The notes below the pieces were generated by a model that was not told the origin of the DNA, did no database searches, and was given only the letters and a program-made list of their open reading frames with translations. DNA of 64,000 bases from Dickeya chrysanthemi NCPPB 402 (GTDB taxonomy: Bacteria; Pseudomonadota; Gammaproteobacteria; Enterobacterales; Enterobacteriaceae): NCBI RefSeq assembly GCF_000406105.1, contig NZ_CM001974.1, positions 1,465,001 through 1,529,000 of the forward strand, given 5' to 3'. Position numbers and translations under genes: made by a program. How positions within the stretch are numbered: the first letter of the stretch is position 1; each line of letters starts with the position of its first letter. Shown piece by piece: positions 1-64,000 of this stretch.

Positions 1-1749
1 GCCTGCCCGGCTTGCGGGCCGCGGGTGTGGCTGTGCGATGCATCTGGCGCCATCACGGACGGCGACGATGCCGTGACGCAGGCGGCCGCGGCGCTATGTG
101 CCGGGCGGATCGTGGCGGTAAAAGGATTGGGCGGGTTTCATCTGGCCTGTGACGCCACCGACGCGCAGGCGGTGGCGCGGCTGCGCGAACGTAAGCATCG
201 CCCGGCTAAACCACTGGCGGTGATGTTGCCGGATGCTAATTGGCTGGCGCGTTGCAGTAGCGTGGCGGAACCTGCGTCGGCGTTACGTTTGATGCAAAGC
301 CCGGCGTCACCGATAGTGCTGTTGCCGTTACGCCACGATGGCGAACTGGCCGCCGGGATGGCCCCCGGTCTGGATGAAGTGGGATTGATGCTGCCTGCCA
401 ACCCATTACAGCACCTGTTATTGGCGGCGGTGGGCCGACCGCTGGTAATGACCTCCGGCAATGCCGGCGGTAAACCCCCTGCGCTGGATAATACGCAAGC
501 GCTGAACGAGCTGGCGACTATCGCCGACCTGTGGCTGCTGCATGATCGCGACATTGTGCAGCGGGCCGACGACTCGGTAGTGAGGATGCAGGACGAGCGG
601 GCGGAGATGCTACGGCGCGCGCGCGGTTATGTGCCGGATGCCCTGCCGCTGCCGCCGGGGTTTCGCGAGCAGCCCGCGTTGCTGGCGATGGGGGCGGATC
701 TCAAAAACACCTTCTGCCTGCTGCGTGATAGCTCTGCCATCGTCAGCCAGCATTTAGGCGATCTGGCGGATGACGAAGTGGAGCAGCAGTACCGGCAGGC
801 GCAAACGCTGTTTGCCGATATCTACCGGTTTACTCCGCAGGCCATCGCGGTGGATGCACATCCGGGGTATGTCAGCCGTTGTGTGGGGCAGCAGCAGGCA
901 GAGCGGTTGGGCATCCCCTGCATTGAGGTGCTGCACCATCACGCGCATATCGTTGCTTGTCTGGCTGAACACCGCTGGCCGCGTGACGCCGGGGCGGTGA
1001 TTGGGCTGGCGCTGGATGGCATCGGCTACGGCGGCGACAACCGCTGGTGGGGCGGCGAGTGCCTGCGGGTAGATTACAGTCAGTGTCGGCATTTGGGCGG
1101 ATTGCCTGCTGTGGCGCTGCCGGGCGGCGATCTGGCGGCGCGCCAGCCGTGGCGTAATCTACTGGCGCAGTGTCTGGCGTTCGTGCCGGATTGGGCGTCT
1201 CTGCCGGAGGCGGTCGTGATCCCCGTCGGTGTGCGGCCGTTGCTGACGCGGGCTATTGAACGGGGCCTTAACGCGCCATTGGCGTCGTCCGCCGGTCGGC
1301 TGTTCGACGCGGTAGCCGCGGCTTGTGGGTTTGCCGGCGAACAGAGCTGGGAGGGGGAAGCGGCTTGCTGGCTGGAAGCACTGGCCCGGCAACATCAGAA
1401 TGACCGGCCTCCGGTAACTCTGCCGCTGTCCGGCAGCCAACTGGATCTGTCCACCTTTTGGCACCAGTTTTTGGCGTATCGCGCAGCACCGGCCGACCGC
1501 GCTTTTGCGTTTCATCTGGCGCTGGCCGATGGGCTGGCGGCGTTGGTACGTCAGGCGGCGCGGGAACAGGGCATCAACACCGTCGTGTGCTCGGGCGGGG
1601 TGATGCATAACCGTTTGCTGGCTACGCTGTTACGTGATCGGCTGGCGGATTTTACCCTGCTGATGCCGTCGCGTATGCCGGCCGGCGACGGCGGGCTGGC
1701 GCTGGGGCAGGCGCTGATCGCCGCCAGTCGTCTTTCCATTCCGGAATAA
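1..1749 (+). CDS. hypF: Carbamoyltransferase HypF, 5'-truncated by window edge
   Basis: HypF makes the CN ligands of the [NiFe]-hydrogenase active site: it carbamoylates the C-terminal cysteine of HypE from carbamoyl phosphate and ATP in the cytoplasm. The reading frame is open from base 1, so the N-terminal acylphosphatase domain and first zinc finger lie outside. The visible part opens with the second zinc finger (CPACGPR), continues with a YrdC-like domain ([22 protein letters not shown]), and ends with a Kae1/TobZ-like carbamoyltransferase domain holding [19 protein letters not shown] and a late CSGGVMHN motif. About 582 codons are present of a family length near 750. It ends in TAA at 1747-1749, 125 bp before ylaC. 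No other hyp or hydrogenase gene is seen downstream, so it is at the end of its operon or stands alone. Confidence 0.95.
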
Positions 1750-1874
1750 CGAGATACCGAGTCAGCAGCATGTCGAGCCAACTGTTATCGCTTTTTCTCA
1801 CCAGACTGTATCTGTTCTGATTTAGCGCGCCGTGCTACCGTTGCGCACCAATAAGCTGGGGGCGGAGGATCGGT

Positions 1875-2351
1875 ATGGACGAAGTGAAACGTATTTTGAA
1901 TGAAGAAATCGAACGTCTGAATCGAGAAGAACGGCGTGATAACCGCATTCGTTTTAGTCGCAGGTTTATCACCAGCCACCCTTATCTGTTTGGCGGCATG
2001 TTGGTGAGCTATGTGCCGGTGGCGCTAATTTTGTGGTATGCGCCGTACTTCGGCGCGCCTTATGTCGTGGGATTTACGTTGTTTCTGGCGCTGATGTCGC
2101 TGGCGATGTCGATGGACATTAACCCGCGCTACCGTTTTGAGGATATCGACGCGCTGGATCTTCGGGTGTGTTACAACGGCGAGTGGTACAACAGCCGCCA
2201 TGTGTCGCCTCAGACGCTGGAGGCGCTGCTGCATAACCCACAGGTCGCCGCGCCGGTAAAAGAAGGGATTGCCCGCTTGTTGCAGACCAAGGGTTACCTC
2301 TATTTTTACGATGTCTTTTCTCTGGCCTACCGCTCAGCCGTCCGGCAGTGA
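1875..2351 (+). CDS. ylaC: YlaC-family inner membrane protein
   Basis: 158 aa, the same size as E. coli YlaC (156 aa). Shared features include the RDN..RFS..FI..HP..F segment near the N-terminus, two adjacent hydrophobic stretches (about residues 40-58 and 60-78) that would form a membrane hairpin, and the strongly conserved PRYR(F/Y)EDID.LD.RVCYNGEWYN block around residues 85-110. The C-terminal half should be cytoplasmic. The biochemical function of the family is unknown. Start supported by GGAGG 9 bases upstream. It is a single gene between hypF and the amidotransferase. Confidence 0.9.
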   Translation: MDEVKRILNEEIERLNREERRDNRIRFSRRFITSHPYLFGGMLVSYVPVALILWYAPYFGAPYVVGFTLFLALMSLAMSMDINPRYRFEDIDALDLRVCYNGEWYNSRHVSPQTLEALLHNPQVAAPVKEGIARLLQTKGYLYFYDVFSLAYRSAVRQ

Positions 2352-2474
2352 TGGCGTTGCCGCCGGGTGCCGGGGGGGAAAAATCAATAACATGAAGCGA
2401 TGACAGGGCGTGCCTTGCGTGGTACGTTCAAAACTTATCTTGTTTACCGTCCTTCGAGGCACAAGCGACGCGCT

Positions 2475-3200
2475 ATGACCACGTTGACCCCAGATTTTTC
2501 TTCTTCATCACGACCACCTTCATTGCTCATTGTGCAGATGGGCGAACCGCCCGCACCTATCGCTACGGCTGTCGGCCAGCAGGCCGACTGGTTTAGCAGC
2601 GCGCTGGCCGATGAAGGCGTACAACTGCACGTTGTACGGCCGGATATCGGCGAGGCATTACCGCACCATAACGAACATGATGCCGCCATTATCAGCGGTT
2701 CCTGGTCGATGGTGACCGACCGGCTGGACTGGAGCGAACGCACCGCCGACTGGCTGCGCCGGAGTGTGTCGGCCGGGTTGCCGGTGCTGGGAGTGTGCTA
2801 CGGTCATCAACTGTTGGCGCACGCCTTGGGCGGCACGGTGGCGGATAACCCCAACGGGCGGGAAATGGGGCTGAAAACCGTGACTCTGCATGACAATGCG
2901 GCGAACGATGCGCTGTTGACGGCGATACCGACGCAGTTTAGCGCGTATCTTAGCCATCTTCAGTCGGTGGTGACGCCGCCGCCCGGCGCACAGGTGTTGG
3001 CAGCATCGGCGCAGGATGGCTGCCAGATTATTCGTTATACGCCGCATACCTTATCATTCCAGTTCCACCCGGAAATGGATGCGGTGGTGATGAATGCCTG
3101 CCTGCGCCACTGTGCATTGCCGGAAATGACCGACGACACTGAACCGGCATGGGCGCGGCGTTTGCTGCTGGATTTTGTCCGGCAGGCGTTGTCTCGCTAA
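2475..3200 (+). CDS. Class I glutamine amidotransferase-like protein (GMP-synthase GATase type)
   Basis: 241 aa. The fold is the triad-type glutaminase domain: the nucleophile elbow GVCYGHQLLAHALGG (Cys about residue 106) and a distal FQFHPEMD motif supply the Cys-His-Glu triad. Proteins of this stand-alone type resemble YfeJ or gamma-glutamyl-gamma-aminobutyrate/ornithine hydrolase-like enzymes and hydrolyse or transfer a gamma-glutamyl amide; the acceptor cannot be told from sequence. The reading frame is open from 2400, but the first residues there (TGRALRGTFKTY) look unlike the family, so I use the ATG at 2475. The ribosome site is weak for both choices. No synthetase partner domain or gene is adjacent. 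Confidence 0.75.
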   Translation: MTTLTPDFSSSSRPPSLLIVQMGEPPAPIATAVGQQADWFSSALADEGVQLHVVRPDIGEALPHHNEHDAAIISGSWSMVTDRLDWSERTADWLRRSVSAGLPVLGVCYGHQLLAHALGGTVADNPNGREMGLKTVTLHDNAANDALLTAIPTQFSAYLSHLQSVVTPPPGAQVLAASAQDGCQIIRYTPHTLSFQFHPEMDAVVMNACLRHCALPEMTDDTEPAWARRLLLDFVRQALSR

Positions 3201-3428
3201 GGAGTATGGCGCTGGCGAAATTCGAACAACTGGCCGACCAGATGAGCCAGCCGTTCGGTTCCGCGTTTCCCGATCGGCGGCACTTTCCCCAGTGTCGGTT
3301 GACTCGCTCGCTGGCGACCAGCGGTTTGCATTATTTAACACATATTCCTGTTTGGCGATAAACGGCATAACCGGCGATATCTTTCTTTATAAGAAATAAC
3401 CGGATTGCGGTGGCCCGATTTGCTGATT

Positions 3429-3555
3429 TATACCCGTCATACTTCAAGTTGCAGGTGCGTTGGCTACGTTCGTTCACCCGAATCACTTACCTGAGTAAGC
3501 TCATCGGGATTCTCTCTCTTGCCGCCTTCCTGCAACTCGAATTATTTTGGGTATA
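3429..3555. repeat. 127-bp palindromic intergenic repeat, copy 1
   Basis: Begins TATACCCGTCATACTTCAAG and ends with the near-complement ...CGAATTATTTTGGGTATA. The outer arms (CAAGTTGCAGG / CCTGCAACTCG) and the inner CCCGAATCACTTA..GTAAGCTCATCGGG part give a long imperfect hairpin. It is almost identical to 12053-12179 in inverted orientation. Repeats of this kind are scattered through soft-rot enterobacteria and Yersinia-group genomes and behave as non-autonomous miniature elements. Confidence 0.85.
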
Positions 3556-3774
3556 TTCATTTTAATCGGGGTAAGTTATTTATTTTTTTAATCAGATACC
3601 GCCGTCTGTCTGCGCCAGCTTGATTAATGAGACTCAGCTTGTCAGTAATGACTGATTAACGCTATTTCATAAATAAATTTTAATTATTTCTTGTTGCAAT
3701 AACCTGGCGCGGGTCGCTGTCTTGTGATCGTTATGTAAAAAATAACATAGCGATAGAATGACTTATTCGTTTAG

Positions 3775-3793
3775 ATTAATGAGAATGATTATC
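3775..3793. promoter_or_regulatory. Fur-box-like sequence, no obvious target gene
   Basis: ATTAATGAGAATGATTATC matches the 19-bp Fur consensus (GATAATGATAATCATTATC) at 15 of 19 positions. The nearest start codon downstream is fdoG, about 350 bp away, and the nearest gene upstream ends 575 bp before. It may serve an unannotated small RNA or be a chance match in AT-rich DNA. Confidence 0.35.
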
Positions 3794-3985
3794 TTTAACT
3801 GATTAATAACGTTAAAAAACCGCTTTTCATCGATGAATTGTGATTTGTTTGTTGTTATTGAGATAATTAATTGGCGCTTTTTATTCGTCGATACATAATA
3901 CATAGGTTTGGTAGGGGTTTGTGCTCGTTCCCTGCCGGCATTCATTTAAATTAATAAAGCATTAATACATAAAATACGATATTGC

Positions 3986-4109
3986 CCCCAATAATCAGAG
4001 TTGCAGGACAACGTGTTGGATAACGTCGTACGTTGGCCTTTCAGGGTAAGGTTTCGGTGAGCCTTGTTACGCATCCGATGGACCTGCAATTTGACGAATG
4101 ACGGGTATA
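3986..4109. repeat. Degenerate copy of the palindromic repeat, upstream of fdoG
   Basis: Flanks are recognisable (AATAATCAGAGTTGCAGG at the left; ACCTGCAATTTGACG followed by ATGACGGGTATA at the right), while the middle differs from copies 1 and 2. Its right end lies about 31 bp before the fdoG start codon, so it forms part of the fdoG 5' leader or promoter. Confidence 0.6.
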
Positions 4110-4140
4110 GCTCTGAGTGATGTCGTGCGAGGAATCTCCC

Positions 4141-7100
4141 ATGCAGGTCAGCAGAAGGCAGTTCTTTAAAATATGCGCAGGCGGTATGGCCGGAACGACG
4201 GTCACCGCTCTGGGCTTCTCGCCCAGTGCGGCGTTAGCCGAAACGCGGCAATACAAGCTGTTGCGCGCCAAAGAAACCCGGAATAATTGCACCTACTGTT
4301 CAGTAGGATGCGGCATTCTGATGTACAGCCTCGGCGACGGCGCCAAAAACGCCACCGCATCCATTTATCACATCGAAGGGGATCCGGATCATCCGGTCAG
4401 CCGCGGTTCATTGTGCCCGAAAGGCGCCGGGCTGGTGGATTTTATCCATAGCGACCAGCGCCTGAAATACCCGGAATACCGCGCGCCGGGTTCCGACAAA
4501 TGGCAGCGCATCAGTTGGGACGACGCGTTTGATCGCATCGCTCACCTGATGAAAAAAGACCGCGACGCCAATTTCGTCGAGAAGAACGCCGCCGGGGTGA
4601 CGGTTAACCGCTGGTTGACCACCGGGATGCTGTGTTCCTCCGCCGCCAGTAATGAAACCGGAATACTGGATCAAAAATTTGCCCGCGCACTGGGGATGAT
4701 CGGCATCGATACCCAGGCGCGTCTGTGCCACGGCCCGACCGTTTCGGCGCTGGCGCCGACCTTTGGCCGCGGTGCCATGACCAACAACTGGGTAGACATC
4801 AAAAACGCCAATGTGATTCTGGTGATGGGCGGCAACCCGGCGGAAGCGCACCCGGTCGGGTTCAAATGGGCGGTAGAAGCCAAGATTCACAATGGCGCCA
4901 AACTGATCGTCGTCGACCCGCGCTTCAATCGTTCGGCCGCCGTGGCCGACATGTACTCGCCGATTCGCGCCGGTTCCGACATCACCTTCCTGCTGGGCGT
5001 GGTGAATTATTTGTTGAGCCACGACAAGGTGCAGATGCCGTATGTGATGGCGTATACCAATGCCAGCCTGATCGTGCGTGACGATTACCACTTTGATGAA
5101 GGCATTTTCAGCGGTTACGACGAAAAAGAGCGCAAGTATGACCGCACCAGTTGGCAGTATGAACTGGATGAAAACGGCTTTGCCAAACGCGACGATACCC
5201 TGAGCCATCCGCGTTGCGTCTGGAACTTGTTGAAAGAGCACGTCGGCCGTTATACGCCGGATCTGGTGACCAACGTGTGCGGTACGCCGAAGCAGGATTT
5301 CCTGACCATTTGTGAGCAACTGGCGTCAACCTGCGTACCGGATCGTACCGCGACCATCATGTACGCCCTTGGCTGGACGCAGCACACCGCCGGTGCGCAA
5401 ATTATCCGTACCGCGGCGATGGTACAACTGTTGTTGGGTAACGTCGGTATGGCCGGCGGCGGCGTGAACGCGCTGCGTGGTCACTCCAACATTCAGGGCT
5501 ACACCGATTTGGGGTTGCTGTCGCTGAACCTGCCGGGTTATATGCCGCTGCCGTCGGAAAAACAGACCTCGCTGACGATGTATCTCGATCAGATAACGCC
5601 GAAAGCGTTGCTGGCGGATCAGGTCAACTACTGGAAGAACACGCCGAAGTTCTTTATCAGCATGATGAAGAGTTTCTGGGGCGACAACGCGACCAAAGAG
5701 AATGACTGGGGTTACGACTGGTTGCCGAAGTGGGATAAGAGCTACGACGCGCTGGCGTACTCCCGCATGATGCTGGAAGGCAAGGTCAACGGCTATATCG
5801 TGCAGGGGTTCAACCCGATGGCGGCTTTCGCCGACTCCAACCGCGCTCGCGATGCACTGAAAAAATTGAAATACCTGGTGATTATCGATCCGCTGTCGAC
5901 GGAAACCTCCAACTTTTGGCAGAACCACGGCGAGCTCAATGATGTGGATTCGAGCCAGATTCAGACCGAGGTATTCCGCCTGCCGTCCAGTTGCTTTGCC
6001 GAGGAAAACGGCTCCATCGTTAACTCCGGGCGTTGGCTGCAATGGCACTATCAGGGTGCCGTGCCGCCGGGTGAAGCACGCCACGACGGGGTGATTCTGG
6101 CCGGGTTGTTCCTGCGCCTGCGTGAACTCTATGCCAAAGAAGGCGGCGCCAATCCTGAGCCGGTGTTGAACATGAGCTGGAATTACCTGGAGCCGGAAGA
6201 CCCGTCCGCCGAGGAAATTACCAAAGAAGCCAACGGCCGTGCGCTGGCGGATCTGTTCGACGATAAAGGCAACCTGTTGCTGAAAAAAGGTCAGTTACTG
6301 CCGGATTTCTCCCTGTTGCGTGATGATGGCTCCACCGCCAGTTTTTGCTGGATTTACGCCGGTTCGTGGACGGAAGCGGGCAATCAGATGGCGCGTCGCG
6401 ACAACGCCGACCCGTCGGGCCTGGGCTGCACGCCGGGCTGGGCCTGGTGCTGGCCGCAAAACCGCCGCATTCTTTACAACCGCGCCTCGGCAGACCCGCA
6501 GGGTAAGCCGTGGGATGCCAAACGAGAGCTGATTCGCTGGAACGGCCAGAGGTGGACGGGGATCGACGTACCGGACTTCGCCGTCACTGTGCCGCCGGGC
6601 AGCGCCGCCGGTCCGTTCATCATGAACGCCGAAGGGTTGGGCCGCCTGTTCGCTATCGACAAGATGGCCGAAGGTCCTTTCCCTGCGCACTATGAACCGT
6701 TGGAATCGCCGTTGAAAAACAACCCGGTTTACAGCAAGGTTCAGGTTAACCCGGCAGCCCGTATTCTGCCGGCCGACCGCCCGTATATCGGTACGGCAGA
6801 GGAGTTCCCGTTCGTCGCCACCACCTATTCCATCACCGAGTTGTTCCGCCACTGGACGAAACACGCGCGCCTTAACGCGATTGTGCAGCCGGAGCAGTTT
6901 GTAGAAATCGGCGAAGGGCTGGCGAAGCTGAAGGGTATCCAGGCTGGCGATGTGGTGAAAGTCAGCAGCAAACGAGGATATATCAAGGCGAAGGCAGTCG
7001 TCACCAAGCGTATCCGTACCCTGACGATCCAGGGCAAACCGGTGGAAACCATCGGCGTACCCTGTCACTGGGGCTTTGAAGGCACCACCCAGAAAGGCTT

Positions 7101-7191
7101 TATGGCGAATATCCTGACGCCGCATGTCGGTGACGCCAACAGTCAGACGCCGGAATACAAGGCGTTTCTGGTTAATGTGGAAAAAGCGTAG
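4141..7191 (+). CDS. fdoG: Formate dehydrogenase major (alpha) subunit, cysteine form
   Basis: Catalytic molybdopterin subunit of membrane-bound formate dehydrogenase, oxidising formate in the periplasm and passing electrons through FdoH to FdoI and quinone. 1016 aa from the ATG at 4141; this start aligns with E. coli FdnG/FdoG and has an AGGA 7 bases upstream, so the frame's earlier ATG at 4117 is rejected. A Tat signal (SRRQFFKICAGG, residues 4-15) is followed by the N-terminal [4Fe-4S] ligands C50, C53, C57 and C92. The position equivalent to selenocysteine 196 is encoded TGC at 4726-4728: residue 196 is Cys in the context RLCHGPTVSALAP. No in-frame UGA exists, so no SelB/SECIS decoding is needed here. 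First gene of fdoGHI. The FdhN/FdhO choice rests mainly on FdoH similarity and a nearby fdhE. Confidence 0.95.
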   Translation: MQVSRRQFFKICAGGMAGTTVTALGFSPSAALAETRQYKLLRAKETRNNCTYCSVGCGILMYSLGDGAKNATASIYHIEGDPDHPVSRGSLCPKGAGLVDFIHSDQRLKYPEYRAPGSDKWQRISWDDAFDRIAHLMKKDRDANFVEKNAAGVTVNRWLTTGMLCSSAASNETGILDQKFARALGMIGIDTQARLCHGPTVSALAPTFGRGAMTNNWVDIKNANVILVMGGNPAEAHPVGFKWAVEAKIHNGAKLIVVDPRFNRSAAVADMYSPIRAGSDITFLLGVVNYLLSHDKVQMPYVMAYTNASLIVRDDYHFDEGIFSGYDEKERKYDRTSWQYELDENGFAKRDDTLSHPRCVWNLLKEHVGRYTPDLVTNVCGTPKQDFLTICEQLASTCVPDRTATIMYALGWTQHTAGAQIIRTAAMVQLLLGNVGMAGGGVNALRGHSNIQGYTDLGLLSLNLPGYMPLPSEKQTSLTMYLDQITPKALLADQVNYWKNTPKFFISMMKSFWGDNATKENDWGYDWLPKWDKSYDALAYSRMMLEGKVNGYIVQGFNPMAAFADSNRARDALKKLKYLVIIDPLSTETSNFWQNHGELNDVDSSQIQTEVFRLPSSCFAEENGSIVNSGRWLQWHYQGAVPPGEARHDGVILAGLFLRLRELYAKEGGANPEPVLNMSWNYLEPEDPSAEEITKEANGRALADLFDDKGNLLLKKGQLLPDFSLLRDDGSTASFCWIYAGSWTEAGNQMARRDNADPSGLGCTPGWAWCWPQNRRILYNRASADPQGKPWDAKRELIRWNGQRWTGIDVPDFAVTVPPGSAAGPFIMNAEGLGRLFAIDKMAEGPFPAHYEPLESPLKNNPVYSKVQVNPAARILPADRPYIGTAEEFPFVATTYSITELFRHWTKHARLNAIVQPEQFVEIGEGLAKLKGIQAGDVVKVSSKRGYIKAKAVVTKRIRTLTIQGKPVETIGVPCHWGFEGTTQKGFMANILTPHVGDANSQTPEYKAFLVNVEKA

Positions 7192-7206
7192 TCGCGGAGA
7201 AACACT

Positions 7207-8109
7207 ATGGCCATGCAATCACAAGATATTATCCGTCGCTCCGCGACCAACTCACTGACGCCGCCGCCGCAGGCCCGTAACCACAAAGAGCAGGTCGCTA
7301 AACTTATCGACGTGACCACCTGTATCGGCTGTAAAGCCTGTCAGGTGGCCTGTTCCGAGTGGAACGACATCCGCGACGACGTTGGGCATAACGTCGGTGT
7401 CTACGATAACCCGACCGATCTGAGCGCCAAATCCTGGACGGTCATGAAGTTTGCCGAGTTCGAGGAAAACGGCAAGCTGGAATGGCTGATCCGTAAGGAC
7501 GGCTGTATGCACTGTGCCGATCCGGGCTGCCTGAAGGCGTGTCCGTCGGAAGGGGCGATCATCCAGTACGCCAACGGCATCGTTGATTTCCAGTCCGAGC
7601 ACTGCATCGGTTGCGGCTACTGTATCGCCGGCTGTCCGTTCAATGTGCCGCGGATGAACAAGGACGACAACAAGGTGTACAAATGCACCCTGTGTGTTGA
7701 CCGGGTGGAAGTCGGCCAGGAGCCGTCGTGTGTGAAAACCTGCCCGACCGGCGCGATTCACTTCGGCACCAAAGACGAAATGAAAGTGCTGGCGGCTGAA
7801 CGAGTAAAAGACCTGAACAGCCGGGGTTACCAGAATGCCGGTTTGTATGACCCGGCGGGCGTCGGCGGGACGCACGTGATGTACGTGCTGCACCACGCAG
7901 ACCGGCCAGAGCTGTACAACGGCCTGCCGGCTAACCCGAGCATTAGCCCGGCGGTCACCTTCTGGAAAGGCATCTGGAAACCGCTGGCGGCCATCGGTTT
8001 TGCCGCCACCTTCGCGGCCAGCGTATTCCATTACGTGGGTATCGGCCCGAACCGGGTAGAAGACGATGACGACGTGCACCACGAGGGCAAGCAGCATGAA
8101 AAAGAGTAA
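7207..8109 (+). CDS. fdoH: Formate dehydrogenase iron-sulfur (beta) subunit
   Basis: 300 aa, the same length as E. coli FdoH and nearly colinear with it ([12 protein letters not shown] at the N-terminus). Four ferredoxin-like cysteine groups carry four [4Fe-4S] clusters: [35 protein letters not shown] and CTLCVD...CVKTC. One C-terminal transmembrane helix ([26 protein letters not shown], about 255-280) anchors the subunit on the periplasmic face. It relays electrons from FdoG to the cytochrome b subunit. Starts 15 bp after fdoG with a GGAG ribosome site and overlaps fdoI by 14 bp, which indicates translational coupling. Confidence 0.95.
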
Positions 8110-8728
8110 TCGGATTCAGCGTTACAGCGCCCCCGAGCGCATTAATCACTGGATTGTGGCGTTCTGCTTTGTGTTCGCCGCATTGAGCGGGCTGGGTTTT
8201 TTCTTCCCGTCGCTTAACTGGCTGATGAACGTGCTGGGTACGCCGCAACTGGCGCGCATTCTGCACCCGTTCGTCGGGGTGGTGATGTTTGTCGCCTTCC
8301 TGCTGATGTTTTTACGTTACTGGAAACACAACCTGATTGAGCGCAGCGATCTGGAATGGGCGAAAAACATCCACAAGATCGCCCGTAACGAAGAAGTCGG
8401 CGATACCGGCCGGTATAACTTCGGTCAGAAGTGTGTGTTCTGGCTGGCGATTACCTGTCTGTTGTTGTTGCTGGCAAGCGGGATTGTGATTTGGCGGCCG
8501 TACTTCGCACCGTCGTTCTCTATTCCGGTGATCCGTGCGGCGCTGGTGGTGCACTCGGTCTCGGCGGTCGGTTTGATCCTGACCATCATGGTGCATGTGT
8601 ATGCCGCGTTGTGGGTGAAAGGCACCATCACCGCGATGGTGGAGGGCTGGGTGTCCAGCGCCTGGGCGAAGAAACACCACCCGCGCTGGCATCGTGAGCT
8701 GCAATCCAAAGGGCAGGATAAGCACTGA
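8096..8728 (+). CDS. fdoI: Formate dehydrogenase cytochrome b556 (gamma) subunit
   Basis: 210 aa integral membrane diheme cytochrome b that passes electrons from FdoH to the quinone pool. Four hydrophobic helices are visible, with heme-ligand histidines in INHWIVAF (helix 1), [12 protein letters not shown] (helix 2) and the late [21 protein letters not shown] segment. The [18 protein letters not shown] tail is typical of FdnI/FdoI. I use the ATG at 8096 because it gives the family N-terminus ([19 protein letters not shown]). It overlaps the fdoH end and is followed by a hairpin at 8749-8777. Confidence 0.95.
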
Positions 8729-8748
8729 TCCTCATTGCAAAGCAGGTC

Positions 8749-8777
8749 AAGGAGAGGCGGTATTTGAGCCTCTCCTT
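8749..8777. terminator. Hairpin between convergent fdoI and MFS gene
   Basis: Perfect 10-bp stem AAGGAGAGGC / GCCTCTCCTT with a 9-base loop. The T-tract is poor on both strands. Its position between convergent genes fits a bidirectional terminator. Confidence 0.6.
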
Positions 8778-8895
8778 GTGGTACATGCGATGAGGTAACA
8801 AAGAAACGACACCGTTTATCTCGCACGAAACGCTTCCCTGATCAGACAAACTGACTCGTTCGCAAAGCAACATGGCTGTTTGCCTACAGCCTGAC

Positions 8896-10194
8896 TCACC
8901 GATTGACCAGCTTTGCCGGTAGCGCCAGCACCAACAGCGAACTGAGCAACAGGCAGAAAGCGAAGAACCACAGCGCGCCGCTGCCGCTGCCGGTTAGCTC
9001 CATGGCGAAGCCCATGATGGAGTTACTGACCAGACCGGCGATATTCGCCAGTGAGCAGGCCAGTGCAAAGCCGGTGGCGGCAGCGGTGCCGGAGAGGAAG
9101 GTGGCCGGCAGGCTGAAGAACACCGGTACGGCACCGATGATGGTGGCCTGCGCTACCGAGAACAGCAACACCGTCATCACGATGTTTTGAGTGAAGAAAG
9201 TGCTGGCCGCCATTGCCGCCGCGCCTAGCCAAAATGGCGCGATGATGTGCCAGCGCCGTTCGCGTAACCGGTCGGAGCTGGCGCCGAGTATGACCATTCC
9301 TGCCAGCGCCGCGATACTGGGGATTGCCGTCAACAAACCAATCTGACCGAGATCGGCCACGCCGGCTTTTTTAATGAAGGTCGGCAGCCAGAAGCCCATG
9401 GCATAAGCACACAGCAAAATCGAGAAATCGATGCCGCCCAGCATCCAGACTTTCAGGTTCAGGAAACCATCGCGAAAACGATGCTTCAGGTATGGCGCCT
9501 CACGGGTATCGATTGCCAGGTCGGCGCGCACCTGCGCTTTGTCCGTTTCATTCAGCCAGTTCGCTTGCTCAACGTTTTCCGGGAGTAGCCAAAAGGCCAG
9601 CACGCCAAGCAACACGCTGGGCAGGCCTTCCAACAGAAACATCCACTGCCAGCCGTGTAGCCCGTAAGCCAAATCAAAATGCGCCAGAATCCAGCCCGAC
9701 AGCGGGCCTCCCACTACGCTGGAGAGCGGCAGGCCAATCATAAACAGCGAAATAATGCGGCCACGCCGCCAGGAGGGGAACCAACGTGTCAGATAGAACA
9801 GTACGCCGGGCAGGAAACCGGCTTCCGCGGCACCAAGTAAAAAACGCAACACATAGAACTGCGCCGGCGTGGCGACAAACATCGTTCCGGCGGATAACAG
9901 CCCCCAACTTATCATGATGCGCGCAATCCAGATTCGGGCGCCGACACGTTGCAGAATCAGGTTGCTGGGGACTTCAAACAGAATATAGCCGACGAAAAAT
10001 AACCCGGCGCCCAGACCAAAGGCGATGTCGCTGAGCGCCAGTTGATTCGCCATCTGCAATTTCGCCAGCCCAATGTTGATGCGATCGAGATACGCCGCGA
10101 GATAGCACAGGCATAAAAATGGAATCAATCGCCAGGCGATTTTACGGTAAGTCGCCGCGGCACCTGTGGGCGAAGGAAAATTAACTGCGGTCAT
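8896..10194 (-). CDS. MFS transporter, anion:cation symporter (tartrate/phthalate permease-like) family
   Basis: 432 aa, about 12 predicted transmembrane segments. The N-terminal IPFLCLCYLAAYLDRINIG and the segment YILFEVPSNLILQRVGAR are signatures of the ACS family, whose members bring organic anions (tartrate, hexuronates, phthalate, 4-hydroxyphenylacetate) into the cell with protons. A central hydrophilic loop (about 200-240) separates the two six-helix halves. Start chosen at 10194 because AGGA lies 10 bases upstream; the ATG six codons earlier has no ribosome site. No catabolic gene is adjacent, so the substrate is open. It sits on the opposite strand between fdoI and fdhE and so splits the usual fdoGHI-fdhE order. 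Confidence 0.85.
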   Translation of the reverse strand: MTAVNFPSPTGAAATYRKIAWRLIPFLCLCYLAAYLDRINIGLAKLQMANQLALSDIAFGLGAGLFFVGYILFEVPSNLILQRVGARIWIARIMISWGLLSAGTMFVATPAQFYVLRFLLGAAEAGFLPGVLFYLTRWFPSWRRGRIISLFMIGLPLSSVVGGPLSGWILAHFDLAYGLHGWQWMFLLEGLPSVLLGVLAFWLLPENVEQANWLNETDKAQVRADLAIDTREAPYLKHRFRDGFLNLKVWMLGGIDFSILLCAYAMGFWLPTFIKKAGVADLGQIGLLTAIPSIAALAGMVILGASSDRLRERRWHIIAPFWLGAAAMAASTFFTQNIVMTVLLFSVAQATIIGAVPVFFSLPATFLSGTAAATGFALACSLANIAGLVSNSIMGFAMELTGSGSGALWFFAFCLLLSSLLVLALPAKLVNR

Positions 10195-10527
10195 GTACGT
10201 TGTTTCCTGCATGTAGACACAATGATCGTGTACGCATTGGGATCGTGATACGCATTGGCGCTGCGCTTTATCATGCAGCGCCGGGGGCGAAAGGTGAAAT
10301 GAATCGAACCCGCCGCAAGCCGTCTGCGCAGAACAGCCGAAGCATTGTGCTGTTGATGGCCGGTCCTGTCCATCCTGTTTAGCAGCGACGTTCCCGTTTG
10401 CCGTATTGGGCGGAAAATCACTCCTTATTGTAGGGAATAACCTGTTAACATGAAGGCATCAGAACGGGTCTGGCGCACGGGCGAGTGCGCGGTCTCTGCA
10501 ACATGAATAAACAGGAAACATCACCTG

Positions 10528-11463
10528 ATGAGTATTCGTATCGTGCCGCAGGAGCAACTGGCCGACAGTGGGAAAAGCTCAACCCTCGGCGTCATTCCTC
10601 CTTTGCTATTCGCTAACCTGAAAAGTCTCTACCGTGGCCGCGCCGAGCGTTTGCGTCAACTGGCACAGGATCACCCGTTGGCGGATTATTTGCTGTTTGC
10701 CGCCGGGGTGGTAGATGCGCAGGAGAAAGTGCACCATGACCATCCGCTGGAGAAAGATTTAACGGATCTGGTGCGCAACAGTGCCGGCCGTCCGCCGCTG
10801 GATGCCGCGACGCTGACGCGCGATCCGCACTGGCACGCTTTGCTACAGGCTTTGATCGAAGAACTTAAGGCCAGCGCCGGCGGCCAGGTGCTGGCGACGC
10901 TGGAAAACCTGGAGAAAATGTCGGTTCAGCAATGGGATGCGCTGGCGGATGCATTGCTCAGCCAGCAATTCACGGCGGAAGACAATGATAAAGCGCCGTT
11001 TGTCTGGGCGGCGCTGTCGTTGTATTGGGCTCAGATGGCGACGCAGTTGCCCGGGCGTGCGCAGGCCGAGCAGGGTGAACATCGCCAGTTCTGCCCGGTA
11101 TGCGGCAGCATGCCGGTTTCCGGCGTAGTGCAGATTGGCACCACCAGCGGCTTGCGTTACCTGCACTGCAACCTGTGCGAGACCGAGTGGCACATGGTGC
11201 GCGTCAAGTGCAGTAATTGCGAGCAGGCCGGCAAGTTGCATTACTGGTCATTGGATGACGAGAACGCGGCGATTAAAGTAGAAAGCTGCGACGACTGTGG
11301 GACGTACCTGAAGCTGTTGTATCAGGAAAAGGATCATCGGGTGGAGGCCGTGGCGGATGACCTGGCCTCGCTGGTGCTGGATGTGAAGATGGAAGAAGAG
11401 GGCTTCTCCCGCAGTAGCATCAACCCATTCCTGTTCCCGGACAGTAGCCAACAGGCGGGATAA
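10528..11463 (+). CDS. fdhE: Formate dehydrogenase accessory protein FdhE
   Basis: 311 aa, close to E. coli FdhE (309 aa). FdhE is a cytoplasmic rubredoxin-like factor needed for activity of the Tat-exported formate dehydrogenases and binds the catalytic subunit. The C-terminal half holds the paired metal-binding motifs [23 protein letters not shown] and CDDCGTYLK (about residues 190-265). The N-terminal motif [20 protein letters not shown] is also typical. GGAAA lies 10 bases before the ATG. It has its own promoter region because the MFS gene is divergent from it. Confidence 0.95.
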
Positions 11464-11478
11464 TTCAACCTGTCGGCA

Positions 11479-11506
11479 CGGCGCTGGTGCTCTGGAGCCA
11501 GCGCCG
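11479..11506. terminator. Hairpin downstream of fdhE
   Basis: Perfect 9-bp GC-rich stem CGGCGCTGG / CCAGCGCCG, 10-base loop, 16 bp after the fdhE stop. No T-tract follows, so termination strength is uncertain. Confidence 0.45.
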
Positions 11507-11586
11507 GCGTTGACGTTGTATCACTGACTGGTGTCAGCGCCTGCCTCGCCGCGTTACAAGAATCATAATGAGTCTTGCCGTCATGG

Positions 11587-11652
11587 GCCAACGCGCTGAG
11601 TTGTCCAAAACGCAGCGCGTTTTATTCTGCAACTTAAGTTATTTAGGGTATA
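11587..11652. repeat. Half-copy of palindromic repeat
   Basis: GCCAACGCG..TTGTCCAAAACGCAGCGCG followed by CTGCAACTTAAGTTATTTAGGGTATA resembles the right half of the copy at 52104-52241, including the inserted AACGC/GCGTT part and the terminal TTT(G/A)GGGTATA. Confidence 0.5.
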
Positions 11653-11721
11653 TTCTTTTTAATTCCACTTTCATTAATTAATTACATTTGTAATTAATTG
11701 GTTATAAGAATAAGACAATAA

Positions 11722-11765
11722 ATAAAGAGAGGTAACGTTGTTTTTTTGTTATCTCTTTTTTATTT
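11722..11765 (+). terminator. Terminator-like hairpin with T-tract
   Basis: An AAAGAGAGGTAAC arm pairs imperfectly with GTTATCTCTTT across a T-rich loop and is followed by TTTTATTTTTC. It could end a transcript reading through from fdhE; no closer gene precedes it. Confidence 0.4.
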
Positions 11766-12052
11766 TTCTTTTTTAGAATAAAGCGTTTTCTTTCCGATAT
11801 TTTGGCGTTCTTCCCCCTACCAACGGACAGGCCTGATTTTTTTATATTCTGAATGACAAGTATAGTGGCGTTGTTCAAAAGGTATTATCTGAACATGTCG
11901 TCATATTTAACTTGCCGCCATGTCGGCGTTATGGCTCGGTTTATTTTACGTGTTTTTATTTTCGCTGTTATTCCGCAGTGATAAAATCACGTGTTATTTT
12001 CCTTGCCGTAAAGAGCCGATGTATTGCGTTATTTAATGCGCAATTCGGCTGT

Positions 12053-12179
12053 TATACCCAAAATAATTCGAGTTGCAGGAAGGCGGCAAGAGAGAGAATC
12101 CCGATGAGCTTACTCAGGTAAGTGATTCGGGTGAACGAACGCAGCCAACACATCTGCAACTTGAAGTATGACGGGTATA
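12053..12179. repeat. 127-bp palindromic intergenic repeat, copy 2 (inverted)
   Basis: Near-exact inverted copy of 3429-3555, running from TATACCCAAAATAATTCGAG to ...ACTTGAAGTATGACGGGTATA. It lies about 93 bp upstream of the esterase start, within its leader/promoter region. Confidence 0.85.
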
Positions 12180-12271
12180 TTCGGGAAATGGTGAAATATG
12201 GCTATCAGGAATTATCGCCTGACAGGCGATTGTAAAATATTTTCTCTAAATCATTTAAGGACTCATTTATT

Positions 12272-13252
12272 ATGGCTAATTCAACCAGTGTTAATAATCT
12301 GATGGGATATACTAAAGGCGCACAGGTTATTCGTGTTAAACCAGTACGCCAACAAATTGATGCGATTAATGACATCGTTTATTCCCAGATTAAAAGTATA
12401 CAAAAAGTACAGCAGTTGCAAATGTCGTTGCTTGTCCCACGTACGACGACACTTAAACCGGCGATTGTCTATTTCCCCGGTGGTGGCTTCGCTTCCGCTG
12501 CGTATGCCAAATACATTGATGTGCGTATGGCGCTTGCGGAAGCCGGTTTTGTCGTCGCGGCGGCGGAATATCGTGTGGTGGCCGAGAAATACCCGGCACT
12601 GATTGAGGATGCCAAATCGGCGGTGCGTTACTTGCGTGAACACGCAGCGGAATACGGCATTGACCCGAACCGAATTGGTGTGTTGGGTGATTCCGCCGGT
12701 GGTTATGTCGCGCAGATGACCGGTGCCACGAATGGGCTGCGTAACTTTGATAAAGGGCGCTTTCTGGATAAATCGTCGGATGTTCAGGCGGTGGTTTCGG
12801 CGTACGGCATTTCCAATTTGTTGAGCATTGGCGAAGGCCTTCCCGAAAACCTGCTCGTAGTGCATGATTCGCCGGCGGTAACGGAAGCGTTGTTGGTCAA
12901 TGGCACGGCATTTGGGGATTTCCCCGGCGCCACCATTACCAGCGACCCGGTCAAAGCGCTTAATGCCAGCCCGATGGGGCATATCGACGGGAAAAAACCG
13001 CCGTATCTCATCATGCACGGCAGCGCGGATACCGTCGTTTCACCGTTGCAGAGCAAGCAACTGTATGAAGCGCTGGTAGCTGGCGGCAACAAAGCGGAGT
13101 ACTTGCTGCTGGAGGGGGCCGGTCATGGTGATATTAACTGGTTCCAGCCGGTGATCATCAACAAGATCGTGAATTGGTTCAAACAAACGCTGGGTGAACC
13201 TATCACGCAAACGGCTCCGACTGGGGGTAACGGCACCGACGGTCAGCTGTAA
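12272..13252 (+). CDS. Alpha/beta-hydrolase, Aes/HSL-type esterase
   Basis: 326 aa. The oxyanion-hole motif appears as YFPGGGFAS (about 67-75, replacing the usual HGGG), the nucleophile elbow is GVLGDSAGGYVAQ (Ser about 148), an acid residue lies in HGSADTVVSP (about 250) and the catalytic His in LEGAGHGDINWF (about 287). This is the COG0657 lipase/esterase layout, acting on short acyl esters. No signal peptide is seen, so it is probably cytoplasmic; the substrate is unknown. Start ATG preceded by AAGGACTC. It is convergent with the GH43 gene, but expression linkage to pectin or hemicellulose use is only a guess from that neighbour. Confidence 0.8.
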   Translation: MANSTSVNNLMGYTKGAQVIRVKPVRQQIDAINDIVYSQIKSIQKVQQLQMSLLVPRTTTLKPAIVYFPGGGFASAAYAKYIDVRMALAEAGFVVAAAEYRVVAEKYPALIEDAKSAVRYLREHAAEYGIDPNRIGVLGDSAGGYVAQMTGATNGLRNFDKGRFLDKSSDVQAVVSAYGISNLLSIGEGLPENLLVVHDSPAVTEALLVNGTAFGDFPGATITSDPVKALNASPMGHIDGKKPPYLIMHGSADTVVSPLQSKQLYEALVAGGNKAEYLLLEGAGHGDINWFQPVIINKIVNWFKQTLGEPITQTAPTGGNGTDGQL

Positions 13253-13257
13253 TAATC

Positions 13258-13288
13258 AACCCGGGCTGCAGGTTATGCAGCCCGGGTT
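13258..13288 (+). terminator. Strong hairpin after the esterase
   Basis: Perfect 13-bp stem AACCCGGGCTGCA / TGCAGCCCGGGTT with a GGTTA loop, 5 bp after the stop. A second hairpin with a T-run follows directly. Confidence 0.65.
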
Positions 13289-13297
13289 CCGGTAAAG

Positions 13298-13344
13298 AGA
13301 CATCAACCTTCATAGGGCCTACCCGTGAAGGTTGATGTCTTTTT
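13298..13344 (+). terminator. Rho-independent terminator, tandem to the previous hairpin
   Basis: Perfect 15-bp stem AGACATCAACCTTCA / TGAAGGTTGATGTCT, 13-base loop, then TTTT on the plus strand. The stop codon of the small minus-strand frame (13319-13516) lies in the loop. Confidence 0.75.
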
Positions 13345-13516
13345 CACGCAGATAATCGATACAGTTTTGACCGCACCCAGCGACGGCGGCATAACCCGGC
13401 GACGACGCCAGCAGGCCGGCGAGCAAACCGGCAAACCGGGAAATGTCTTTGCCCAGGCGTAAACCTAACGGGCCGGTTTTTGCCGGCGCAATAGGGCACG
13501 TTTCACCACCGCTCAT
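13319..13516 (-). CDS. Possible small Cys/Gly-rich protein, unrecognised
   Basis: 65 codons from the ATG at 13516, starting 18 bp after the GH43 stop on the same strand. It contains CPIAPAKTGPLGLRLGKDI near the N-terminus, a hydrophobic Leu/Ala stretch, and a GCGQNCIDYLREKDIN tail with two cysteines. I do not recognise a family. The composition looks protein-like rather than random, but the ribosome site is poor and the 3' end overlaps the terminator hairpin of the opposite gene. It may be a real downstream gene of the GH43 transcript or a chance frame. Confidence 0.35.
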   Translation of the reverse strand: MSGGETCPIAPAKTGPLGLRLGKDISRFAGLLAGLLASSPGYAAVAGCGQNCIDYLREKDINLHG

Positions 13517-13534
13517 CACAACGCCGTCGTGTCA

Positions 13535-15184
13535 TTAAGGCAGCGCGGTATAACGGAAGTGAGAGAAACGTACATTGCCTTCGCCCGAGGCATAGATAGC
13601 CGGTCGTAACGCCTGAAAATCGTAGCCGACGTTTTGGTTGTAGCCCGAGACTTCCATCTGTACGCCGTACTTGGTCCATTTTTCGCCATCCGGGCTGGTA
13701 TAAAGCGTCAAAATGTTACGTCGGTTGACCAGTCGCAGATGCACCGCATTGCCGGTGATATCGGCAATTTTGGCGCCGTTGCGTTCCAGCCCGTAACGGT
13801 GCATGACCGTCCCGTTGGCGTTAAACGCTAAACCGGCGTACAGACGGTTACTATAAAACAACAGCAGCCCGGCTTGCGCTTTGGGTTCAAACGCTATTTC
13901 GACATCCACCTGATAAGCGAGATCGCCGGCATTAATAAACAGGGGCGTGGTGTCTTTAGGAGAGCGGCCTTTGGCGCGCAGAAGCAAGCTGCCGTTGTCA
14001 AAGCGAATCCGCGCTTTTTCATTTTCACCCGGCATATAGAAACTCCAGACGCTGTCGAACACCGCTGGCCGAAAACTGTCTGAAAAGGCCATGCCATGGG
14101 GTACGGCATGGCCGCCGACGGGGCGGGGAATCGGCTTGCCGACGTCATAACCGGCGGAGATAAACCACCCGTCCGCCGTCCATGTGATCGGCTCCAGCAG
14201 CGTCTGTCGTCCCAGCGTCATGAAGCTGTTTTCATAGCCGTGATAAACCATGTACCACTGGCCATCCATTCCTTCCACCAGCGTCGCATGGCCGCGTGAC
14301 CACCACTTTTCGCTCGCGCTCTGCGTGCGGATAATCGGGTTATAGGGAGAGTTTTCCCAGGGACCGTTGATGGAGCGCGATCGTGCAGCGATGACCATAT
14401 GCCCGGTGGGCGGACCGGCCGTGCCGCCTTCAGCCAGCACCATGTAGAAGTAATCGCCATGCTTGAGCATCTTTGGCCCTTCCTGCGAAAAACTTTCTAC
14501 ATCCCATTCCTCCGGATATTGCCAGCCGGCGTATACCGTTTTAGCGATACCGGCCTCGCCGTCGGCAACCGAGAGACCATCGTCCCGCAGTTGCACGCGA
14601 ACACCGCCGGACATAAAAATGTAGCGTTTGCCGTCTTCACCGACGGCGTGGCCGGGATCGCTGGTGGCGCCGTTGCCGCCCTTATCGTTTTTAACCACGA
14701 TCTCACGTGGCGGCGTCCAGGCTCCGCGGATGTTATCGGCGGTAATCACATAGAATTTCTTGGTTTTGGCGCCGGAAACCGGGTCGGTCTTATTGGTAAT
14801 AAAGTAGAGGTAGTACTTATCGTTGTGCTTCACCAGTTCCGGTGCCCAGATAGAATCTACCGGCGTCGTGACCGCCGGGCCGACCGGCTGCCAGTTAATC
14901 AGATCCTGCGAATGCCAGATAACCAGACCGGGAATGGCATCAAAAGATGAGAAGGTCATGTAATAGTCATGGCCGTCTTTCAGGATAGTCGGGTCGGGAT
15001 GATCGCCGGACATAATCGGATTGAGATAGCAGCCGTTAGCCAAATCCGCCTTGCGTTGATGTTCAATACCTTGGGCCCAGGACGCGACGGCGCTATCGCC
15101 ACAAGGGGCAACGGGGCCTTCCCCATAGGCGGCCAGTGCGATGAACGCCAGTAGCCCGGCCGTACATTTCATCCAATGCCTCAT
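13535..15184 (-). CDS. Secreted glycoside hydrolase family 43 enzyme (xylosidase/arabinofuranosidase/arabinanase type)
   Basis: 549 aa with an N-terminal signal peptide (KCTAGLLAFIALAAYGEG; cleavage probably near residue 21). The GH43 five-bladed propeller is marked by GDHPDPTILKDG (general base Asp about 61), SIWAPEL (pKa-modulating acid region), FSQEGPKMLK (general acid Glu about 236) and SRGHATLVEG. The last ~190 residues form a beta-sandwich like the C-terminal modules of XynB-type GH43 proteins. Predicted to release arabinose or xylose from plant cell-wall pentosans, in the periplasm or outside. Strong ribosome site (GGGAG). It appears monocistronic apart from the small possible frame after it. 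Confidence 0.9.
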   Translation of the reverse strand: MRHWMKCTAGLLAFIALAAYGEGPVAPCGDSAVASWAQGIEHQRKADLANGCYLNPIMSGDHPDPTILKDGHDYYMTFSSFDAIPGLVIWHSQDLINWQPVGPAVTTPVDSIWAPELVKHNDKYYLYFITNKTDPVSGAKTKKFYVITADNIRGAWTPPREIVVKNDKGGNGATSDPGHAVGEDGKRYIFMSGGVRVQLRDDGLSVADGEAGIAKTVYAGWQYPEEWDVESFSQEGPKMLKHGDYFYMVLAEGGTAGPPTGHMVIAARSRSINGPWENSPYNPIIRTQSASEKWWSRGHATLVEGMDGQWYMVYHGYENSFMTLGRQTLLEPITWTADGWFISAGYDVGKPIPRPVGGHAVPHGMAFSDSFRPAVFDSVWSFYMPGENEKARIRFDNGSLLLRAKGRSPKDTTPLFINAGDLAYQVDVEIAFEPKAQAGLLLFYSNRLYAGLAFNANGTVMHRYGLERNGAKIADITGNAVHLRLVNRRNILTLYTSPDGEKWTKYGVQMEVSGYNQNVGYDFQALRPAIYASGEGNVRFSHFRYTALP

Positions 15185-15483
15185 ACTATCTCCCTGGCTT
15201 ATGAAAATAGAGGGGGACCCCGAGCGATAGCGGGATATAGCCCGATATCCTCCAATAATATTGATGAGTTTTCCGTGACTCTGCTCGAATCAGCGGGTAT
15301 TTCTTTGACGGCACTCAGGTTGAGCGCCGTGTCGGGCAAGGGCGGTACGCGTTCTCACTATGCTAAAATGGTCTACGGTTTGTCAGGCGCGGGCCTGATG
15401 AGGCAAGGGTTTTGCATGGAAAATACCCTTCATGGCGGTATGACGGCATGGTGGTATTCGATGCCGTATGGAGAGAAGAGAGA

Positions 15484-16773
15484 ATGATAGCGGACCCTTC
15501 AACGACAATTCGTTTTCTGATGGCATCGCGTCAGTGTGAGCTGAACAGCCTGCGCGGGCTGCTGCAAAGCGGCGAACTGGTGGGGCGCATCAGTCAACTG
15601 GTGCACATGCTGCAACGGGAACGAGGAACATCCAACCTGTTCCTGTGCTCGGATGGGCGGCTGTGTGCCGATGAGTTATCGCAACGCGAGCAGGATGTAC
15701 AACAGGCCGAATCGCAGTTTATGGCACAACTGGATGACCTGGCGCAGCGTGCCAGCCTGCTGCCGCAAGCCAGCCGGTTGTTCAGCCGTGTCGCCAGCGT
15801 GGTGTATACCCTGGGGCTGTTGCCGTCGATGCGCCAGCAGATGCGTCAGCGTGCGTTACCGCAGTCGGATGTGATGACGGTATTTAACGACAGCATTCGC
15901 CACCTGCTGACGCTGGTGTTTGAAGTGTCGGATACCGCAGCGGAGCCGATGATTGCCCGTGCGCTGGTGGCGATGTTCAGCTTTATGCAGGGTAAGGAGC
16001 TGGCCGGGCAGGAGCGGGCGGTCGGCGCGGCGGCGTTTGCCGCCGGTGAGTTCCCGGTCAGCGTTCAGCAGACGTTGCTGGATTTGATCGACCGTCAGGA
16101 GCGTTGCTTCGATACCTTTACCCATTTTGCCGACGACGCCAGTCGGGAACGCTGGCAATCGCTGGCGACCGACCGGGAGTTTGAGCGGTTGCGCCGCGTC
16201 GCCTGCACCCGGGTGCCGGATAATCTGTCGCCGGACGGCGGTTTGCAATGGTTCGCGCTGGCGACGGCGCGAATCGATGCCATGAAACAAATAGAAGACC
16301 AACTGGCGCAGACGTTGATGCAACTGTGCCGTGATCGTATCGCCGCGGCCGAACAAGCCTGCCTTGATCAACAAGCCGACGTCGCCGGCCTGATGGCGAT
16401 GCAGCAGGGAGAAGATCACAGCTATTCGGTATTTATCGCCCATTCAGAGGTGGAGCAGAGCCGGAGCGGGCAAGGCGGCTGGCTGGACAGCGACGGCGTG
16501 CGGCCACAACTGGGCCGTTCGTTGTTGTCGCTGGTGCAGCAGCAGACGCGGCGATTGCAGGCGCTGGATCATGAACTGGCGGCGATGCGTGCGACGCTGG
16601 ATGAGCGTCGCCAAATCGACCGGGCCAAAGGGTTATTGATGCAGCATCGGGGCTTGAGCGAGGAGGACGCTTATAAAACCCTGCGCCGCATGGCGATGAA
16701 CCAGAACAAAAAACTCATCGAGATTGCTACCGCGATGCTGGCGGTGGCCGATGTATTTCAGGAAGGCCCCTGA
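15484..16773 (+). CDS. nasR: Nitrate/nitrite-responsive antiterminator NasR
   Basis: 429 aa. NasR senses nitrate or nitrite with an N-terminal NIT domain and, when bound, lets RNA polymerase pass the nasF leader terminator by binding RNA with a C-terminal ANTAR domain. The NIT part is seen as LVHMLQRERGTSNLFL (about 38-53), where the paired arginine motif common to NIT domains occurs. The ANTAR part is ALDERRQIDRAKGLLMQHRGLSEEDAYKTLRRMAMNQNKKL in two short stretches (about 365-410). I use the ATG at 15484, preceded by a purine-rich GAGAAGAGAGA; the frame is open 24 codons further up but that part is not family-like. It lies directly before the nas promoter and leader. Confidence 0.93.
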   Translation: MIADPSTTIRFLMASRQCELNSLRGLLQSGELVGRISQLVHMLQRERGTSNLFLCSDGRLCADELSQREQDVQQAESQFMAQLDDLAQRASLLPQASRLFSRVASVVYTLGLLPSMRQQMRQRALPQSDVMTVFNDSIRHLLTLVFEVSDTAAEPMIARALVAMFSFMQGKELAGQERAVGAAAFAAGEFPVSVQQTLLDLIDRQERCFDTFTHFADDASRERWQSLATDREFERLRRVACTRVPDNLSPDGGLQWFALATARIDAMKQIEDQLAQTLMQLCRDRIAAAEQACLDQQADVAGLMAMQQGEDHSYSVFIAHSEVEQSRSGQGGWLDSDGVRPQLGRSLLSLVQQQTRRLQALDHELAAMRATLDERRQIDRAKGLLMQHRGLSEEDAYKTLRRMAMNQNKKLIEIATAMLAVADVFQEGP

Positions 16774-16804
16774 CGGGAGCAGCGCGACATCGTCGTGCAC
16801 GGAA

Positions 16805-16821
16805 TGCACATAAAATGTGCG
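16805..16821. promoter_or_regulatory. NtrC-like enhancer site
   Basis: TGCACATAAAATGTGCG matches the NtrC pattern TGCAC-N7-GTGCA with one mismatch. It is about 235 bp upstream of the sigma-54 promoter, a normal enhancer distance. A weaker half-site (TGCACTGTTCGGTCA) starts at 17022. Confidence 0.6.
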
Positions 16822-17053
16822 CCCGGTGCCAGATAACAGTGCAGTTGCAGGCGGCAACCCCGCGGCAAAGTGAGGCTCCGCTTCGATACCCGGCTGGTTT
16901 TCCAATCTGTCGGATATCCCGGCTGAATTGATCCAGCTCAATATTTGCTACGCCGCCGGCGAGCAAAATAGCCCCATCGGGACACGTCGGCGAGTCGGCG
17001 CGGCATGGACAGTCTACTCAATGCACTGTTCGGTCATAGGGATATCTGGCAGG

Positions 17054-17070
17054 TTGGCACATCCCTTGCT
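17054..17070 (+). promoter_or_regulatory. Sigma-54 promoter of the nas operon
   Basis: TTGGCAC-ATCCC-TTGCT fits the -24/-12 consensus (TGGCAC-N5-TTGCW) with GG at 17056-57 and GC at 17068-69. Predicted transcription start near 17080. Nitrogen-limitation control through NtrC is established for the Klebsiella nas operon and is inferred here. Confidence 0.88.
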
Positions 17071-17097
17071 TCATCTCCGGTAACAATTCACTGCGGC

Positions 17098-17125
17098 TTT
17101 TCCGTGCCAATGGCGGCGCGGGAAG
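17098..17125 (+). promoter_or_regulatory. NasR-binding leader hairpin (ANTAR-type hexaloop)
   Basis: Stem CCGTGCC / GGCGCGG (17102-17108 with 17115-17121), extended by wobble and A-T pairs, closes the six-base loop AATGGC. A at loop position 1 and G at position 4 are the identities recognised by ANTAR antiterminators. I could not place a clear second hexaloop hairpin next to it. Confidence 0.75.
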
Positions 17126-17134
17126 ACGCTGGGC

Positions 17135-17190
17135 AAAGGCGCCCATAAGCGTGCGATTTTTCGCATGGCTTATGGGCGCCTTTTTGTTTT
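17135..17190 (+). terminator. nasF leader attenuator (NasR-controlled)
   Basis: Perfect 16-bp stem AAAGGCGCCCATAAGC (17135-17150) / GCTTATGGGCGCCTTT (17168-17183), with an inner TGCGA/TCGCA extension, then TTGTTTTTG. It lies 35 bp before the nasF start and 10 bp after the hexaloop hairpin, as in the Klebsiella nasF leader. Confidence 0.9.
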
Positions 17191-17224
17191 TGCCGCCGAA
17201 AGGCGGGTTGCCGAGGTGTCGTTG

Positions 17225-18523
17225 ATGAGTGATTCCACAACCGATAACAAAACTGATAACCCAATACCCATGTTGTCCCGTCGCCGGTTTCTGATGGGGA
17301 GCGCCGCGCTGGGCGGTGCCATGCTGCTGCCGGGAATGCCTGGGATAATGAACAGTGCCTGGGCCGCCGGTTCAGATGCTCCGGAACAAAAAGAGGTGCG
17401 CGTCGGTTTTATTCCGCTGACGGATTGCGCTTCGGTGGTGATGGCGTCGGTCAAAGGGTTTGATAAGAAATACGGCATCACCCTTGTGCCGAGTAAGGAA
17501 GCGAGCTGGGCGGCGGTGCGCGACAAGCTGGTGTCGGGTGAACTGGACGCCGCCCACGTGCTCTATGGGTTGTTGTACGGCTTGCAGGCCGGTACGTCGG
17601 GGCCGCAGCACAACATGGCGGCGTTGATGACCCTCAACAACAACGGCCAGGCGATCACCCTGTCCAACACGCTGCGCGAAGCGGGCGTGACGGATGCCGC
17701 CAGCCTGAAAAAGTTTATATCAGCCAGTCCGGCCGGGACGTACACCTTCGCCCAGACGTTCCCCACCGGCACCCACGCCATGTGGCTCTACTACTGGCTG
17801 GGCGCCGCCGGCATCAACCCGTTTGACGACGTGCGCACCGTGGTGGTGCCGCCGCCGCAAATGGTGGTGAACATGAAGATCGGCAACATGAGCGGTTTCT
17901 GCGTCGGCGAGCCCTGGAACCAACGCGCGATTACCGATGGCCTTGGCTTTACCGCCGCCACGTCGCAGGAGATCTGGCCGGATCATCCGGAGAAAGTCCT
18001 CGGCACCAGCGCCGCCTGGGTAAACGCTAACCCTAACACCGCACGGGCATTGACGGCGGCAGTGCTGGAAGCTTCGCGCTGGATAGACAGCTCGGACGAT
18101 AACCGGCGCGAAACCGCGCGCGTCATCGCCGGGCGGGCCTACGTCAATACCCAGGAGGAGACGATTGTCGGGCGCATGTTGGGGCAATACGACAACGGCG
18201 CCGGTAAACGCTGGCAGGATGCGCACGCCATGCGCTTCTACCACGACGGCGAAGTGAACTTCCCGTATTTGTCCGACGGGATGTGGTTTCTCACCCAGCA
18301 CAAACGTTGGGGCCTGCTGACGCAGGAGCCGGATTATCAGGCGGTAGCCCGTCAGGTCAACCGCATTGATATCTACAAACAGGCGGCCGGCGCGGTCGGT
18401 AACGTGCCGTTGCCGTCCGGCGAGATGCGCAGCAGCGTATTGATTGACGGTAAGCGGTGGGACGGCAGCGATCCGGCCGGTTATGCCAACAGCTTCAGCG
18501 TGAATGTCAGCGTGAAAAAGTAA
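17225..18523 (+). CDS. nasF: Nitrate ABC transporter substrate-binding protein
   Basis: 432 aa periplasmic nitrate/nitrite binding protein of the NrtA/NasF family. A Tat-type signal is visible (LSRRRFLMGSAALGGAMLLP, about residues 17-36). The mature part has the family's VRVGFIPLTDCASVVMA start, a TFPTGTHAMWLYYWL segment and the NMSGFCVGEPWNQRAI ligand-pocket region. The frame opens at 17165, but that ATG lies inside the attenuator stem; the ATG at 17225 with GAGG about 9 bases upstream is the sensible start. First gene of nasFED(CB)A-cobA, expressed from the sigma-54 promoter and subject to NasR attenuation. Confidence 0.95.
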   Translation: MSDSTTDNKTDNPIPMLSRRRFLMGSAALGGAMLLPGMPGIMNSAWAAGSDAPEQKEVRVGFIPLTDCASVVMASVKGFDKKYGITLVPSKEASWAAVRDKLVSGELDAAHVLYGLLYGLQAGTSGPQHNMAALMTLNNNGQAITLSNTLREAGVTDAASLKKFISASPAGTYTFAQTFPTGTHAMWLYYWLGAAGINPFDDVRTVVVPPPQMVVNMKIGNMSGFCVGEPWNQRAITDGLGFTAATSQEIWPDHPEKVLGTSAAWVNANPNTARALTAAVLEASRWIDSSDDNRRETARVIAGRAYVNTQEETIVGRMLGQYDNGAGKRWQDAHAMRFYHDGEVNFPYLSDGMWFLTQHKRWGLLTQEPDYQAVARQVNRIDIYKQAAGAVGNVPLPSGEMRSSVLIDGKRWDGSDPAGYANSFSVNVSVKK

Positions 18524-18535
18524 CGGAGAGCGACC

Positions 18536-19468
18536 ATGAAAACGCAAGCCCAGATTCTTTCGATCGTCCCTGACGCTGAACCGGAAAAAACAAGCGCCGC
18601 CACCGATGCCGTCGTGGTGGCGTTACCCGAAGCGGCAACCATACCGCCGGCAGATGAACCGGCGGTAACAGCGCCGCGCCCTGTCTGGCGGCAGCGCCTG
18701 AGCAACGGGCTGTCCCGGTTGCTGCCGGGAGGACTCGGTATGTTGTTGCTGTTGGCGGTCTGGCAAATCGCGGCATTGAGCAGCAAAGGTTTCCCGACGC
18801 CGTGGCAGACCTGGCTGGCAGCACAAAGCATTTTTGCCGAGCCCTTTTACGTGGCCGGGCCTAACGATCAGGGTATCGGCTGGAACGTGCTGGCGTCGCT
18901 GGAGCGTGTCGGTATTGGTTTCGGGCTGGCGGCGCTGGTGGGCATTCCCGCCGGTTTCCTGATTGGCCGTTTCCGGTTTATGGCGGCGATGTTCAACCCG
19001 ATTATTTCGCTGTTGCGTCCGGTCAGCCCATTGGCGTGGCTGCCCATCGGCCTGCTGCTGTTTCAGCGTGCCGAACCGGCATCCAGTTGGACCATTTTCA
19101 TCTGCTCGATCTGGCCGATGATCCTCAACACCGCCGAAGGAGTGCGCCAGATCCCGCAGGATTACCTGAATGTAGCGCGGGTATTGAAGCTGTCCGAATT
19201 CACCATCATGCGCAAAATCCTGCTGCCGGCGGTATTGCCGAGCGTGCTGACCGGGGTGCGGTTGTCGATCGGTATCGCCTGGCTGGTGATCGTGGCGGCG
19301 GAAATGCTGACCGGCGGCATCGGCATCGGTTTTTGGATCTGGAACGAGTGGAACAACCTCAATGTGCCCAACATCATCATCGCGATTCTGGTGATTGGCG
19401 TGGTCGGGCTGTTACTTGAGCAAGGGCTGATGTTGCTGGCCAAACGCTTCAGCTATGAAACCCGTTAA
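18536..19468 (+). CDS. nasE: Nitrate ABC transporter permease
   Basis: 310 aa inner membrane permease of the NrtB type. A long hydrophilic, Pro/Ala-rich N-terminal stretch (about 1-55) precedes the first helix (LGMLLLLAVWQIAAL). The EAA-type coupling loop that contacts the ATPase reads EGVRQIPQDYLNVARVLKLSEF..RKILLPAVLPSVLTG (about 201-240). Several further helices follow. GGAGAG ribosome site; 12 bp after nasF. Works as a dimer with NasD and NasF to import nitrate or nitrite. Confidence 0.93.
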   Translation: MKTQAQILSIVPDAEPEKTSAATDAVVVALPEAATIPPADEPAVTAPRPVWRQRLSNGLSRLLPGGLGMLLLLAVWQIAALSSKGFPTPWQTWLAAQSIFAEPFYVAGPNDQGIGWNVLASLERVGIGFGLAALVGIPAGFLIGRFRFMAAMFNPIISLLRPVSPLAWLPIGLLLFQRAEPASSWTIFICSIWPMILNTAEGVRQIPQDYLNVARVLKLSEFTIMRKILLPAVLPSVLTGVRLSIGIAWLVIVAAEMLTGGIGIGFWIWNEWNNLNVPNIIIAILVIGVVGLLLEQGLMLLAKRFSYETR

Positions 19469-19478
19469 GGAGAAAACG

Positions 19479-20273
19479 ATGCGTAATCAACCGATTATCC
19501 GTATTCAGCAGGTGAGCCAGCGTTTCTCCACCGCCAGCGGCTCGTTCGTGGCGCTCGATAACGTGAGTTTCGATATTCATGCCGGGGAAACCCTGAGTCT
19601 GATTGGGCACTCCGGCTGCGGCAAATCGACGCTGCTCAACCTGATTGCCGGGTTAACGCTGCCGACCCGCGGCGGTCTGCTGTGCGACAACCGTGAAATC
19701 GACGGTCCGGGGCCGGAGCGGGCGGTGGTATTCCAGAACCATTCGCTGCTGCCGTGGCTCACCACCTACGACAACGTGGCGCTGGCGGTGAAACAGGTGT
19801 TTCGCGGTCAGATGGGCAAGGCCGAAATGCACGAATGGATTGTCCATAACCTCGAACTGGTGCACATGGGGCACGCGCTGAACAAGCGCCCGCACGAGAT
19901 TTCCGGCGGCATGAAGCAGCGGGTGGGCATCGCTCGCGCGCTGTCGATGAAACCCAAGGTGCTGCTGATGGACGAACCGTTCGGTGCGCTGGACGCGCTG
20001 ACCCGCGCCCATTTGCAGGATGCCGTCATGGATATTCAGCAGCGACTGAATACCACCATCGTGCTGATTACCCACGACGTGGATGAAGCGGTGCTGCTTT
20101 CCGACCGAGTGCTGATGATGACCAACGGCCCGGCCGCCACCGTGGGAGAAATCATGACGGTGGCGCTGGAACGACCGCGTTCCCGCGTGGCGCTGGCGGA
20201 TGACCCGCGTTATCACCAGTACCGCCAGCAGGTGCTGCATTTCCTCTACGAGAAACAGCCGCACGCGGCTTGA
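19479..20273 (+). CDS. nasD: Nitrate ABC transporter ATP-binding protein
   Basis: 264 aa ABC ATPase. Walker A GHSGCGKST (about 46-54), Q-loop VVFQNHSLLPW (about 89-99), signature SGGMKQRVGIARAL (about 145-158), Walker B VLLMDEPFGALD (about 164-175) and switch His in LITHDVDEA. This is the NrtD/SsuB/TauB subclass. The start at 19479 has AAGGAG 7 bases upstream; the frame is open from 19455 but that overlaps nasE. It energises nitrate import with NasE. Confidence 0.95.
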   Translation: MRNQPIIRIQQVSQRFSTASGSFVALDNVSFDIHAGETLSLIGHSGCGKSTLLNLIAGLTLPTRGGLLCDNREIDGPGPERAVVFQNHSLLPWLTTYDNVALAVKQVFRGQMGKAEMHEWIVHNLELVHMGHALNKRPHEISGGMKQRVGIARALSMKPKVLLMDEPFGALDALTRAHLQDAVMDIQQRLNTTIVLITHDVDEAVLLSDRVLMMTNGPAATVGEIMTVALERPRSRVALADDPRYHQYRQQVLHFLYEKQPHAA

Positions 20274-20285
20274 CGGGAGGAAACG

Positions 20286-23200
20286 ATGATCGCGCATCTG
20301 GTTGTCATCGGTAACGGCCTGTCCAGCGCCCGGCTGGTAAAGAAACTGGGGCAGCTTGCCGCGCAACGCTACCGCATCACCCTCATCGATAGCGAGCCGC
20401 GCGCCAGCTATAACCGCGTGCTGCTCTCCTCGGTGCTGGGGGGCGAAAAAAAATTTGAAGAGACGCAATTGGAGTCCGCGCCCGAGGCGATGGACGTGAC
20501 GGTACTGACCGGCGAGTCGGTAGCGCGTATCGACAGGGCGACACGGGAGGTCATCACCGATCGCCGCCGTCTGGCGTATGACCAGCTGGTGCTGGCGACC
20601 GGTTCACGTCCGTTGATGCCGCCGTTGCCGGGCATCAACCTGCCGGGCGTGACCGGCTTTCGCACTATGGATGACGTCGAGCGGATGTGGGCGGCGGTAA
20701 GGCAGGGCAAGCCGGTGGTGGTGGTAGGCGGCGGATTGCTGGGTATTGAGGCTGCCGCCGCGTTGCGCTTACAAGGCGCCACGGTGACGTTGCTGCACCG
20801 CCACCCCCGGCTGATGGAGCGCCAACTTGACGATGTCGCCAGCGACCTGCTGTGCGCCCGTCTGCACGAACGCGGCATTCGTTGCCTGACCGGTGTACAG
20901 ATCCAGTCGTTTATCGGTAATGAAAGGCGCGGGAGCGGCCAGGTCGAAGCGGTGGCGCTGGCGGACGGTACACGTCTTCCCGCCGGTCTGGTGGTGGTGG
21001 CGACCGGTGTACAGCCGGTATGTGAGCTGGCTCGCGACAGCGGCCTGCCGTGCGGGCGCGGCATTGTGGTGGACGGCCAGTTACGTACCACCGATGAATA
21101 CATCAGCGCGTTCGGCGAATGCGCGGAGGTGAACGGGGAGACGGTAGGGTTGGTAGCGCCCTGTCTGGCGCAGGCGGATGTACTGGCTGCCAGACTGGCA
21201 GGGCAGCCGGTAGCGGATTACACGCCGACGGCACTGGCCACCCGGCTGAAAGTCACCGGGATTGACGTGGTGAGCGCAGGCGAACTGCACCCGCAGCCGG
21301 GTGATCGGCTCCACACCTTGTCGGACCCGCTCGGCGGTCATTACCGCCGTCTGATATTCCGCGACGATCGGTTATGCGGTGCGCTGTTGTTCGGTCATGT
21401 CAGCGACAGTCCGCAACTGCTGGCGGCCATGGAGGCCAGGCTGCCATCGGCGCCGTCGTCGCTTTTGTTTGGTCTTTCTTTTCCTGAAGTAGACAGTCGG
21501 CCTGAAGCCGTAAGGATTTCTGTCATGAGTAAACCCGTATTGGTGGTAGTGGGGCACGGCATGGTCGGTCACCACTTTCTGGAGCAACTGGTGGAGCGCA
21601 ACCTGCACCAACAGTATCACGTGGTGGTGTTTGGTGAGGAGCGCCACCCGGCCTATGACCGGGTACATTTGTCCGAGTATTTTGCCGGTCGCAGCGCCGA
21701 ATCGCTGTCGATGGTCAGTGAAGGTTTTTTCGAGCAGAGCGGTATTGAGCTGCGTACCGGCTGTCAGGTGATGGCTGTCGATCGTCAGCGCCGCTGCGTG
21801 CGCGACGCGAACGGTCAGGAAATGCCTTACGATCGCCTGGTGCTGGCAACCGGCTCCTATGCGTTTGTACCGCCGATCAAAGGCAATGATCGCCCCGGCT
21901 GTCTGGTCTATCGCACGTTGGACGATCTGGATGCGATTGCCGACTACGCGCGCGAATCGCGCAGCGGCGTGGTGGTCGGCGGCGGTCTGCTGGGGCTGGA
22001 AGCGGCCAATGCGCTGCGCCAACTGGGGCTGGAGACCCATGTGGTAGAGTTCGCGCCCCGGTTGATGGCGGTGCAACTGGATGATGGCGGCGCACAGTTG
22101 CTGCGGCGCAAAATTGAAGCGTTGGGCCTGCATGTGCACACCAGCAAAGAAACGCTCGCCATTACGGCAGGTGAGCAGGCGCGTCACCGCATGAACTTTG
22201 CCGATGGCTCGTCGCTGGAAACCGATCTGATACTGTTTTCCGCCGGTATTCGCCCACGCGTTCGGCTGGCGAGTGAGGCCGGGCTGGAGATAGGCACGCG
22301 CGGCGGCATCGTGATTGACGATCATTGCCAGACCTCGGATGACGCTATCTTCGCCATCGGCGAGTGTGCGGTATGGCAAGGGCAGATCTTCGGGTTGGTG
22401 GCGCCGGGCTACCAGATGGCGCGCACCGTCGCCGCCCAACTGGCCCGGTCGGCGCAGCAGGAACAGCAGGAGCAGTCTTTTACCGGTGCTGACATGAGCA
22501 CCAAACTCAAGCTGTTAGGGGTGGATGTGGCCTCGATCGGCGATGCGCACGGCAAGACCGAAGGCAGCCAGAGTTATCAGTGGAACGACGAGCCGAACCA
22601 GGTTTACAAAAAAATCATCGTCTCGGCGGACGGCAAACGGCTGCTGGGCGCGGTGCTGGTGGGCGACAGCAGCGATTACAGCACGCTGTTGCAGATGAAA
22701 CTCAACGACATGACGTTACCCGCGCACCCGGAAAGCCTGATTCTGCCAGCGCTGGACGGTGCCGCCCCGAAAGGGTTGGGTGTGGCGGCGCTGCCGGACA
22801 GCGCACAGATTTGCTCCTGCCACAACGTCAGTAAAGCGGATATTTTTGCGGCGGTAGACAACGGTTGCACCGATCTGGAGTCGCTGAAAGCCTGTACCAA
22901 GGCCGGCACCGGCTGCGGCGGCTGTGTACCGCTGCTCAAGCAGGTGATGGAATACCGGTTGCAGCAGTCGGGCATCGAGGTGAAAAAAGATATCTGCGAA
23001 CATTTCGCTTATTCGCGTCAGGAGTTGTACCACCTGATCCGCGTTAACCGCATTCACAGTTTCGGCGAGTTGATCGCCCGTCATGGTCATGGATTAGGGT
23101 GTGAAATTTGTAAGCCGTTGGTCGGCTCGATGCTGGCATCCTGCTGGAACGACTATGTACTGAAACCTGAACACGTGCCGTTGCAGGATACCAATGACCG

Positions 23201-24464
23201 TTTTCTGGCCAACATCCAAAAGGACGGTACCTACTCGGTAGTGCCGCGTATCCCCGGTGGTGAGATAACCCCGCAAGGCTTGATTGCGATTGGGCAGGTG
23301 GCGGAACGCTATCACCTGTACACCAAAATCACCGGCGGCCAGCGGGTCGACTTGTTCGGTGCGCGACTGGAGCAATTGCCGGCTATCTGGCAGGAACTGA
23401 TCGACGCCGGCTTTGAAACCGGTCATGCCTACGGCAAGTCGCTGCGTACCGTGAAATCCTGCGTCGGTTCCACCTGGTGCCGTTATGGCGTGCAGGATTC
23501 CACCGGGCTGGCGATTGCGCTGGAGCACCGTTACAAAGGGCTGCGCTCGCCGCACAAGCTCAAGATGGCGGTTTCCGGCTGTACTCGTGAATGCGCCGAA
23601 GCGCAGGGTAAAGACATCGGCGTGATCGCCACCGACAAGGGCTGGAACCTGTATGTGTGCGGCAATGGCGGTATGAAACCGCGTCATGCCGACCTGTTCG
23701 CCAGTGATCTGGATACCGAGACGCTGTTCCGGTTTATCGACCGCCTGCTGATGTTTTACATCCGTACCGCGGACCGGCTCCAGCGCACCAGCGTCTGGCT
23801 GGATAATCTGGAAGGCGGCGTCGACTACCTGCGTCAGGTGGTGATCGACGACAGTCTGGGGGTTGCCGATGAGCTGGAAAGCGAGATGCGCCATGTTATC
23901 GACAGCTACCAGTGCGAGTGGCAGACCACGCTGGCGCATGACGAAAACCGCGCATTGTTCCGCGCCTTCCTTAACAGCGATACCCCGGATGAAGCGGTGG
24001 TGATGGTGCCGGAACGCGGTCAGATTCGCCCGGCGCGCCCGGAAGAGAAAAAGCCGACCACCGCATCCGATGCGTCTGGCACCGATGGCTGGCAGTGCGT
24101 CGGTTTCCTCAGCGATATTCCGGCGAATGCGGGGATGGCGGCGCGCGTCGGGCATCAACAGGTGGCGTTGTTCCATCTCCCGGCCGCGCAACCGGGGCAG
24201 GCGGCGCGCGTATTCGCGCTCGACAATCTGGAGCCGGGCAGTGGCGCCAACGTGCTGTCGCGCGGCATTGTCGGCGACGTGGCGGGCGAGCCGGTGGTGA
24301 TTTCGCCGTTGTACAAAAAACGTCTGCGCCTGCGTGACGGCGTCAGCCCGGATGACAGCCAACTGCGGGTACGTGCCTGGCCGGTGCGCATCGTGCAGGA
24401 TCGGATCTGGGTGGCCGCTGAGCCGATAAGCGTGGTCGCGGCCGACATGGCGGAGGTGTTATGA
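20286..24464 (+). CDS. nasB: Fused NasC-NasB: nitrate reductase electron-transfer unit joined to assimilatory nitrite reductase
   Basis: 1392 aa. Residues 1 to about 400 match NasC, an FAD/NAD(P)H oxidoreductase feeding electrons to NasA (VVIGNGLSSARLVKKL, VVVGGGLLGIEAAAAL, a late FGECAE). At residue 414 (ATG 21525) a complete NasB/NirB begins (KPVLVVVGHGMVGHHFLEQL), with a second FAD/NAD domain, a BFD-like [2Fe-2S] domain (CSC at 843-845, C870 onward CTKAGTGCGGC), siroheme/[4Fe-4S] ligands C1059, C1065, C1099 and C1103, and a NirD-like Rieske-fold tail (about 1255-1385). In Klebsiella these are two genes. AAGGA lies 8 bases before the internal ATG, so separate NasB could also be made. The 3' end overlaps nasA (ATGA). 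It reduces nitrite to ammonium in the cytoplasm. Confidence 0.9.
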   Translation: MIAHLVVIGNGLSSARLVKKLGQLAAQRYRITLIDSEPRASYNRVLLSSVLGGEKKFEETQLESAPEAMDVTVLTGESVARIDRATREVITDRRRLAYDQLVLATGSRPLMPPLPGINLPGVTGFRTMDDVERMWAAVRQGKPVVVVGGGLLGIEAAAALRLQGATVTLLHRHPRLMERQLDDVASDLLCARLHERGIRCLTGVQIQSFIGNERRGSGQVEAVALADGTRLPAGLVVVATGVQPVCELARDSGLPCGRGIVVDGQLRTTDEYISAFGECAEVNGETVGLVAPCLAQADVLAARLAGQPVADYTPTALATRLKVTGIDVVSAGELHPQPGDRLHTLSDPLGGHYRRLIFRDDRLCGALLFGHVSDSPQLLAAMEARLPSAPSSLLFGLSFPEVDSRPEAVRISVMSKPVLVVVGHGMVGHHFLEQLVERNLHQQYHVVVFGEERHPAYDRVHLSEYFAGRSAESLSMVSEGFFEQSGIELRTGCQVMAVDRQRRCVRDANGQEMPYDRLVLATGSYAFVPPIKGNDRPGCLVYRTLDDLDAIADYARESRSGVVVGGGLLGLEAANALRQLGLETHVVEFAPRLMAVQLDDGGAQLLRRKIEALGLHVHTSKETLAITAGEQARHRMNFADGSSLETDLILFSAGIRPRVRLASEAGLEIGTRGGIVIDDHCQTSDDAIFAIGECAVWQGQIFGLVAPGYQMARTVAAQLARSAQQEQQEQSFTGADMSTKLKLLGVDVASIGDAHGKTEGSQSYQWNDEPNQVYKKIIVSADGKRLLGAVLVGDSSDYSTLLQMKLNDMTLPAHPESLILPALDGAAPKGLGVAALPDSAQICSCHNVSKADIFAAVDNGCTDLESLKACTKAGTGCGGCVPLLKQVMEYRLQQSGIEVKKDICEHFAYSRQELYHLIRVNRIHSFGELIARHGHGLGCEICKPLVGSMLASCWNDYVLKPEHVPLQDTNDRFLANIQKDGTYSVVPRIPGGEITPQGLIAIGQVAERYHLYTKITGGQRVDLFGARLEQLPAIWQELIDAGFETGHAYGKSLRTVKSCVGSTWCRYGVQDSTGLAIALEHRYKGLRSPHKLKMAVSGCTRECAEAQGKDIGVIATDKGWNLYVCGNGGMKPRHADLFASDLDTETLFRFIDRLLMFYIRTADRLQRTSVWLDNLEGGVDYLRQVVIDDSLGVADELESEMRHVIDSYQCEWQTTLAHDENRALFRAFLNSDTPDEAVVMVPERGQIRPARPEEKKPTTASDASGTDGWQCVGFLSDIPANAGMAARVGHQQVALFHLPAAQPGQAARVFALDNLEPGSGANVLSRGIVGDVAGEPVVISPLYKKRLRLRDGVSPDDSQLRVRAWPVRIVQDRIWVAAEPISVVAADMAEVL

Positions 24465-27109
24465 GCGGCTGCCGCACCACCTGTCCTTACTGCGGCGTGG
24501 GTTGCGGAGTGATTGCCACTGCGCAACCGGACGGGAGGGTGACCATTGAAGGCGACAGCCGGCACCCGGCCAATCAAGGGCGGTTGTGCGTCAAAGGTTC
24601 GGCGCTCGGCGACACGCTGAGCCTGCAAGGGCGGCTGTTGTGGCCGCTGGTTGACGGGCATCGTGTCGGTTGGGAGCAGGCGCTGGACCGGGTCGCGCAG
24701 TCGCTCGGCGATATCATTGCGCAGCACGGCCCGCAGGCGGTGGCGTTTTACGGTTCAGGGCAGTTGCTGACTGAAGACTACTACGTCGCCAACAAGCTGA
24801 TGAAAGGATTCATCGGCAGCGCCAACATGGACACCAATTCCCGGTTGTGCATGGCTTCGGCGGTTATCGGCTACAAACGGGCGCTGGGCGCCGATGCGGT
24901 GCCGTGTAACTACGAGGATATCGAGCAGGCGGATCTGGTGGTGCTGGTCGGCTCCAACACCGCCTGGGCACACCCGGTGGCGTATCAACGGCTGATGCAG
25001 GCCAAACAGCAGCGCCCGCACATGCGGGTGGTGGTGGTGGACCCACGCTGGACCGCCACCTGCGATGCGGCGGACTTACATCTGCCGCTGGCGCCCGGCA
25101 GTGATGCCGGGTTGTTCAACGGATTGCTGCGCTGGCTGGCGCAGCAGAACGTGCCGCCGCCCGACGCGCTTAGCGGGGTGGAGGCGGCGCTGGCGGCCGC
25201 CGATGAGTGGACGCCAGAGCGGGTAGCTGAATTCTGCCGGTTACGGCACGAGGACGTGGCCTGCTTCTACCAGTGGTTCAGCGAGACCGACAAGGTGGTG
25301 ACGCTCTATTCGCAGGGCATTAACCAGTCTGCGTCCGGCAGCGACAAATGCAACGCGATTATCAACGCGCATCTGTTCAGCGGCCGTATCGGCCGGGCCG
25401 GATGCGGTCCGTTTTCGATTACCGGTCAGCCGAATGCGATGGGTGGCCGTGAAGTGGGCGGGCTGGCGAATCAACTGGCGGCGCACATGGGGTTTAGCCC
25501 GCAAGAGGTGGCGCGGGTCGGCCGTTTCTGGGGCAGTGACCGGGTTGCGTCGGCACCGGGGCTGATGGCGGTGGATCTATTCCGTGCCATCGAAGCCGGG
25601 CAGGTGAAGGCGGTGTGGGTAATGGGCACCAACCCGGTGGTGTCTATGCCGGAAGCAGACCGGGTGCGGCAGGCGCTGTTGCGTTGCCCGTTGGTGATCG
25701 TCTCCGACGTAATGCGCCACACCGACACCACGGAATGTGCCGACATCCTATTGCCGGCGCTGGCGTGGGGGGAAAAAGACGGCACGGTGACCAATTCTGA
25801 ACGGCGTATTTCCCGCCAGCGTGCATTCCTGCCCGCGCCGGGCGAAGCGAAGGCAGACTGGTGGATTGTGTCGCAGGTCGCAACACGTATGGGGTTCGGC
25901 GACGCATTTGATTACCGCCATCCGGCGCAGATCTTTCGTGAACACGCCGCCTTGTCCGGGTTTGAGAATCAGGGCCAGCGCGCTTTCGACATCAGCGCGC
26001 TGGCGATGCTCAGCGATGAGCAATGGCAACAACTTGCCCCGGTGCAGTGGCCGGTGACCACGCATGCCGATGGCGGTACCGCACGGTTGTATACCGACGG
26101 TCGCTGCTGGCATCCGGACGGTAAGGCGCGGCTGCTGGCAATCACCCCGCAATTGCCGGTCAATCCACCGTCGCCGGCGTATCCACTGGTGCTCAATACC
26201 GGCCGGGTGCGTGACCAGTGGCACACCATGACCCGCACCGGCAAGGCCGCACGCCTGATGCGGCATCTGCCGGAACCTTACTGCGACCTGCATCCGCAGG
26301 ATGCACTAAACGCCGGCGTGCATGATGGCGAGCTGGTGCGCATCAGCGCCGGTTCGGGCTGGATGCTGGCGCGGGCGCAGGTCCAACGCGGTCAGCAACT
26401 CGGCAGCATTTTTGTTCCTATGCACTGGAACCGGCAGTTCAGCACACAGGCGCGTGTCGACAGCCTGGTCGCGGCGGTGACCGATCCCTATTCCGGGCAG
26501 CCGGAAAGCAAACAGTCGCGGGTACGCATTCAGCGCTGGCCCGCCGTCTGGTTCGGCGAGCTGTTTGTCCGCGGCGACGCGGCAACGCCGGACTGCGGCT
26601 ACTGGAGCCGGATTACCGCCGACGGGGTGTCGCATTACGTGATTGCCGGCGAACGCACGCCGGAACACTGGCTCGACTGGCTGACCCGGCAATATGACCT
26701 GAGCGACGTTGAATTTCAGCAGGCGCAGGGGGATGACCGGTTGTTTCATGCGGTTGGCTGGCAGGGCGAGCAGGTCGCCGTGGCGCTTTATGTGGGGGCG
26801 CATCGTCCGCAACTGGCGCGTGAGGCGGTGCTGGCGGCGTTTGCCTCGCCGCCGCAACATACGCCGGACAGACTGGCATTGCTGGCAGGTTGTGCGCCGC
26901 AGGGGGAAATACCGCAGGGTGCGACCATTTGCAGCTGTTTCGCGGTTGGTGAGCAGCGCATTGTCGATGCCATCCGTCAGGGCTGTCACAGCGTGGCGCA
27001 ACTGGGGGAACACCTGCAATGCGGGACCAATTGCGGGTCCTGCATACCGGAACTGAAGGCGTTGCTGCAACAGTATGCGACGCCGGATACATTGCGTCGG
27101 GCGGGCTGA
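24461..27109 (+). CDS. nasA: Assimilatory nitrate reductase catalytic subunit
   Basis: 882 aa cytoplasmic molybdoenzyme reducing nitrate to nitrite. N-terminal [4Fe-4S] ligands C8, C11, C15 and C43; bis-MGD domain with the Mo-ligand Cys about 130 (NSRLCMASAV); MGD-binding segments VMGTNPVVSMPEADRV and NTGRVRDQWHTMTRTGKAARL; C-terminal BFD-like [2Fe-2S] domain with CSCF...CGTNCGSC (about 826-862), the extra cluster found in Klebsiella NasA. ATGA overlap with nasB indicates translational coupling. Electrons should come from the NasC part of the fused protein. Confidence 0.96.
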   Translation: MSGCRTTCPYCGVGCGVIATAQPDGRVTIEGDSRHPANQGRLCVKGSALGDTLSLQGRLLWPLVDGHRVGWEQALDRVAQSLGDIIAQHGPQAVAFYGSGQLLTEDYYVANKLMKGFIGSANMDTNSRLCMASAVIGYKRALGADAVPCNYEDIEQADLVVLVGSNTAWAHPVAYQRLMQAKQQRPHMRVVVVDPRWTATCDAADLHLPLAPGSDAGLFNGLLRWLAQQNVPPPDALSGVEAALAAADEWTPERVAEFCRLRHEDVACFYQWFSETDKVVTLYSQGINQSASGSDKCNAIINAHLFSGRIGRAGCGPFSITGQPNAMGGREVGGLANQLAAHMGFSPQEVARVGRFWGSDRVASAPGLMAVDLFRAIEAGQVKAVWVMGTNPVVSMPEADRVRQALLRCPLVIVSDVMRHTDTTECADILLPALAWGEKDGTVTNSERRISRQRAFLPAPGEAKADWWIVSQVATRMGFGDAFDYRHPAQIFREHAALSGFENQGQRAFDISALAMLSDEQWQQLAPVQWPVTTHADGGTARLYTDGRCWHPDGKARLLAITPQLPVNPPSPAYPLVLNTGRVRDQWHTMTRTGKAARLMRHLPEPYCDLHPQDALNAGVHDGELVRISAGSGWMLARAQVQRGQQLGSIFVPMHWNRQFSTQARVDSLVAAVTDPYSGQPESKQSRVRIQRWPAVWFGELFVRGDAATPDCGYWSRITADGVSHYVIAGERTPEHWLDWLTRQYDLSDVEFQQAQGDDRLFHAVGWQGEQVAVALYVGAHRPQLAREAVLAAFASPPQHTPDRLALLAGCAPQGEIPQGATICSCFAVGEQRIVDAIRQGCHSVAQLGEHLQCGTNCGSCIPELKALLQQYATPDTLRRAG

Positions 27110-27136
27110 GCCGCGCCCGGATTAAGGAGTGACAAC

Positions 27137-27964
27137 ATGAACCCTACTCTGAATACGCTGATGGCGCGTGGCCATCAACGCCAGCCGCTGCTGGCAGGCG
27201 ATGTCTGGCTGGTGGGGGCCGGTCCGGGCGACGCCGAATTACTGACTATCAAAGCGCTGAGGGCGATTCAGCAGGCGGATGTGGTGGTGCATGACCGGCT
27301 GGTTTCCGCCGATATCATGGCGTTGTTACAACCGGAGACCTTGCGCATCGATGTCGGCAAGCAGCAGGGCAACCACGCGCTGCCGCAACCGCAAATCAAT
27401 CAACTGTTGATGGAACTGGCGCAAGCCGGGCAACGCGTCGTGCGCTTAAAAGGCGGCGACCCGTTTATTTTCGGGCGCGGCGGCGAGGAGATGGATTATC
27501 TGCATCGGCAGGGCGTCCGTTGCCATGTGGTGCCGGGGATTACTGCCGCCACCGGTTGTGCGGCGGCGGTAGGGTTGCCGTTGACGCACCGGGATTGTGC
27601 CCAGTCGGTACGATTTATCACCGGCCATGCCCGTGACGGCGAGCCGCAACTGGACTGGGAAACGCTCGGCGCAGGCCAGCAAACGCTGGTGTTTTATATG
27701 GGGCTGAGTCATGCCAGCCGTCTGTGCCAGAAGCTCATGGCTCATGGCCTGCCCGCCGGTACGCCGCTGGCGATTATCGAGCGGGGGACGCAGCCGGAAC
27801 AACGCGTGATGACCGCGACGCTCGCGACCTTGCCCGCGCTGATGGCACGTTATCAACCGCAGTCGCCCAGTTTGCTGGTGGTGGGGGAAGTGGTGCGTTT
27901 TTGTCGCTATCCGGCGCTGACGGTGGCCAGCGAAGCGCTGATGAAGGTGGGAACGGCGGCATAA
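27137..27964 (+). CDS. cobA: Uroporphyrinogen-III C-methyltransferase (siroheme synthesis)
   Basis: 275 aa SUMT: SAM-dependent methylation of uroporphyrinogen III at C2 and C7 to precorrin-2, the first step to siroheme. Typical motifs are [21 protein letters not shown] (about 23-43), [24 protein letters not shown] (about 103-118), [13 protein letters not shown] and the [10 protein letters not shown]-terminal motif. It lacks the N-terminal dehydrogenase/ferrochelatase part of CysG. AAGGAG ribosome site, 27 bp after nasA. Its place in the nas operon fits a need for more siroheme for the nitrite reductase. Confidence 0.95.
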
Positions 27965-27968
27965 GCGA

Positions 27969-27992
27969 CTGCCGCCCGACAGTGGGCGGTAG
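27969..27992. terminator. Hairpin at the end of the nas operon
   Basis: 9-bp stem CTGCCGCCC / GGGCGGTAG with one G-T pair, 6-base loop, 4 bp after the cobA stop. No T-run. Lies between convergent genes. Confidence 0.45.
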
Positions 27993-28009
27993 CCTGATGA
28001 AAGGATGTG

Positions 28010-28555
28010 TTATCTTCTGAGCCCGATCTCATCGACCAGCGCATTCATTTGCCCGGCGATCAGAACGGTGATGTTTTCATCTTTCAGGTTGCCTTGCTCG
28101 TCGAAACCACCGGCAAAGGCGTTAGCGAAGACTTCCGGCTTGTTCAACACATGAATATTCAGGTAGACGCAACTCTGGCGTAAATGATACTGCGCCCGCG
28201 AGGTGCCCATACCGCCGCCGGCTCCCATCAGCGCTGCCGGTTTGCCGCTCAGAATGGTGGTATCCGGCAGGCGGGATAACCAGTCCAGAATATTTTTCAG
28301 TGCCGGCGCCATCGAATAATTGTATTCAGTACAGGCAAACACGAAGCCATCCGCCTCACTGGCTTGATTGGCGATGCGTTGTACAGACTCAGGTACTTCG
28401 GTCAAATCGGCGTTATAAAACGGTACATCCAGCAGGTCGGCAATCTCCAGCGTGGCATACGCGGGCAGTACCGACTGCGCGGCACGCAACAATCCCCGGT
28501 TGGCAGAGGCTTTGCGCAGGCTGCCGACAATACCTAATAATTTTATTTGATTCAT
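28010..28555 (-). CDS. NADPH-dependent FMN reductase / quinone reductase (ChrR-SsuE-like flavodoxin fold)
   Basis: 181 aa. Flavodoxin-like fold with the FMN phosphate loop GIVGSLRKASANRGLL (about 7-22) and the flavin-ring loop FACTEYNYSMAPALKNILDWLS (about 73-94), where the EYN(Y/H) motif marks the NADPH-dependent FMN reductase family. Such enzymes reduce free FMN, quinones, azo dyes or chromate by two-electron transfer. Start at 28555 has AGGA 7 bases upstream; the frame is open to 28672 but lacks family similarity there. Convergent with the nas operon; function in the cell unknown. Confidence 0.85.
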   Translation of the reverse strand: MNQIKLLGIVGSLRKASANRGLLRAAQSVLPAYATLEIADLLDVPFYNADLTEVPESVQRIANQASEADGFVFACTEYNYSMAPALKNILDWLSRLPDTTILSGKPAALMGAGGGMGTSRAQYHLRQSCVYLNIHVLNKPEVFANAFAGGFDEQGNLKDENITVLIAGQMNALVDEIGLRR

Positions 28556-28745
28556 GGTGTTGTCCTTTTTGTGTGAAAAGAAAATCACCAGGATAACGTC
28601 GGCGCGCACTGCGTCGTCGTTTGTCCCTGACTCGTCATAGCATAGAGCGTGGGGGGAAAATTGCCATGTCAATAATGTGAGGTTGCACTTAATATGATGC
28701 CCTTACTGGAGCAATCGACTTGTTATAAGGGCATGATTAAGCGGA

Positions 28746-29753
28746 TCAGTCAAATAGCGGTATAGGATGAAAATTATCAATAACCAATGAGGAACTTATT
28801 TTCATTTCATTCAGTATACGAGTAGCTAACGCAATATCCAGCATACCCATACCAAAGGGTGAATATATCCTTGGGCGCTGATAATTCGGTATGACTGATC
28901 CTTTGATCAAGTCGGCAATATTACCTTTTATGAAGTCGGTTCTCCCGCTAGCTTCTTGTGCTATATGTAAAGACGTTTTTGCCTTTACAGCATGATTGTG
29001 ATCATCAACATAATTGTCAGCATTCAAAATAACATTTTCACCCAGATCCCTGAGTGAAATATGTAACAGTGTTGGGTTGTGAGAGAATAGGTTATGATCG
29101 TGGATATGTGGCGCCACTGCTGATGTAGCAAAAACAATCATATCCGAGCGTGTAATAGTATTGGCTATTGTTGCTGACTCAACGGGTATATTGGTCATTG
29201 ACTGGCATTTATCTATAAAGGATGAGCACTTATCGTGAGAAGTATCATTAACGAGAATGTTTTTAATACTCCATCCTGAGTTCAGAAAGTACTCCAGAAT
29301 ATGAAAAGAGATAAGGCCAGTTCCAATGATACCGAGACGCTCGATATGATTTTTCTTATCATGCAGATATTCAGCTCCGGCAACTGCAGATGCTGCGGTT
29401 CTGATGGCGCTTATTTGGCTGCCTTCGATGCATGCGATAGGATACCCTGTTTTCCTATCATTCAGGATAATAACGGCCGAAGCCCGATTCAGCCCATCTT
29501 TAAGGTTCTCTGGGAAACTGCTTATCCATTTGATACCACAACTGCCTTCATCGGTGTTGATGGATGCTGGTAAAGCTATGATTCTGTTTTTTTCACTATC
29601 AGGGAATCGAAGGAAATAGCTGTCAGGGTTGGTTATTTTTCCATCATGAAATAAACAGTAACTTTCTTTCACGATAGTTGATATTTCTTTTTTGTTTTTT
29701 GATAGCCATGAGTGTACATCAGCTGATGTGATGACATAAAAATCATTTTTCAT
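28746..29753 (-). CDS. sbnB: SbnB-like N-(2-amino-2-carboxyethyl)-L-glutamate dehydrogenase
   Basis: 335 aa of the ornithine cyclodeaminase/mu-crystallin family. Rossmann motif LGIIGTGLISFHILEYFL (about 140-157), the family's YPIACIEGSQISAIRTAASAVAGAEYL segment and the HISLRDLGENV block identify the SbnB branch. In staphylococci SbnB oxidatively cleaves the SbnA product to L-2,3-diaminopropionate (Dap) and 2-oxoglutarate with NAD. Start ATG has GAGG upstream and lies 7 bp after the sbnA reading frame on the same strand, so the two form one unit. Strikingly AT-rich with AT-ending codons compared with the flanking nas and binding-protein genes, which suggests transfer. A non-Dap imino acid product is possible. 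Confidence 0.75.
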   Translation of the reverse strand: MKNDFYVITSADVHSWLSKNKKEISTIVKESYCLFHDGKITNPDSYFLRFPDSEKNRIIALPASINTDEGSCGIKWISSFPENLKDGLNRASAVIILNDRKTGYPIACIEGSQISAIRTAASAVAGAEYLHDKKNHIERLGIIGTGLISFHILEYFLNSGWSIKNILVNDTSHDKCSSFIDKCQSMTNIPVESATIANTITRSDMIVFATSAVAPHIHDHNLFSHNPTLLHISLRDLGENVILNADNYVDDHNHAVKAKTSLHIAQEASGRTDFIKGNIADLIKGSVIPNYQRPRIYSPFGMGMLDIALATRILNEMKISSSLVIDNFHPIPLFD

Positions 29754-29760
29754 TTTTACC

Positions 29761-30695
29761 TCATTGGTAATATTGGTTTACCCAGTCAGGGTTATATATT
29801 GTGTCAAGATATTTATCTCCCATATCAGGAGATATAGCCACCACTGTATCCCCCGGATTTATCCGGTCTTGCATTAAGCGAATGGCAGCCAATACGGTTC
29901 CAGTTGATCCACCTAAAAGTAACCCATGCCTGGAAAGGTCATGGCATGCTTGTATAGTAGCGGCTTCATCTACATAGATTAACTCATCAAATACTGAGTA
30001 TCTTCGAATATCAGGTGGATAGCTTGTACCCAATCCCGGGATCCTTCTTTTTGCACTGCAACCACCAAATGTAATAGAGCCATATGTGTCAACGGCGATT
30101 ATTTTTGTTGATGGCGAATGTTCTTTTAAATAGCGGGATACTCCACCCAATGTTCCGGTGGTACCCGCTCCGATAAAAACATAATCGGGATTTGATATTT
30201 TCTGAAGAATATGCCTTCCAGTTGTATAATAATGGGCGTTAACATTATTTTTGTTTTCATACTGATTTATCCAAATAATATTACTATCGTTTTTTATTTT
30301 TCTTTTATATGGGCTATTCTGGTCCCAAGATAACCGCCTTGGTTATCTCTCTCGGTTACCGTAATCAGCTCTCCACCATAAGCTGCTATAGTTTTTGCTG
30401 CAACAGGAGACATATTGGGATCTCCGACGCAAATGAAAGTATACCCTTTCCATGCACAAATCATACTTAATGCAATGCCAAGATTTCCTGATGAACTTTC
30501 GATAATTTTATTGCCCTTCTTTAATATCCCTCTACGTTCAAGCTCTTCAAGCATATAAAGTGCCGGCTTGATTTTAATCGATCCGCTAACAGATAACCCT
30601 TCTATTTTTAAAATGATATCTCTGTCATTTATCCATTCTTTTAATGTCAAAAAGCAATCGTCTTGAATAAGAGGTGATATGTCATTAAAGAGCAT
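29761..30695 (-). pseudogene. sbnA: SbnA-like PLP-dependent synthase, disrupted by a one-base frameshift
   Basis: Two consecutive frames (30695-30294 and 30150-29761) together encode one SbnA-type enzyme of about 311 aa. SbnA joins O-phosphoserine and glutamate to give the precursor cleaved by SbnB. The first part holds LSVSGSIKIKPALYML with the PLP lysine and the IIESSSGNLGIALSM substrate loop. The second, after shifting frame, continues IIWINQYENKNNVNAHYYTT, the phosphate loop IGAGTTGTLGGVSRY, and LLLGGSTGTVLAAI. The break is at a run of five A on the coding strand (plus-strand T 30297-30301); six would restore the frame. Either a true inactivating deletion, slippage-corrected expression, or a sequencing error. 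Confidence 0.75.
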
Positions 30696-30966
30696 AAATT
30701 ATTGTTCCAGCAGTAGTTAAGTGAGTAATTTATTCATCTAATAGAATTAGTACTCGTAAAAGAGTGATGATTCAAATTAAACGTAATATCTTTTATCTAT
30801 AAACGAATTTAAAATTATTTAATTTTAGAATAAGTATTTTAATCAATGGCTTATTTTTTATTTTTAAATTGAAATGCAGTTGTTTATATGTAATTTTGTT
30901 TTTAGATATAAATTATTGTCATAAGTTATTTATATTTCAAAACTATTATTTTTTGGTGGGTATAAT
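30696..30966. promoter_or_regulatory. Divergent promoter region of the sbnAB / formyltransferase islet
   Basis: 271 bp of extremely AT-rich DNA between divergent genes. I see no Fur box, operator palindrome or convincing promoter pair; such DNA is typical of H-NS-silenced transferred genes. Confidence 0.4.
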
Positions 30967-31779
30967 ATGTATGCTTGTTTAACGGAAACTTTTTTCCATA
31001 CCAGCTTTCTTTGTGATAAGTTATTCTCACATGGAATGTGTTGGATCGTGAGGAATGTAAGAGGATTAGATTTTCAGGAGGTTAATGCTATCCACAGTAA
31101 ACTATGTAGAATGAAAAATTTAACGGAAAAAGATCTTCAGGATTTGTCAGTAGCATACAAGGGATTGAGTGAGTCAGAAATATACCTTGCCAGACATTAT
31201 GGTGTACCTGAGCGACATGCACTGGCTGTGTCTGATCGCGTGGAGGTAGCCGATTTTTCAGATCTGGCTTTGGAAAGGATTCATGATCGTATCAGGGAGA
31301 ACAATGTATTTGGGGCGGTGATTTTTCTTGATGCGATATTAAGTGATACATGGTTGGACTTTTTTCATCATCGTGTTGTCAATGCACATTCTGCGGTACT
31401 ACCTTATGCAAGAGGCATGTATGCCATTGAACAACTGGCTATTTGTGGTAAAACGGATAAAATGCAGGAAGCAGCAGGCGCAACCCTCCACTATGTTGAT
31501 TCCGGCATTGATACGGGAAAAATTATTCATATAGAGAGATTAAGCCGGTTATGGGAAATGGAATCGATATGGGCGGTAAAAGGAGAGTCTTATTTGCTGG
31601 CGTTTGATTTGTTAAAAAAATATCTCGATTCTGAAAGAAAATTCTCTCAGGTAGATACAATCTCCTCTCCGACGGCCCATGAAAGTCCATTATTCCTTAG
31701 CCGCGATTTCACCGAAGAGCGAAAAAAATTATCAGAAAAAACATTTCTCTTAATGAAAGAGGCAATAAACCATGCTTGA
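30967..31779 (+). CDS. Formyltransferase-domain protein (PurN/Fmt-like fold)
   Basis: 270 aa. The core about residues 115-200 has VVNAHSAVLPYARGMYAIEQ and GATLHYVDSGIDTGKII, which preserve the Asn, His and Asp of the N10-formyltetrahydrofolate-dependent formyltransferases (PurN N106, H108, D144 pattern). The N-terminal ~100 residues (KNLTEKDLQDLSVAYKGL...) do not look like a standard folate-binding Rossmann half, so the donor or acceptor may differ. Head-to-head with sbnA across 271 bp and overlapping lysE by 8 bp, so likely part of the same pathway, perhaps formylating a diaminopropionate product; that is inference. Unusually AT-rich. Confidence 0.7.
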   Translation: MYACLTETFFHTSFLCDKLFSHGMCWIVRNVRGLDFQEVNAIHSKLCRMKNLTEKDLQDLSVAYKGLSESEIYLARHYGVPERHALAVSDRVEVADFSDLALERIHDRIRENNVFGAVIFLDAILSDTWLDFFHHRVVNAHSAVLPYARGMYAIEQLAICGKTDKMQEAAGATLHYVDSGIDTGKIIHIERLSRLWEMESIWAVKGESYLLAFDLLKKYLDSERKFSQVDTISSPTAHESPLFLSRDFTEERKKLSEKTFLLMKEAINHA

Positions 31780-32409
31780 TGTTAACTGGCTATTATTCTT
31801 TGCGGCAAGTTTGACTATTAACGCTATACCAGGGGCAGATGTAGTGTATGTTACTGGAAACTACCATCGTTCCGGTTGGCCTGCTGCCTCGTTGTCTGCC
31901 TTGGGGCTGGCGTTGGGTTACTACTTTTACGTATTTATTACATGGCTTGGAGTAACAGCCGTAATTTTTTCTTTTCCCGCATTTTACACGCTGATTCAAT
32001 TGGCCGGTGCAATATATTTATTATGGATGGGATATGATATTTATCGATCCAGACCTTCAGGTGTCCGTGGTGATAGTGAAAGTCAAGTGATCGGTAATGC
32101 TCGTTCTTTTTTGATGAATGGATTGGTCATCAGCATACTTAATCCTAAAGTCGGCGTATTTTTTGTCTCTTTTTTCCTCAATTTATCAATAAAAGCAGCC
32201 CAAGTTATCTGATCCTGATATTGGGGACGGTTTTTTGTCTGGGTGCGACATTTTTCAATATCTTCTACTGTTTTCTTACGGCACAATTAAAAAGACTATC
32301 CACAGGGCGTGTGGATTTTCTTTTGGGTACAGTACCGGGGGGGATTCTGATGTTACTGGGAGGCTGGATGATCTATGGTGCATTAAGCAGTTATATGAGC
32401 CGGTTGTGA
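31772..32409 (+). pseudogene. LysE/RhtB-family exporter, disrupted by a frameshift
   Basis: Two frames (31772-32212 and a second ending at 32409) together give about 212 aa, the usual LysE-family length. The start reads LTINAIPGADVVYVTGNYHRSG (the family's P-G-P-like motif is P-G-A here), then three hydrophobic segments and the ISILNPKVGVFFVSFFLNF block. The shift needed is one base near 32178-32188 (CCTCAATTTATC), after which FINKSSPSYLILILGTVFCLG and the final helices follow. It would export amino acids or a derivative. Starts inside the 3' end of the formyltransferase gene, so it was cotranscribed. Frameshift may be genuine decay or a sequence error. Confidence 0.75.
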
Positions 32410-32499
32410 AAAATCAATTTATCTGGCGGGATAAATATCAGGAGGTTTTGCCGGTGTGAGCAATACTCTAAGGCTCTTGTTTATCAATACCGTTAAAAA

Positions 32500-32529
32500 C
32501 AAAGCCCGTGCCACCTGGCACGGGCTTTG
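32500..32529 (-). terminator. Rho-independent terminator of the amino-acid binding protein gene
   Basis: Perfect 14-bp stem CAAAGCCCGTGCCA / TGGCACGGGCTTTG with a 2-base loop. On the minus strand it is followed by TTTTTAACGG, giving the T-tract for the gene ending at 32578. Confidence 0.85.
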
Positions 32530-32577
32530 TCGTTTCTTTATCATCGTTCCGGTTGCTGTAGCCGCGAGAAGCGGCGA

Positions 32578-33354
32578 TTATTGCACCCGCACGTCGAAGC
32601 CGGGGAAGTATTGCTTCGCCAGTTTCTCGACGGTGCCGTCGTCTTTCACCTGTTTGATGGCTTTGTCCAGTTCGGCTTTCAATGCGGCGTCGCTTTTACG
32701 CAGGCCGAAACCGATGCCGCTGCCCAGAATCGCGGTGTCTTCCACCGGCCCGCCGATAAAGGCGAAACCTTTGCCTTCCGGCTTATCCAGAAAACCGGAT
32801 TGGCCTGCCGCCGCCATCACCAGCGTACCGTCCAGACGGCCTGCCGCCAGATCGTCATAGGCCAGATTTTGATCTTTGTAGCTCGTCACCGTCACGCCTT
32901 TCGATTCCCAGTGCGCCTTGGCATACACTTCCTGAATCGAACCCTGCAACACACCGATATTTTTGCCTTTCAGTGCTTCGGCCGTCGGTGCCAGACCGGT
33001 ATTCGGTTTGCCGACTAATTGGGTGGGAATACGGTAAATCGGCTGGGTGAAGTCGATCGCTTCTTTACGCTTTTCCGTGATGTTCATTGCGGAGTTGATG
33101 GCGTCGAACTTTTTGGCTTGCAGTGCCGGGATCAGCGCGTCAAAGGAGGCTTCTACCCAACTGCACGTGAAGTTGCCGGCCTTACAAATGGCGTTGCCCA
33201 GATCGATATCGAACCCTTCCAGTTGCCCTTTGGCATTTTTGCTTTCAAACGGCGGATATTCCGCTTCCAGACCAAAACGCAATTCGCTTTGCGCCAGTGC
33301 AACGGAAGAGGACAACAACCCTAGTGACAACATCAACATGCTTAGTTTTTTCAT
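32578..33354 (-). CDS. Periplasmic amino-acid ABC transporter substrate-binding protein (HisJ/ArgT family)
   Basis: 258 aa with a signal peptide (KKLSMLMLSLGLLSSSVALAQ; cleavage after about residue 21). The mature part has the bacterial family-3 solute-binding signature GFDIDLGNAICK (about 47-58), and EYPPFESKN, FDAINSAMNITEKRKEAIDFT and KGKNIGVLQGS. One Cys pair (CKAGNFTC) near residues 57-64 matches LAO/HisJ. Probable ligands are basic amino acids. No permease or ATPase gene is adjacent, so it must share a transporter encoded elsewhere. Well terminated at 32500-32529. Confidence 0.9.
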   Translation of the reverse strand: MKKLSMLMLSLGLLSSSVALAQSELRFGLEAEYPPFESKNAKGQLEGFDIDLGNAICKAGNFTCSWVEASFDALIPALQAKKFDAINSAMNITEKRKEAIDFTQPIYRIPTQLVGKPNTGLAPTAEALKGKNIGVLQGSIQEVYAKAHWESKGVTVTSYKDQNLAYDDLAAGRLDGTLVMAAAGQSGFLDKPEGKGFAFIGGPVEDTAILGSGIGFGLRKSDAALKAELDKAIKQVKDDGTVEKLAKQYFPGFDVRVQ

Positions 33355-33492
33355 AGTGGGAACGATCTCCGGTAAATCAATCAGTAGTGTTCAAACGTTA
33401 TCATCAAACAACCGTAGTCCTCGGGGGCCAATCAGGTACGGCATCGTTATTCGCAATACGCACTCATATTCGCAATGATCACACAACGCCGA

Positions 33493-34668
33493 TTAACGGT
33501 GCGAGCCCGTTACCTGACATAAGGCTTTTGCGCCCGCCAGTAGCGTAGCGTCATCTTTAGAGAATGAAAGACGGATCAGCTTATTGTCGGTGCCATCGGT
33601 GTAAAACGCCGAGAGCGGAATGGTCGCCACACCGTGGTCGACGATCAGGCGTTTAACCATGTCGCCGTCGCTCTCATCGCTGAAGTGCGCGAAGCTGGCC
33701 AGTATGAAGAAGGAACCGGCGGAGGGTAGCAGCTCAAAGGGGCTGCCCTGCAACGCCTGCGTGAGCAGATCGCGTTTTTGTTGATAGAACTGGCCCAGCG
33801 ACAGATAGGTCGCCGGGTCCGCCATGTATTCGGCAAAGGCGTATTGCATCGGCGTATCGGCGGAAAACATCATAAACTGGTGGATTTTGAGGATCTCATC
33901 CATCAGCGCTGCCGGAGCCAGGCAGTAACCGACGCGCCAGCCGGTAACGTGAAACGTCTTGCCAAACGACGAAACGATAACGCTGCGCGCCGCCAGCTCG
34001 CTGTGGGTTGCCATGCTGTGGTGGCGTTGCCCGTCAAAGACCACGTGTTCGTAGACTTCGTCGGACAGGATCACGATATCGGTGTTGCGCGTCAGGCGCG
34101 CCAGTTGCGCCAGGTCATCGGCGCTCAACACCTGACCACTCGGGTTATGGGGCGAGTTAATGATAATCATGCGGGTGCGCGGCGTGATGGCGGCCTGCAC
34201 TTCGTCCCAATCGATGTTAAACCCCGGTACCGCCAGTTTCAGCGCAACCGGGGTTGCGCCTTGCAACCGTACAATCGGCGCGTAGCTGTCAAAGGAGGGT
34301 TCGAAATAAATCACCTCATCACCCGGATGCACCAGCGCAGAAATGGCGGAATAGAGCCCTTCGCTGGCACTGGCGGTGATCGTCACTTCCTGCCCGGCGT
34401 CATAATGCTGGCCGTACAAACGCCGCACTTTTTCCGCCACCACTTCTTTTAGCGATACCAGCCCGGACATCGGGGCATATTGATTATGACCTTCGGTCAT
34501 GGCGCGGGTCACCCCGGCGATCAACTCAGGGGAACACGGAAAACTGGGCGCGCCTTGCGACAGATTGATGGCATGATGCTGACTGGATAACTGGCCAATA
34601 ACGGTGAAAATGGTGGTTCCGACATCCGGTAATTTGGAACTAAACCGCACCGGGGTGTGAATCGGCAT
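33493..34668 (-). CDS. PLP-dependent aminotransferase, YbdL/methionine aminotransferase type
   Basis: 391 aa class I/II aminotransferase, closely colinear with E. coli YbdL: SKLPDVGTTIFTVIGQLSSQHHAINLSQG at the N-terminus, NSPHNPSGQVL (substrate carboxylate/PLP region), SDEVYEHVVFDG, and the Schiff-base lysine in VSSFGKTFHVTGWRVGY (about residue 243). YbdL prefers methionine, with His and Phe as further substrates, so a role in methionine salvage or 2-oxo-acid transamination is likely. Start at 34668 has GGAG 7 bases upstream; the frame's earlier start is unsupported. Divergent from a LysR gene. Confidence 0.88.
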   Translation of the reverse strand: MPIHTPVRFSSKLPDVGTTIFTVIGQLSSQHHAINLSQGAPSFPCSPELIAGVTRAMTEGHNQYAPMSGLVSLKEVVAEKVRRLYGQHYDAGQEVTITASASEGLYSAISALVHPGDEVIYFEPSFDSYAPIVRLQGATPVALKLAVPGFNIDWDEVQAAITPRTRMIIINSPHNPSGQVLSADDLAQLARLTRNTDIVILSDEVYEHVVFDGQRHHSMATHSELAARSVIVSSFGKTFHVTGWRVGYCLAPAALMDEILKIHQFMMFSADTPMQYAFAEYMADPATYLSLGQFYQQKRDLLTQALQGSPFELLPSAGSFFILASFAHFSDESDGDMVKRLIVDHGVATIPLSAFYTDGTDNKLIRLSFSKDDATLLAGAKALCQVTGSHR

Positions 34669-35013
34669 ACGTGATCTCCGTGGGTTGCCGTTAATACACA
34701 AGACGTTAGTAACACAGTACGTCAAAACGTAATAAATGAATAACTATTCATGTATTAGACGTTGCCGGTAGTAGTACCACAATCGAATTGTTGTCATAAT
34801 AGCCATGAGAAAAATGCATGGCTTGAGGCTGTTCCTGGTGATTTTATCCTCTGTCAGCGATAAGTTGCTGTGATGATGAGCCGCATGTCTGATGAAATGA
34901 GCGGCCGTTAGCATCAGTAATGCAGGATTAACCGGTCAATGGCAGTGCCCATTTTTTTGCATAGTTATGTAATCAATTTACTTATGGCTACCCGCCGGAG
35001 GGTATGGCTGAAC

Positions 35014-35898
35014 ATGAATAAACGTATCCCGCCGCTGAATGCGCTGCACGCGTTTGTGATCACCGCTCGTCATCTCAATTTCACCCGCGCGGCGGAGGAG
35101 CTGTTTGTGACTCAGGGCGCGGTGAGCCGGCAAATCGCCTCGCTGGAAGCGTGGCTGGGGTTTGCGTTATTTCAGCGCCACGCCCGCGGCTTGCGCCTGA
35201 CTCCGCAGGGAAGTCGGCTCCTGCCGGAGGTCAGCGAGGTGTTCGAGCAACTGTTTCGGGTAACCGACCGGGTACGGGAAGGACGCTCGATCCGCATGAA
35301 AGCGCCGACCTGCGCCATGCGCTGGCTGGTGTCGCACCTGATGATGCTGGAACAGTCACGACCGGATCTCCATGTTGCCCTGACCACCACCACCGAGCAC
35401 GGTGTCGATTTTCGCCATGAAGATTTCGATGTGGCGGTGGTGTTTGCGCCAGAGCGCGCACCCACACAGCATGACGGCAAATTGTTCGACGAGGTACTGT
35501 CGCCCGTGCTGGCGCCGCACTTGTTGTTAGCCGGGCAGGCGGCATTGGTGCCGGAACAACTGGCCCGGCTGACGTTGCTGCATCCCACCCATGATCAGCG
35601 CGACTGGAAATTGTGGCTAAAAACGCAGGGCATCAGTGAGCAGGTAATGCGCCGCAATCAGCAGTTCGACACCATGGATTTGGCGATCAGCGCGGCGATT
35701 CAGGGGTTTGGGATTGCTATAGCCGATGTGACGCTGGTGGCGGAAGATCTTCGCCGCCAGCGATTGACGATGCCGTTTGTCGGCACGGTGAGAACCGGCG
35801 CGGCCTATTATCTGGTGCACCGGCCCGGCACTCAGCCGGAATGGCTGACGGATTTTCTGACCAGCTTCACCGCCTGTTTATCGACGGATCAAGGCTGA
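35014..35898 (+). CDS. LysR-type transcriptional regulator (GcvA-like)
   Basis: 294 aa. N-terminal winged helix-turn-helix (PLNALHAFVITARHLNFTRAAEELFVTQGAVSRQI in two stretches, residues 7-45) and a periplasmic-binding-protein-like effector domain. The W-L-V-S and F-R-H-E-D-F-D-V-A-V-V-F pattern puts it in the GcvA/AmpR subgroup. Start ATG chosen at 35014 with GGAGG 11 bases upstream; in-frame residues before it do not look like a LysR N-terminus. It is divergent from the aminotransferase across about 345 bp, which suggests but does not prove control of that gene. Confidence 0.88.
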   Translation: MNKRIPPLNALHAFVITARHLNFTRAAEELFVTQGAVSRQIASLEAWLGFALFQRHARGLRLTPQGSRLLPEVSEVFEQLFRVTDRVREGRSIRMKAPTCAMRWLVSHLMMLEQSRPDLHVALTTTTEHGVDFRHEDFDVAVVFAPERAPTQHDGKLFDEVLSPVLAPHLLLAGQAALVPEQLARLTLLHPTHDQRDWKLWLKTQGISEQVMRRNQQFDTMDLAISAAIQGFGIAIADVTLVAEDLRRQRLTMPFVGTVRTGAAYYLVHRPGTQPEWLTDFLTSFTACLSTDQG

Positions 35899-36190
35899 TG
35901 CAGCCAGGGTTCACACAGCCTGACCTGGCCTGCGTCGAAATCGACGCTCACACCGATGCCGAGCGGTAGGGTCAACATCGGGTGGGTGTGGCAACAGTCG
36001 AAATCCGCCAGTACCGGCAACGGTTGCCCGTCAGCGCACCGGCGCGCAGCCGATAACCGTGCTGTTCAAGAAAGGTTTTTGCCCGGTCAAACCGTGCCGG
36101 GGCAAAGTGTGTCGCTGGTGAGGAGGGCGAAAAGAAACCGATCGTGTCGCCCGGGCGCACCGGTGCAGGCAGTAACAGAGTATGAAACAT
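35889..36190 (-). pseudogene. LD-carboxypeptidase (LdcA/MccF family) with internal deletion
   Basis: The N-terminal ~43 residues (FHTLLLPAPVRPGDTIGFFS, then RFDRAKTFLEQHGYRLRAG) and the C-terminal ~40 residues (PLPVLADFDCCHTHPMLTLP, then LGIGVSVDFDAGQVRLCEPW) of an S66-family LD-carboxypeptidase are present, but about 200 residues with the catalytic Ser and Glu are missing and the join is out of frame. The retained C-terminal His (SHTDP-like HTHP) belongs to the triad. GGAG precedes the start codon. The stop lies inside the 3' end of the convergent LysR gene. Not functional as a peptidoglycan-recycling enzyme. Confidence 0.8.
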
Positions 36191-36570
36191 AAATTTCTTT
36201 CTCCGAACAGGTGTCACAAAGGGTGATATTCAATCATAAGAATTTCTTTTTAATTAGCGGCCACGATAAAAAATAATTACTGACGTTTTTTTATAAATGG
36301 CTGACTTCAATAACATCAATAACGTTTCTCATGCGAAAAGTGGGTTACCGCCATGCAATTCTTCTTTTGAAACGCTATTCCATTCTATTTTGTGCGCCGG
36401 CTAAGAAAATTGCTAACCTTCTGTCATTACAAGGTTTTATATATAGTTCATTTCCTGTTTTCGTACAGACAACGCAAAAATACGCCGCCCGGCCTGGCGA
36501 ATGCGGGATAACGGTATTGTCACTCGAAACATAACAACAGACGACATTACACAGCACAGGGTTAGTAGCC
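36191..36570. promoter_or_regulatory. Promoter region upstream of the chemoreceptor
   Basis: 380 bp between the ldcA remnant and the chemoreceptor gene. No gene is supported. I see no clear sigma-28 (TAAA-N15-GCCGATAA) match. Confidence 0.3.
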
Positions 36571-38169
36571 ATGAAGATTTCGACACGATTATGGAGTTTC
36601 ACCGGAATGCTATCGTTAGGCATTCTGATTATGGGCGCTATTGGTCTTTTTACTGCTGAAAAAGCTAATCAGTCGCTCAAAACCGTCTATGAAGATCGCA
36701 CGGTGGTGCTGGCGCAGTTGGAAAAACTGGAATGGCTGGTGCAGCGTAACCGGGTATTGATCATGGATATGCTGTTATTACCGAATGCACTTAACAAACA
36801 ACAACGTATTGATGAATTAAACCAGAATATGTCCCATATCGGCCAGGTATGGGCCGAGTACCGTGCGACCTACCTGACGCCGGAAGAAACGCGCCTGGCG
36901 GACCAGCTTGCCGAAAACCTGCAACGTTATCACCGGGAGGGCGTACAGCCGACGGATGCGGCAATCCGGGCGGGGCAAACCGATCTGGCGCTACGTCTTT
37001 ACGACGACAAGGTCAGCGCGCTGGAAAAGCAGGGTCACGCACTGCTGAGTCAACTGGTGACGCTGCAGGTTGAGGTTGCCAGAGACGAGTACACCAGCTC
37101 GGTGCAACGTTATCAGTGGCTGAAAACGCTGGCTATTCTGGCGGTACTGGCGGGCATCGGCGGTGCCGCGGTGTTCGGCTGGTTGATGGTGCGCGGTATT
37201 GTCCGCAGCCTGTCGCAGGCGCAGGCGGCGGCCGAAGCGGTAGCGAATGGCGATTTAACCTATCCCATCAATGCCCGTGGGCGCGATGAGATTACTACGC
37301 TACTGAACACCCTGTCGCATATGCAGGAAAGTCTGGGCCGCATAGTCACGCAGGTGCGGCATGGCGCTGAATCGGTGAGGATGGCCAGCGGCGAAATTGC
37401 ACACGGTAACCATGACTTGTCTGCCCGTACGGAATCTCAGGCCAGTGCGCTGGAGCAAACGGCGGCTTCCATGGAGCAATTGTCCGCGACGGTGAAACAA
37501 AATGCGGATAACGCCCGTCAGGCTAACCAATTAGCCCAGACGGCCAGCCAGGTGGCAGAACAGGGGGGAAGCGTGGTCACGCAAGTGGTCGACACCATGC
37601 GCGACATCAATGACAGCGCCCAGCGCATCGCCGATATCATCGGTGTGATCGACGGTATTGCGTTTCAAACCAATATTCTGGCGCTGAATGCGGCAGTGGA
37701 AGCGGCACGTGCCGGCGAGCAGGGACGCGGGTTCTCGGTCGTGGCTGGCGAAGTGCGGGCATTGGCGCAGCGCAGCGCAGAGTCGGCGCGGGAGATCAAA
37801 ACGCTGATTTCCAACAGCGTGGAGCGGATCGAAAGCGGTAGCGCCCTGGCGGATAATGCCGGCCATACTATGCAGGATGTGGTGAATAGTATCCGCCGGG
37901 TGACGGATATTATGGGTGAGATCAGCTCCGCCAGCCATGAACAGAGCAGTGGGGTATCGCAAATCGGCGAAGCGGTGGTGAGTATGGAGCGTACTACCCA
38001 GCAAAACGCGGCGCTGGTTGAAGAGATGGCGGCCGCGGCGGGAAGCTTGAGCAGTCAGTCCGAGGAATTGGTGCAGGCGGTCGGGGTATTTCGGTTATCG
38101 GATCGGGCATCCGGCGCGCGGCCGGACACCCGTGTTGCAGAACAAGAGCTATTGCTGGGGTATCAGTAA
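36571..38169 (+). CDS. Methyl-accepting chemotaxis protein
   Basis: 532 aa inner-membrane chemoreceptor. First membrane helix about 10-30, a periplasmic four-helix-bundle (Tar/Tsr type) ligand domain about 35-185, second helix about 188-210 ([21 protein letters not shown]), HAMP domain about 211-265, and the signalling domain with the highly conserved hairpin tip [20 protein letters not shown] followed by [20 protein letters not shown]. The C-terminus ends LLLGYQ, without the NWETF pentapeptide that tethers CheR/CheB, so adaptation would rely on other receptors. Ligand unknown. It overlaps the convergent ggt gene by 7 bp. Confidence 0.95.
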
Positions 38170-39926
38170 CCGATGGCGGCGCCAGCCGGTCGACGTGAAT
38201 CGTTGGCGCCGTACAGATAACCTTCGCGTACCTTGCCGGAAACCGCCGAGTCGTTGCCGGAGTTGGCGGGGATAACGCCTTCCACACCGGGCAACCCGAC
38301 CATGATCAGTTCAGTCGCGCCCCATGGTGTCTGTTCCACCATCTTATAGCCACGCTCTTTCAGCAGCGCGAGCGTATCGGCGGACAAGCCGCGCTGTTCA
38401 TAGTACACCTCGTCCGGCAACCATTGATGGTGGATGCGTGGTGCGTCCACCGCTTCTTGCGGCAGCATACCGAAATCGAGAATATTCAGCGCGCTTTGCA
38501 GCGTGATGCTGATAATGCGCGACCCACCCGGCGAGCCGATCACCAGGAAGATCTTGCCGTCTTTGGTCACCAGCGACGGGCTCATTGATGACAGCGGGCG
38601 TTTGCCGGGCGCAATAGCATTGCGCTCACCCTGGACCAGTCCGTACAGGTTTTTTTCGCCGACTTTGACGGTGAAGTCATCCATCTCGTCGTTCAGGAAG
38701 AAGCCGGTGCCGGGGGCTATCACCACCGCGCCGAAACGGCCGTTCACCGTATAGGTGGTAGAGACGGCATTACCCTGACTGTCGACAATCGAGTAGTGGG
38801 TGGTTTCCGGTTTTTCATGCGGCTCCATACCGGGCTTGACCTGTTCGGACGGCGTGGCTTTGGTGTCGTCGATTTTTTTGCGGATCTCGGCGGCATACTC
38901 TTTGCTCAACAATCGGTCGGTGGGATTTTTGACAAACGCCGGGTCGCCCAGATAGGTGTTGCGATCCATGTAGGCGTGGCGCATGGCTTCGGTCATGACA
39001 TGGATGGCTTGCGCCGAGTTGAACCCCATGCTCTTCAGGTCGTAGCCTTCGAGAATGTTCAGCGTTTCACACATCGTAATCCCGCCCGAGCTGGGGGGCG
39101 GTGACGAGATGAACTGGTAACCACGATAGTTGCAGGTGATGGGTTTGGTTTCGGTAACCCGGTAGTTGGCGAAGTCGGCGGCAGTCAGGATGCCGCCGCC
39201 TTTTTTGGCGGCGTCTTCGATTATCTGGGGGATTTTACCCTGGTAGAACGCATCCGGGCCTTTATCCGATATCGCCTGCAATGTGTTGGCTAAATCGGCC
39301 TGTACCAGCCGGTCGCCCGGCTGTAAGGCAGAACCGTCCGGGCGCAGGAAAATGCGCGCAGACTCCGGGTCTTGCTTAAACCGTTTGACGGTAGTGTCGA
39401 GGATATCGGTGTCGCCGCGGGTCAACACAAAGCCTTCCTGCGCCAGCCTGATGGCGGGCGCCATCACCTGAGCGCGAGTCAGCTTGCCGTACTTTTCGCG
39501 TGCGGTTTCCAGCCCCAGCACCGTGCCGGGAACACCCGCCGCCAGATAACCATACAGGCTGGCGTCTTTTTTGACTTTGCCGTCGGCATCCAGATACATG
39601 TTGGCAGAGGCGGCGGCCGGCGCGGTTTCACGGAAGTTGATAAATGTGTCCTGACCATCCGCCAGGTGAATCGTCATAAACCCGCCGCCGCCAATGTTGC
39701 CGCAACAGGGATTGACGACCGCCTGCGCGTAACCGACGGCGACTGCCGCATCAATGGCGTTGCCGCCCATTTTCAGAATATCGACACCGACTTGTGATGC
39801 CAGATGCTGTGAAGTCACCACCATCCCGTTCTTTGCTTCCACTGCGGGTATGGAAACTGCGTGGACGGCACCGCTGACCAGTAATGCCGCCAGACTTAAC
39901 GGTAGCCGCCATTTTCCTGATGCCAT
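38163..39926 (-). CDS. ggt: Gamma-glutamyltranspeptidase, periplasmic
   Basis: 587 aa proenzyme that hydrolyses or transfers the gamma-glutamyl group of glutathione and related peptides. Signal peptide at residues 1-23 ([19 protein letters not shown]). Self-cleavage should occur before the nucleophile Thr about 376 in [20 protein letters not shown], giving large and small subunits. Other conserved parts: [45 protein letters not shown], and in the small subunit LNDEMDDF and [11 protein letters not shown]. Start at 39926 has GGGGG upstream; the frame's earlier start adds a Thr-rich stretch without family support. It shares its 3' end with the chemoreceptor gene. Confidence 0.95.
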
Positions 39927-40095
39927 AGAACCCCCTTGTTGTTTTATTGGCGTTGTTGTTAGTGCTGTGTTGGTTGTGTGTTCAGTCATGCATGTCGTAT
40001 GCCATTTTTACGTTGAACAACATGGCGTTATCAGTGTAACCGCGGCGGCATGTCATGCCCGGAAAATCTTCAGGAATGTGATCGGACAAAATCTT

Positions 40096-40383
40096 ATGCC
40101 GTTTCGCATCGAGCGTGATCTCCGTCAGGAGCGTGTTGCTCAGAAGCTGGAGCCGTTGCACACGGTGATGCTGCGTGTTCGCCTGCCCGGCGGCATTATC
40201 ACGCCGCGCCAGTGGCTGGGCATCGACGCGTTTGCCCGCGACCATACCCAGTACGGCAGTATCCGTATTACCAACCGGCAAACGATACAATTGCGCGCTG
40301 TTCTGAAGAACGACATCAAACCGGTGCACCCACTGTTGCACCATCTTGGGTTGGACTCGCGAGCCACGGCAGGCGATGGCTGA
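40096..40383 (+). pseudogene. cysI: Fragment of sulfite reductase hemoprotein (cysI)
   Basis: About 95 codons match an internal N-terminal part of Cys[21 protein letters not shown] then [40 protein letters not shown] and [20 protein letters not shown]. All siroheme/[4Fe-4S] cysteines and the first ~70 residues are absent; the frame ends in TGA just after this block. No cysJ or cysH neighbours are present, so this is a stray piece from a duplication or an old insertion. The in-frame open stretch extends somewhat upstream without family similarity. Confidence 0.8.
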
Positions 40384-40443
40384 CCTTTGTCAGGCATCGC
40401 CTTCGTGTTAACCGCAAGCTATGTGAGCAGACAAGCGTTCGCG

Positions 40444-41691
40444 CTAGCTTCGGGCCATGTGTCGGGTGTAGGCATCGTGCACGGTGGTGACGATCTGCTC
40501 GCAGACGGCCTGAGTAGGAACACATTGCTGCCGGGTACGTCGACAATTTTCCGCAATATCGGGATCGTCCAGGATCTGGCGTAATTTCTCATCCAGGTTG
40601 TCGATATCGCTGTCTTTAAGCCATGTTCCGCATTTCATGGCGGTGACCCGGCGAGCGTTGTCGAACTGATCAAAGGCACTGGGAATAACCAGTTGAGGGA
40701 TGCCGGCCGCGAAAGATTGCGCCATGGTGCCAATGCCGCCATGATGGAGAATGGCGGCGCACTGATGCAGGTATTGACTCAGGTTGATATGTCGCTCGAC
40801 ACGAATGCCGTCATCGTCGGCTAAATGGTGGTCTAGTTGGCTGATGATCAGACATTGATAACCTCGTTGGCGGGTTTTTTTGACCAGAGAGACGATCAAT
40901 TCCCGCTTAGTGCTCAATGCCCAGCTCGGCATGAAAATCACGGTAGGCGCACGTGCAATGAAGCGTGCCAACTCATCATCTTGCTGGTTATCCAGCAAAT
41001 TAAATAATGGAAAACCCACCTGACGGACATGAGCCGGCCAGTCTGGCAACGGGGAGGCAAACCATTCCGGGAACAGGCATAGCAAAGCCGAATCTGAATG
41101 ATGCGTCCATGATGTCAGAATGCGTTCGATACGCGGTAACTGTAGCTGGCTTCTGAAGTTGTTGATAAAGGGCGCCAGTGTACGGTCAACCAGGTATTTC
41201 TCGACAAAATACAAAAACAGGCGGCGCAGACTTATCGGCAGTCGCCGACTCCATGCCAACTGACGATGCTGGGGCGGATCGTAACTGGAGATAAATGTTG
41301 AAGGTGTAACACGGACGGGAATGACGCAGCAGCCATGGGTTTCACTGAACATCTTAGCGGAGAACGACCACAGTGATGTGAGGATGACTGAAGAGCTGTC
41401 TACCCATGGTTCCAGCGCGTCATAGGCCGGTTTTTGCTGCGCATTCATGTAATTAACCATTTCATTGAAGGCGGAGCGTTGATGCCATAATCGTTGTGAA
41501 TTAACCGTACGTAAATACTCTTCGCTACTGCCAACCGGAATAAAATGAAGCCCTCTTTCCTTTGCCGTTTTCTCAAAATATGGATTAGTACAAAGGTAAA
41601 CCTCTAATCCTGCATTCTTTAATGCTTCTCCTATTAAGATGAATGGATAAACATCTCCGGCAGAGCCAAGTGTGGATAAAAATATCCTCAT
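40444..41691 (-). CDS. UDP/NDP-glycosyltransferase, GT1 family (MGT/RhlB-like)
   Basis: 415 aa, GT-B fold. N-terminal acceptor half starts RIFLSTLGSAGDVYPFILIGEAL, the H/D-x-x-P start of COG1819 enzymes. The C-terminal donor half has ERHINLSQYLHQCAAILHHGGIGTMAQSFAAGIPQLVIP (read in parts), where HHGG-G-T binds the nucleotide-sugar diphosphate, followed by the donor-loop residues DQFDNARRV (about 345). Relatives glycosylate macrolides, sterols, carotenoids or hydroxy-acids (RhlB). No biosynthetic gene is adjacent, so the acceptor is unknown. GGAGGG ribosome site. Last clearly backbone-like gene before the mosaic region. Confidence 0.88.
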   Translation of the reverse strand: MRIFLSTLGSAGDVYPFILIGEALKNAGLEVYLCTNPYFEKTAKERGLHFIPVGSSEEYLRTVNSQRLWHQRSAFNEMVNYMNAQQKPAYDALEPWVDSSSVILTSLWSFSAKMFSETHGCCVIPVRVTPSTFISSYDPPQHRQLAWSRRLPISLRRLFLYFVEKYLVDRTLAPFINNFRSQLQLPRIERILTSWTHHSDSALLCLFPEWFASPLPDWPAHVRQVGFPLFNLLDNQQDDELARFIARAPTVIFMPSWALSTKRELIVSLVKKTRQRGYQCLIISQLDHHLADDDGIRVERHINLSQYLHQCAAILHHGGIGTMAQSFAAGIPQLVIPSAFDQFDNARRVTAMKCGTWLKDSDIDNLDEKLRQILDDPDIAENCRRTRQQCVPTQAVCEQIVTTVHDAYTRHMARS

Positions 41692-42242
41692 GATTCCCTC
41701 CTGTTCGCCAGTATTTCCGACGCATATCTTCCTTGATGTGTAATTTATTACCGTAATTAATCATGACATGGACAATTACGTTTTCACGGATCTCAGCGTT
41801 TTTCCTTTACCCCGCATGAGGCTGGTTTGCTGAGGATAGGGCGTCTCGCCTGTTCTGGTAAGACGTCATACCGTAACGGTTACGCTGGGCCGCGATAATA
41901 ACAATCGACGGGTCAACGTGTTGTCGCGAGTATAGGGGAGGTAGTGTAAGGCTGTACAGGTATTATTTCGGCAGAGGGTTTTAATAGTGATTACACATTG
42001 ATTTGTTTTTTATATATAAAAATAAAATAGCAAAAAAAGAGATAACAAAATTAAATAATCACGACTTTTTAGGTGTTGAAGAGATTGCGTAATGCTCTGA
42101 TTAATATTTTATTGATTGATTATCAACCTAAGCGAAAAAAGCAGCTAACTCGTTTCATTTTTGCATTAATTCGGTTGTGATGATGACTATGTTGATCGTG
42201 AGTTATGCATTGTTCAGCGAAGATGCCTGACGGGTAACAGCG
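41692..42242. other. Intergenic junction, no gene seen
   Basis: About 550 bp, AT-rich in its second half, upstream of the glycosyltransferase. A 7-bp hairpin CCTGACG / CGTCAGG (42226-42247) lies exactly where the base composition changes from backbone-like to the GC-rich block. No att core or target-site duplication was identified. Confidence 0.4.
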
Positions 42243-42443
42243 TCAGGGAGATGCATACCCGACAAAAGAAAATGCCTCGCAACTTTTGTTCCAACTGGCG
42301 CGAAGCGCGTTCAAGAGTGCCCCCTTGGGCTGAGCACCGGACAACTGCGTTCCATCCTCAAGAACGAAGAACGGGACACCGCGAATTCCCTGGACCTCGG
42401 CCTGCGCTTCTTCACACCTGTCACCGTGTGCCAGAGGCAGCAT
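42243..42443 (-). pseudogene. C-terminal fragment of a DsbA/FrnE-family thioredoxin-fold protein
   Basis: About 50 residues (EEAQAEVQGIRGVPFFVLED then GTQLSGAQPKGALLNALRAS) match the end of FrnE-like DsbA proteins, including the cis-Pro loop GVPFFV. The CxxC active site and the rest of the protein are not found upstream. High-GC codon use unlike the backbone genes. Confidence 0.65.
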
Positions 42444-42564
42444 GCGAAACGCCTGTTTTCCTTAGGTCATGGCTCGCTGGATCGAATCACGCCGCTTTCA
42501 ATGGCAACATCGGCTCGCGACTGGCTGGATGCCAAGAGCGGCAAGGTTTCCCTGCACACCTATT

Positions 42565-42618
42565 CAGCCGCAGGGCGAGATCGTGAAGCAGGAAGTCCAC
42601 GATCTCGCCCTGTGGCTG
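42565..42618. repeat. Long inverted repeat (21-bp arms) beside gene debris
   Basis: Arms 42565-42585 and 42598-42618 are complementary at 20 of 21 positions, the exception being a G-T pair, around a 12-base loop; the inner core is CAGGGCGAGATCGTG / CACGATCTCGCCCTG. No T-tract, so a simple terminator is less likely than a mobile-element end or a fold-back relic. Confidence 0.6.
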
Positions 42619-42780
42619 TGCGACTGCTTGGCAAAAGTTGGCTAAGGGGGCGAGTGTGGCCCCTACTGAAAGTTTCTTGTCAGTCTGGAATCTTTTCAGC
42701 TAAATGACGCTACCGCGGGCTATCTGCGCTTTAGGTGGACTGCGCTGCTCACTCAGCTCAGTGCAAGTGCAAAAGAACGG

Positions 42781-42803
42781 GCACTCTCCTCTCTGGAGAG
42801 TGC
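42781..42803 (-). terminator. Terminator of the GC-rich reductase operon
   Basis: Perfect 9-bp stem GCACTCTCC / GGAGAGTGC, 5-base loop, just after the stop of the 42815-43459 gene; on the minus strand followed by a modest T-rich CGTTCTTTTGC. Confidence 0.65.
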
Positions 42804-42814
42804 GCCTTGGATGA

Positions 42815-43459
42815 TCAGATCTTGATGAAGTTGGCACCCGACAGGGGGCCGAACGGAAGCTGAGCCAGGCGACCGCCGACATCCAGCGATCCCAGATCGA
42901 CAGAGAAGTAGCCGATGGCATCCAGGATCTTCTTCACTTCCGCTTTCGCGGCCACGTCGTCGCCGGAGTAGAACTGCACGCGCCGCCCACCGGAGACCTC
43001 GGGCTGTCCCAGCACGTTCACATCCAGATGGTTCAGCGCCTTGACCACGCGGGCACCCGGCACGAAATCACGGAAGACTTCGCTGGAGTACTTGCCACCG
43101 AGATCGATGGGCTTGATGCCATAGGCAGCCAACGGATTGCTCGCATCGTTGCGTTCGGGCGAATCCAGGTCGAGGAAGGCGACGGGGTTGGTGCCATCGA
43201 TGACGATGCGCCCATTCCAGTCAGGCAGGTCGGCCAGCGCCTGGCCCAAGTCCACCCAACGCACCGCTATGAGGACGACGTCTGCTGCTGCGGCCTCTGC
43301 TACCGTACCCGCCTTGATGGAGGGACCCAGCTCAGCGACCAACGATGCGAGCGACTCCGGACCGCGTCGGGTCGAGATAATGGCTGACTGGCCGCTTTTT
43401 GCCAGGGCGCGTGCCACGTTGGAGCCGAGACCGCCTGAGCCAATGATGCCGATAGTCAT
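42815..43459 (-). CDS. NADPH-dependent F420-reductase-like oxidoreductase (NAD-binding)
   Basis: 214 aa. Rossmann start TIGIIGSGGLGSNVARALAKSG with the NADP-specific STRRG after beta-2 (about 29-33), then DVVLIAVRWVDLGQAL, NPVAFLDLDSPE and VVKALNHLDVNVLGQP. These are features of the COG2085 family (F420-dependent NADP reductase-like; NADP_bind). Enterobacteria lack F420, so the partner is probably another flavin or substrate. AAGGAA ribosome site at 43459; the frame's earlier start is unsupported. Last gene of a three-gene minus-strand unit, though about 114 bp separate it from the pirin gene. GC-rich codons suggest a beta-proteobacterial or pseudomonad source. Confidence 0.8.
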   Translation of the reverse strand: MTIGIIGSGGLGSNVARALAKSGQSAIISTRRGPESLASLVAELGPSIKAGTVAEAAAADVVLIAVRWVDLGQALADLPDWNGRIVIDGTNPVAFLDLDSPERNDASNPLAAYGIKPIDLGGKYSSEVFRDFVPGARVVKALNHLDVNVLGQPEVSGGRRVQFYSGDDVAAKAEVKKILDAIGYFSVDLGSLDVGGRLAQLPFGPLSGANFIKI

Positions 43460-43573
43460 GATTCTTTCCTTATTTGATAAGAGGCCCGGGCACGAATCGC
43501 TCGGCACCTGAAATGTTTGATTGAACACTAACGCCCCGACTTGAACGCGCAGGGCGGCCGAACGAGGTGGACT

Positions 43574-44413
43574 TTAGGAAAGCCGCCCCGCCTTTTGCAA
43601 CTCCTGCCTTATGCGTTGGATCCCGGTCTCGCCGCGAACCAGAGCCTCCTTGCTGGTGTGCACTGAGTAGTACCCCAACACCAGATCATGGGGATGAGGC
43701 ACGGCCGACCCGAGCACAAAACTCGTATCTTCCTGCGCGACGAAGTCGATGGTCTCGCCGGAAGGTTCAAACCCCACGAGCTCGCCGGCCTCCATCGACT
43801 CGTCTGTAGTCAAACGCCCGGTCGCTAACGCTACCCACGTCACGGTATGGCCTTGCGGCGGCGTGTACGACCACTGTTCGCCCTTGCGCAGACGAACACC
43901 CAGATAGGTCATGCCTGCAGGCAGTTCCGCGGCACTGTGCGCCCCGCCATATTCGCCAACCAGTACACGCGCTGGCCCCACCTGAGGCACTTGCGTCGGC
44001 GCGAGGTATTGGCTGCGCGCTGGCCCGTTTTCTTGCGCGGCAGGCAGCGCCACCCAGAGCTGAAAACCGCGCCCCATCTTCCCGCCGACTGGTGCGCCGG
44101 TATGCCATACCCCACCGCCCGCTACCATCACTTCGACGCCGCCAGCGGGCAGTACGCCGGCTTCGCCTGTTGAGTCCTCGTAGCGAATGTCCCCTTCGTC
44201 CATGAAGGTCACAGTCGCGATGCCGGAGTGCGGATGCATTGCGAAATTCTGGTTGGTGCCATCGGGGCGGAAGTGCACCAGGTCCAGGAATACGAAAGGT
44301 TTCAGGTGCCGTCCCAGATCCGAGGGGGTCATCAGGCGCGTGACGGGACCGTGCGTGGAGCCACGGGTACGGTGCATGACCGAGCGCCCCCGAGTTGCGA
44401 GTACGGCGCTCAT
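43574..44413 (-). CDS. Pirin-family protein (bicupin)
   Basis: 279 aa. N-terminal cupin with the metal-binding pattern FAMHPHSGIATVTFMDEGDI (His-X-His about 61-63, Glu later) and the GVEVMVAGGGVWHTGAP block (His about 105), then a second cupin of the Pirin_C type. Bacterial pirins are Fe-dependent; YhhW-like members oxidise quercetin, others act as redox-responsive cofactors. The start ATG overlaps the upstream FMN-reductase stop (ATGA, 44410-44413), so the two are translationally coupled. The first ~20 residues (RSVMHRTRGSTHGPVTRL) are family-like. Confidence 0.85.
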   Translation of the reverse strand: MSAVLATRGRSVMHRTRGSTHGPVTRLMTPSDLGRHLKPFVFLDLVHFRPDGTNQNFAMHPHSGIATVTFMDEGDIRYEDSTGEAGVLPAGGVEVMVAGGGVWHTGAPVGGKMGRGFQLWVALPAAQENGPARSQYLAPTQVPQVGPARVLVGEYGGAHSAAELPAGMTYLGVRLRKGEQWSYTPPQGHTVTWVALATGRLTTDESMEAGELVGFEPSGETIDFVAQEDTSFVLGSAVPHPHDLVLGYYSVHTSKEALVRGETGIQRIRQELQKAGRLS

Positions 44414-44994
44414 GCCGTGATCCTTGCGGACTTGAGTGCCTTGGCCCACCAGGCCAGGTCGTCCAGCATGTCGCCGGCTGCTTGCGCAAGATGCGGGAAG
44501 TCCCCGAACTGCTGGCTCTGCTGCCAGACGCCCATGAACTCCACCATGCCGATATGCACGGCATTGCGCACCGGTACCATCTGCAACTCGACCGCGACCA
44601 GTCGCAGTTGTTCAACGGCTCGCGCAGCGCCCACGCTGCCATAGCCGACGAAGGCGATCGGCTTGCGGGCGAATTCCTTGTACGCATAGTCGAAGGCATT
44701 CTTCAGCACTGCGGTCGGACCGTGGTTGTACTCTGGGGTCACGACGATCAGGCCATCGAAGGTATCAAGCTTCTGCGCCCAGCGTTGCGCTTCCTCGTTG
44801 CTCACCGGGCCCCAGGCAGGAGACACCGACTCCGCAAAATACGGTAGCGGATGGTCGCGCAAATCGACCAGCTCAACGCTCAGGTCTGTGCGTTGTTTGG
44901 CGATGTTGTGAATCCACTGCGCGGGCTTGTCGCCAAAACGGCCCTCTCGCGTAGAACCGATGATGATGCCGATACGGGGTTGAGCAGCACTCAT
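44410..44994 (-). CDS. NADPH-dependent FMN/quinone reductase
   Basis: 194 aa flavodoxin-fold protein: FMN loop IIIGSTREGRFGDKPAQWI (about 10-28), LVDLRDHPLPYF, and LIVVTPEYNHGPTAVLKNAF (about 82-101) with the EYNHG signature. A GYGSVGAARAVEQLRLV segment follows. First gene of the minus-strand reductase unit and divergent from a LysR gene, the classical arrangement for an effector-induced quinone/nitro reductase operon. GGAGAC ribosome site. About 34 residues shorter in C-terminal hydrophobicity than ChrR, but otherwise normal length. Confidence 0.87.
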   Translation of the reverse strand: MSAAQPRIGIIIGSTREGRFGDKPAQWIHNIAKQRTDLSVELVDLRDHPLPYFAESVSPAWGPVSNEEAQRWAQKLDTFDGLIVVTPEYNHGPTAVLKNAFDYAYKEFARKPIAFVGYGSVGAARAVEQLRLVAVELQMVPVRNAVHIGMVEFMGVWQQSQQFGDFPHLAQAAGDMLDDLAWWAKALKSARITA

Positions 44995-45101
44995 GACAAA
45001 GTCTCCAGTGGTTGACGATGTATGTACTTTATTCCTGCTCGCATTGATTGAATAGATGGTTTAATGTGAGTGAACTCGTCCATATTTATAACTAATCATC
45101 G

Positions 45102-46019
45102 ATGCTAGACCTTAACCATGTAGCTATATTCGTCCACGTTGTGCATTGCGGCAGCTTTGCCGAGGCCTCACGGCGCCTGGGCGTGCCACCCAACACCCTC
45201 AGCCGCCGCGTACAGCAGTTGGAAGAACAACTGGGCACGCGCCTGATGCAACGCACGACCCGCCACCTGGCGCTCACGGCTGCGGGGCAGGCGTTCCATG
45301 ACCGCTGCGCCAATGCTGTGGATGGGCTGTTCGACGCCGGCCGGGAGTTGACCTCTGGCAACGACGAGCCCAGTGGCCTGGTTCGGGTGGCCGCGCCAGC
45401 CGACTTTTTCGATTTCTTCCCCATGGAATGGATGAACGAGTTCATGGCCGCGTATCCACGGGTGCGCCTGGACTTCGTACTCAGCGACGGCAGGGCTGAC
45501 TTGATCGCCGAGCGCATCGACGTGGCCGTCCGGGGAGGGATACTGGAGGATTCAAGCTTCTTTGCGCGCAAGGTTTTTGACGAGGGGACGGATGGGTTGG
45601 TGGCCAGCCCGGCGTATCTAGCCGCACGTGGTACGCCTCAAACGCTGCAGGAGTTAGCCGACCATGATTGCCTGTTCTTCAGCCACCCCAGTGGCCAGGG
45701 TGTTTGGCGCTTGACAGCGGCAGACGGAAGCGAGAGCGAGGTGCATGTGGCGGGACGCTTCAGCGCCAATACGGCGCAGGCTTTGCGCAAAGCGGCGCTG
45801 TCTGGCTTCGGTATTGCACTGCTTCCGTCTACCATAACCATAGACGGCCTCAAGTCCGGCGCGCTCACGCGTGTGTTGCCCCAGTACTCCCGGAAGGGCC
45901 ACTGTCTGAATCTCGTGTACCCCAGTCGACATCATCTGCCACCGGCGGTCTCCGCATTCATCGACATGGTCGCGAACAAGTTGGTGAGCAGCGCCATGCT
46001 GACCCGAATGTCTCTCTGA
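45102..46019 (+). CDS. LysR-type regulator, divergent from the FMN reductase operon
   Basis: 305 aa. N-terminal wHTH (LNHVAIFVHVVHCGSFAEAS, then RRLGVPPNTLSRRVQQLEEQ, residues 4-43), and effector domain with VRVAAPADFFDFFPMEWM and DLIAERIDVAVRGG, typical of the YafC/DmlR-like group. The 107-bp divergent intergenic region has TATTC / GAATA arms (45030-45054), a possible binding site for it. The GC-rich coding style matches the three genes it faces, so the four probably moved together. Predicted to activate 44994-42815 in response to a quinone or aromatic effector. Confidence 0.85.
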   Translation: MLDLNHVAIFVHVVHCGSFAEASRRLGVPPNTLSRRVQQLEEQLGTRLMQRTTRHLALTAAGQAFHDRCANAVDGLFDAGRELTSGNDEPSGLVRVAAPADFFDFFPMEWMNEFMAAYPRVRLDFVLSDGRADLIAERIDVAVRGGILEDSSFFARKVFDEGTDGLVASPAYLAARGTPQTLQELADHDCLFFSHPSGQGVWRLTAADGSESEVHVAGRFSANTAQALRKAALSGFGIALLPSTITIDGLKSGALTRVLPQYSRKGHCLNLVYPSRHHLPPAVSAFIDMVANKLVSSAMLTRMSL

Positions 46020-46028
46020 ACGCGATTT

Positions 46029-46547
46029 TTGCGGACTGAAATGTGCAGATGTCACCAACGCCCGTGGCAGGAATGGCTGGAAGAGCAGCGTAAAAATAGT
46101 AATTACAATGCCCGGCAGCTATGGCGAGAAATGGTTGAAGCTGGCTTTACCGGCAGTGACACGACCGTCAGGGATGTTGTCGCTAAGTGGCGTAAACAAG
46201 TTGACGGCTCGGTTACCGCGCCGGGACGCCTTCCCTCTGCATCCCGGGTCAGTCGCTGGTTGATGCCCTGGCGAATGGTCAAAGGAGAAGAAAACTGTGC
46301 GTCCCGGTTCATCAGGTCAATGTGCGAAAAAGAACCGCAACTTAAAATGGCGCAACAGCTGTCACTCGACTTCTACCAGATGCTGAAAACGAAGAATAAA
46401 TCCCAGTTAAATCAGTGATTCGCTGACGTCAGTCAGAGTGGGCTCATTGACCTTCAGCGCGTTGCGGCCGGGATGGAGGCTGATGCAACAGCAATACGCG
46501 AAGCGATAAGCAGCAGATGGAGTAACGGCGTATTCTGTAAAACGTAG
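46029..46547 (+). pseudogene. ISL3-family transposase remnant with in-frame stop
   Basis: Central and C-terminal pieces of an ISL3-type DDE transposase: NYNARQLWREMVEAGFTGSD and VRDVVAKWRKQ, then after an in-frame TGA at 46416-46418 the same frame continues SGLIDLQRVAAGMEADATAI and REAISSRWSNGV before another stop at 46545-46547. The N-terminal zinc finger, most of the catalytic core and the inverted-repeat ends are missing. It marks the border between the GC-rich LysR/reductase block and the TetR block. Confidence 0.8.
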
Positions 46548-46583
46548 TTTCATCTATCGAGACATATCCTGAACCCTGTAAGC

Positions 46584-46649
46584 TCAAATCGGTGTGAGCA
46601 GCAGGATGTGGTTGCCTGATTGAGTGAGTTGTCGCGCTTTAAAAGGCAT
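46584..46649 (-). pseudogene. Possible 5' stub of a lost gene divergent from tetR
   Basis: 21 codons (PFKARQLTQSGNHILLLTP) with a good ribosome site (AGGAGATAAATC) immediately upstream, ending at a stop next to the ISL3 remnant. It faces away from the TetR gene and its operator, as a TetR-controlled target normally would. Too short to name. Confidence 0.3.
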
Positions 46650-46787
46650 GATTTATCTCCTGTCTGTTGGTGCATTTAGCGGATATCACAAATATTAATG
46701 TAATGAATATAGTCACTTGTAATATCGCGACACCGAACCGCAACATGTTTTTTTATGATGATGATTAAAATCAAAAATACGACATCT

Positions 46788-46807
46788 TTGATTATGAGTG
46801 ACATCAA
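46788..46807. promoter_or_regulatory. TetR operator copy 1 (autoregulatory)
   Basis: TTGATTATGAGTGACATCAA, the same 20-bp site found at 47773, 49311 and 49345. It lies 46 bp upstream of the tetR start used here. Confidence 0.75.
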
Positions 46808-46853
46808 TGTAGAATATAGGGCTGAGTATTTACGCATAGAGGGGATGGCTAAC

Positions 46854-47423
46854 ATGAAAGTCACCAAAGCACAGGTGCAGGCGAACAGAGCACATATCGT
46901 CGAAACAGCTTCGATGTTATTCCGGGAAAAAGGCTACGACGGCGTAGGCGTGGCGGATCTCATGGCGGCGGCGGGCTTCACCCATGGCGGATTTTACAAA
47001 CATTTCGACTCCAAAGCCGATCTGATGGCGGAAGCGGCTGCATGCGGTTTTTCACAATCCGAAATAAAAATGGATGGGGTAGAGATTGTCGATTTCGTCA
47101 AGCATTATCTTTCGCGGGAACACCGGGATGGACGAAATAAAGGCTGTACTATGGCCGCTTTGTGTAGTGATGCCGCTCGTCAGAATGAAACGATTAAAGC
47201 GACATTTGCTGAAGGTATAGAAAGCCAACTCTCTCTGTTAGGTGGTGGAAATGTCGCTGATGGCAATGTGGATATGCGGACAAAAATTATCAACACATTA
47301 GCTCATTCAGTAGGTGCAGTCATTTTGTCACGATCCTGTCCTGATGACTCGCCACTGGCAGACGAAATTCTGGACGTTTGTTGCCGGGAGATTCTTTCGC
47401 GGTTGGCATCAAAAGATAGCTAA
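46854..47423 (+). CDS. TetR-family repressor of the quinone-reductase/ene-reductase module
   Basis: 189 aa. HTH within AHIVETASMLFREKGYDGVG and VADLMAAAGFTHGGFYKHFD (residues about 11-50), a C-terminal ligand domain with SREHRDGRNKGCTMAALCSD around 90-110 (Cys residues that could sense electrophiles, as in NemR-like regulators; inference). The start at 46854 has AGAGGGG 9 bases upstream; starts further up would put the operator inside the gene. The same 20-bp operator occurs before this gene, the MDR gene and the ene-reductase gene, which argues for one local regulon including itself. Confidence 0.88.
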   Translation: MKVTKAQVQANRAHIVETASMLFREKGYDGVGVADLMAAAGFTHGGFYKHFDSKADLMAEAAACGFSQSEIKMDGVEIVDFVKHYLSREHRDGRNKGCTMAALCSDAARQNETIKATFAEGIESQLSLLGGGNVADGNVDMRTKIINTLAHSVGAVILSRSCPDDSPLADEILDVCCREILSRLASKDS

Positions 47424-47950
47424 TTAGAAAAAGCGATATTGCGCGCTCACTCCGATAAATCCCATTGACGGCACCGGCTTTTGACCGGTGTGCGCAGTCC
47501 CTGATGAGTCATTTCTTGTAGTTATAAAGAGACTGTGTTGAGGTGGATATTGATGCATTAAGCGCGCTACTGTTATCTGGAACGTTCGCAATTAGCCCTG
47601 CATGTCCACTCGCCATAAAGACGACAAAAAATAATTAATTTAAAATAAAACAAAGAGTAAGCTTTCTCTTTCGTTCTCGTTGAGGGCGTACTAGCGACTT
47701 CGTCTCTGCTGGTATTTTCCGTGGTTAACCAAAGTAAAGATGACGGTCATCATTTTATTTTTTTACGACAGTTTGATTATGATCGACATCAATGTATAGT
47801 GATGATACGACCTGAACGCAGCAGCATTAAATGAACATCCTGGTGATTAGCATGTCTCGGCGTTGTTCAACTGACTCCATATTGATTGCATACAAAAATT
47901 GTGTTTATGCAGCATAAGGTTAACCAAAATCCCTATAGGTGATGACGAAT
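47424..47950. promoter_or_regulatory. Intergenic region with TetR operator copy 2
   Basis: About 525 bp without a supported gene. The main element is the operator at 47773-47792, roughly 160 bp upstream of the oxidoreductase start. A weak CACCGG/CCGGTG hairpin lies near 47472-47490. Confidence 0.5.
47773..47792. promoter_or_regulatory. TetR operator copy 2
   Basis: TTGATTATGATCGACATCAA, differing from copy 1 only in the central AT/C positions; upstream of the MDR oxidoreductase. Confidence 0.75.
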
Positions 47951-48952
47951 ATGAAAGCACTCATGTTCAAGGAATATGGCAAGGCCGATAGCATTACATT
48001 CTACGAAATTCCGGTTCCTGAAATTCAGCCGAACGACATTCTTGTGAAGGTTCACGCGGTAGGGCTAAACCCAATCGATTACATGATCCCAAAAGGAACA
48101 TTTAAGCCGGTGCTTAAGTTTGCTCTCCCCGCCACAGTTGGCAGCGATCTTGCGGGAGTGGTTGAATCAGTTGGCAGCCGTGTAACTCGTTTCAAACCGG
48201 GAGACGCCGTTTTTGCCAGCATCTTCGATATGGGTATAGGGGCACTGGCAGACTTTGCTGTTGTTCCCGAAAGGGCGGCAGCGCACAAACCCGTAAACCT
48301 CGACTTTGTGCAGGCTGCTTCCATTCCCATGGTAGGACTCACATCATGGCAGGCGTTAAAAGAACGTGCACACCTGAAGCCAGGGCAAAAGGTTTTCATA
48401 CCAGCGGGTTCAGGTGGGATTGGATCGTTTGCTATTCAACTGGCTAAACAACTTGGTGCAACGGTAGGTACAACGACAAGTACGGGCAATCTGGAGATGG
48501 TTCGGCGTTTGGGAGCGGATGAAATAATAGATTATAAGAAGCAGGAGTTTGAGGATATTTTACAAGGTTATGATGTAGTGCTTGGGACGGTGAGAGGCGA
48601 CCATATTCAGAAGTCGCTCAATATATTAAAACCCCATGGCCGTGTTGTATCGCTAATCGGTCCTCTTGATGCAGCCTTTGCCCATGCACGAGACATGAAT
48701 TTTCTGATGAAATTTATCTTTAAGCTGATGAGTTGGAAAATTATCCGTCTCGCTAAAAAGCGGGACATACAGTATTCATTCCTGTTTGTACATACTGATG
48801 GTATGCAGCTCGAAGAGATCTCTGAATTTCTTGAGGCAGGAAAGATTCATCCTGTAATTGATAAGGTATTTTCATTTGAGGATGCCAAACAGGCGCTGGC
48901 GTATCTTGAAACTGGTCGGGCCAAGGGAAAGGTGGTCGTTAAACTGATATGA
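47951..48952 (+). CDS. Zinc-free MDR oxidoreductase (quinone reductase / enoyl reductase type)
   Basis: 333 aa. GroES-like N-terminal domain with VHAVGLNPIDYMIPKGTF and VGSDLAGVVESVGSRV (about 57-72), then a Rossmann NADPH domain with VFIPAGSGGIGSFAIQLAK (about 146-164). The catalytic zinc ligands are absent, as in QOR/zeta-crystallin proteins that reduce quinones or alpha,beta-unsaturated carbonyls. Start at 47951 (KALMFKEYGK) has AGGTGA 8 bases upstream. The TetR operator about 160 bp upstream suggests control by the neighbouring TetR protein. Followed by a hairpin terminator. Confidence 0.88.
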   Translation: MKALMFKEYGKADSITFYEIPVPEIQPNDILVKVHAVGLNPIDYMIPKGTFKPVLKFALPATVGSDLAGVVESVGSRVTRFKPGDAVFASIFDMGIGALADFAVVPERAAAHKPVNLDFVQAASIPMVGLTSWQALKERAHLKPGQKVFIPAGSGGIGSFAIQLAKQLGATVGTTTSTGNLEMVRRLGADEIIDYKKQEFEDILQGYDVVLGTVRGDHIQKSLNILKPHGRVVSLIGPLDAAFAHARDMNFLMKFIFKLMSWKIIRLAKKRDIQYSFLFVHTDGMQLEEISEFLEAGKIHPVIDKVFSFEDAKQALAYLETGRAKGKVVVKLI

Positions 48953-49021
48953 AACATTATTCATGAATATATCTTTTAAATAAAAATAGACCTCAACTCA
49001 TTCGAATTTTGGAAAAAAGTG

Positions 49022-49042
49022 CGAGCCGTTTTGAACGGCTCG
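49022..49042 (+). terminator. Terminator of the MDR oxidoreductase
   Basis: Perfect 9-bp stem CGAGCCGTT / AACGGCTCG with a TTG loop, followed by TTTGG, 70 bp after the stop. A second imperfect hairpin (GCGTC-GCCT / AGGC-GACGC) is at 49111-49138. Confidence 0.7.
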
Positions 49043-49310
49043 TTTGGTATGGCGCAACCGCTAAAGCGGAGCGTTAAGCGAATTCGCTGTATCAGTAAGC
49101 TATTCAAATAGCGTCGGCCTAATTAAACAGGCTGACGCCTCTCATCTCATTCTGACATATTCAGAAACCTGCCTTTGCATTGAAAAGTACTTTTTGAAGG
49201 AAAGTTTACGCGGGCTCTCGCCGTGCTTTAACCATATCCAGGCGCTAAATTGTGTGTTGTTTATTTTATAAATAATTGATTTTAAAGTTTAAATTATCGT
49301 AAACAATTTA

Positions 49311-49364
49311 TTGATTATGATTGTAATCAATGATGTTGACTTTATTGATTATGGTTGTCATCAT
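49311..49364. promoter_or_regulatory. Two TetR operators (copies 3 and 4) before the ene-reductase gene
   Basis: TTGATTATGATTGTAATCAA at 49311-49330 and TTGATTATGGTTGTCATCAT at 49345-49364, 34 bp centre to centre, ending 33 bp before the start codon. Both share the TTGATTATG half of copies 1 and 2. Confidence 0.78.
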
Positions 49365-49397
49365 AAATGAACGATACAAAACAGGAAGGAAAGTAAA

Positions 49398-50488
49398 ATG
49401 ACAGATAACAGTTTATTTCAGCCTTACAAACTGGGTTCTCTGATATTAACGAATCATATTGTAATGGCTCCGCTTACACGTAACCGTGCCGGTTCAGGCC
49501 TTGTTCCCGGTGAATTTGCTGCGACTTACTATGCGCAACGCGCTTCCGCAGGCTTGTTAATTACTGAGGCGACACAGATTTCGGCACAGGCTCAGGGGTA
49601 TCAGGATACACCCGGCCTTTATACAGAGGAGCAAATCAAGGGGTGGCGCAAAGTCACTGATGCGGTTCGTGCCAAAGGCGGACGGATATTTGTGCAGTTG
49701 TGGCATGTAGGACGGGTTTCCCACGTTGATCTGCAACCTAAAGGTGCTGCGCCAGTTGCGCCTTCAGCTATTCGTGCCGAGACAAAAGTTTTTGTTAACA
49801 ATGGTTTTCCGAGGCATCAGAGCCGCGTGCTCTGGAGCTTGATGAGATCCGGTCCATCGTCGAGGATTTTCGTAAGGCGGCATCCAACGCCATGGCTGCC
49901 GGTTTTGACGGCGTAGAGATTCACGGTGCTAATGGCTATTTGCTTGAACAGTTTATTAAAGATGGTGCTAACAAGCGTACAGATACCTACGGGGGATCAA
50001 TCGCTAATCGTGCCCGGCTATTACTGGAGGTGACAGCCGCTGTTGCTAAAGAGATTGGTGCAGAACGCACTGGTGTGCGTATTTCACCTGTTTCTCAGGT
50101 TAATGGGATTTCCATCAGTGACTCTCAAGAGCAGTACGATTACATCGTAGATCAGCTTAATACTCTGGGTATCGTATACATTCATGTTGTTGAAGGCGCG
50201 ACAGGCGGCTCTCGCGAGAATATTCCGTTCAATTACGACTCTCTGCGTCAGCGGTTTAAGAATACCTATATAGGCAATAACGGCTATGATCTGGATTTGG
50301 CCAAAAAACAGTTCGCCGAAGGTAAGGTTGACCTCTTTGCCTTCGGGCGTCCTTTCATTGCTAATCCGGATTTGGTTGAACGTTTAAAAACCGGTGCGCC
50401 TTTGGCACCAATTAACCCTGCAACACTTTATGGCGGGGGAGCCGAAGGGTATACCGATTATCCTTCCTTAGTTAATACCGATATCTGA
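49398..50488 (+). pseudogene. Old yellow enzyme / NemA-type ene-reductase with one-base frameshift
   Basis: Two frames (49398 to about 49810 and about 49811-50488) together give a full-length (~363 aa) FMN-dependent OYE. Part one: LGSLILTNHIVMAPLTRNRA, ATYYAQRASAGLLITEATQI, FVQLWHVGRVS. Part two: FDGVEIHGANGYLLEQFIKD with the His/Asn substrate pair, and the YGGSIANRARLLLEV segment. At 49807-49812 the text TTTTCCGAG lacks one base relative to an expected TTTT(G)CCGAGGCATCAGAGCC reading (ADASEPRALEL). Real inactivation or a sequence error. Such enzymes reduce enones, nitrate esters and N-ethylmaleimide. GGAAGGAAAG ribosome site; operators 3 and 4 directly upstream. Confidence 0.82.
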
Positions 50489-50568
50489 TAACAGCGAGTA
50501 TTTTGATACTAATTTGCTGTGAAATATTACTTATACCAAATTCATTTCAATATTAGAGAGATATAAAT

Positions 50569-51351
50569 ATGACAACCAAGTCTTCTGTTTTGATCACCGG
50601 CGCTTCCACTGGGATTGGCGCGACCTATGCAGAGCGCTTTGCCCAACGCGGCCATGATTTAGTGTTGGTTGCACGTGATAAAGCCCGGATGGAAGCTCTT
50701 GCTACTCGTTTAAACCAGGAATATGGGGTTGTTGTCGACGTTCTTCCTGCTGATCTGACTCAATCTGATGAACTGGCGATAGTCGAAGAACGCCTGAAAG
50801 CTGATTCAAAAATCGAAACTCTTATTAATAATGCCGGAATAGCACAATCGGGATATTTTCTTGATCAGACTCCAGACTCTATTAACAGGCTTATTGCTCT
50901 TAATATAACTGCTCTGACACGCCTCTCCAGCGCCATTTCTCCACGCTTAGTACAAAATGGTAAAGGAGCAATCGTTAATATCAGCTCGGTAGTCGGTCTG
51001 GCACCTGAATTCAATATGTCAGTATATGGCGCAACCAAAGCCTTTGTCCTCTTTCTTTCTCAGGGAATGAACCTGGAATTGTCACCCAAAGGGGTTTATG
51101 TGCAGGCGGTTCTTCCCGCCGGAACCTATACCGAGATCTGGGAGCGCGCAGGCGTCGATATCAGTTCCTTCGCCAAGATGATGGAAGTCGGTGCTCTGGT
51201 GGATGCTGCGTTGGTCGGCTTTGATCGTCGAGAACTTGTAACAATTCCGCCCCTGCAAAATGATGAATACTGGAAAGCGCTTGATCAAGCACGACAGGCG
51301 TTGGTTTCTGACATCCGGCAGGCTGACGTTGCAGAACGGTATCGAGCCTAA
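50569..51351 (+). CDS. Short-chain dehydrogenase/reductase
   Basis: 260 aa classical SDR: cofactor motif TGASTGIGATYAERFAQRG (about 10-28), NNAG (about 86-89), NISSVVG (active-site Ser about 139) and YGATK (Tyr about 153, Lys 157). An Arg in VLVARDKAR after beta-2 points to NADPH. Located 80 bp after the ene-reductase gene with a GAGAGA ribosome site and no terminator between, so likely cotranscribed under the same TetR operators. Probably reduces the carbonyl of enone-derived ketones; substrate not known. Confidence 0.88.
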   Translation: MTTKSSVLITGASTGIGATYAERFAQRGHDLVLVARDKARMEALATRLNQEYGVVVDVLPADLTQSDELAIVEERLKADSKIETLINNAGIAQSGYFLDQTPDSINRLIALNITALTRLSSAISPRLVQNGKGAIVNISSVVGLAPEFNMSVYGATKAFVLFLSQGMNLELSPKGVYVQAVLPAGTYTEIWERAGVDISSFAKMMEVGALVDAALVGFDRRELVTIPPLQNDEYWKALDQARQALVSDIRQADVAERYRA

Positions 51352-51377
51352 CTGTAAGAGTGTAGTGGGGCTTAGCA

Positions 51378-51480
51378 GCCAGGCGGAAATTTGATCAAAC
51401 TGCTGAGATGAAATGAGAAAAGATGGGGAATCAGATGTTTTCGTTTAAGCGAAACGCTGCCTGCTGACGTACTACCAATT
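51378..51480 (+). repeat. Stem-loop direct repeat, left copy
   Basis: About 103 bp aligning with 62261-62363 at roughly three quarters identity, with a nearly invariant core TTTGATCA--CTGCTGAGATGAAATGAGAAA (in parts) and CGCTGCCTGCTGA. Contains the hairpin TTTCG-TTTAAG-CGAAA at 51439-51454. Confidence 0.7.
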
Positions 51481-51504
51481 GACTCCTGCATGGTTTTTTT
51501 AAAG

Positions 51505-51531
51505 ATTTCGTGCGCCCACTGCGCACGAAAT
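51505..51531. terminator. Perfect 11-bp hairpin upstream of the TetR remnant
   Basis: ATTTCGTGCGC / GCGCACGAAAT with a CCACT loop. Preceded, not followed, by a T-run, so terminator function is doubtful; it may end the SDR transcript or be an element end. Confidence 0.35.
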
Positions 51532-51550
51532 TACAAGCCAACCAGTGCTT

Positions 51551-52057
51551 ATGGCTAGGGTCAGCTCAATCTGCGAGTTGATCCGGCTAATATCCAACAG
51601 TCACGGGCGCATTTTTTATCGTAACTTTCCCTCACAGGAAATATTAGTGATGGAGGTTTATCGCTATGAGATGTTGCAGGTCGCAAAATTTGCTGAGCAC
51701 TTGCTCCAGACTCGTCAGCCAGACCAGGCATTGAGGGAGTGGATAAATCGCCTTGCCGAGTACGCCATAACCAAAGCTGGCTTGGCCAATGCAATTCGTG
51801 AGGTATCACTCACGCAGGACTGTCCGGGAAATGCGGGCTATGCCCCGATAATCGCTGCAGCGCAATTACTACTCGATGCAAATAAGAAGGCTGGAACAAT
51901 CCACGCCGGCGTTACCACTGGCGACTTTTTCCTTGCAATTGCAGGGATCTGGCAGCTCGATTTTAATGACGATTGGAAACCACGGCTAACCTGGCTCATC
52001 GATATCGTTATGACGGGACTGTGCGCGGGAGCGCCACTTCGTGATGTTTCTCAGTAG
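51551..52057 (+). pseudogene. TetR-family regulator, N-terminally truncated
   Basis: 168 codons. The sequence SHGRIFYRNFPSQEILVMEV corresponds to the recognition-helix end of a TetR HTH, and EHLLQTRQPDQALREWINRL, APIIAAAQLLLDANKKAGTI and TGDFFLAIAGIWQLD follow the normal ligand domain. Helix 1 and most of the HTH scaffold are missing or degraded (RVSSICELIRLIS), and a stop lies shortly upstream. No ribosome site. Probably a dead regulator left at the edge of the GC-rich block. Confidence 0.6.
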
Positions 52058-52103
52058 ATATTACTTCCGGTAACGTAGCAGAAGCCTCACGCCTCATGGG
52101 ATG

Positions 52104-52241
52104 CTCGTCATACTTCACGTTGCAGGTGCGTTGGCTTTCTTACTCGGCCCATCAATGGGCCTCGCCCTACGAGCCAACGCGTTGCGTTATTCAAAACGCA
52201 ACGCGTGGTGTTGTCCTGCAGCTCGAATTATTTTGGGTATA
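52104..52241. repeat. Palindromic intergenic repeat, variant copy
   Basis: Has the terminal parts of the 127-bp repeat (CTCGTCATACTTCACGTTGCAGG ... CTGCAGCTCGAATTATTTTGGGTATA, quoted in parts) but a different middle with TACTCGGCCCATCAATGGGC and an AACGCGTTGCG..CGCAACGCGT palindrome, which also occurs in the half-copy at 11587-11652. Confidence 0.7.
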
Positions 52242-52254
52242 ATTGTGATAAGAG

Positions 52255-53148
52255 TTATTGAGCTAAAAACTTAGCGGAGGCTCTTTCTACGCTAAAGAAA
52301 AGCTCTGCATCTGGATATTTTATTTTCATGCGGTTTTGAAATTCGGCGCGACTGCTTGATTTGGAAAGTTCTTCTTCAAAAACCAAAAGATATTGTTTTG
52401 TGAAATAAATTGCACTGTAGGCGTCAAGTTTTTTATTCGGAAAATTATGCCCTGGAATAACGATTTTAGGGTTTTGTTTTGCAAGCGCATCGAGATTTTG
52501 AACCCAGCGTTTTCGGCTCTCAGGCGTCGTTTCGACGGTATAGACGTGCATTTGGTCATAGGCCATGTCACCGACTACCGCGACACGCTCTTTTGGGAAC
52601 CAAAGGTAGGAGTTCTCATCGGTATCCCCCTGAAGATGTTTATGAATCTCGATTTTTGTACCTTCAATACTGAGTTGGTCTCCATCGTATCTGGTTATGG
52701 GAATTTCACGGGTAGCAGCCTTTGACGACAGTATCCCATGCCACTTTTCAAGCTTGGCCTTGTATACCTCATCTATACGGCTCGCGACCTTAGGGTTAGC
52801 TAAAATCTCCACTTGTGGAAAAGCGTCCTTGAAGACCTCCAACCCCAAAAAATGATCAGCATGTTCGTGAGTGATATAAATCTGCTTAAGATTCTTTTTG
52901 AGCGATCGTATCAAATCGAGGACTTTAAGCGCATTCGCTCGAGTAAGTTGCGCATCAATCAGCAGGAGTTCTTTATCCCCCTCAACAATCACCGAGTTAT
53001 CAAAAAAGCCATCGTCTTCTGAAGTGAATACATGAAAAGTCAGATCGGAAACGTTGACTGATTGGCTGGCGAAAACTGTTCCAGCTGTGAGAGTAAGGGT
53101 GCAAAGCATCAGGAGGTTTTTTATAATTCCATTTATTTTCATATACAT
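52255..53148 (-). CDS. Secreted metallo-beta-lactamase-fold hydrolase
   Basis: 297 aa with a signal peptide (NLLMLCTLTLTAGTVFAS; cleavage about residue 27). Metal ligands are in ITHEHADHFLG (HxHxDH, about 93-98), with a third His expected in HLQGDTDENSYLWFP, Asp in VVGDMAYDQ and the late VIPGHNFPN His. Lacks the specific features of true beta-lactamases or glyoxalase II, so call only the superfamily; relatives include quorum-quenching lactonases and arylsulfatase-like hydrolases. AT-rich coding, unlike the GC-rich genes to its right. AGGA 7 bases before the ATG at 53148. Confidence 0.82.
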   Translation of the reverse strand: MYMKINGIIKNLLMLCTLTLTAGTVFASQSVNVSDLTFHVFTSEDDGFFDNSVIVEGDKELLLIDAQLTRANALKVLDLIRSLKKNLKQIYITHEHADHFLGLEVFKDAFPQVEILANPKVASRIDEVYKAKLEKWHGILSSKAATREIPITRYDGDQLSIEGTKIEIHKHLQGDTDENSYLWFPKERVAVVGDMAYDQMHVYTVETTPESRKRWVQNLDALAKQNPKIVIPGHNFPNKKLDAYSAIYFTKQYLLVFEEELSKSSSRAEFQNRMKIKYPDAELFFSVERASAKFLAQ

Positions 53149-53515
53149 ATAACGTTCCTATAGAATTGTTTTCACAAGGTCATCATGGAACGATAAGTAC
53201 AAGATGTCAAGATCTTTGGCCTGTTGCCGATTCCATAACTGATTAACATGGGCGAAGCTGTCGAATCGGCGGTATCGTATATCGCATCCTGCAGGGAAAA
53301 GCGGCAGGGTCGAGTGAACCATCTCTGAAGACGGAGATTCAGGGTTGGCCCTGCCGTTGTGGGGGCCAGATGGTAGATCCGTTGTGGCTGTCAAATCAGA
53401 AGTGAGCGGTGTCGGATCGGAGCCACATGAGCCCCACGCCGGAGAAACGCACGAGACATCCGTTTCAAGTCAACTTCGCGGCCTCGTTTCCAGGAACTGG
53501 GCCGCTTCGTCTTTC
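53149..53515. other. Non-coding junction with imperfect palindrome
   Basis: No gene supported. GGCAGGG (53302-53308) and CCCTGCC (53350-53356) enclose an inner CATCTC..GGAGATT hairpin, giving an imperfect ~55-bp palindrome that could be a mobile-element end. Confidence 0.3.
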
Positions 53516-53649
53516 TTACTTGTTTACTCAGGGCATAGAAAGGTTGATGTCAGAGACCAGCTTTCCACCGCCGAAGCTCATGCTCTCCAGGGGAATAGCC
53601 TGCATTATAAGGGTGACATCGTCCTGGCTGACGCCAGCCTTTTCTACTG
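53516..53649 (-). pseudogene. Duplicated 3' fragment of the tautomerase gene
   Basis: 134 bp aligned without gaps to 58537-58670, the last ~45 codons and stop of the tautomerase gene, with only a few substitutions (about 95% identity by eye). It breaks off at TTTTCTACTG and is joined out of frame to the fragment at 53650-53783. Confidence 0.85.
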
Positions 53650-53783
53650 ACATCCTGAACCAGTCCCTTCAGCGCCCACAGTGCGCTACCCGTCACGATA
53701 GCGGTGCTGAGCGTTTCATGCCTTTTCTTCCAGCGCGCCAATCCCCCATTCGCCTCGACCACCCGTGTCAGCAATTCGGGCAT
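53650..53783 (-). pseudogene. N-terminal fragment of a paralogue of the 57743-58465 gene
   Basis: About 45 codons from an ATG at 53783 with GGAG upstream: PELLTRVVEANGGLARWKKR then a GSALWALKGLVQD stretch. It parallels NELLELAVKAHGGLDRWEKI...GGALWHIKG of the intact gene at 58465. Fused at 53650 to the tautomerase fragment, so it is the product of a deletion joining two genes that lie side by side in the other copy. Confidence 0.65.
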
Positions 53784-53815
53784 GTTCCGCTCCCTGACAG
53801 GGCTTGCGTGGCGGA

Positions 53816-54604
53816 TCAATAGCCCTTGAATTCGAGCATCGGGCGCGGCGTGCCGGCCTTTAGGGCTTTGATAGCCGAAGCAAGCCCGTCCTTCACGTCT
53901 TCCGTCTCGAACAAGGGCATGGCGATGTTGAACATCACATCGTCGGCCGTCTGGACACCGCCGTTAGCCCAGGCGCGCAGCAAGGCCTTGTGGGCGGCGT
54001 GGGCGCGTGTCGGGCCGTGCACGAACTTCGCGGCGAAGGCATGCGCCTCTGCAAGCAGCTCGGCATCGGCGACGACGCGGTTGATCACGCCGAAGCGCTC
54101 CATCGTCGCGGCAGGGACGCGCTCGGAAGTCAGCGCCCATTCCATGGCACGTGCGCGTCCTGCGCGTTCGGCGACGCGATAGATGCCGCCCAGCAGGGTC
54201 ACGAGGGCAAGCGACTGTTCCGGATGGCAGAACGTTGCGCTTTCGGCGGCAAAGATGACATCGGCGCGCAACGCCAGTTCAAAACCACCGCCGGCACATA
54301 AGCCGTGCACCACCGCAATGACAGGCAAGGGCAGGCGTTCGAAGCGATTGAAGACATCCATGTAACCCTCGAAGCGCGCACGCAACTGGCGGGGGGTGTC
54401 GTCGGGCCAGGGCATGATGTCGCCGCCAAAGCTGAAGTTCTCGCCTTCGGCGCGCACCAGTACGACGCGTGCATCACTGCGTTCGATCGCATTGATCGCT
54501 GTAGCCAGTTCGTCAACCATCTGGTCGCCGATGCGGTTTTGCGGCGAGCGAGCGAGAATGATCGTGGCAATGCCATGATCGATGGTATGGGTGAGATGAG
54601 ACAT
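53816..54604 (-). CDS. Enoyl-CoA hydratase/isomerase family protein
   Basis: 262 aa crotonase fold. Oxyanion-hole segments ENFSFGGDIMPWPDD (about 54-68) and VVHGLCAGGGFELALRADVI (about 98-117), then FCHPEQSLALVTLLGGIYRV where hydratases carry the catalytic Glu (here Glu in HPEQ). One of the usual two glutamates (A-G-A-D-I-x-E position) is not evident, so hydratase, isomerase or decarboxylase activity cannot be separated. GC-rich. AGGAG 7 bases before the ATG. Same strand as the hydrolase gene 30 bp upstream, so cotranscribed. Confidence 0.85.
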   Translation of the reverse strand: MSHLTHTIDHGIATIILARSPQNRIGDQMVDELATAINAIERSDARVVLVRAEGENFSFGGDIMPWPDDTPRQLRARFEGYMDVFNRFERLPLPVIAVVHGLCAGGGFELALRADVIFAAESATFCHPEQSLALVTLLGGIYRVAERAGRARAMEWALTSERVPAATMERFGVINRVVADAELLAEAHAFAAKFVHGPTRAHAAHKALLRAWANGGVQTADDVMFNIAMPLFETEDVKDGLASAIKALKAGTPRPMLEFKGY

Positions 54605-54634
54605 GCCGGACTCCTGTGTTGTCGTAAGTTGAGG

Positions 54635-55531
54635 TTACGCGAGGTGTTCCTTGAACCAGTCCAGCGCGGCGGCACTGGATTGATCGAATCTGGTGGTGTA
54701 CGGATCGAAGTGGCCGCCGGGGATCGTCACGAGGCGCTTCGGCTCAAGGGCGCGCTCGTAGGCGGCCAGCTCGAGATCGGTCAGCGTGATCGTGTCCTGC
54801 AGCGCGACGATCATCAGCAGCGGCGTGGGAGACACGCGCGCAATCCACGTGCCCGGTTCGTACATGCGCGCGGCGCGCGTCGAGCGCACCGTGACGCTGT
54901 TTTCCCAGACGCCGTCGGGCACGGGCTGCAGATAGAACTCGACGGCATCCTTGGCGCGGTACGAAGCAGGGATGGTAGGATCGGCGCTGACGATCGTCTG
55001 TCGGTGCGGCGACTCACCGCGTGCTTGCGCGCGCTCGTCCGCCGCGAAGGCGTCTTCAATGGCGGCAACGGCGTCGGGCGGAATACGGCGCAGTCCTTGC
55101 TCGAAGCCGCTGATCGTCGGCACCTGCGCGACGACCGCGCGCAAGCGGCGTTCGGTTGCGCCAAGCACGAGCGCGTGACCGCCGGAATAGCTCGTGCCCC
55201 ACAAGCCGATGCGCTTCGCGTCGACGACGTCCTGATGTTCCAGGAAGCTGATCGCGCGCCGCCAATCGGCGATCTGGCGCCATGGGTCGATATCCTGGCG
55301 CGGCGTGCCATCGCTGGCACCGAAGTTGCGGTGATCGTGCAGGAGGACGACAAAGCCATTCGAGGCGAATTTCTCGGCGAATCGCTCCAGGCCGTGCTCC
55401 TTCACGCCGGCATAGCCATGCGCCATGGTGATGGCGGGATAAGGGCCGGTACCGCCGGTGGGCACATAGAGCCAGCCGCGTAGTGTGACACCGCCCTCGG
55501 CTTCAAATGAGATATCGGTACGTTGAAACAT
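54635..55531 (-). CDS. Alpha/beta-hydrolase (DLH/acyl-esterase-like)
   Basis: 298 aa. The fold opens with GVTLRGWLYVPTGGTGPYPA and the oxyanion region TMAHGYAGVKEHGLERFA; nucleophile Ser about 114 in GLWGTSYSGGHAL; acid Asp in MIVALQDTITLTDLE (about 246); His about 276 in TIPGGHFDPYT. Such enzymes act on dienelactones, polyketide or short acyl esters. No signal peptide. AGGAG ribosome site. Forms an operon-like run with the enoyl-CoA hydratase; the flavin reductase and OYE genes upstream on the same strand may join it, though 157 bp with gene debris separate them. Confidence 0.85.
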   Translation of the reverse strand: MFQRTDISFEAEGGVTLRGWLYVPTGGTGPYPAITMAHGYAGVKEHGLERFAEKFASNGFVVLLHDHRNFGASDGTPRQDIDPWRQIADWRRAISFLEHQDVVDAKRIGLWGTSYSGGHALVLGATERRLRAVVAQVPTISGFEQGLRRIPPDAVAAIEDAFAADERAQARGESPHRQTIVSADPTIPASYRAKDAVEFYLQPVPDGVWENSVTVRSTRAARMYEPGTWIARVSPTPLLMIVALQDTITLTDLELAAYERALEPKRLVTIPGGHFDPYTTRFDQSSAAALDWFKEHLA

Positions 55532-55688
55532 GGGAGTTCTCCTTGTAGAAAAATGTCAGGCGGCGCCGTAAAAGTGACTGGCATCGACCTTGCCTTGCTG
55601 GCGGCGACCGAGTTTCGCGGAAAATTTCCGGACGCCATCGAGCGGCCGGTGATGAATCTCTGTATGCACGATCTTGCTCGGCGCCGGG
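55532..55688 (-). other. Intergenic gap with possible coding debris
   Basis: On the minus strand a frame reads IVHTEIHHRPLDGVRKFSAK then LGRRQQGKVDASHFYGAA before a stop at 55559. It has protein-like composition and ends cleanly before the hydrolase ribosome site, so it may be the tail of a lost gene. No family recognised. Confidence 0.3.
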
Positions 55689-56309
55689 TCAATCAACCGG
55701 TCGCTCAAGCCTGAAAAGCTGCTCCGCGCTGATTTCGAAGTAGTCGGCCGGCCCACCGCCGCGCAGGATCGGGCGCGCCTGCGCAGTCTGGTACACGCCG
55801 TCCTTGATCAACTTCCGGTCGATGTGGATCGCTACTGCTTCGCCCAACACCAGCCACGCCGGCAGCGCCGCGCCGCCCTGCGCCTCAAGCTGCACGATCT
55901 GGGTAACCACGCACTCGAACTGCACCGGGCTAGCCGCAACGCGCGATGGCCGCACTTTGGCAGAAGGCAGACTCTCCAGCCCGGCTAACCCGAACTCATC
56001 GACGTGTGCTGGCACCATCGCCGCGGAGGCGTTCATCGTCTCGACGAGCTCTCTCGTCACCAGGTTCCATACGAACTCGCCGGTGTCGCGCGCGTTGGCG
56101 AGCGAGTCCTTCGCACCCAGCGAGCAAAAGCCGATGATCGGCGGTTTGTAACTGAACAGGTTGAAGAAGCTGTAGGGGGCAAGGTTGCGCACGCCATCGT
56201 TAGAGACTGTGCTGATCCAGCCGATCGGTCGCGGAGCGACGATGGCGTTGAGCGGATCGTGACGCAGGGAATGCCCCTGCGCCGGTTCATAGAAATGCCA
56301 GTCGGTCAT
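55689..56309 (-). CDS. Flavin reductase-like FMN-binding protein
   Basis: 206 aa. Split-barrel flavin-binding fold: NAIVAPRPIGWISTVSNDGV (about 22-41), NLAPYSFFNLFSYKPPIIGF (about 43-62) and DTGEFVWNLVTRELVETMNA are hallmarks of the COG1853 family, which supplies reduced FMN to two-component monooxygenases or acts as a reductase itself. No monooxygenase component is present in the window. GC-rich. The gene is 59 bp after the OYE gene on the same strand. No strong ribosome site seen beyond GGTAAAAC. Confidence 0.85.
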   Translation of the reverse strand: MTDWHFYEPAQGHSLRHDPLNAIVAPRPIGWISTVSNDGVRNLAPYSFFNLFSYKPPIIGFCSLGAKDSLANARDTGEFVWNLVTRELVETMNASAAMVPAHVDEFGLAGLESLPSAKVRPSRVAASPVQFECVVTQIVQLEAQGGAALPAWLVLGEAVAIHIDRKLIKDGVYQTAQARPILRGGGPADYFEISAEQLFRLERPVD

Positions 56310-56368
56310 AGTTTTACCTAAAGCGCCCGCAGCTTGGCGGGCTTCGTTGTACGTTTATTAATCCGAGT

Positions 56369-57445
56369 TCATCCCATCACCGGTGCCAGGCTCGGGTAGT
56401 CGGTGTAACCCACCACCGGATCGGGCAGGCCGTAAGGGTAGAAGGCTTCCGGGCGCGGCGCATTGAGTGGCAGGTCCAGTTCCAGTCGGTGCGGCAGATC
56501 GGGGTTGGCGATGAAATCCTTGCCGAAAGAAACGGCATCCGCCTCGCCGGCGGCGAGTACTTGGCGAGCAGTGCCGCCGGTAAATGCCTCATTGGCAATA
56601 AACACGCCGCCGAACGCCAGCTTCAACGCCGGGCCGATCCGTTTTTTGCCGAGCGATTCGCGGGCAAAGATGAACGCAATGCCGCGCTGGCCCAGTTCCT
56701 TGGCCAGGTAACCGAAAGTCGCCAGCGGATTGGAATCGCCCATCGAGTGCGACTCGCCACGCGGTGCCAAGTGCATACCGACCCGACCGGCGCCCCACAC
56801 CGAAATCGCGGCATCGGTCACTTCCAGCATCAGGCGGGCGCGGTTTTCGATTGAGCCGCCATACTGGTCGGTGCGCAGGTTGGTGCTGTCCTGCAAAAAC
56901 TGGTCGAGCAGATAGCCATTGGCACCGTGGATTTCCACGCCGTCAAATCCGGCGAGCTTCGCGTTCTCCGCGCCCTTGCGGTAGGCCTCGACGATGCCCG
57001 GAATCTCTGCGGTTTCCAGCGCGCGCGGCGTCACAAAATCGCGCATTGGCCGCAGCAGGCTCACATGGCCCTTGGCGGCAATGGCGCTCGGCGCCACGGG
57101 CAGCTCGCCGTTCAGATAAACCGGATCGGAAATCCGCCCGACATGCCACAGCTGCACGAAAATGCGCCCGCCTGCGGCATGAACCGCATCGGTGACGAGC
57201 TTCCAGCCGGCCACCTGTTCTGCGGACCAGATGCCCGGAGTATCGGGGTAACCGACGCCCATTGGCATGACGGCAGTGGCTTCGCTCAGGATCAGTCCGG
57301 CGCTGGCACGCTGGGCGTAATACTCGGCCATTAAGGCATTGGGAACACGGCCGGCGCTGGCGCGGCAGCGGGTCAGCGGCGCCATGACGATGCGGTTGGG
57401 TAACTGCAGGTCGCCGACTTGGATGGGATCGAACAAGGTGGTCAT
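56369..57445 (-). CDS. nemA: Old yellow enzyme / N-ethylmaleimide reductase-type ene-reductase
   Basis: 358 aa FMN-dependent ene-reductase. LPNRIVMAPLTRCRASAGRV (Thr near FMN O4), EYYAQRASAGLILSEATAV, FVQLWHVGRISDP, catalytic pair in FDGVEIHGANGYLLDQFLQD (His about 175, Asn 178), YGGSIENRARLMLEV, and GKDFIANPDLPHRL for the phosphate. Reduces enones, maleimides or nitro compounds with NAD(P)H. Start at 57445 (TTLFDPIQVG) has AGAGG 8 bases upstream; the TTG six codons earlier is not needed. Intact, GC-rich, and clearly a different lineage from the frameshifted OYE at 49398. Confidence 0.92.
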   Translation of the reverse strand: MTTLFDPIQVGDLQLPNRIVMAPLTRCRASAGRVPNALMAEYYAQRASAGLILSEATAVMPMGVGYPDTPGIWSAEQVAGWKLVTDAVHAAGGRIFVQLWHVGRISDPVYLNGELPVAPSAIAAKGHVSLLRPMRDFVTPRALETAEIPGIVEAYRKGAENAKLAGFDGVEIHGANGYLLDQFLQDSTNLRTDQYGGSIENRARLMLEVTDAAISVWGAGRVGMHLAPRGESHSMGDSNPLATFGYLAKELGQRGIAFIFARESLGKKRIGPALKLAFGGVFIANEAFTGGTARQVLAAGEADAVSFGKDFIANPDLPHRLELDLPLNAPRPEAFYPYGLPDPVVGYTDYPSLAPVMG

Positions 57446-57742
57446 GGAGTGTGCCTCTTTCAAGCTGAATTAGTCGTGTAGTGATGCATTCTGTTTGGAA
57501 CTTAAGCGGCTATTCCATTTGCCTGCAACGATGTAAGGCGCGGCGGCATCCTGTGCCACCGTGAAGAAGATTTTTGCTTCTTCCGGGGCCTTGACCATGA
57601 TTTCCTTCGAAAGCCAGAAGTCAGCGTCGGCCTACTTCATCATCACGGTCGCATTCGGAAAGACGCGTTTCCCGTTTTACTGACCTTTTTTGAATACCTC
57701 AAAAACCGAATCTTTTTCGGAAAGACTCAAAAGATTCCCTAG
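57446..57742. repeat. Intergenic region with a copied piece of the metallo-beta-lactamase gene
   Basis: 57513-57676 aligns without gaps to 60770-60933 inside the gene at 60415-61398 (roughly 90% identity by eye; for example GTAAGGCGCGGCGGCATCCT is shared). The copied piece spans about 55 codons and is not open in frame. It sits just upstream of the OYE gene and downstream of the 57743 gene. Confidence 0.85.
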
Positions 57743-58465
57743 TTATATGAAAGAGATTTTGCTCATATCTATGGTAACTAGTAGAGGCTCCGGTACCTTT
57801 TGTCCGTCCGGTTGCATAGGGTAAACACGTCGTTTTGTCGGTACAATGATGCCGTTGAACTCATGGTAATCAGACGCATAATTGGCACCAGGCGCACCAC
57901 CACTAACATCTACTGTATAATCATGTCGACGCAACAGGCCGTCTTCTCCAAAATAAGAAACCTGTTCACGGCTATGAGTAGCAATGTTCTCAGGGAATGT
58001 AATTTTAAGACGACGCCATGTCTCGCCATTTTCCAACCATGGAGACAGTTCCTCAGTCACAAAGCCGGGATACGTATACAAAAAAGGCTGAGTCATATAC
58101 GTCCACATTGCATAACTTGCGAAATATGCTACATGTAGATCGTCCCACGGTGTTTCTAGAACATGACCATCAAATGAATCACGTGGATTGTGACGGCTAA
58201 GGAATGTTTCGCCCGTGCTCGTGCTTTCTACGGATACATGATCCGGTGTATAAATACTGCGTCGATCCACTGCGGAGAAACTATTGAAGATCACGTGTTG
58301 TTCGTGTGTTTTAATTTCAAAGTCGTAATCGTCCAAAAGACCTGGGTTTCCTTTGATATGCCACAGCGCTCCTCCAATGTTTGATTGGGCGTTTACTTTT
58401 GAAATTTTCTCCCAGCGATCCAGGCCGCCATGAGCTTTTACTGCAAGCTCTAATAATTCGTTCAT
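57743..58465 (-). CDS. Conserved protein of unknown function (NELL..AHGG..RW family)
   Basis: 240 aa, no signal peptide and no transmembrane helix. The N-terminus NELLELAVKAHGGLDRWEKI is shared with the fragment at 53650-53783, so this is a family with at least two members here. The body alternates short beta-like stretches (DYDFEIKTHEQHVIFNSFSA, LRRHDYTVDVSGGAPGANYA), suggesting a beta-sheet lipid-carrier-like fold, which I cannot confirm. Strong GGGGAGGA ribosome site. Noticeably more AT-rich than its neighbours, so it entered from another source. Lies 71 bp after the tautomerase gene on the same strand. Confidence 0.75.
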   Translation of the reverse strand: MNELLELAVKAHGGLDRWEKISKVNAQSNIGGALWHIKGNPGLLDDYDFEIKTHEQHVIFNSFSAVDRRSIYTPDHVSVESTSTGETFLSRHNPRDSFDGHVLETPWDDLHVAYFASYAMWTYMTQPFLYTYPGFVTEELSPWLENGETWRRLKITFPENIATHSREQVSYFGEDGLLRRHDYTVDVSGGAPGANYASDYHEFNGIIVPTKRRVYPMQPDGQKVPEPLLVTIDMSKISFI

Positions 58466-58536
58466 ATCGTATTCCTCCCCTTTAAATCATAAATCTGATG
58501 CAGTAGCACATTGAAAAAGAACTCCTTAAGTTTGAT

Positions 58537-58950
58537 TTACTTGTTTACCCACGGCATAGAAAGGTCGATGTCAGAGACCAGCTTTCCACCGCCGAAGCTC
58601 ATGCTCTCCAGGGGAATAGCCTGCATTATAAGGGTGACATCGTCCTGGCTGACGCCGACCTTTTCTACTGCGTATCGGGTGACCAACTCCGCGAGCTTGC
58701 GTTTCTGCTCCACTGTCCTGCTCGTACCGGTCGTCACCGTTACGATCATGCGCTTGTCGGATCTTTTCATGTCAGGAAAAGTCGGATGGATGAAGAATTC
58801 ATCGTCCTTGTGCTCGCTGATGATGACGAAACGGTCATCCATAGGTGTATCCATGGCTTCATGAAGTGCGAGATTTAAGGCATCCGCCAGAGCCCGCTTC
58901 TCGTCGCCAGAGAATTTTTGAGCCGGAATGTGGGCGTGAAATATTGGCAT
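58537..58950 (-). CDS. Tautomerase-superfamily protein
   Basis: 137 aa. Met-Pro start (PIFHAHIPAQKFSGDEKRAL) exposes the catalytic Pro-1 of the 4-oxalocrotonate tautomerase/MIF superfamily after Met removal. Later DRFVIISEHKDDEFFIHPTF and MIVTVTTGTSRTVEQKRKLA match the two-repeat Tautomerase_2 type. Enzymes of this group isomerise keto-enol acids or dehalogenate. Start at 58950 has GAGGAA upstream; the frame remains open further up but lacks similarity. Its last 45 codons are duplicated at 53516-53649. Same strand and spacing as the NTF2-like gene upstream. Confidence 0.85.
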   Translation of the reverse strand: MPIFHAHIPAQKFSGDEKRALADALNLALHEAMDTPMDDRFVIISEHKDDEFFIHPTFPDMKRSDKRMIVTVTTGTSRTVEQKRKLAELVTRYAVEKVGVSQDDVTLIMQAIPLESMSFGGGKLVSDIDLSMPWVNK

Positions 58951-59020
58951 GAGTGTTTCCTCGGCTGTGTTGTTCAGGTTAAATGAGGTGCTGTTTTCCC
59001 GGCTTAGCTTGTTTTCCGGC

Positions 59021-59431
59021 TTAGCTGAAAAAGTCCTGACCGAGTGTTCCTTCGAGTCGCTCCCTAAGGCCGGATGAGAACTCACGAACGACGGCAAACG
59101 GGCTTTGGAAGAGCTTGATGTTGTTGATGAGGCCGGACTCATTCCGAGTGAGCAGGGTGACGCCGGCGATCGGCTTGCCAGCGTGGATGGCATCCCACTC
59201 AAGGTAAGTCTTCGCACCGTCGACGGTCTCCGCAGTGAACACGAAGTGTTCGTACATCGTGCTTGTCGCGGCAAAGAACGCCCCGATGAGTGTCGGGCCG
59301 ACCACGGTCTTGCTGAGGGCTGAGGTCTGAAGGCTGGCGTCAGCGGTAAACGACTTCGCGAAGTCGCTCGTGCCTTTCTTCATGACGATTTGCATCCATG
59401 CCGTTCCCGGCGCGTTGGTGTCAGTATTCAT
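59021..59431 (-). CDS. NTF2/SnoaL-like small protein
   Basis: 136 aa. The TSDFAKSFTADASLQTSALS start, GPTLIGAFFAATSTMYEHFV middle and HAGKPIAGVTLLTRNESGLI end follow the cone-shaped NTF2-like fold (SnoaL, ketosteroid isomerase group). These often isomerise or hydrolyse small polyketide-like substrates or act as carriers. No catalytic Asp/Tyr set could be assigned with confidence. AGGAG ribosome site. Part of the minus-strand run between the HxlR operator and the tautomerase gene. Confidence 0.75.
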   Translation of the reverse strand: MNTDTNAPGTAWMQIVMKKGTSDFAKSFTADASLQTSALSKTVVGPTLIGAFFAATSTMYEHFVFTAETVDGAKTYLEWDAIHAGKPIAGVTLLTRNESGLINNIKLFQSPFAVVREFSSGLRERLEGTLGQDFFS

Positions 59432-59512
59432 TACAATCTCCTGTCTGATGTCTTGTCAGTAGTGATTACAATCTTCTATCGAGTGTCTGCGTCTTCGCAG
59501 AGTGTGCGCGGG

Positions 59513-60406
59513 CTATTTCTCGAGGTGCCCGATGAGAAACTCGCCGGCTCGCTGCAGCGCGTCGTGGGCCTGAGGAAAAGAGGCTGTCTGGATGTGCCAG
59601 ACGTGGAGCATCTCCGGCCAGACCTCAAGGTGCGACTCACCGCCGGCCGCTCGCACCTTTCGGTCAATTTCAAGCGCGTCGTCGAGAAGTATTTCGTCGC
59701 TTCCGACATGGATGAGCAGTGGAGGAAAACCGTGCATGTCGGCGAACAGGGGTGAGATGCGGGGATCCTTCAAGTCGTGGTCGCCTGCGTACGCCTTGAC
59801 CATCTCCCGCATTGCGCTCGCGTTGACCATTGGGTCGCGGTCGGCCAACTGCGTTAACGAGGGCAGCGTCAGCGTTAAGTCTGCCCATGGGCTAATGAGT
59901 AGCGCGGCTCGCGCGTCCTTGTGGCCCTTTGAGGATGCGTAGGCAAGAACGTTGAGAGCCATGCCGCCGCCACTGGAATCTCCTGTCACGGCGAACGGCT
60001 TGCCAAGCGCACGCACTGCTTCGTAGCCGCGGATGGACTCGTCGTAGGACGCCGGAAATGGGTGCTCGGGTGCCTTGGAGTGGTCCAGAACGATGACCTG
60101 GGACTTTGCCGCTCGAGACAGCTCTCCGAGCATGCCCAAATGCGAGGCAGGAGAGCCAGCCACCCAGCCACCACCGTGGAAATGGTAGATAACCCGGTCT
60201 TTGGACGCGCCGGGAGCCGTAATCGCCACCGCGGCTACGCCACCGAGCTCGGTCGGCTCGACGGTTAGGTCAGCCGCCGGCGGGTTCACCTGTGAAATTG
60301 CCTCCATGTCGACGCGAAGCGTCTCGATGGTCTGTACGGGATGCGCTAAGTTGGATGCGAACATCGCATCGCGGAGCGTGCGGATGGAAGATGAGTCGTA
60401 GTTCAT
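59513..60406 (-). CDS. HSL-family alpha/beta-hydrolase (acetyl-hydrolase type)
   Basis: 297 aa. The hormone-sensitive-lipase signature is complete: oxyanion motif YHFHGGGWVAGSPASH (about 75-90), nucleophile GDSSGGGMALN (Ser about 143), acid in HVGSDEILLDDALEID (about 238) and His in EVWPEMLHVWHIQ (about 269). Acts on short-chain esters or lactones. No signal peptide. Starts 8 bp after the metallo-beta-lactamase gene stop with GAGGTGAACC before the ATG, so the two are one transcription unit. Confidence 0.9.
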   Translation of the reverse strand: MNYDSSSIRTLRDAMFASNLAHPVQTIETLRVDMEAISQVNPPAADLTVEPTELGGVAAVAITAPGASKDRVIYHFHGGGWVAGSPASHLGMLGELSRAAKSQVIVLDHSKAPEHPFPASYDESIRGYEAVRALGKPFAVTGDSSGGGMALNVLAYASSKGHKDARAALLISPWADLTLTLPSLTQLADRDPMVNASAMREMVKAYAGDHDLKDPRISPLFADMHGFPPLLIHVGSDEILLDDALEIDRKVRAAGGESHLEVWPEMLHVWHIQTASFPQAHDALQRAGEFLIGHLEK

Positions 60407-60414
60407 GGTTCACC

Positions 60415-61398
60415 TCATTTCAGGTTGACGAAGGTAGCCGGCACCCAGTCATAGCCCACGCCGTTGTCGGCCTGGCGAAGACGGCCCAGGCCAGGGAACG
60501 GCATGTGGGCAGCGGCAATCATTGTCTTGTCCGCGGCGAGTTTCACCAGAAGGGCTTCACGCGTTTTGACAGCCGATGCGCTGTCTGAGTCAAAGACGAT
60601 GCTGACTTCCGGGTGCGGCATCTGCACGGCGCCAACATGAGCGACGTCGCCCCAGACCAGCAGTGACTGACCCTTTGAGGAAATCATGTAGCCGGTGTGA
60701 CCAGGCGTATGGCCGGGAATGGCATACGGTGCGATGCCGGGGACGATTTCGTCCATGCCTTCGTACGGTTTCCACTTGCCTGCAGCGATGTAAGGCGCGG
60801 CGGCATCCTGTGCCACCGTGAAGAAGATTTTTGCGTCTTCCGGGGCCTTGGCCATGATGTCCTTCGACAGCCAGAAGTCGGCGTCGGCCTTCTTCATCAT
60901 CACGGTCGCATTCGGGAAGACGCGTTTCCCGTCTTTGTAGATCCCGCCACTATGGTCAGCGTGAAGATGGGTCAGCAGCACCAGGTCAACCTGCTCCGGC
61001 TTGTAGCCAGAGGCCTTCAGGTTCTGCACGAGCTTGCCCAGCGTGGGGCCGCCCCAGTGGCCGCCTGAGCCGGTATCGATGAGAACGAGCTTGGATCCGG
61101 TGTTGACGAGGTAGCCCTGGACGGTGGCCGAGACTTTCTTGGGATCATTTTGGAAGGAGCGCGCCAGGAGGGACTGGATGAGCGCCGGATCGCCATGCAG
61201 GAGGCTGGAGTCAATGCTGCCGCTGCCGTCATGGAGCACGGTGACTTCATAGTCGCCAATCATCGTGCGATAGAAGCCCGCAACCTGCTTGTGCTGCATC
61301 GGCGCTGCAGCCTGGGCCGGTGCGACAGCAACGAAGGTGCCGCCGAATGCTAACGATACCGCGAGCAGGGTACGCGAACTGATAGTGGAGAATTTCAT
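60415..61398 (-). CDS. Secreted metallo-beta-lactamase-fold hydrolase (lactonase-like)
   Basis: 327 aa with a clear signal peptide (SSRTLLAVSLAFGGTFVAVA, cleavage about residue 30, APAQA-A). Metal-binding motif LLTHLHADHSGG (about 141-152), then PGHTPGHTGYM (His about 229-232) and VWGDVAHVGAVQMP (Asp). This resembles the MBL lactonase/AttM-AidC-like group more than beta-lactamases, so a lactone substrate, including acyl-homoserine lactones, is possible but unproven. First gene after the HxlR operator region and divergent from hxlR. An internal 164-bp piece of it is copied at 57513-57676. Confidence 0.88.
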   Translation of the reverse strand: MKFSTISSRTLLAVSLAFGGTFVAVAPAQAAAPMQHKQVAGFYRTMIGDYEVTVLHDGSGSIDSSLLHGDPALIQSLLARSFQNDPKKVSATVQGYLVNTGSKLVLIDTGSGGHWGGPTLGKLVQNLKASGYKPEQVDLVLLTHLHADHSGGIYKDGKRVFPNATVMMKKADADFWLSKDIMAKAPEDAKIFFTVAQDAAAPYIAAGKWKPYEGMDEIVPGIAPYAIPGHTPGHTGYMISSKGQSLLVWGDVAHVGAVQMPHPEVSIVFDSDSASAVKTREALLVKLAADKTMIAAAHMPFPGLGRLRQADNGVGYDWVPATFVNLK

Positions 61399-61666
61399 CG
61401 TGTTTCCTAATCATTGTTGTGTGTAGTGAGATAGGTACGTAAATACGTAATGATCTTTCGCGGAACGCCGGCTCATCGTGCCATGTCGTTGTTGCCTTTC
61501 CGGCCACCCGCACTACCGAATTGCCGACATAATCCGTGGTGAAAGCCACACGCATGTTCGATTTCGCTGTCGATCCGTCAGGAATCGCATTACTTGCAAA
61601 CTGCAAGTGGTTGAATGATATTTGTGAAACTTGCATAATGCAAGTGGAAATTTAAGGAGAATCGCT
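61399..61666. promoter_or_regulatory. Divergent promoter region with twin HxlR-type palindromes
   Basis: ACTTGCAAACTGCAAGT (61592-61608) and ACTTGCATAATGCAAGT (61629-61645) are two perfect palindromes with identical 7-bp arms and 3-base spacers, 37 bp centre to centre. TTGCAA within the first and TGATAT 16 bp on form a possible rightward promoter, so binding would block hxlR transcription and could affect the divergent operon. Confidence 0.85.
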
Positions 61667-62152
61667 GTGCCGCAAACAAGACGATCGGGCTGCCCGATCA
61701 ACCTGACGCTTGAACAGATAGGCGACCGCTGGAGCCTGATCGTTATCCGCGATGTTATGTTCGAGAACCGACGCAGTTATGGCGCCCTGCTGGAGCAAAA
61801 TCAGGAAGGCATCGCCACTAACATTCTCGCAAGTCGGCTGAAGCACTTGACCGCGTCAGGCCTGCTGACACGATGTCCGGATCCGAATCATCATCAGAAA
61901 GGGATCTACAGCCTTACGGAAGCGGCCATACAGCTTGTACCTCTGCTCGCACAGATGGCTGCCTGGGGTCTTCGGCATACGCAAGCTAGCAAGGAAGCGT
62001 CTTTGCGTGCGGAGCGGCTGGAAAGGGGGGGGCCCTCATTTTGGAGTGCCTTTATGGATGAACTCCGTTACCTGCATCTCGGTGCACCGCGTCCGGCGCG
62101 CTCAGTATTGGGCGAGCTCCAGGGCGACGATAAGAAGGCAATCGATCATTAG
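61667..62152 (+). CDS. HxlR-family winged-helix regulator
   Basis: 161 aa. Typical start RRSGCPINLTLEQIGDRWSLIVIRDVMF (in parts; residues 5-32) with the conserved Cys about 9 that serves redox or aldehyde sensing in HypR/YodB-type members, then NRRSYGALLEQNQEGIATNI, LASRLKHLTASGLLTRCPDP and the wing YSLTEAAIQLVPLL. The start is GTG at 61667 with AAGGAGA 6 bases upstream; the open frame from 61631 would place operator 2 within the gene. Divergent from the MBL/esterase/NTF2/tautomerase run, which it probably controls with its twin palindromes. Confidence 0.87.
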   Translation: MPQTRRSGCPINLTLEQIGDRWSLIVIRDVMFENRRSYGALLEQNQEGIATNILASRLKHLTASGLLTRCPDPNHHQKGIYSLTEAAIQLVPLLAQMAAWGLRHTQASKEASLRAERLERGGPSFWSAFMDELRYLHLGAPRPARSVLGELQGDDKKAIDH

Positions 62153-62416
62153 TACTCATCTTTGCGCCATGACATACATCCCGATGGCAGCCGGACCTTG
62201 CAGCAACCATTCCGTGAACTACACTAATGGACGCTTAATAAATAGCCTGAAGTTGAAGCCGCCAGGTGGCGGTTTGATCAGGCTGCTGAGATGAAATGAG
62301 AAACGGTGGGGCACTCAGATGTGTTGTTTAGGCACAACGCTGCCTGCTGATGCGCCGGCAATTTCTGGTTTTAAACTCCGGTAAGTGCGGGGCCTGATAT
62401 TTTTGATGATACCGAT
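62153..62416. other. Intergenic region carrying the right repeat copy
   Basis: No gene seen. Contains the stem-loop repeat at 62261-62363 and the convergent 3' ends of hxlR and the second TetR gene. Confidence 0.5.
62261..62363 (+). repeat. Stem-loop direct repeat, right copy
   Basis: Direct repeat of 51378-51480. Hairpin GTTGT-TTAGGC-ACAAC (62323-62338) occupies the same place as TTTCG-TTTAAG-CGAAA in the left copy, with paired changes in the stem and the same loop length. Confidence 0.7.
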
Positions 62417-63031
62417 TCAGGTTATCCCATCAGAATCTGGATGGGTAATCTCGCTTTTTGGCCAGGCCGACATTGAAATATCAATGAGCTGTGAAAGCGT
62501 CTGTCGGCTTGCTCCGGCTGAAGGCAGATTGACAACTGACTGCAGAATGCCAAAGTAATACCAGGCCAGCAGTTCCAGATCGACATCCTCCGCGATTTCA
62601 CCCGCTAATTGCCCTTTCGCCAAAATGTTTAAAAATACCTGTCGCTGTTGGCAAATGCCCACATTCGTAGTTATTTTTCCTTCGGGTGTAAGGTCTGCCT
62701 GCTCAGTGAGGCTGCGAGACAGCAGGCAACCTTTGCGGTGGCTTGTTCCAGCGCTGTCAGGAAGGAATTCACGCAGCAATGCTTCAACCCTCACTCTTGA
62801 AGACTCAGATTGAATCGAATTCATGCGTGTCAGGACGCGGTCCGTATACAGCCTGAGGCACTCATTGAATAGCCCGTCCTTATCCCCAAAACGCTGATAA
62901 AGGCTCGACCGGGACAGGCCAGTTGCTTCAGTAAGGTCGCTGATGGATGCGTTTGCATAACCATGCCCCCAGAAAACATCAATCGCTGCATTCAGCACGG
63001 CATTTTCATCGTATTGCGGTTTACCGCTCAT
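62417..63031 (-). CDS. TetR-family regulator divergent from the NmrA-like gene
   Basis: 204 aa. HTH in ENAVLNAAIDVFWGHGYANA and SISDLTEATGLSRSSLYQRF (residues about 8-50), C-terminal TetR_C-like domain with SAGTSHRKGCLLSRSLTEQA (about 94-113). The G(Y/H)ANASISDLTEATGLS style is that of regulators paired with short-chain or NmrA-type oxidoreductases. Start at 63031 has GGAGG 4 bases upstream; the frame continues upstream through the promoter region but is not coding there. Divergent over 78 bp with the NmrA gene. Confidence 0.88.
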   Translation of the reverse strand: MSGKPQYDENAVLNAAIDVFWGHGYANASISDLTEATGLSRSSLYQRFGDKDGLFNECLRLYTDRVLTRMNSIQSESSRVRVEALLREFLPDSAGTSHRKGCLLSRSLTEQADLTPEGKITTNVGICQQRQVFLNILAKGQLAGEIAEDVDLELLAWYYFGILQSVVNLPSAGASRQTLSQLIDISMSAWPKSEITHPDSDGIT

Positions 63032-63053
63032 AAATCCTCCGTTGACAATCTGG

Positions 63054-63098
63054 AATGATCGTACCAAGATTGTTGTACTGATCGTTCCATCATATAAT
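63054..63098 (+). promoter_or_regulatory. Promoter and putative TetR operator of the NmrA-like gene
   Basis: -35 TTGTTG (63070-63075), 17-bp spacer, -10 TATAAT (63093-63098). Arms ATGATCGTAC and GTACTGATCGTT (63054-63087), one base out of exact symmetry, overlap the -35 and spacer, as expected for a repressor site. Confidence 0.6.
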
Positions 63099-63109
63099 AA
63101 GGGTTCACC

Positions 63110-63991
63110 ATGCTTAATCAATCGAATACTCCCGCACCTGTATTGCGTATCGCTGTTGCAGGAGCGACAGGTCGGGTCGGTTCACACTTAATCAATAAGC
63201 TTTCATCAGATCCCGTGGAGATTATTTCACTCACGCGTCAAAAGGAACCTGAAAATATTTCCGACAGAGTATCATTTGCGGTTGTGGATTTTGATAAGCC
63301 TTCAACGTTAGAAATGGGGCTTGTGGGGGTCGATAAGCTTTTTATCTCCCATGGTACATCCCTTCAACAGGTGGCTAATGAGATGGCACTCATTGATGCA
63401 GCGGTAAAAACAGGCGTACGCCATATTGTTAAACTTTCCGTGATGGGACCCGCGACGCTCGCCAATCCTTTTGCGTGGCATGCAGCGATAGAGGCTCATC
63501 TGGCCCAACAACCTGTAGCCTCAACCGTATTGAGACCGACGACTTTCATGGATGTACTCAAGCGCGCTGGCAGACATGTCGCTGCTGGAACCTGGGCAGG
63601 CGCAGCAGGTAAGGGGCGTGTCAATCTGATTGACGTTCGGGATATAGCCGATGCGGCACGTGCGGCGCTACTTGAAAAAGTAGCGGATAACTCCCAGCGT
63701 GCTTATCACCTTACAGGCCCACGTACCTGGACAATGCATGAGGTTGCAGAGAAATTATCCGATCTTTTAGGTCGTACGGTCACCTATATGGACCGCTCAC
63801 CCGAGGAACAGCGTGCTGCGTTACTGGCTGAAGGCCTGCCTTCATTCGTTGCAGAACTGCTGGTTGGACTGGATCAAATATTCAATCAGTCAGTACTGAT
63901 AGAGCGAACCCTGACGGTCGAAGAACTAACCGGCTCAGCCCCGCGTGAGCTTTCTGACTGGCTTAAGGAAAACATTGAGTTCTTTAGGTAA
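63110..63991 (+). CDS. NmrA-like NAD(P)-binding protein (atypical SDR)
   Basis: 293 aa. Glycine-rich motif RIAVAGATGRVGSHLINKL (about 13-31), then VDFDKPSTLEMGLVGVDKLF, RHIVKLSVMGPATLANPFAW and STVLRPTTFMDVLKRAGR, the pattern of NmrA/QOR2/NAD(P)H-binding_10 proteins. The active-site Tyr of classical SDRs is absent, so it may be a redox sensor or a quinone reductase like YtfG. It ends at 63991, 9 bp before the window edge. Divergent from and probably repressed by the TetR protein at 62417-63031. Confidence 0.9.
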   Translation: MLNQSNTPAPVLRIAVAGATGRVGSHLINKLSSDPVEIISLTRQKEPENISDRVSFAVVDFDKPSTLEMGLVGVDKLFISHGTSLQQVANEMALIDAAVKTGVRHIVKLSVMGPATLANPFAWHAAIEAHLAQQPVASTVLRPTTFMDVLKRAGRHVAAGTWAGAAGKGRVNLIDVRDIADAARAALLEKVADNSQRAYHLTGPRTWTMHEVAEKLSDLLGRTVTYMDRSPEEQRAALLAEGLPSFVAELLVGLDQIFNQSVLIERTLTVEELTGSAPRELSDWLKENIEFFR

Positions 63992-64000
63992 AAGACCAGG

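Follow-up and report, generated by a model that had tools for sequence, protein, structure and literature searches.

Four neighboring genes of Dickeya chrysanthemi NCPPB 402, all on the + strand, encode a TetR-type regulator, an MDR-family oxidoreductase, an ene-reductase (OYE) and an SDR-family oxidoreductase. The question they raise is whether a single repressor governs the whole set, and which signal would release it. The locus lies in a window of 64,000 nucleotides, the whole stretch of DNA that was analyzed. The original prediction placed four copies of one operator here, and its four 20-mers are present on the + strand at exactly 46788, 47773, 49311 and 49345. There are actually six copies, however, as those at 46755 and 47737 had been overlooked, and they are arranged as three pairs spaced 33 bp (tetR), 36 bp (MDR) and 34 bp (OYE/SDR). 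The module had been delimited as 46788..51351; its end was kept and its start moved, so that it now runs from 46755 to 51351 (Table 1). The operator is a 20-bp dyad with the consensus half TWGATKWYGA.

Table 1. Operators and genes of the locus; coordinates are window positions, and operator scores are from the matrix built on 80 relatives.
Feature	Coordinates	Strand	Evidence and remarks
Distal operator, tetR pair, ATGATGATGATTAAAATCAA	46755..46774	+	25.0 bits; 1 mismatch to consensus
Proximal operator, tetR pair, TTGATTATGAGTGACATCAA	46788..46807	+	21.7 bits; 33 bp from distal
tetR, repressor, 189 aa, MKVTKAQ start like relatives	46854..47423	+	PF00440; alignments
Distal operator, MDR pair, AAGATGACGGTCATCATTTT	47737..47756	+	20.1 bits; 2 mismatches on - strand
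Proximal operator, MDR pair, TTGATTATGATCGACATCAA	47773..47792	+	29.6 bits, top score of the window; 36 bp from distal
MDR-family NAD(P)H quinone/enone-type oxidoreductase, 333 aa	47951..48952	+	PF08240, PF13602; quinone_pig3 subfamily model, below cut-off
Distal operator, OYE pair, TTGATTATGATTGTAATCAA	49311..49330	+	25.4 bits
Proximal operator, OYE pair, TTGATTATGGTTGTCATCAT	49345..49364	+	23.4 bits; 34 bp from distal
Ene-reductase (OYE) gene, two overlapping frames (49398-49916 and 49892-50488)	49398..50488	+	PRK10605 in two pieces
SDR-family oxidoreductase, 260 aa, 3′ of the OYE gene	50569..51351	+	PF00106; 63% identical to pTiBo542 SDR

The whole is best explained by a TetR autorepressor regulon that acts on paired operators and responds to an inducer of the reactive-carbonyl type, a reading to which we assign a probability of roughly 85%. 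That one TetR regulon has a common operator in front of tetR itself and of each target unit, as predicted, is supported by the ranking of the sites. In a scan of the window with a second matrix, built from the sites of 80 related loci alone (the window lay outside its training, though those sites had been chosen with a first matrix), the six operators are the top six sites, at 20.1 to 29.6 bits. The seventh-ranked site scores 13.8 bits, and the maximum across three shuffled windows is 6.7. A consensus search allowing up to 2 mismatches finds the same six places only, with 11 strand-matches. For the half-site TTGATTATG the window has 5 occurrences vs 0.48 expected, the fifth, at 34480, being an isolated half. 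The exact motif TTGATTATG-N3-G-N2-ATCA has 4 occurrences in the 4.7 Mb genome, every one at this locus. With up to 2 mismatches there are 64 matches vs 14 for a reversed control, so these loose matches carry little weight by themselves.

Could the 20-mers have arisen by chance, as AT-rich or promoter-like repeats, or be a mobile repeat that regulates nothing? The composition of the region lends this some color: G+C is 43 to 50% over 46-53 kb vs 60 to 64% in the nearest flanks (43-46 and 54-56 kb), and this AT-richer stretch also holds a weak match to an IS21 transposase. At 41-43 kb the G+C content is lower again (47 to 52%). The explanation is nevertheless highly improbable in view of the 11 strand-matches at six places, where shuffles give 0.10, and of the conservation of the dyad in distant phyla.

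This conservation was followed in 80 named loci, the best of at least 491, whose TetR relatives share 61 to 70% identity with the query. Among the organisms are Pseudomonas, Variovorax, Paraburkholderia, Xanthomonas, Aeromonas, Streptomyces, Kribbella and Verrucomicrobium. The loci do not form an independent sample, since Pseudomonas and Streptomyces contribute many of them and two (L027 and L031) share one contig. The 200 nt upstream of each tetR were scanned with the first matrix, derived from 16 sites of the window and the genus. The original prediction implied that the 20-mer should recur beside orthologous genes elsewhere, and it does: the dyad lies within this stretch at 80 of 80 loci, each time at 20.5 bits or more, while 772 random control stretches drawn from the same loci have a 99th percentile of 7.1 bits and a maximum of 13.4. 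The predicted autoregulation, and with it autorepression by this TetR, is thus well supported on comparative grounds. A second site above 8 bits is found in 79 of the 80 relatives. The spacing is 34 bp at 49 loci, 33 bp at 28, and 35 bp and 65 bp at one locus each, counts that stand without a separate control. By matrix scan the tandem pair at 33 or 34 bp is therefore present at 77/80 loci, to which L042 can be added, where the second site lies 34 bp off, beyond the 200-nt scanned stretch (genome G015). The 36-bp spacing of the MDR pair in the window occurs in none of the 80 relatives and counts against the model.

Closer to Dickeya chrysanthemi, the operator pair adjoins tetR at all six orthologue loci (L107-L112) in four other genomes of the genus, and five further tetR loci of the order (L156-L160) each have the pair, 34 bp apart. 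In three genus genomes that do not carry a close TetR orthologue (G003, G005, G006), no pair at 33-36 bp was found. The orthologue is present in 4 of 8 other genus genomes, and its distribution is patchy: of 295 genomes sampled across the order, counting this one, 6 have a close orthologue (E <= 1e-55). At E <= 1e-20 the TetR subfamily counts 3277 proteins, and the operator offers a testable code for this large group of regulators, on which a single experimental paper was found.

A scan for sigma-70-like promoters yields eight matches within 46400-51700, shuffles giving 9.8; the promoter argument is therefore informative by position only. The promoter-like match closest to each unit on its 5′ side (46788-46815, 47773-47800 and 49336-49364) overlaps an operator, and in the tetR pair a -35-like hexamer opens the proximal dyad at 46788. 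A fourth + strand match before tetR, at 46685-46713, overlaps no operator site and counts against the model. Under the proposed mechanism, dimeric TetR would bind two tandem 20-bp dyads at each of the three promoters (tetR, MDR and OYE/SDR). At the tetR and MDR promoters, the proximal dyad would start with the -35 hexamer and cover most of the spacer before the -10, and at the OYE promoter it would overlap the spacer and the -10. Two dimers, about three helical turns apart and presumably cooperating, would exclude RNA polymerase. The inducer, for which a reactive carbonyl compound of the enone or quinone kind or a precursor of one is the likeliest candidate, would free the DNA of the repressor, upon which the NAD(P)H-dependent reductases would be made and act on the inducer itself.

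When the three control regions of the window are aligned with the divergent control regions of relatives, the order of parts is identical in all three. From this we infer that copies of one divergent control region now serve three units. A wider reading is a portable control unit: an operator near-invariant from Pseudomonadota to Streptomyces and Verrucomicrobiota, with two dyads 33 or 34 bp apart, would travel with its TetR and could be copied to new promoters. The window would then represent a divergent control region copied to three units, in charge of a reactive-carbonyl reductase cassette and sensing through an invariant Cys98. This remains tentative, and we consider it rather more doubtful than probable.

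The regulator itself has the TetR_N DNA-binding domain and all-helical fold of the TetR superfamily (AlphaFold2 mean pLDDT 91.7), and the recognition helix is nearly invariant among its relatives. Its best protein match, 91% identical, is named Dickeya parazeae, and none of the NCBIfam models reaches its cut-off. The ene-reductase gene does not form a single open frame; its reading frame is broken and split over two overlapping frames. The PRK10605 N-ethylmaleimide reductase model matches it in two pieces, both below the cut-off of the model, and the OYE of an intact relative aligns to the window in two frames, with the switch within about 49784-49808. The break may reflect decay or a sequencing error. 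Because of it, the outputs with intact frames in this strain are MDR and SDR. Elsewhere the OYE is damaged at other points, near residue 47 in L107 and near residue 85 in L160. No OYE match was obtained at three other genus loci (L108, L109, L111), two of which, L108 and L109, also have a shortened SDR match.

The original prediction knew of no described system with this set of genes. This has to be revised, since the XdpR/xdo system of Agrobacterium is closely related (PMC5891007). As described in the available part of that paper, the xdo operon consists of an OYE and an SDR gene under the divergent TetR regulator XdpR, which is said to repress both itself and the operon, and XdpR of A. bohemicum was gel-shifted on the predicted operator TCATGA-N6-TCATGA. 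In the open-licence literature, this paper alone was recognized as treating the operator. The pTiBo542 locus holds SDR, OYE, MDR, alpha/beta hydrolase and TetR. Its proteins are 63% (SDR), 69% (OYE, over the second piece) and 51% (MDR) identical to those of the window, and its TetR, which was compared here instead of XdpR of A. bohemicum, 42% over 174 aa. The window OYE ends in GxxDYP (GYTDYP, in the second frame), the motif found near the C terminus in OYE subgroup C1, and as in xdo it stands in tandem with an SDR gene. The operator register is common to the window dyad, to TTCATGATGATCGTCATCAA on pTiBo542 and to TTCATGACGATCATCATGAT in C58, and the C58 locus holds the published XdpR site exactly (TCATGACGATCATCATGA), again in the register of the window dyad. 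This shared register, the 42% identity of the pTiBo542 homologue and the gel shift with XdpR back the regulon reading. At both Agrobacterium loci there are two sites, with a spacing of 27 or 28 bp and scores of 12.9 to 23.2 bits. The operator code described here extends the single published XdpR site to a tandem pair.

The differences are equally clear. The divergent regulator and single site described for xdo in the available text of PMC5891007 contrast with genes in the same direction, three promoters and three site pairs in the window, where the MDR gene has its own promoter and operator pair, unlike in xdo. The half-site is TTGAT in the window vs TTCAT in xdo. At the window promoters, the published operator has no match at up to 2 mismatches, and the dyads have TGATKA halves in the same register. 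For this reason the locus is filed as a rearranged variant: judged by its sequence, it is xdo-like but not xdo itself, differing in half-site, in gene order and in how many operator pairs it has. Agrobacterium deltaense H31 (TetR 48%, L105) was set aside as a further xdo-like case, neither OYE nor SDR being annotated in the 8.6 kb examined; the two top-scoring sites there reach 17.0 and 15.9 bits and lie 32 bp apart.

The sites could also mainly serve another regulator. The candidate is a paralogous TetR of the same genome (at G000:C21:3968410), 37-39% identical, which adjoins a related dyad, TAGATGATGCCTTTCATCAA. Its region (L113) contains no site above 12.6 bits with the present matrix, and the window dyad stands upstream of relatives of this TetR at 80/80 loci in several phyla. 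We regard such a role as improbable, and what the paralogue could do is cross-bind at the window operators.

Within the preferred TetR regulon, the identity of the inducer and the role of Cys98 as its sensor are the least certain elements. The motif KGCTMAALCSD, in which a sensing cysteine had been suspected, holds two: Cys98, found in 80/80 relatives, and Cys104, which is Cys in only 40/80. Cys98 aligns with Cys106 of NemR of Escherichia coli, which the available part of PMC8748444 presents as a functionally tested sensor. Cys162 is likewise kept in 80/80 relatives, and position 160 is Arg in all of them, where NemR has Lys175. Electrophile sensing through Cys98 is plausible on this alignment.

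A competing account accepts the same regulon and changes the signal. A specific small molecule, for instance an enone or aromatic substrate of plant or microbial origin, would bind reversibly, Cys98 would be merely structural, and the enzymes would form one catabolic or interconversion pathway, without any stress response. Its chance is a little below even. OYE, MDR and SDR as a set fit the removal of reactive carbonyls, a combination that speaks against this account, as does the invariance of Cys98 at the position of the tested NemR sensor. The GC motif, on the other hand, is also present in alignments with the solved relatives 2fd5 and 3qbm, for neither of which a sensing claim was met, and 11 of 37 relatives match LmrA/YxaF-like C-terminal domains; both points suit reversible binding. 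The available part of PMC5891007 points the same way, in that the XdpB authors suggest one pathway acting on an unidentified substrate. There, codeine, the precursor of codeinone, failed to raise xdpR or xdpB mRNA, while katG, trx1 and gshB rose on the same exposure. As codeine raised neither xdpR nor xdpB, a general electrophile response is disfavored.

NemR and the nemRA-gloA operon of Escherichia coli were also compared. A published NemR operator was sought in PMC3739934, and none was found there. On the E. coli nemR locus the window matrix scores 0.1 bits at best, a comparison that leaves NemR's own operator aside. The position of the redox-active Cys106 is occupied by Cys98, and gloA is absent from the genes of the window locus. 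Several members of the TetR subfamily bear database names as nem-operon repressors; the window TetR is only 19% identical to NemR, short of orthology. Another comparison is offered by morB of the cif operon in Pseudomonas aeruginosa, which we take to encode an OYE. According to the part of PMC8244358 available, CifR is likewise a TetR repressor. It stands divergent to an operon of three genes, cif, morB and one for an MFS transporter, and is released by certain epoxides, and a title in the reference list states two CifR binding sites. PA3973, considered as a known relative, was set apart on its 13-bp motif SAAGRNMTGAACG and its targets, both of which differ in the available part of PMC9736018. 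The allicin-resistance clusters seen in part of PMC7119367 have the gene names tetR, sdr and oye in common with the window, a likeness by names alone.

The genes under this operator vary. Among the 80 loci, a close OYE (at least 60% identical) is present in 35, a close SDR (at least 60%) in 51 and an MDR at 44% or more in 47, all three occurring together in 22. Within the fetched stretch, 13/80 loci have no OYE (even from 40%), SDR or MDR, which counts against the model. The divergent gene was inspected in ten of those 13 loci. Of five checked by Pfam, two encode alpha/beta hydrolases, two flavin oxidoreductases and the fifth an SDR; the remaining five start like the hydrolases. Unlike in the window, tetR and the gene set are divergently oriented at the six genus loci L107-L112.

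A close MDR outside the genus was examined in five genomes of the order. In G087 and G228, the MDR is 69-70% identical, no close TetR is found at E <= 1e-55, and nothing within 1.5 kb of the MDR scores above 10 bits. In G295 and G095 it follows SDR or OYE genes that lie next to a tetR, and again no site falls within that distance; in G080 the MDR stretch takes in the operator pair adjoining tetR. The missing site within 1.5 kb at four of these five MDR loci was counted against the model; G087 and G228, lacking both a close TetR and a site, were counted in its favor.

A search away from tetR took in 20 genomes chosen from the 80 loci. Several consensus matches (L142-L148) concern unrelated genes or lie inside long open frames and look like chance. 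The operator code does allow regulon members unlinked from tetR to be found, as in Pseudomonas fragi. There, a pair with 34-bp spacing precedes an OYE/MDR unit that is separated from the tetR operator by about 42 kb, and an SDR gene lying far off carries a single site.

The genome that contains the window also holds a paralogous module (locus L113, G000:C21:3963000-3973000), which comprises genes for a TetR protein (37%), an aldo/keto reductase, an SDR (64%) and an MDR (50%). This module carries a related dyad, TAGATGATGCCTTTCATCAA, as well as weaker sites that are clustered at positions 4172-4242 of the locus. In Pseudomonas fragi (L139), a single strong predicted operator (28.0 bits) is located at position 3926 before a distant SDR gene, with homologues of pirin and OYE a few kb away.

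The features in and around the tetR module are listed in the table below. The ene-reductase gene lacks a single open frame and is instead divided between two frames that overlap. The OYE copies of the orthologue locus L107 and of L160, a further tetR locus of the order, are damaged at other positions, and among the loci compared with OYE, no match was found in L108, L109 and L111. Because PF21597 is present while the domain search gave no match to a DNA-binding domain, the open frame at 51545-52057 is probably a second, truncated TetR gene. The top NCBIfam match of the MBL-fold hydrolase is the Vmh family model, with a score under the model cut-off.

Features in and around the tetR module
Feature	Window position	Strand	Match or location
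IS21 transposase-like stretch	46029-46418		weak match; between LysR gene and tetR
Ene-reductase gene	49398-50488		
Open frame	51545-52057		SbtR-like TetR C-terminal domain (PF21597), sole domain match
MBL-fold hydrolase	52255-53148	-	
Plasmid-like stretch	53782-56319		alpha/beta hydrolase, enoyl-CoA hydratase, flavin reductase genes

The IS21 match is a probable transposon remnant. The plasmid-like stretch shares 87.9% identity over 2.5 kb with Agrobacterium tumefaciens plasmids and, judged by its sequence, looks like the result of transfer between distant bacteria.
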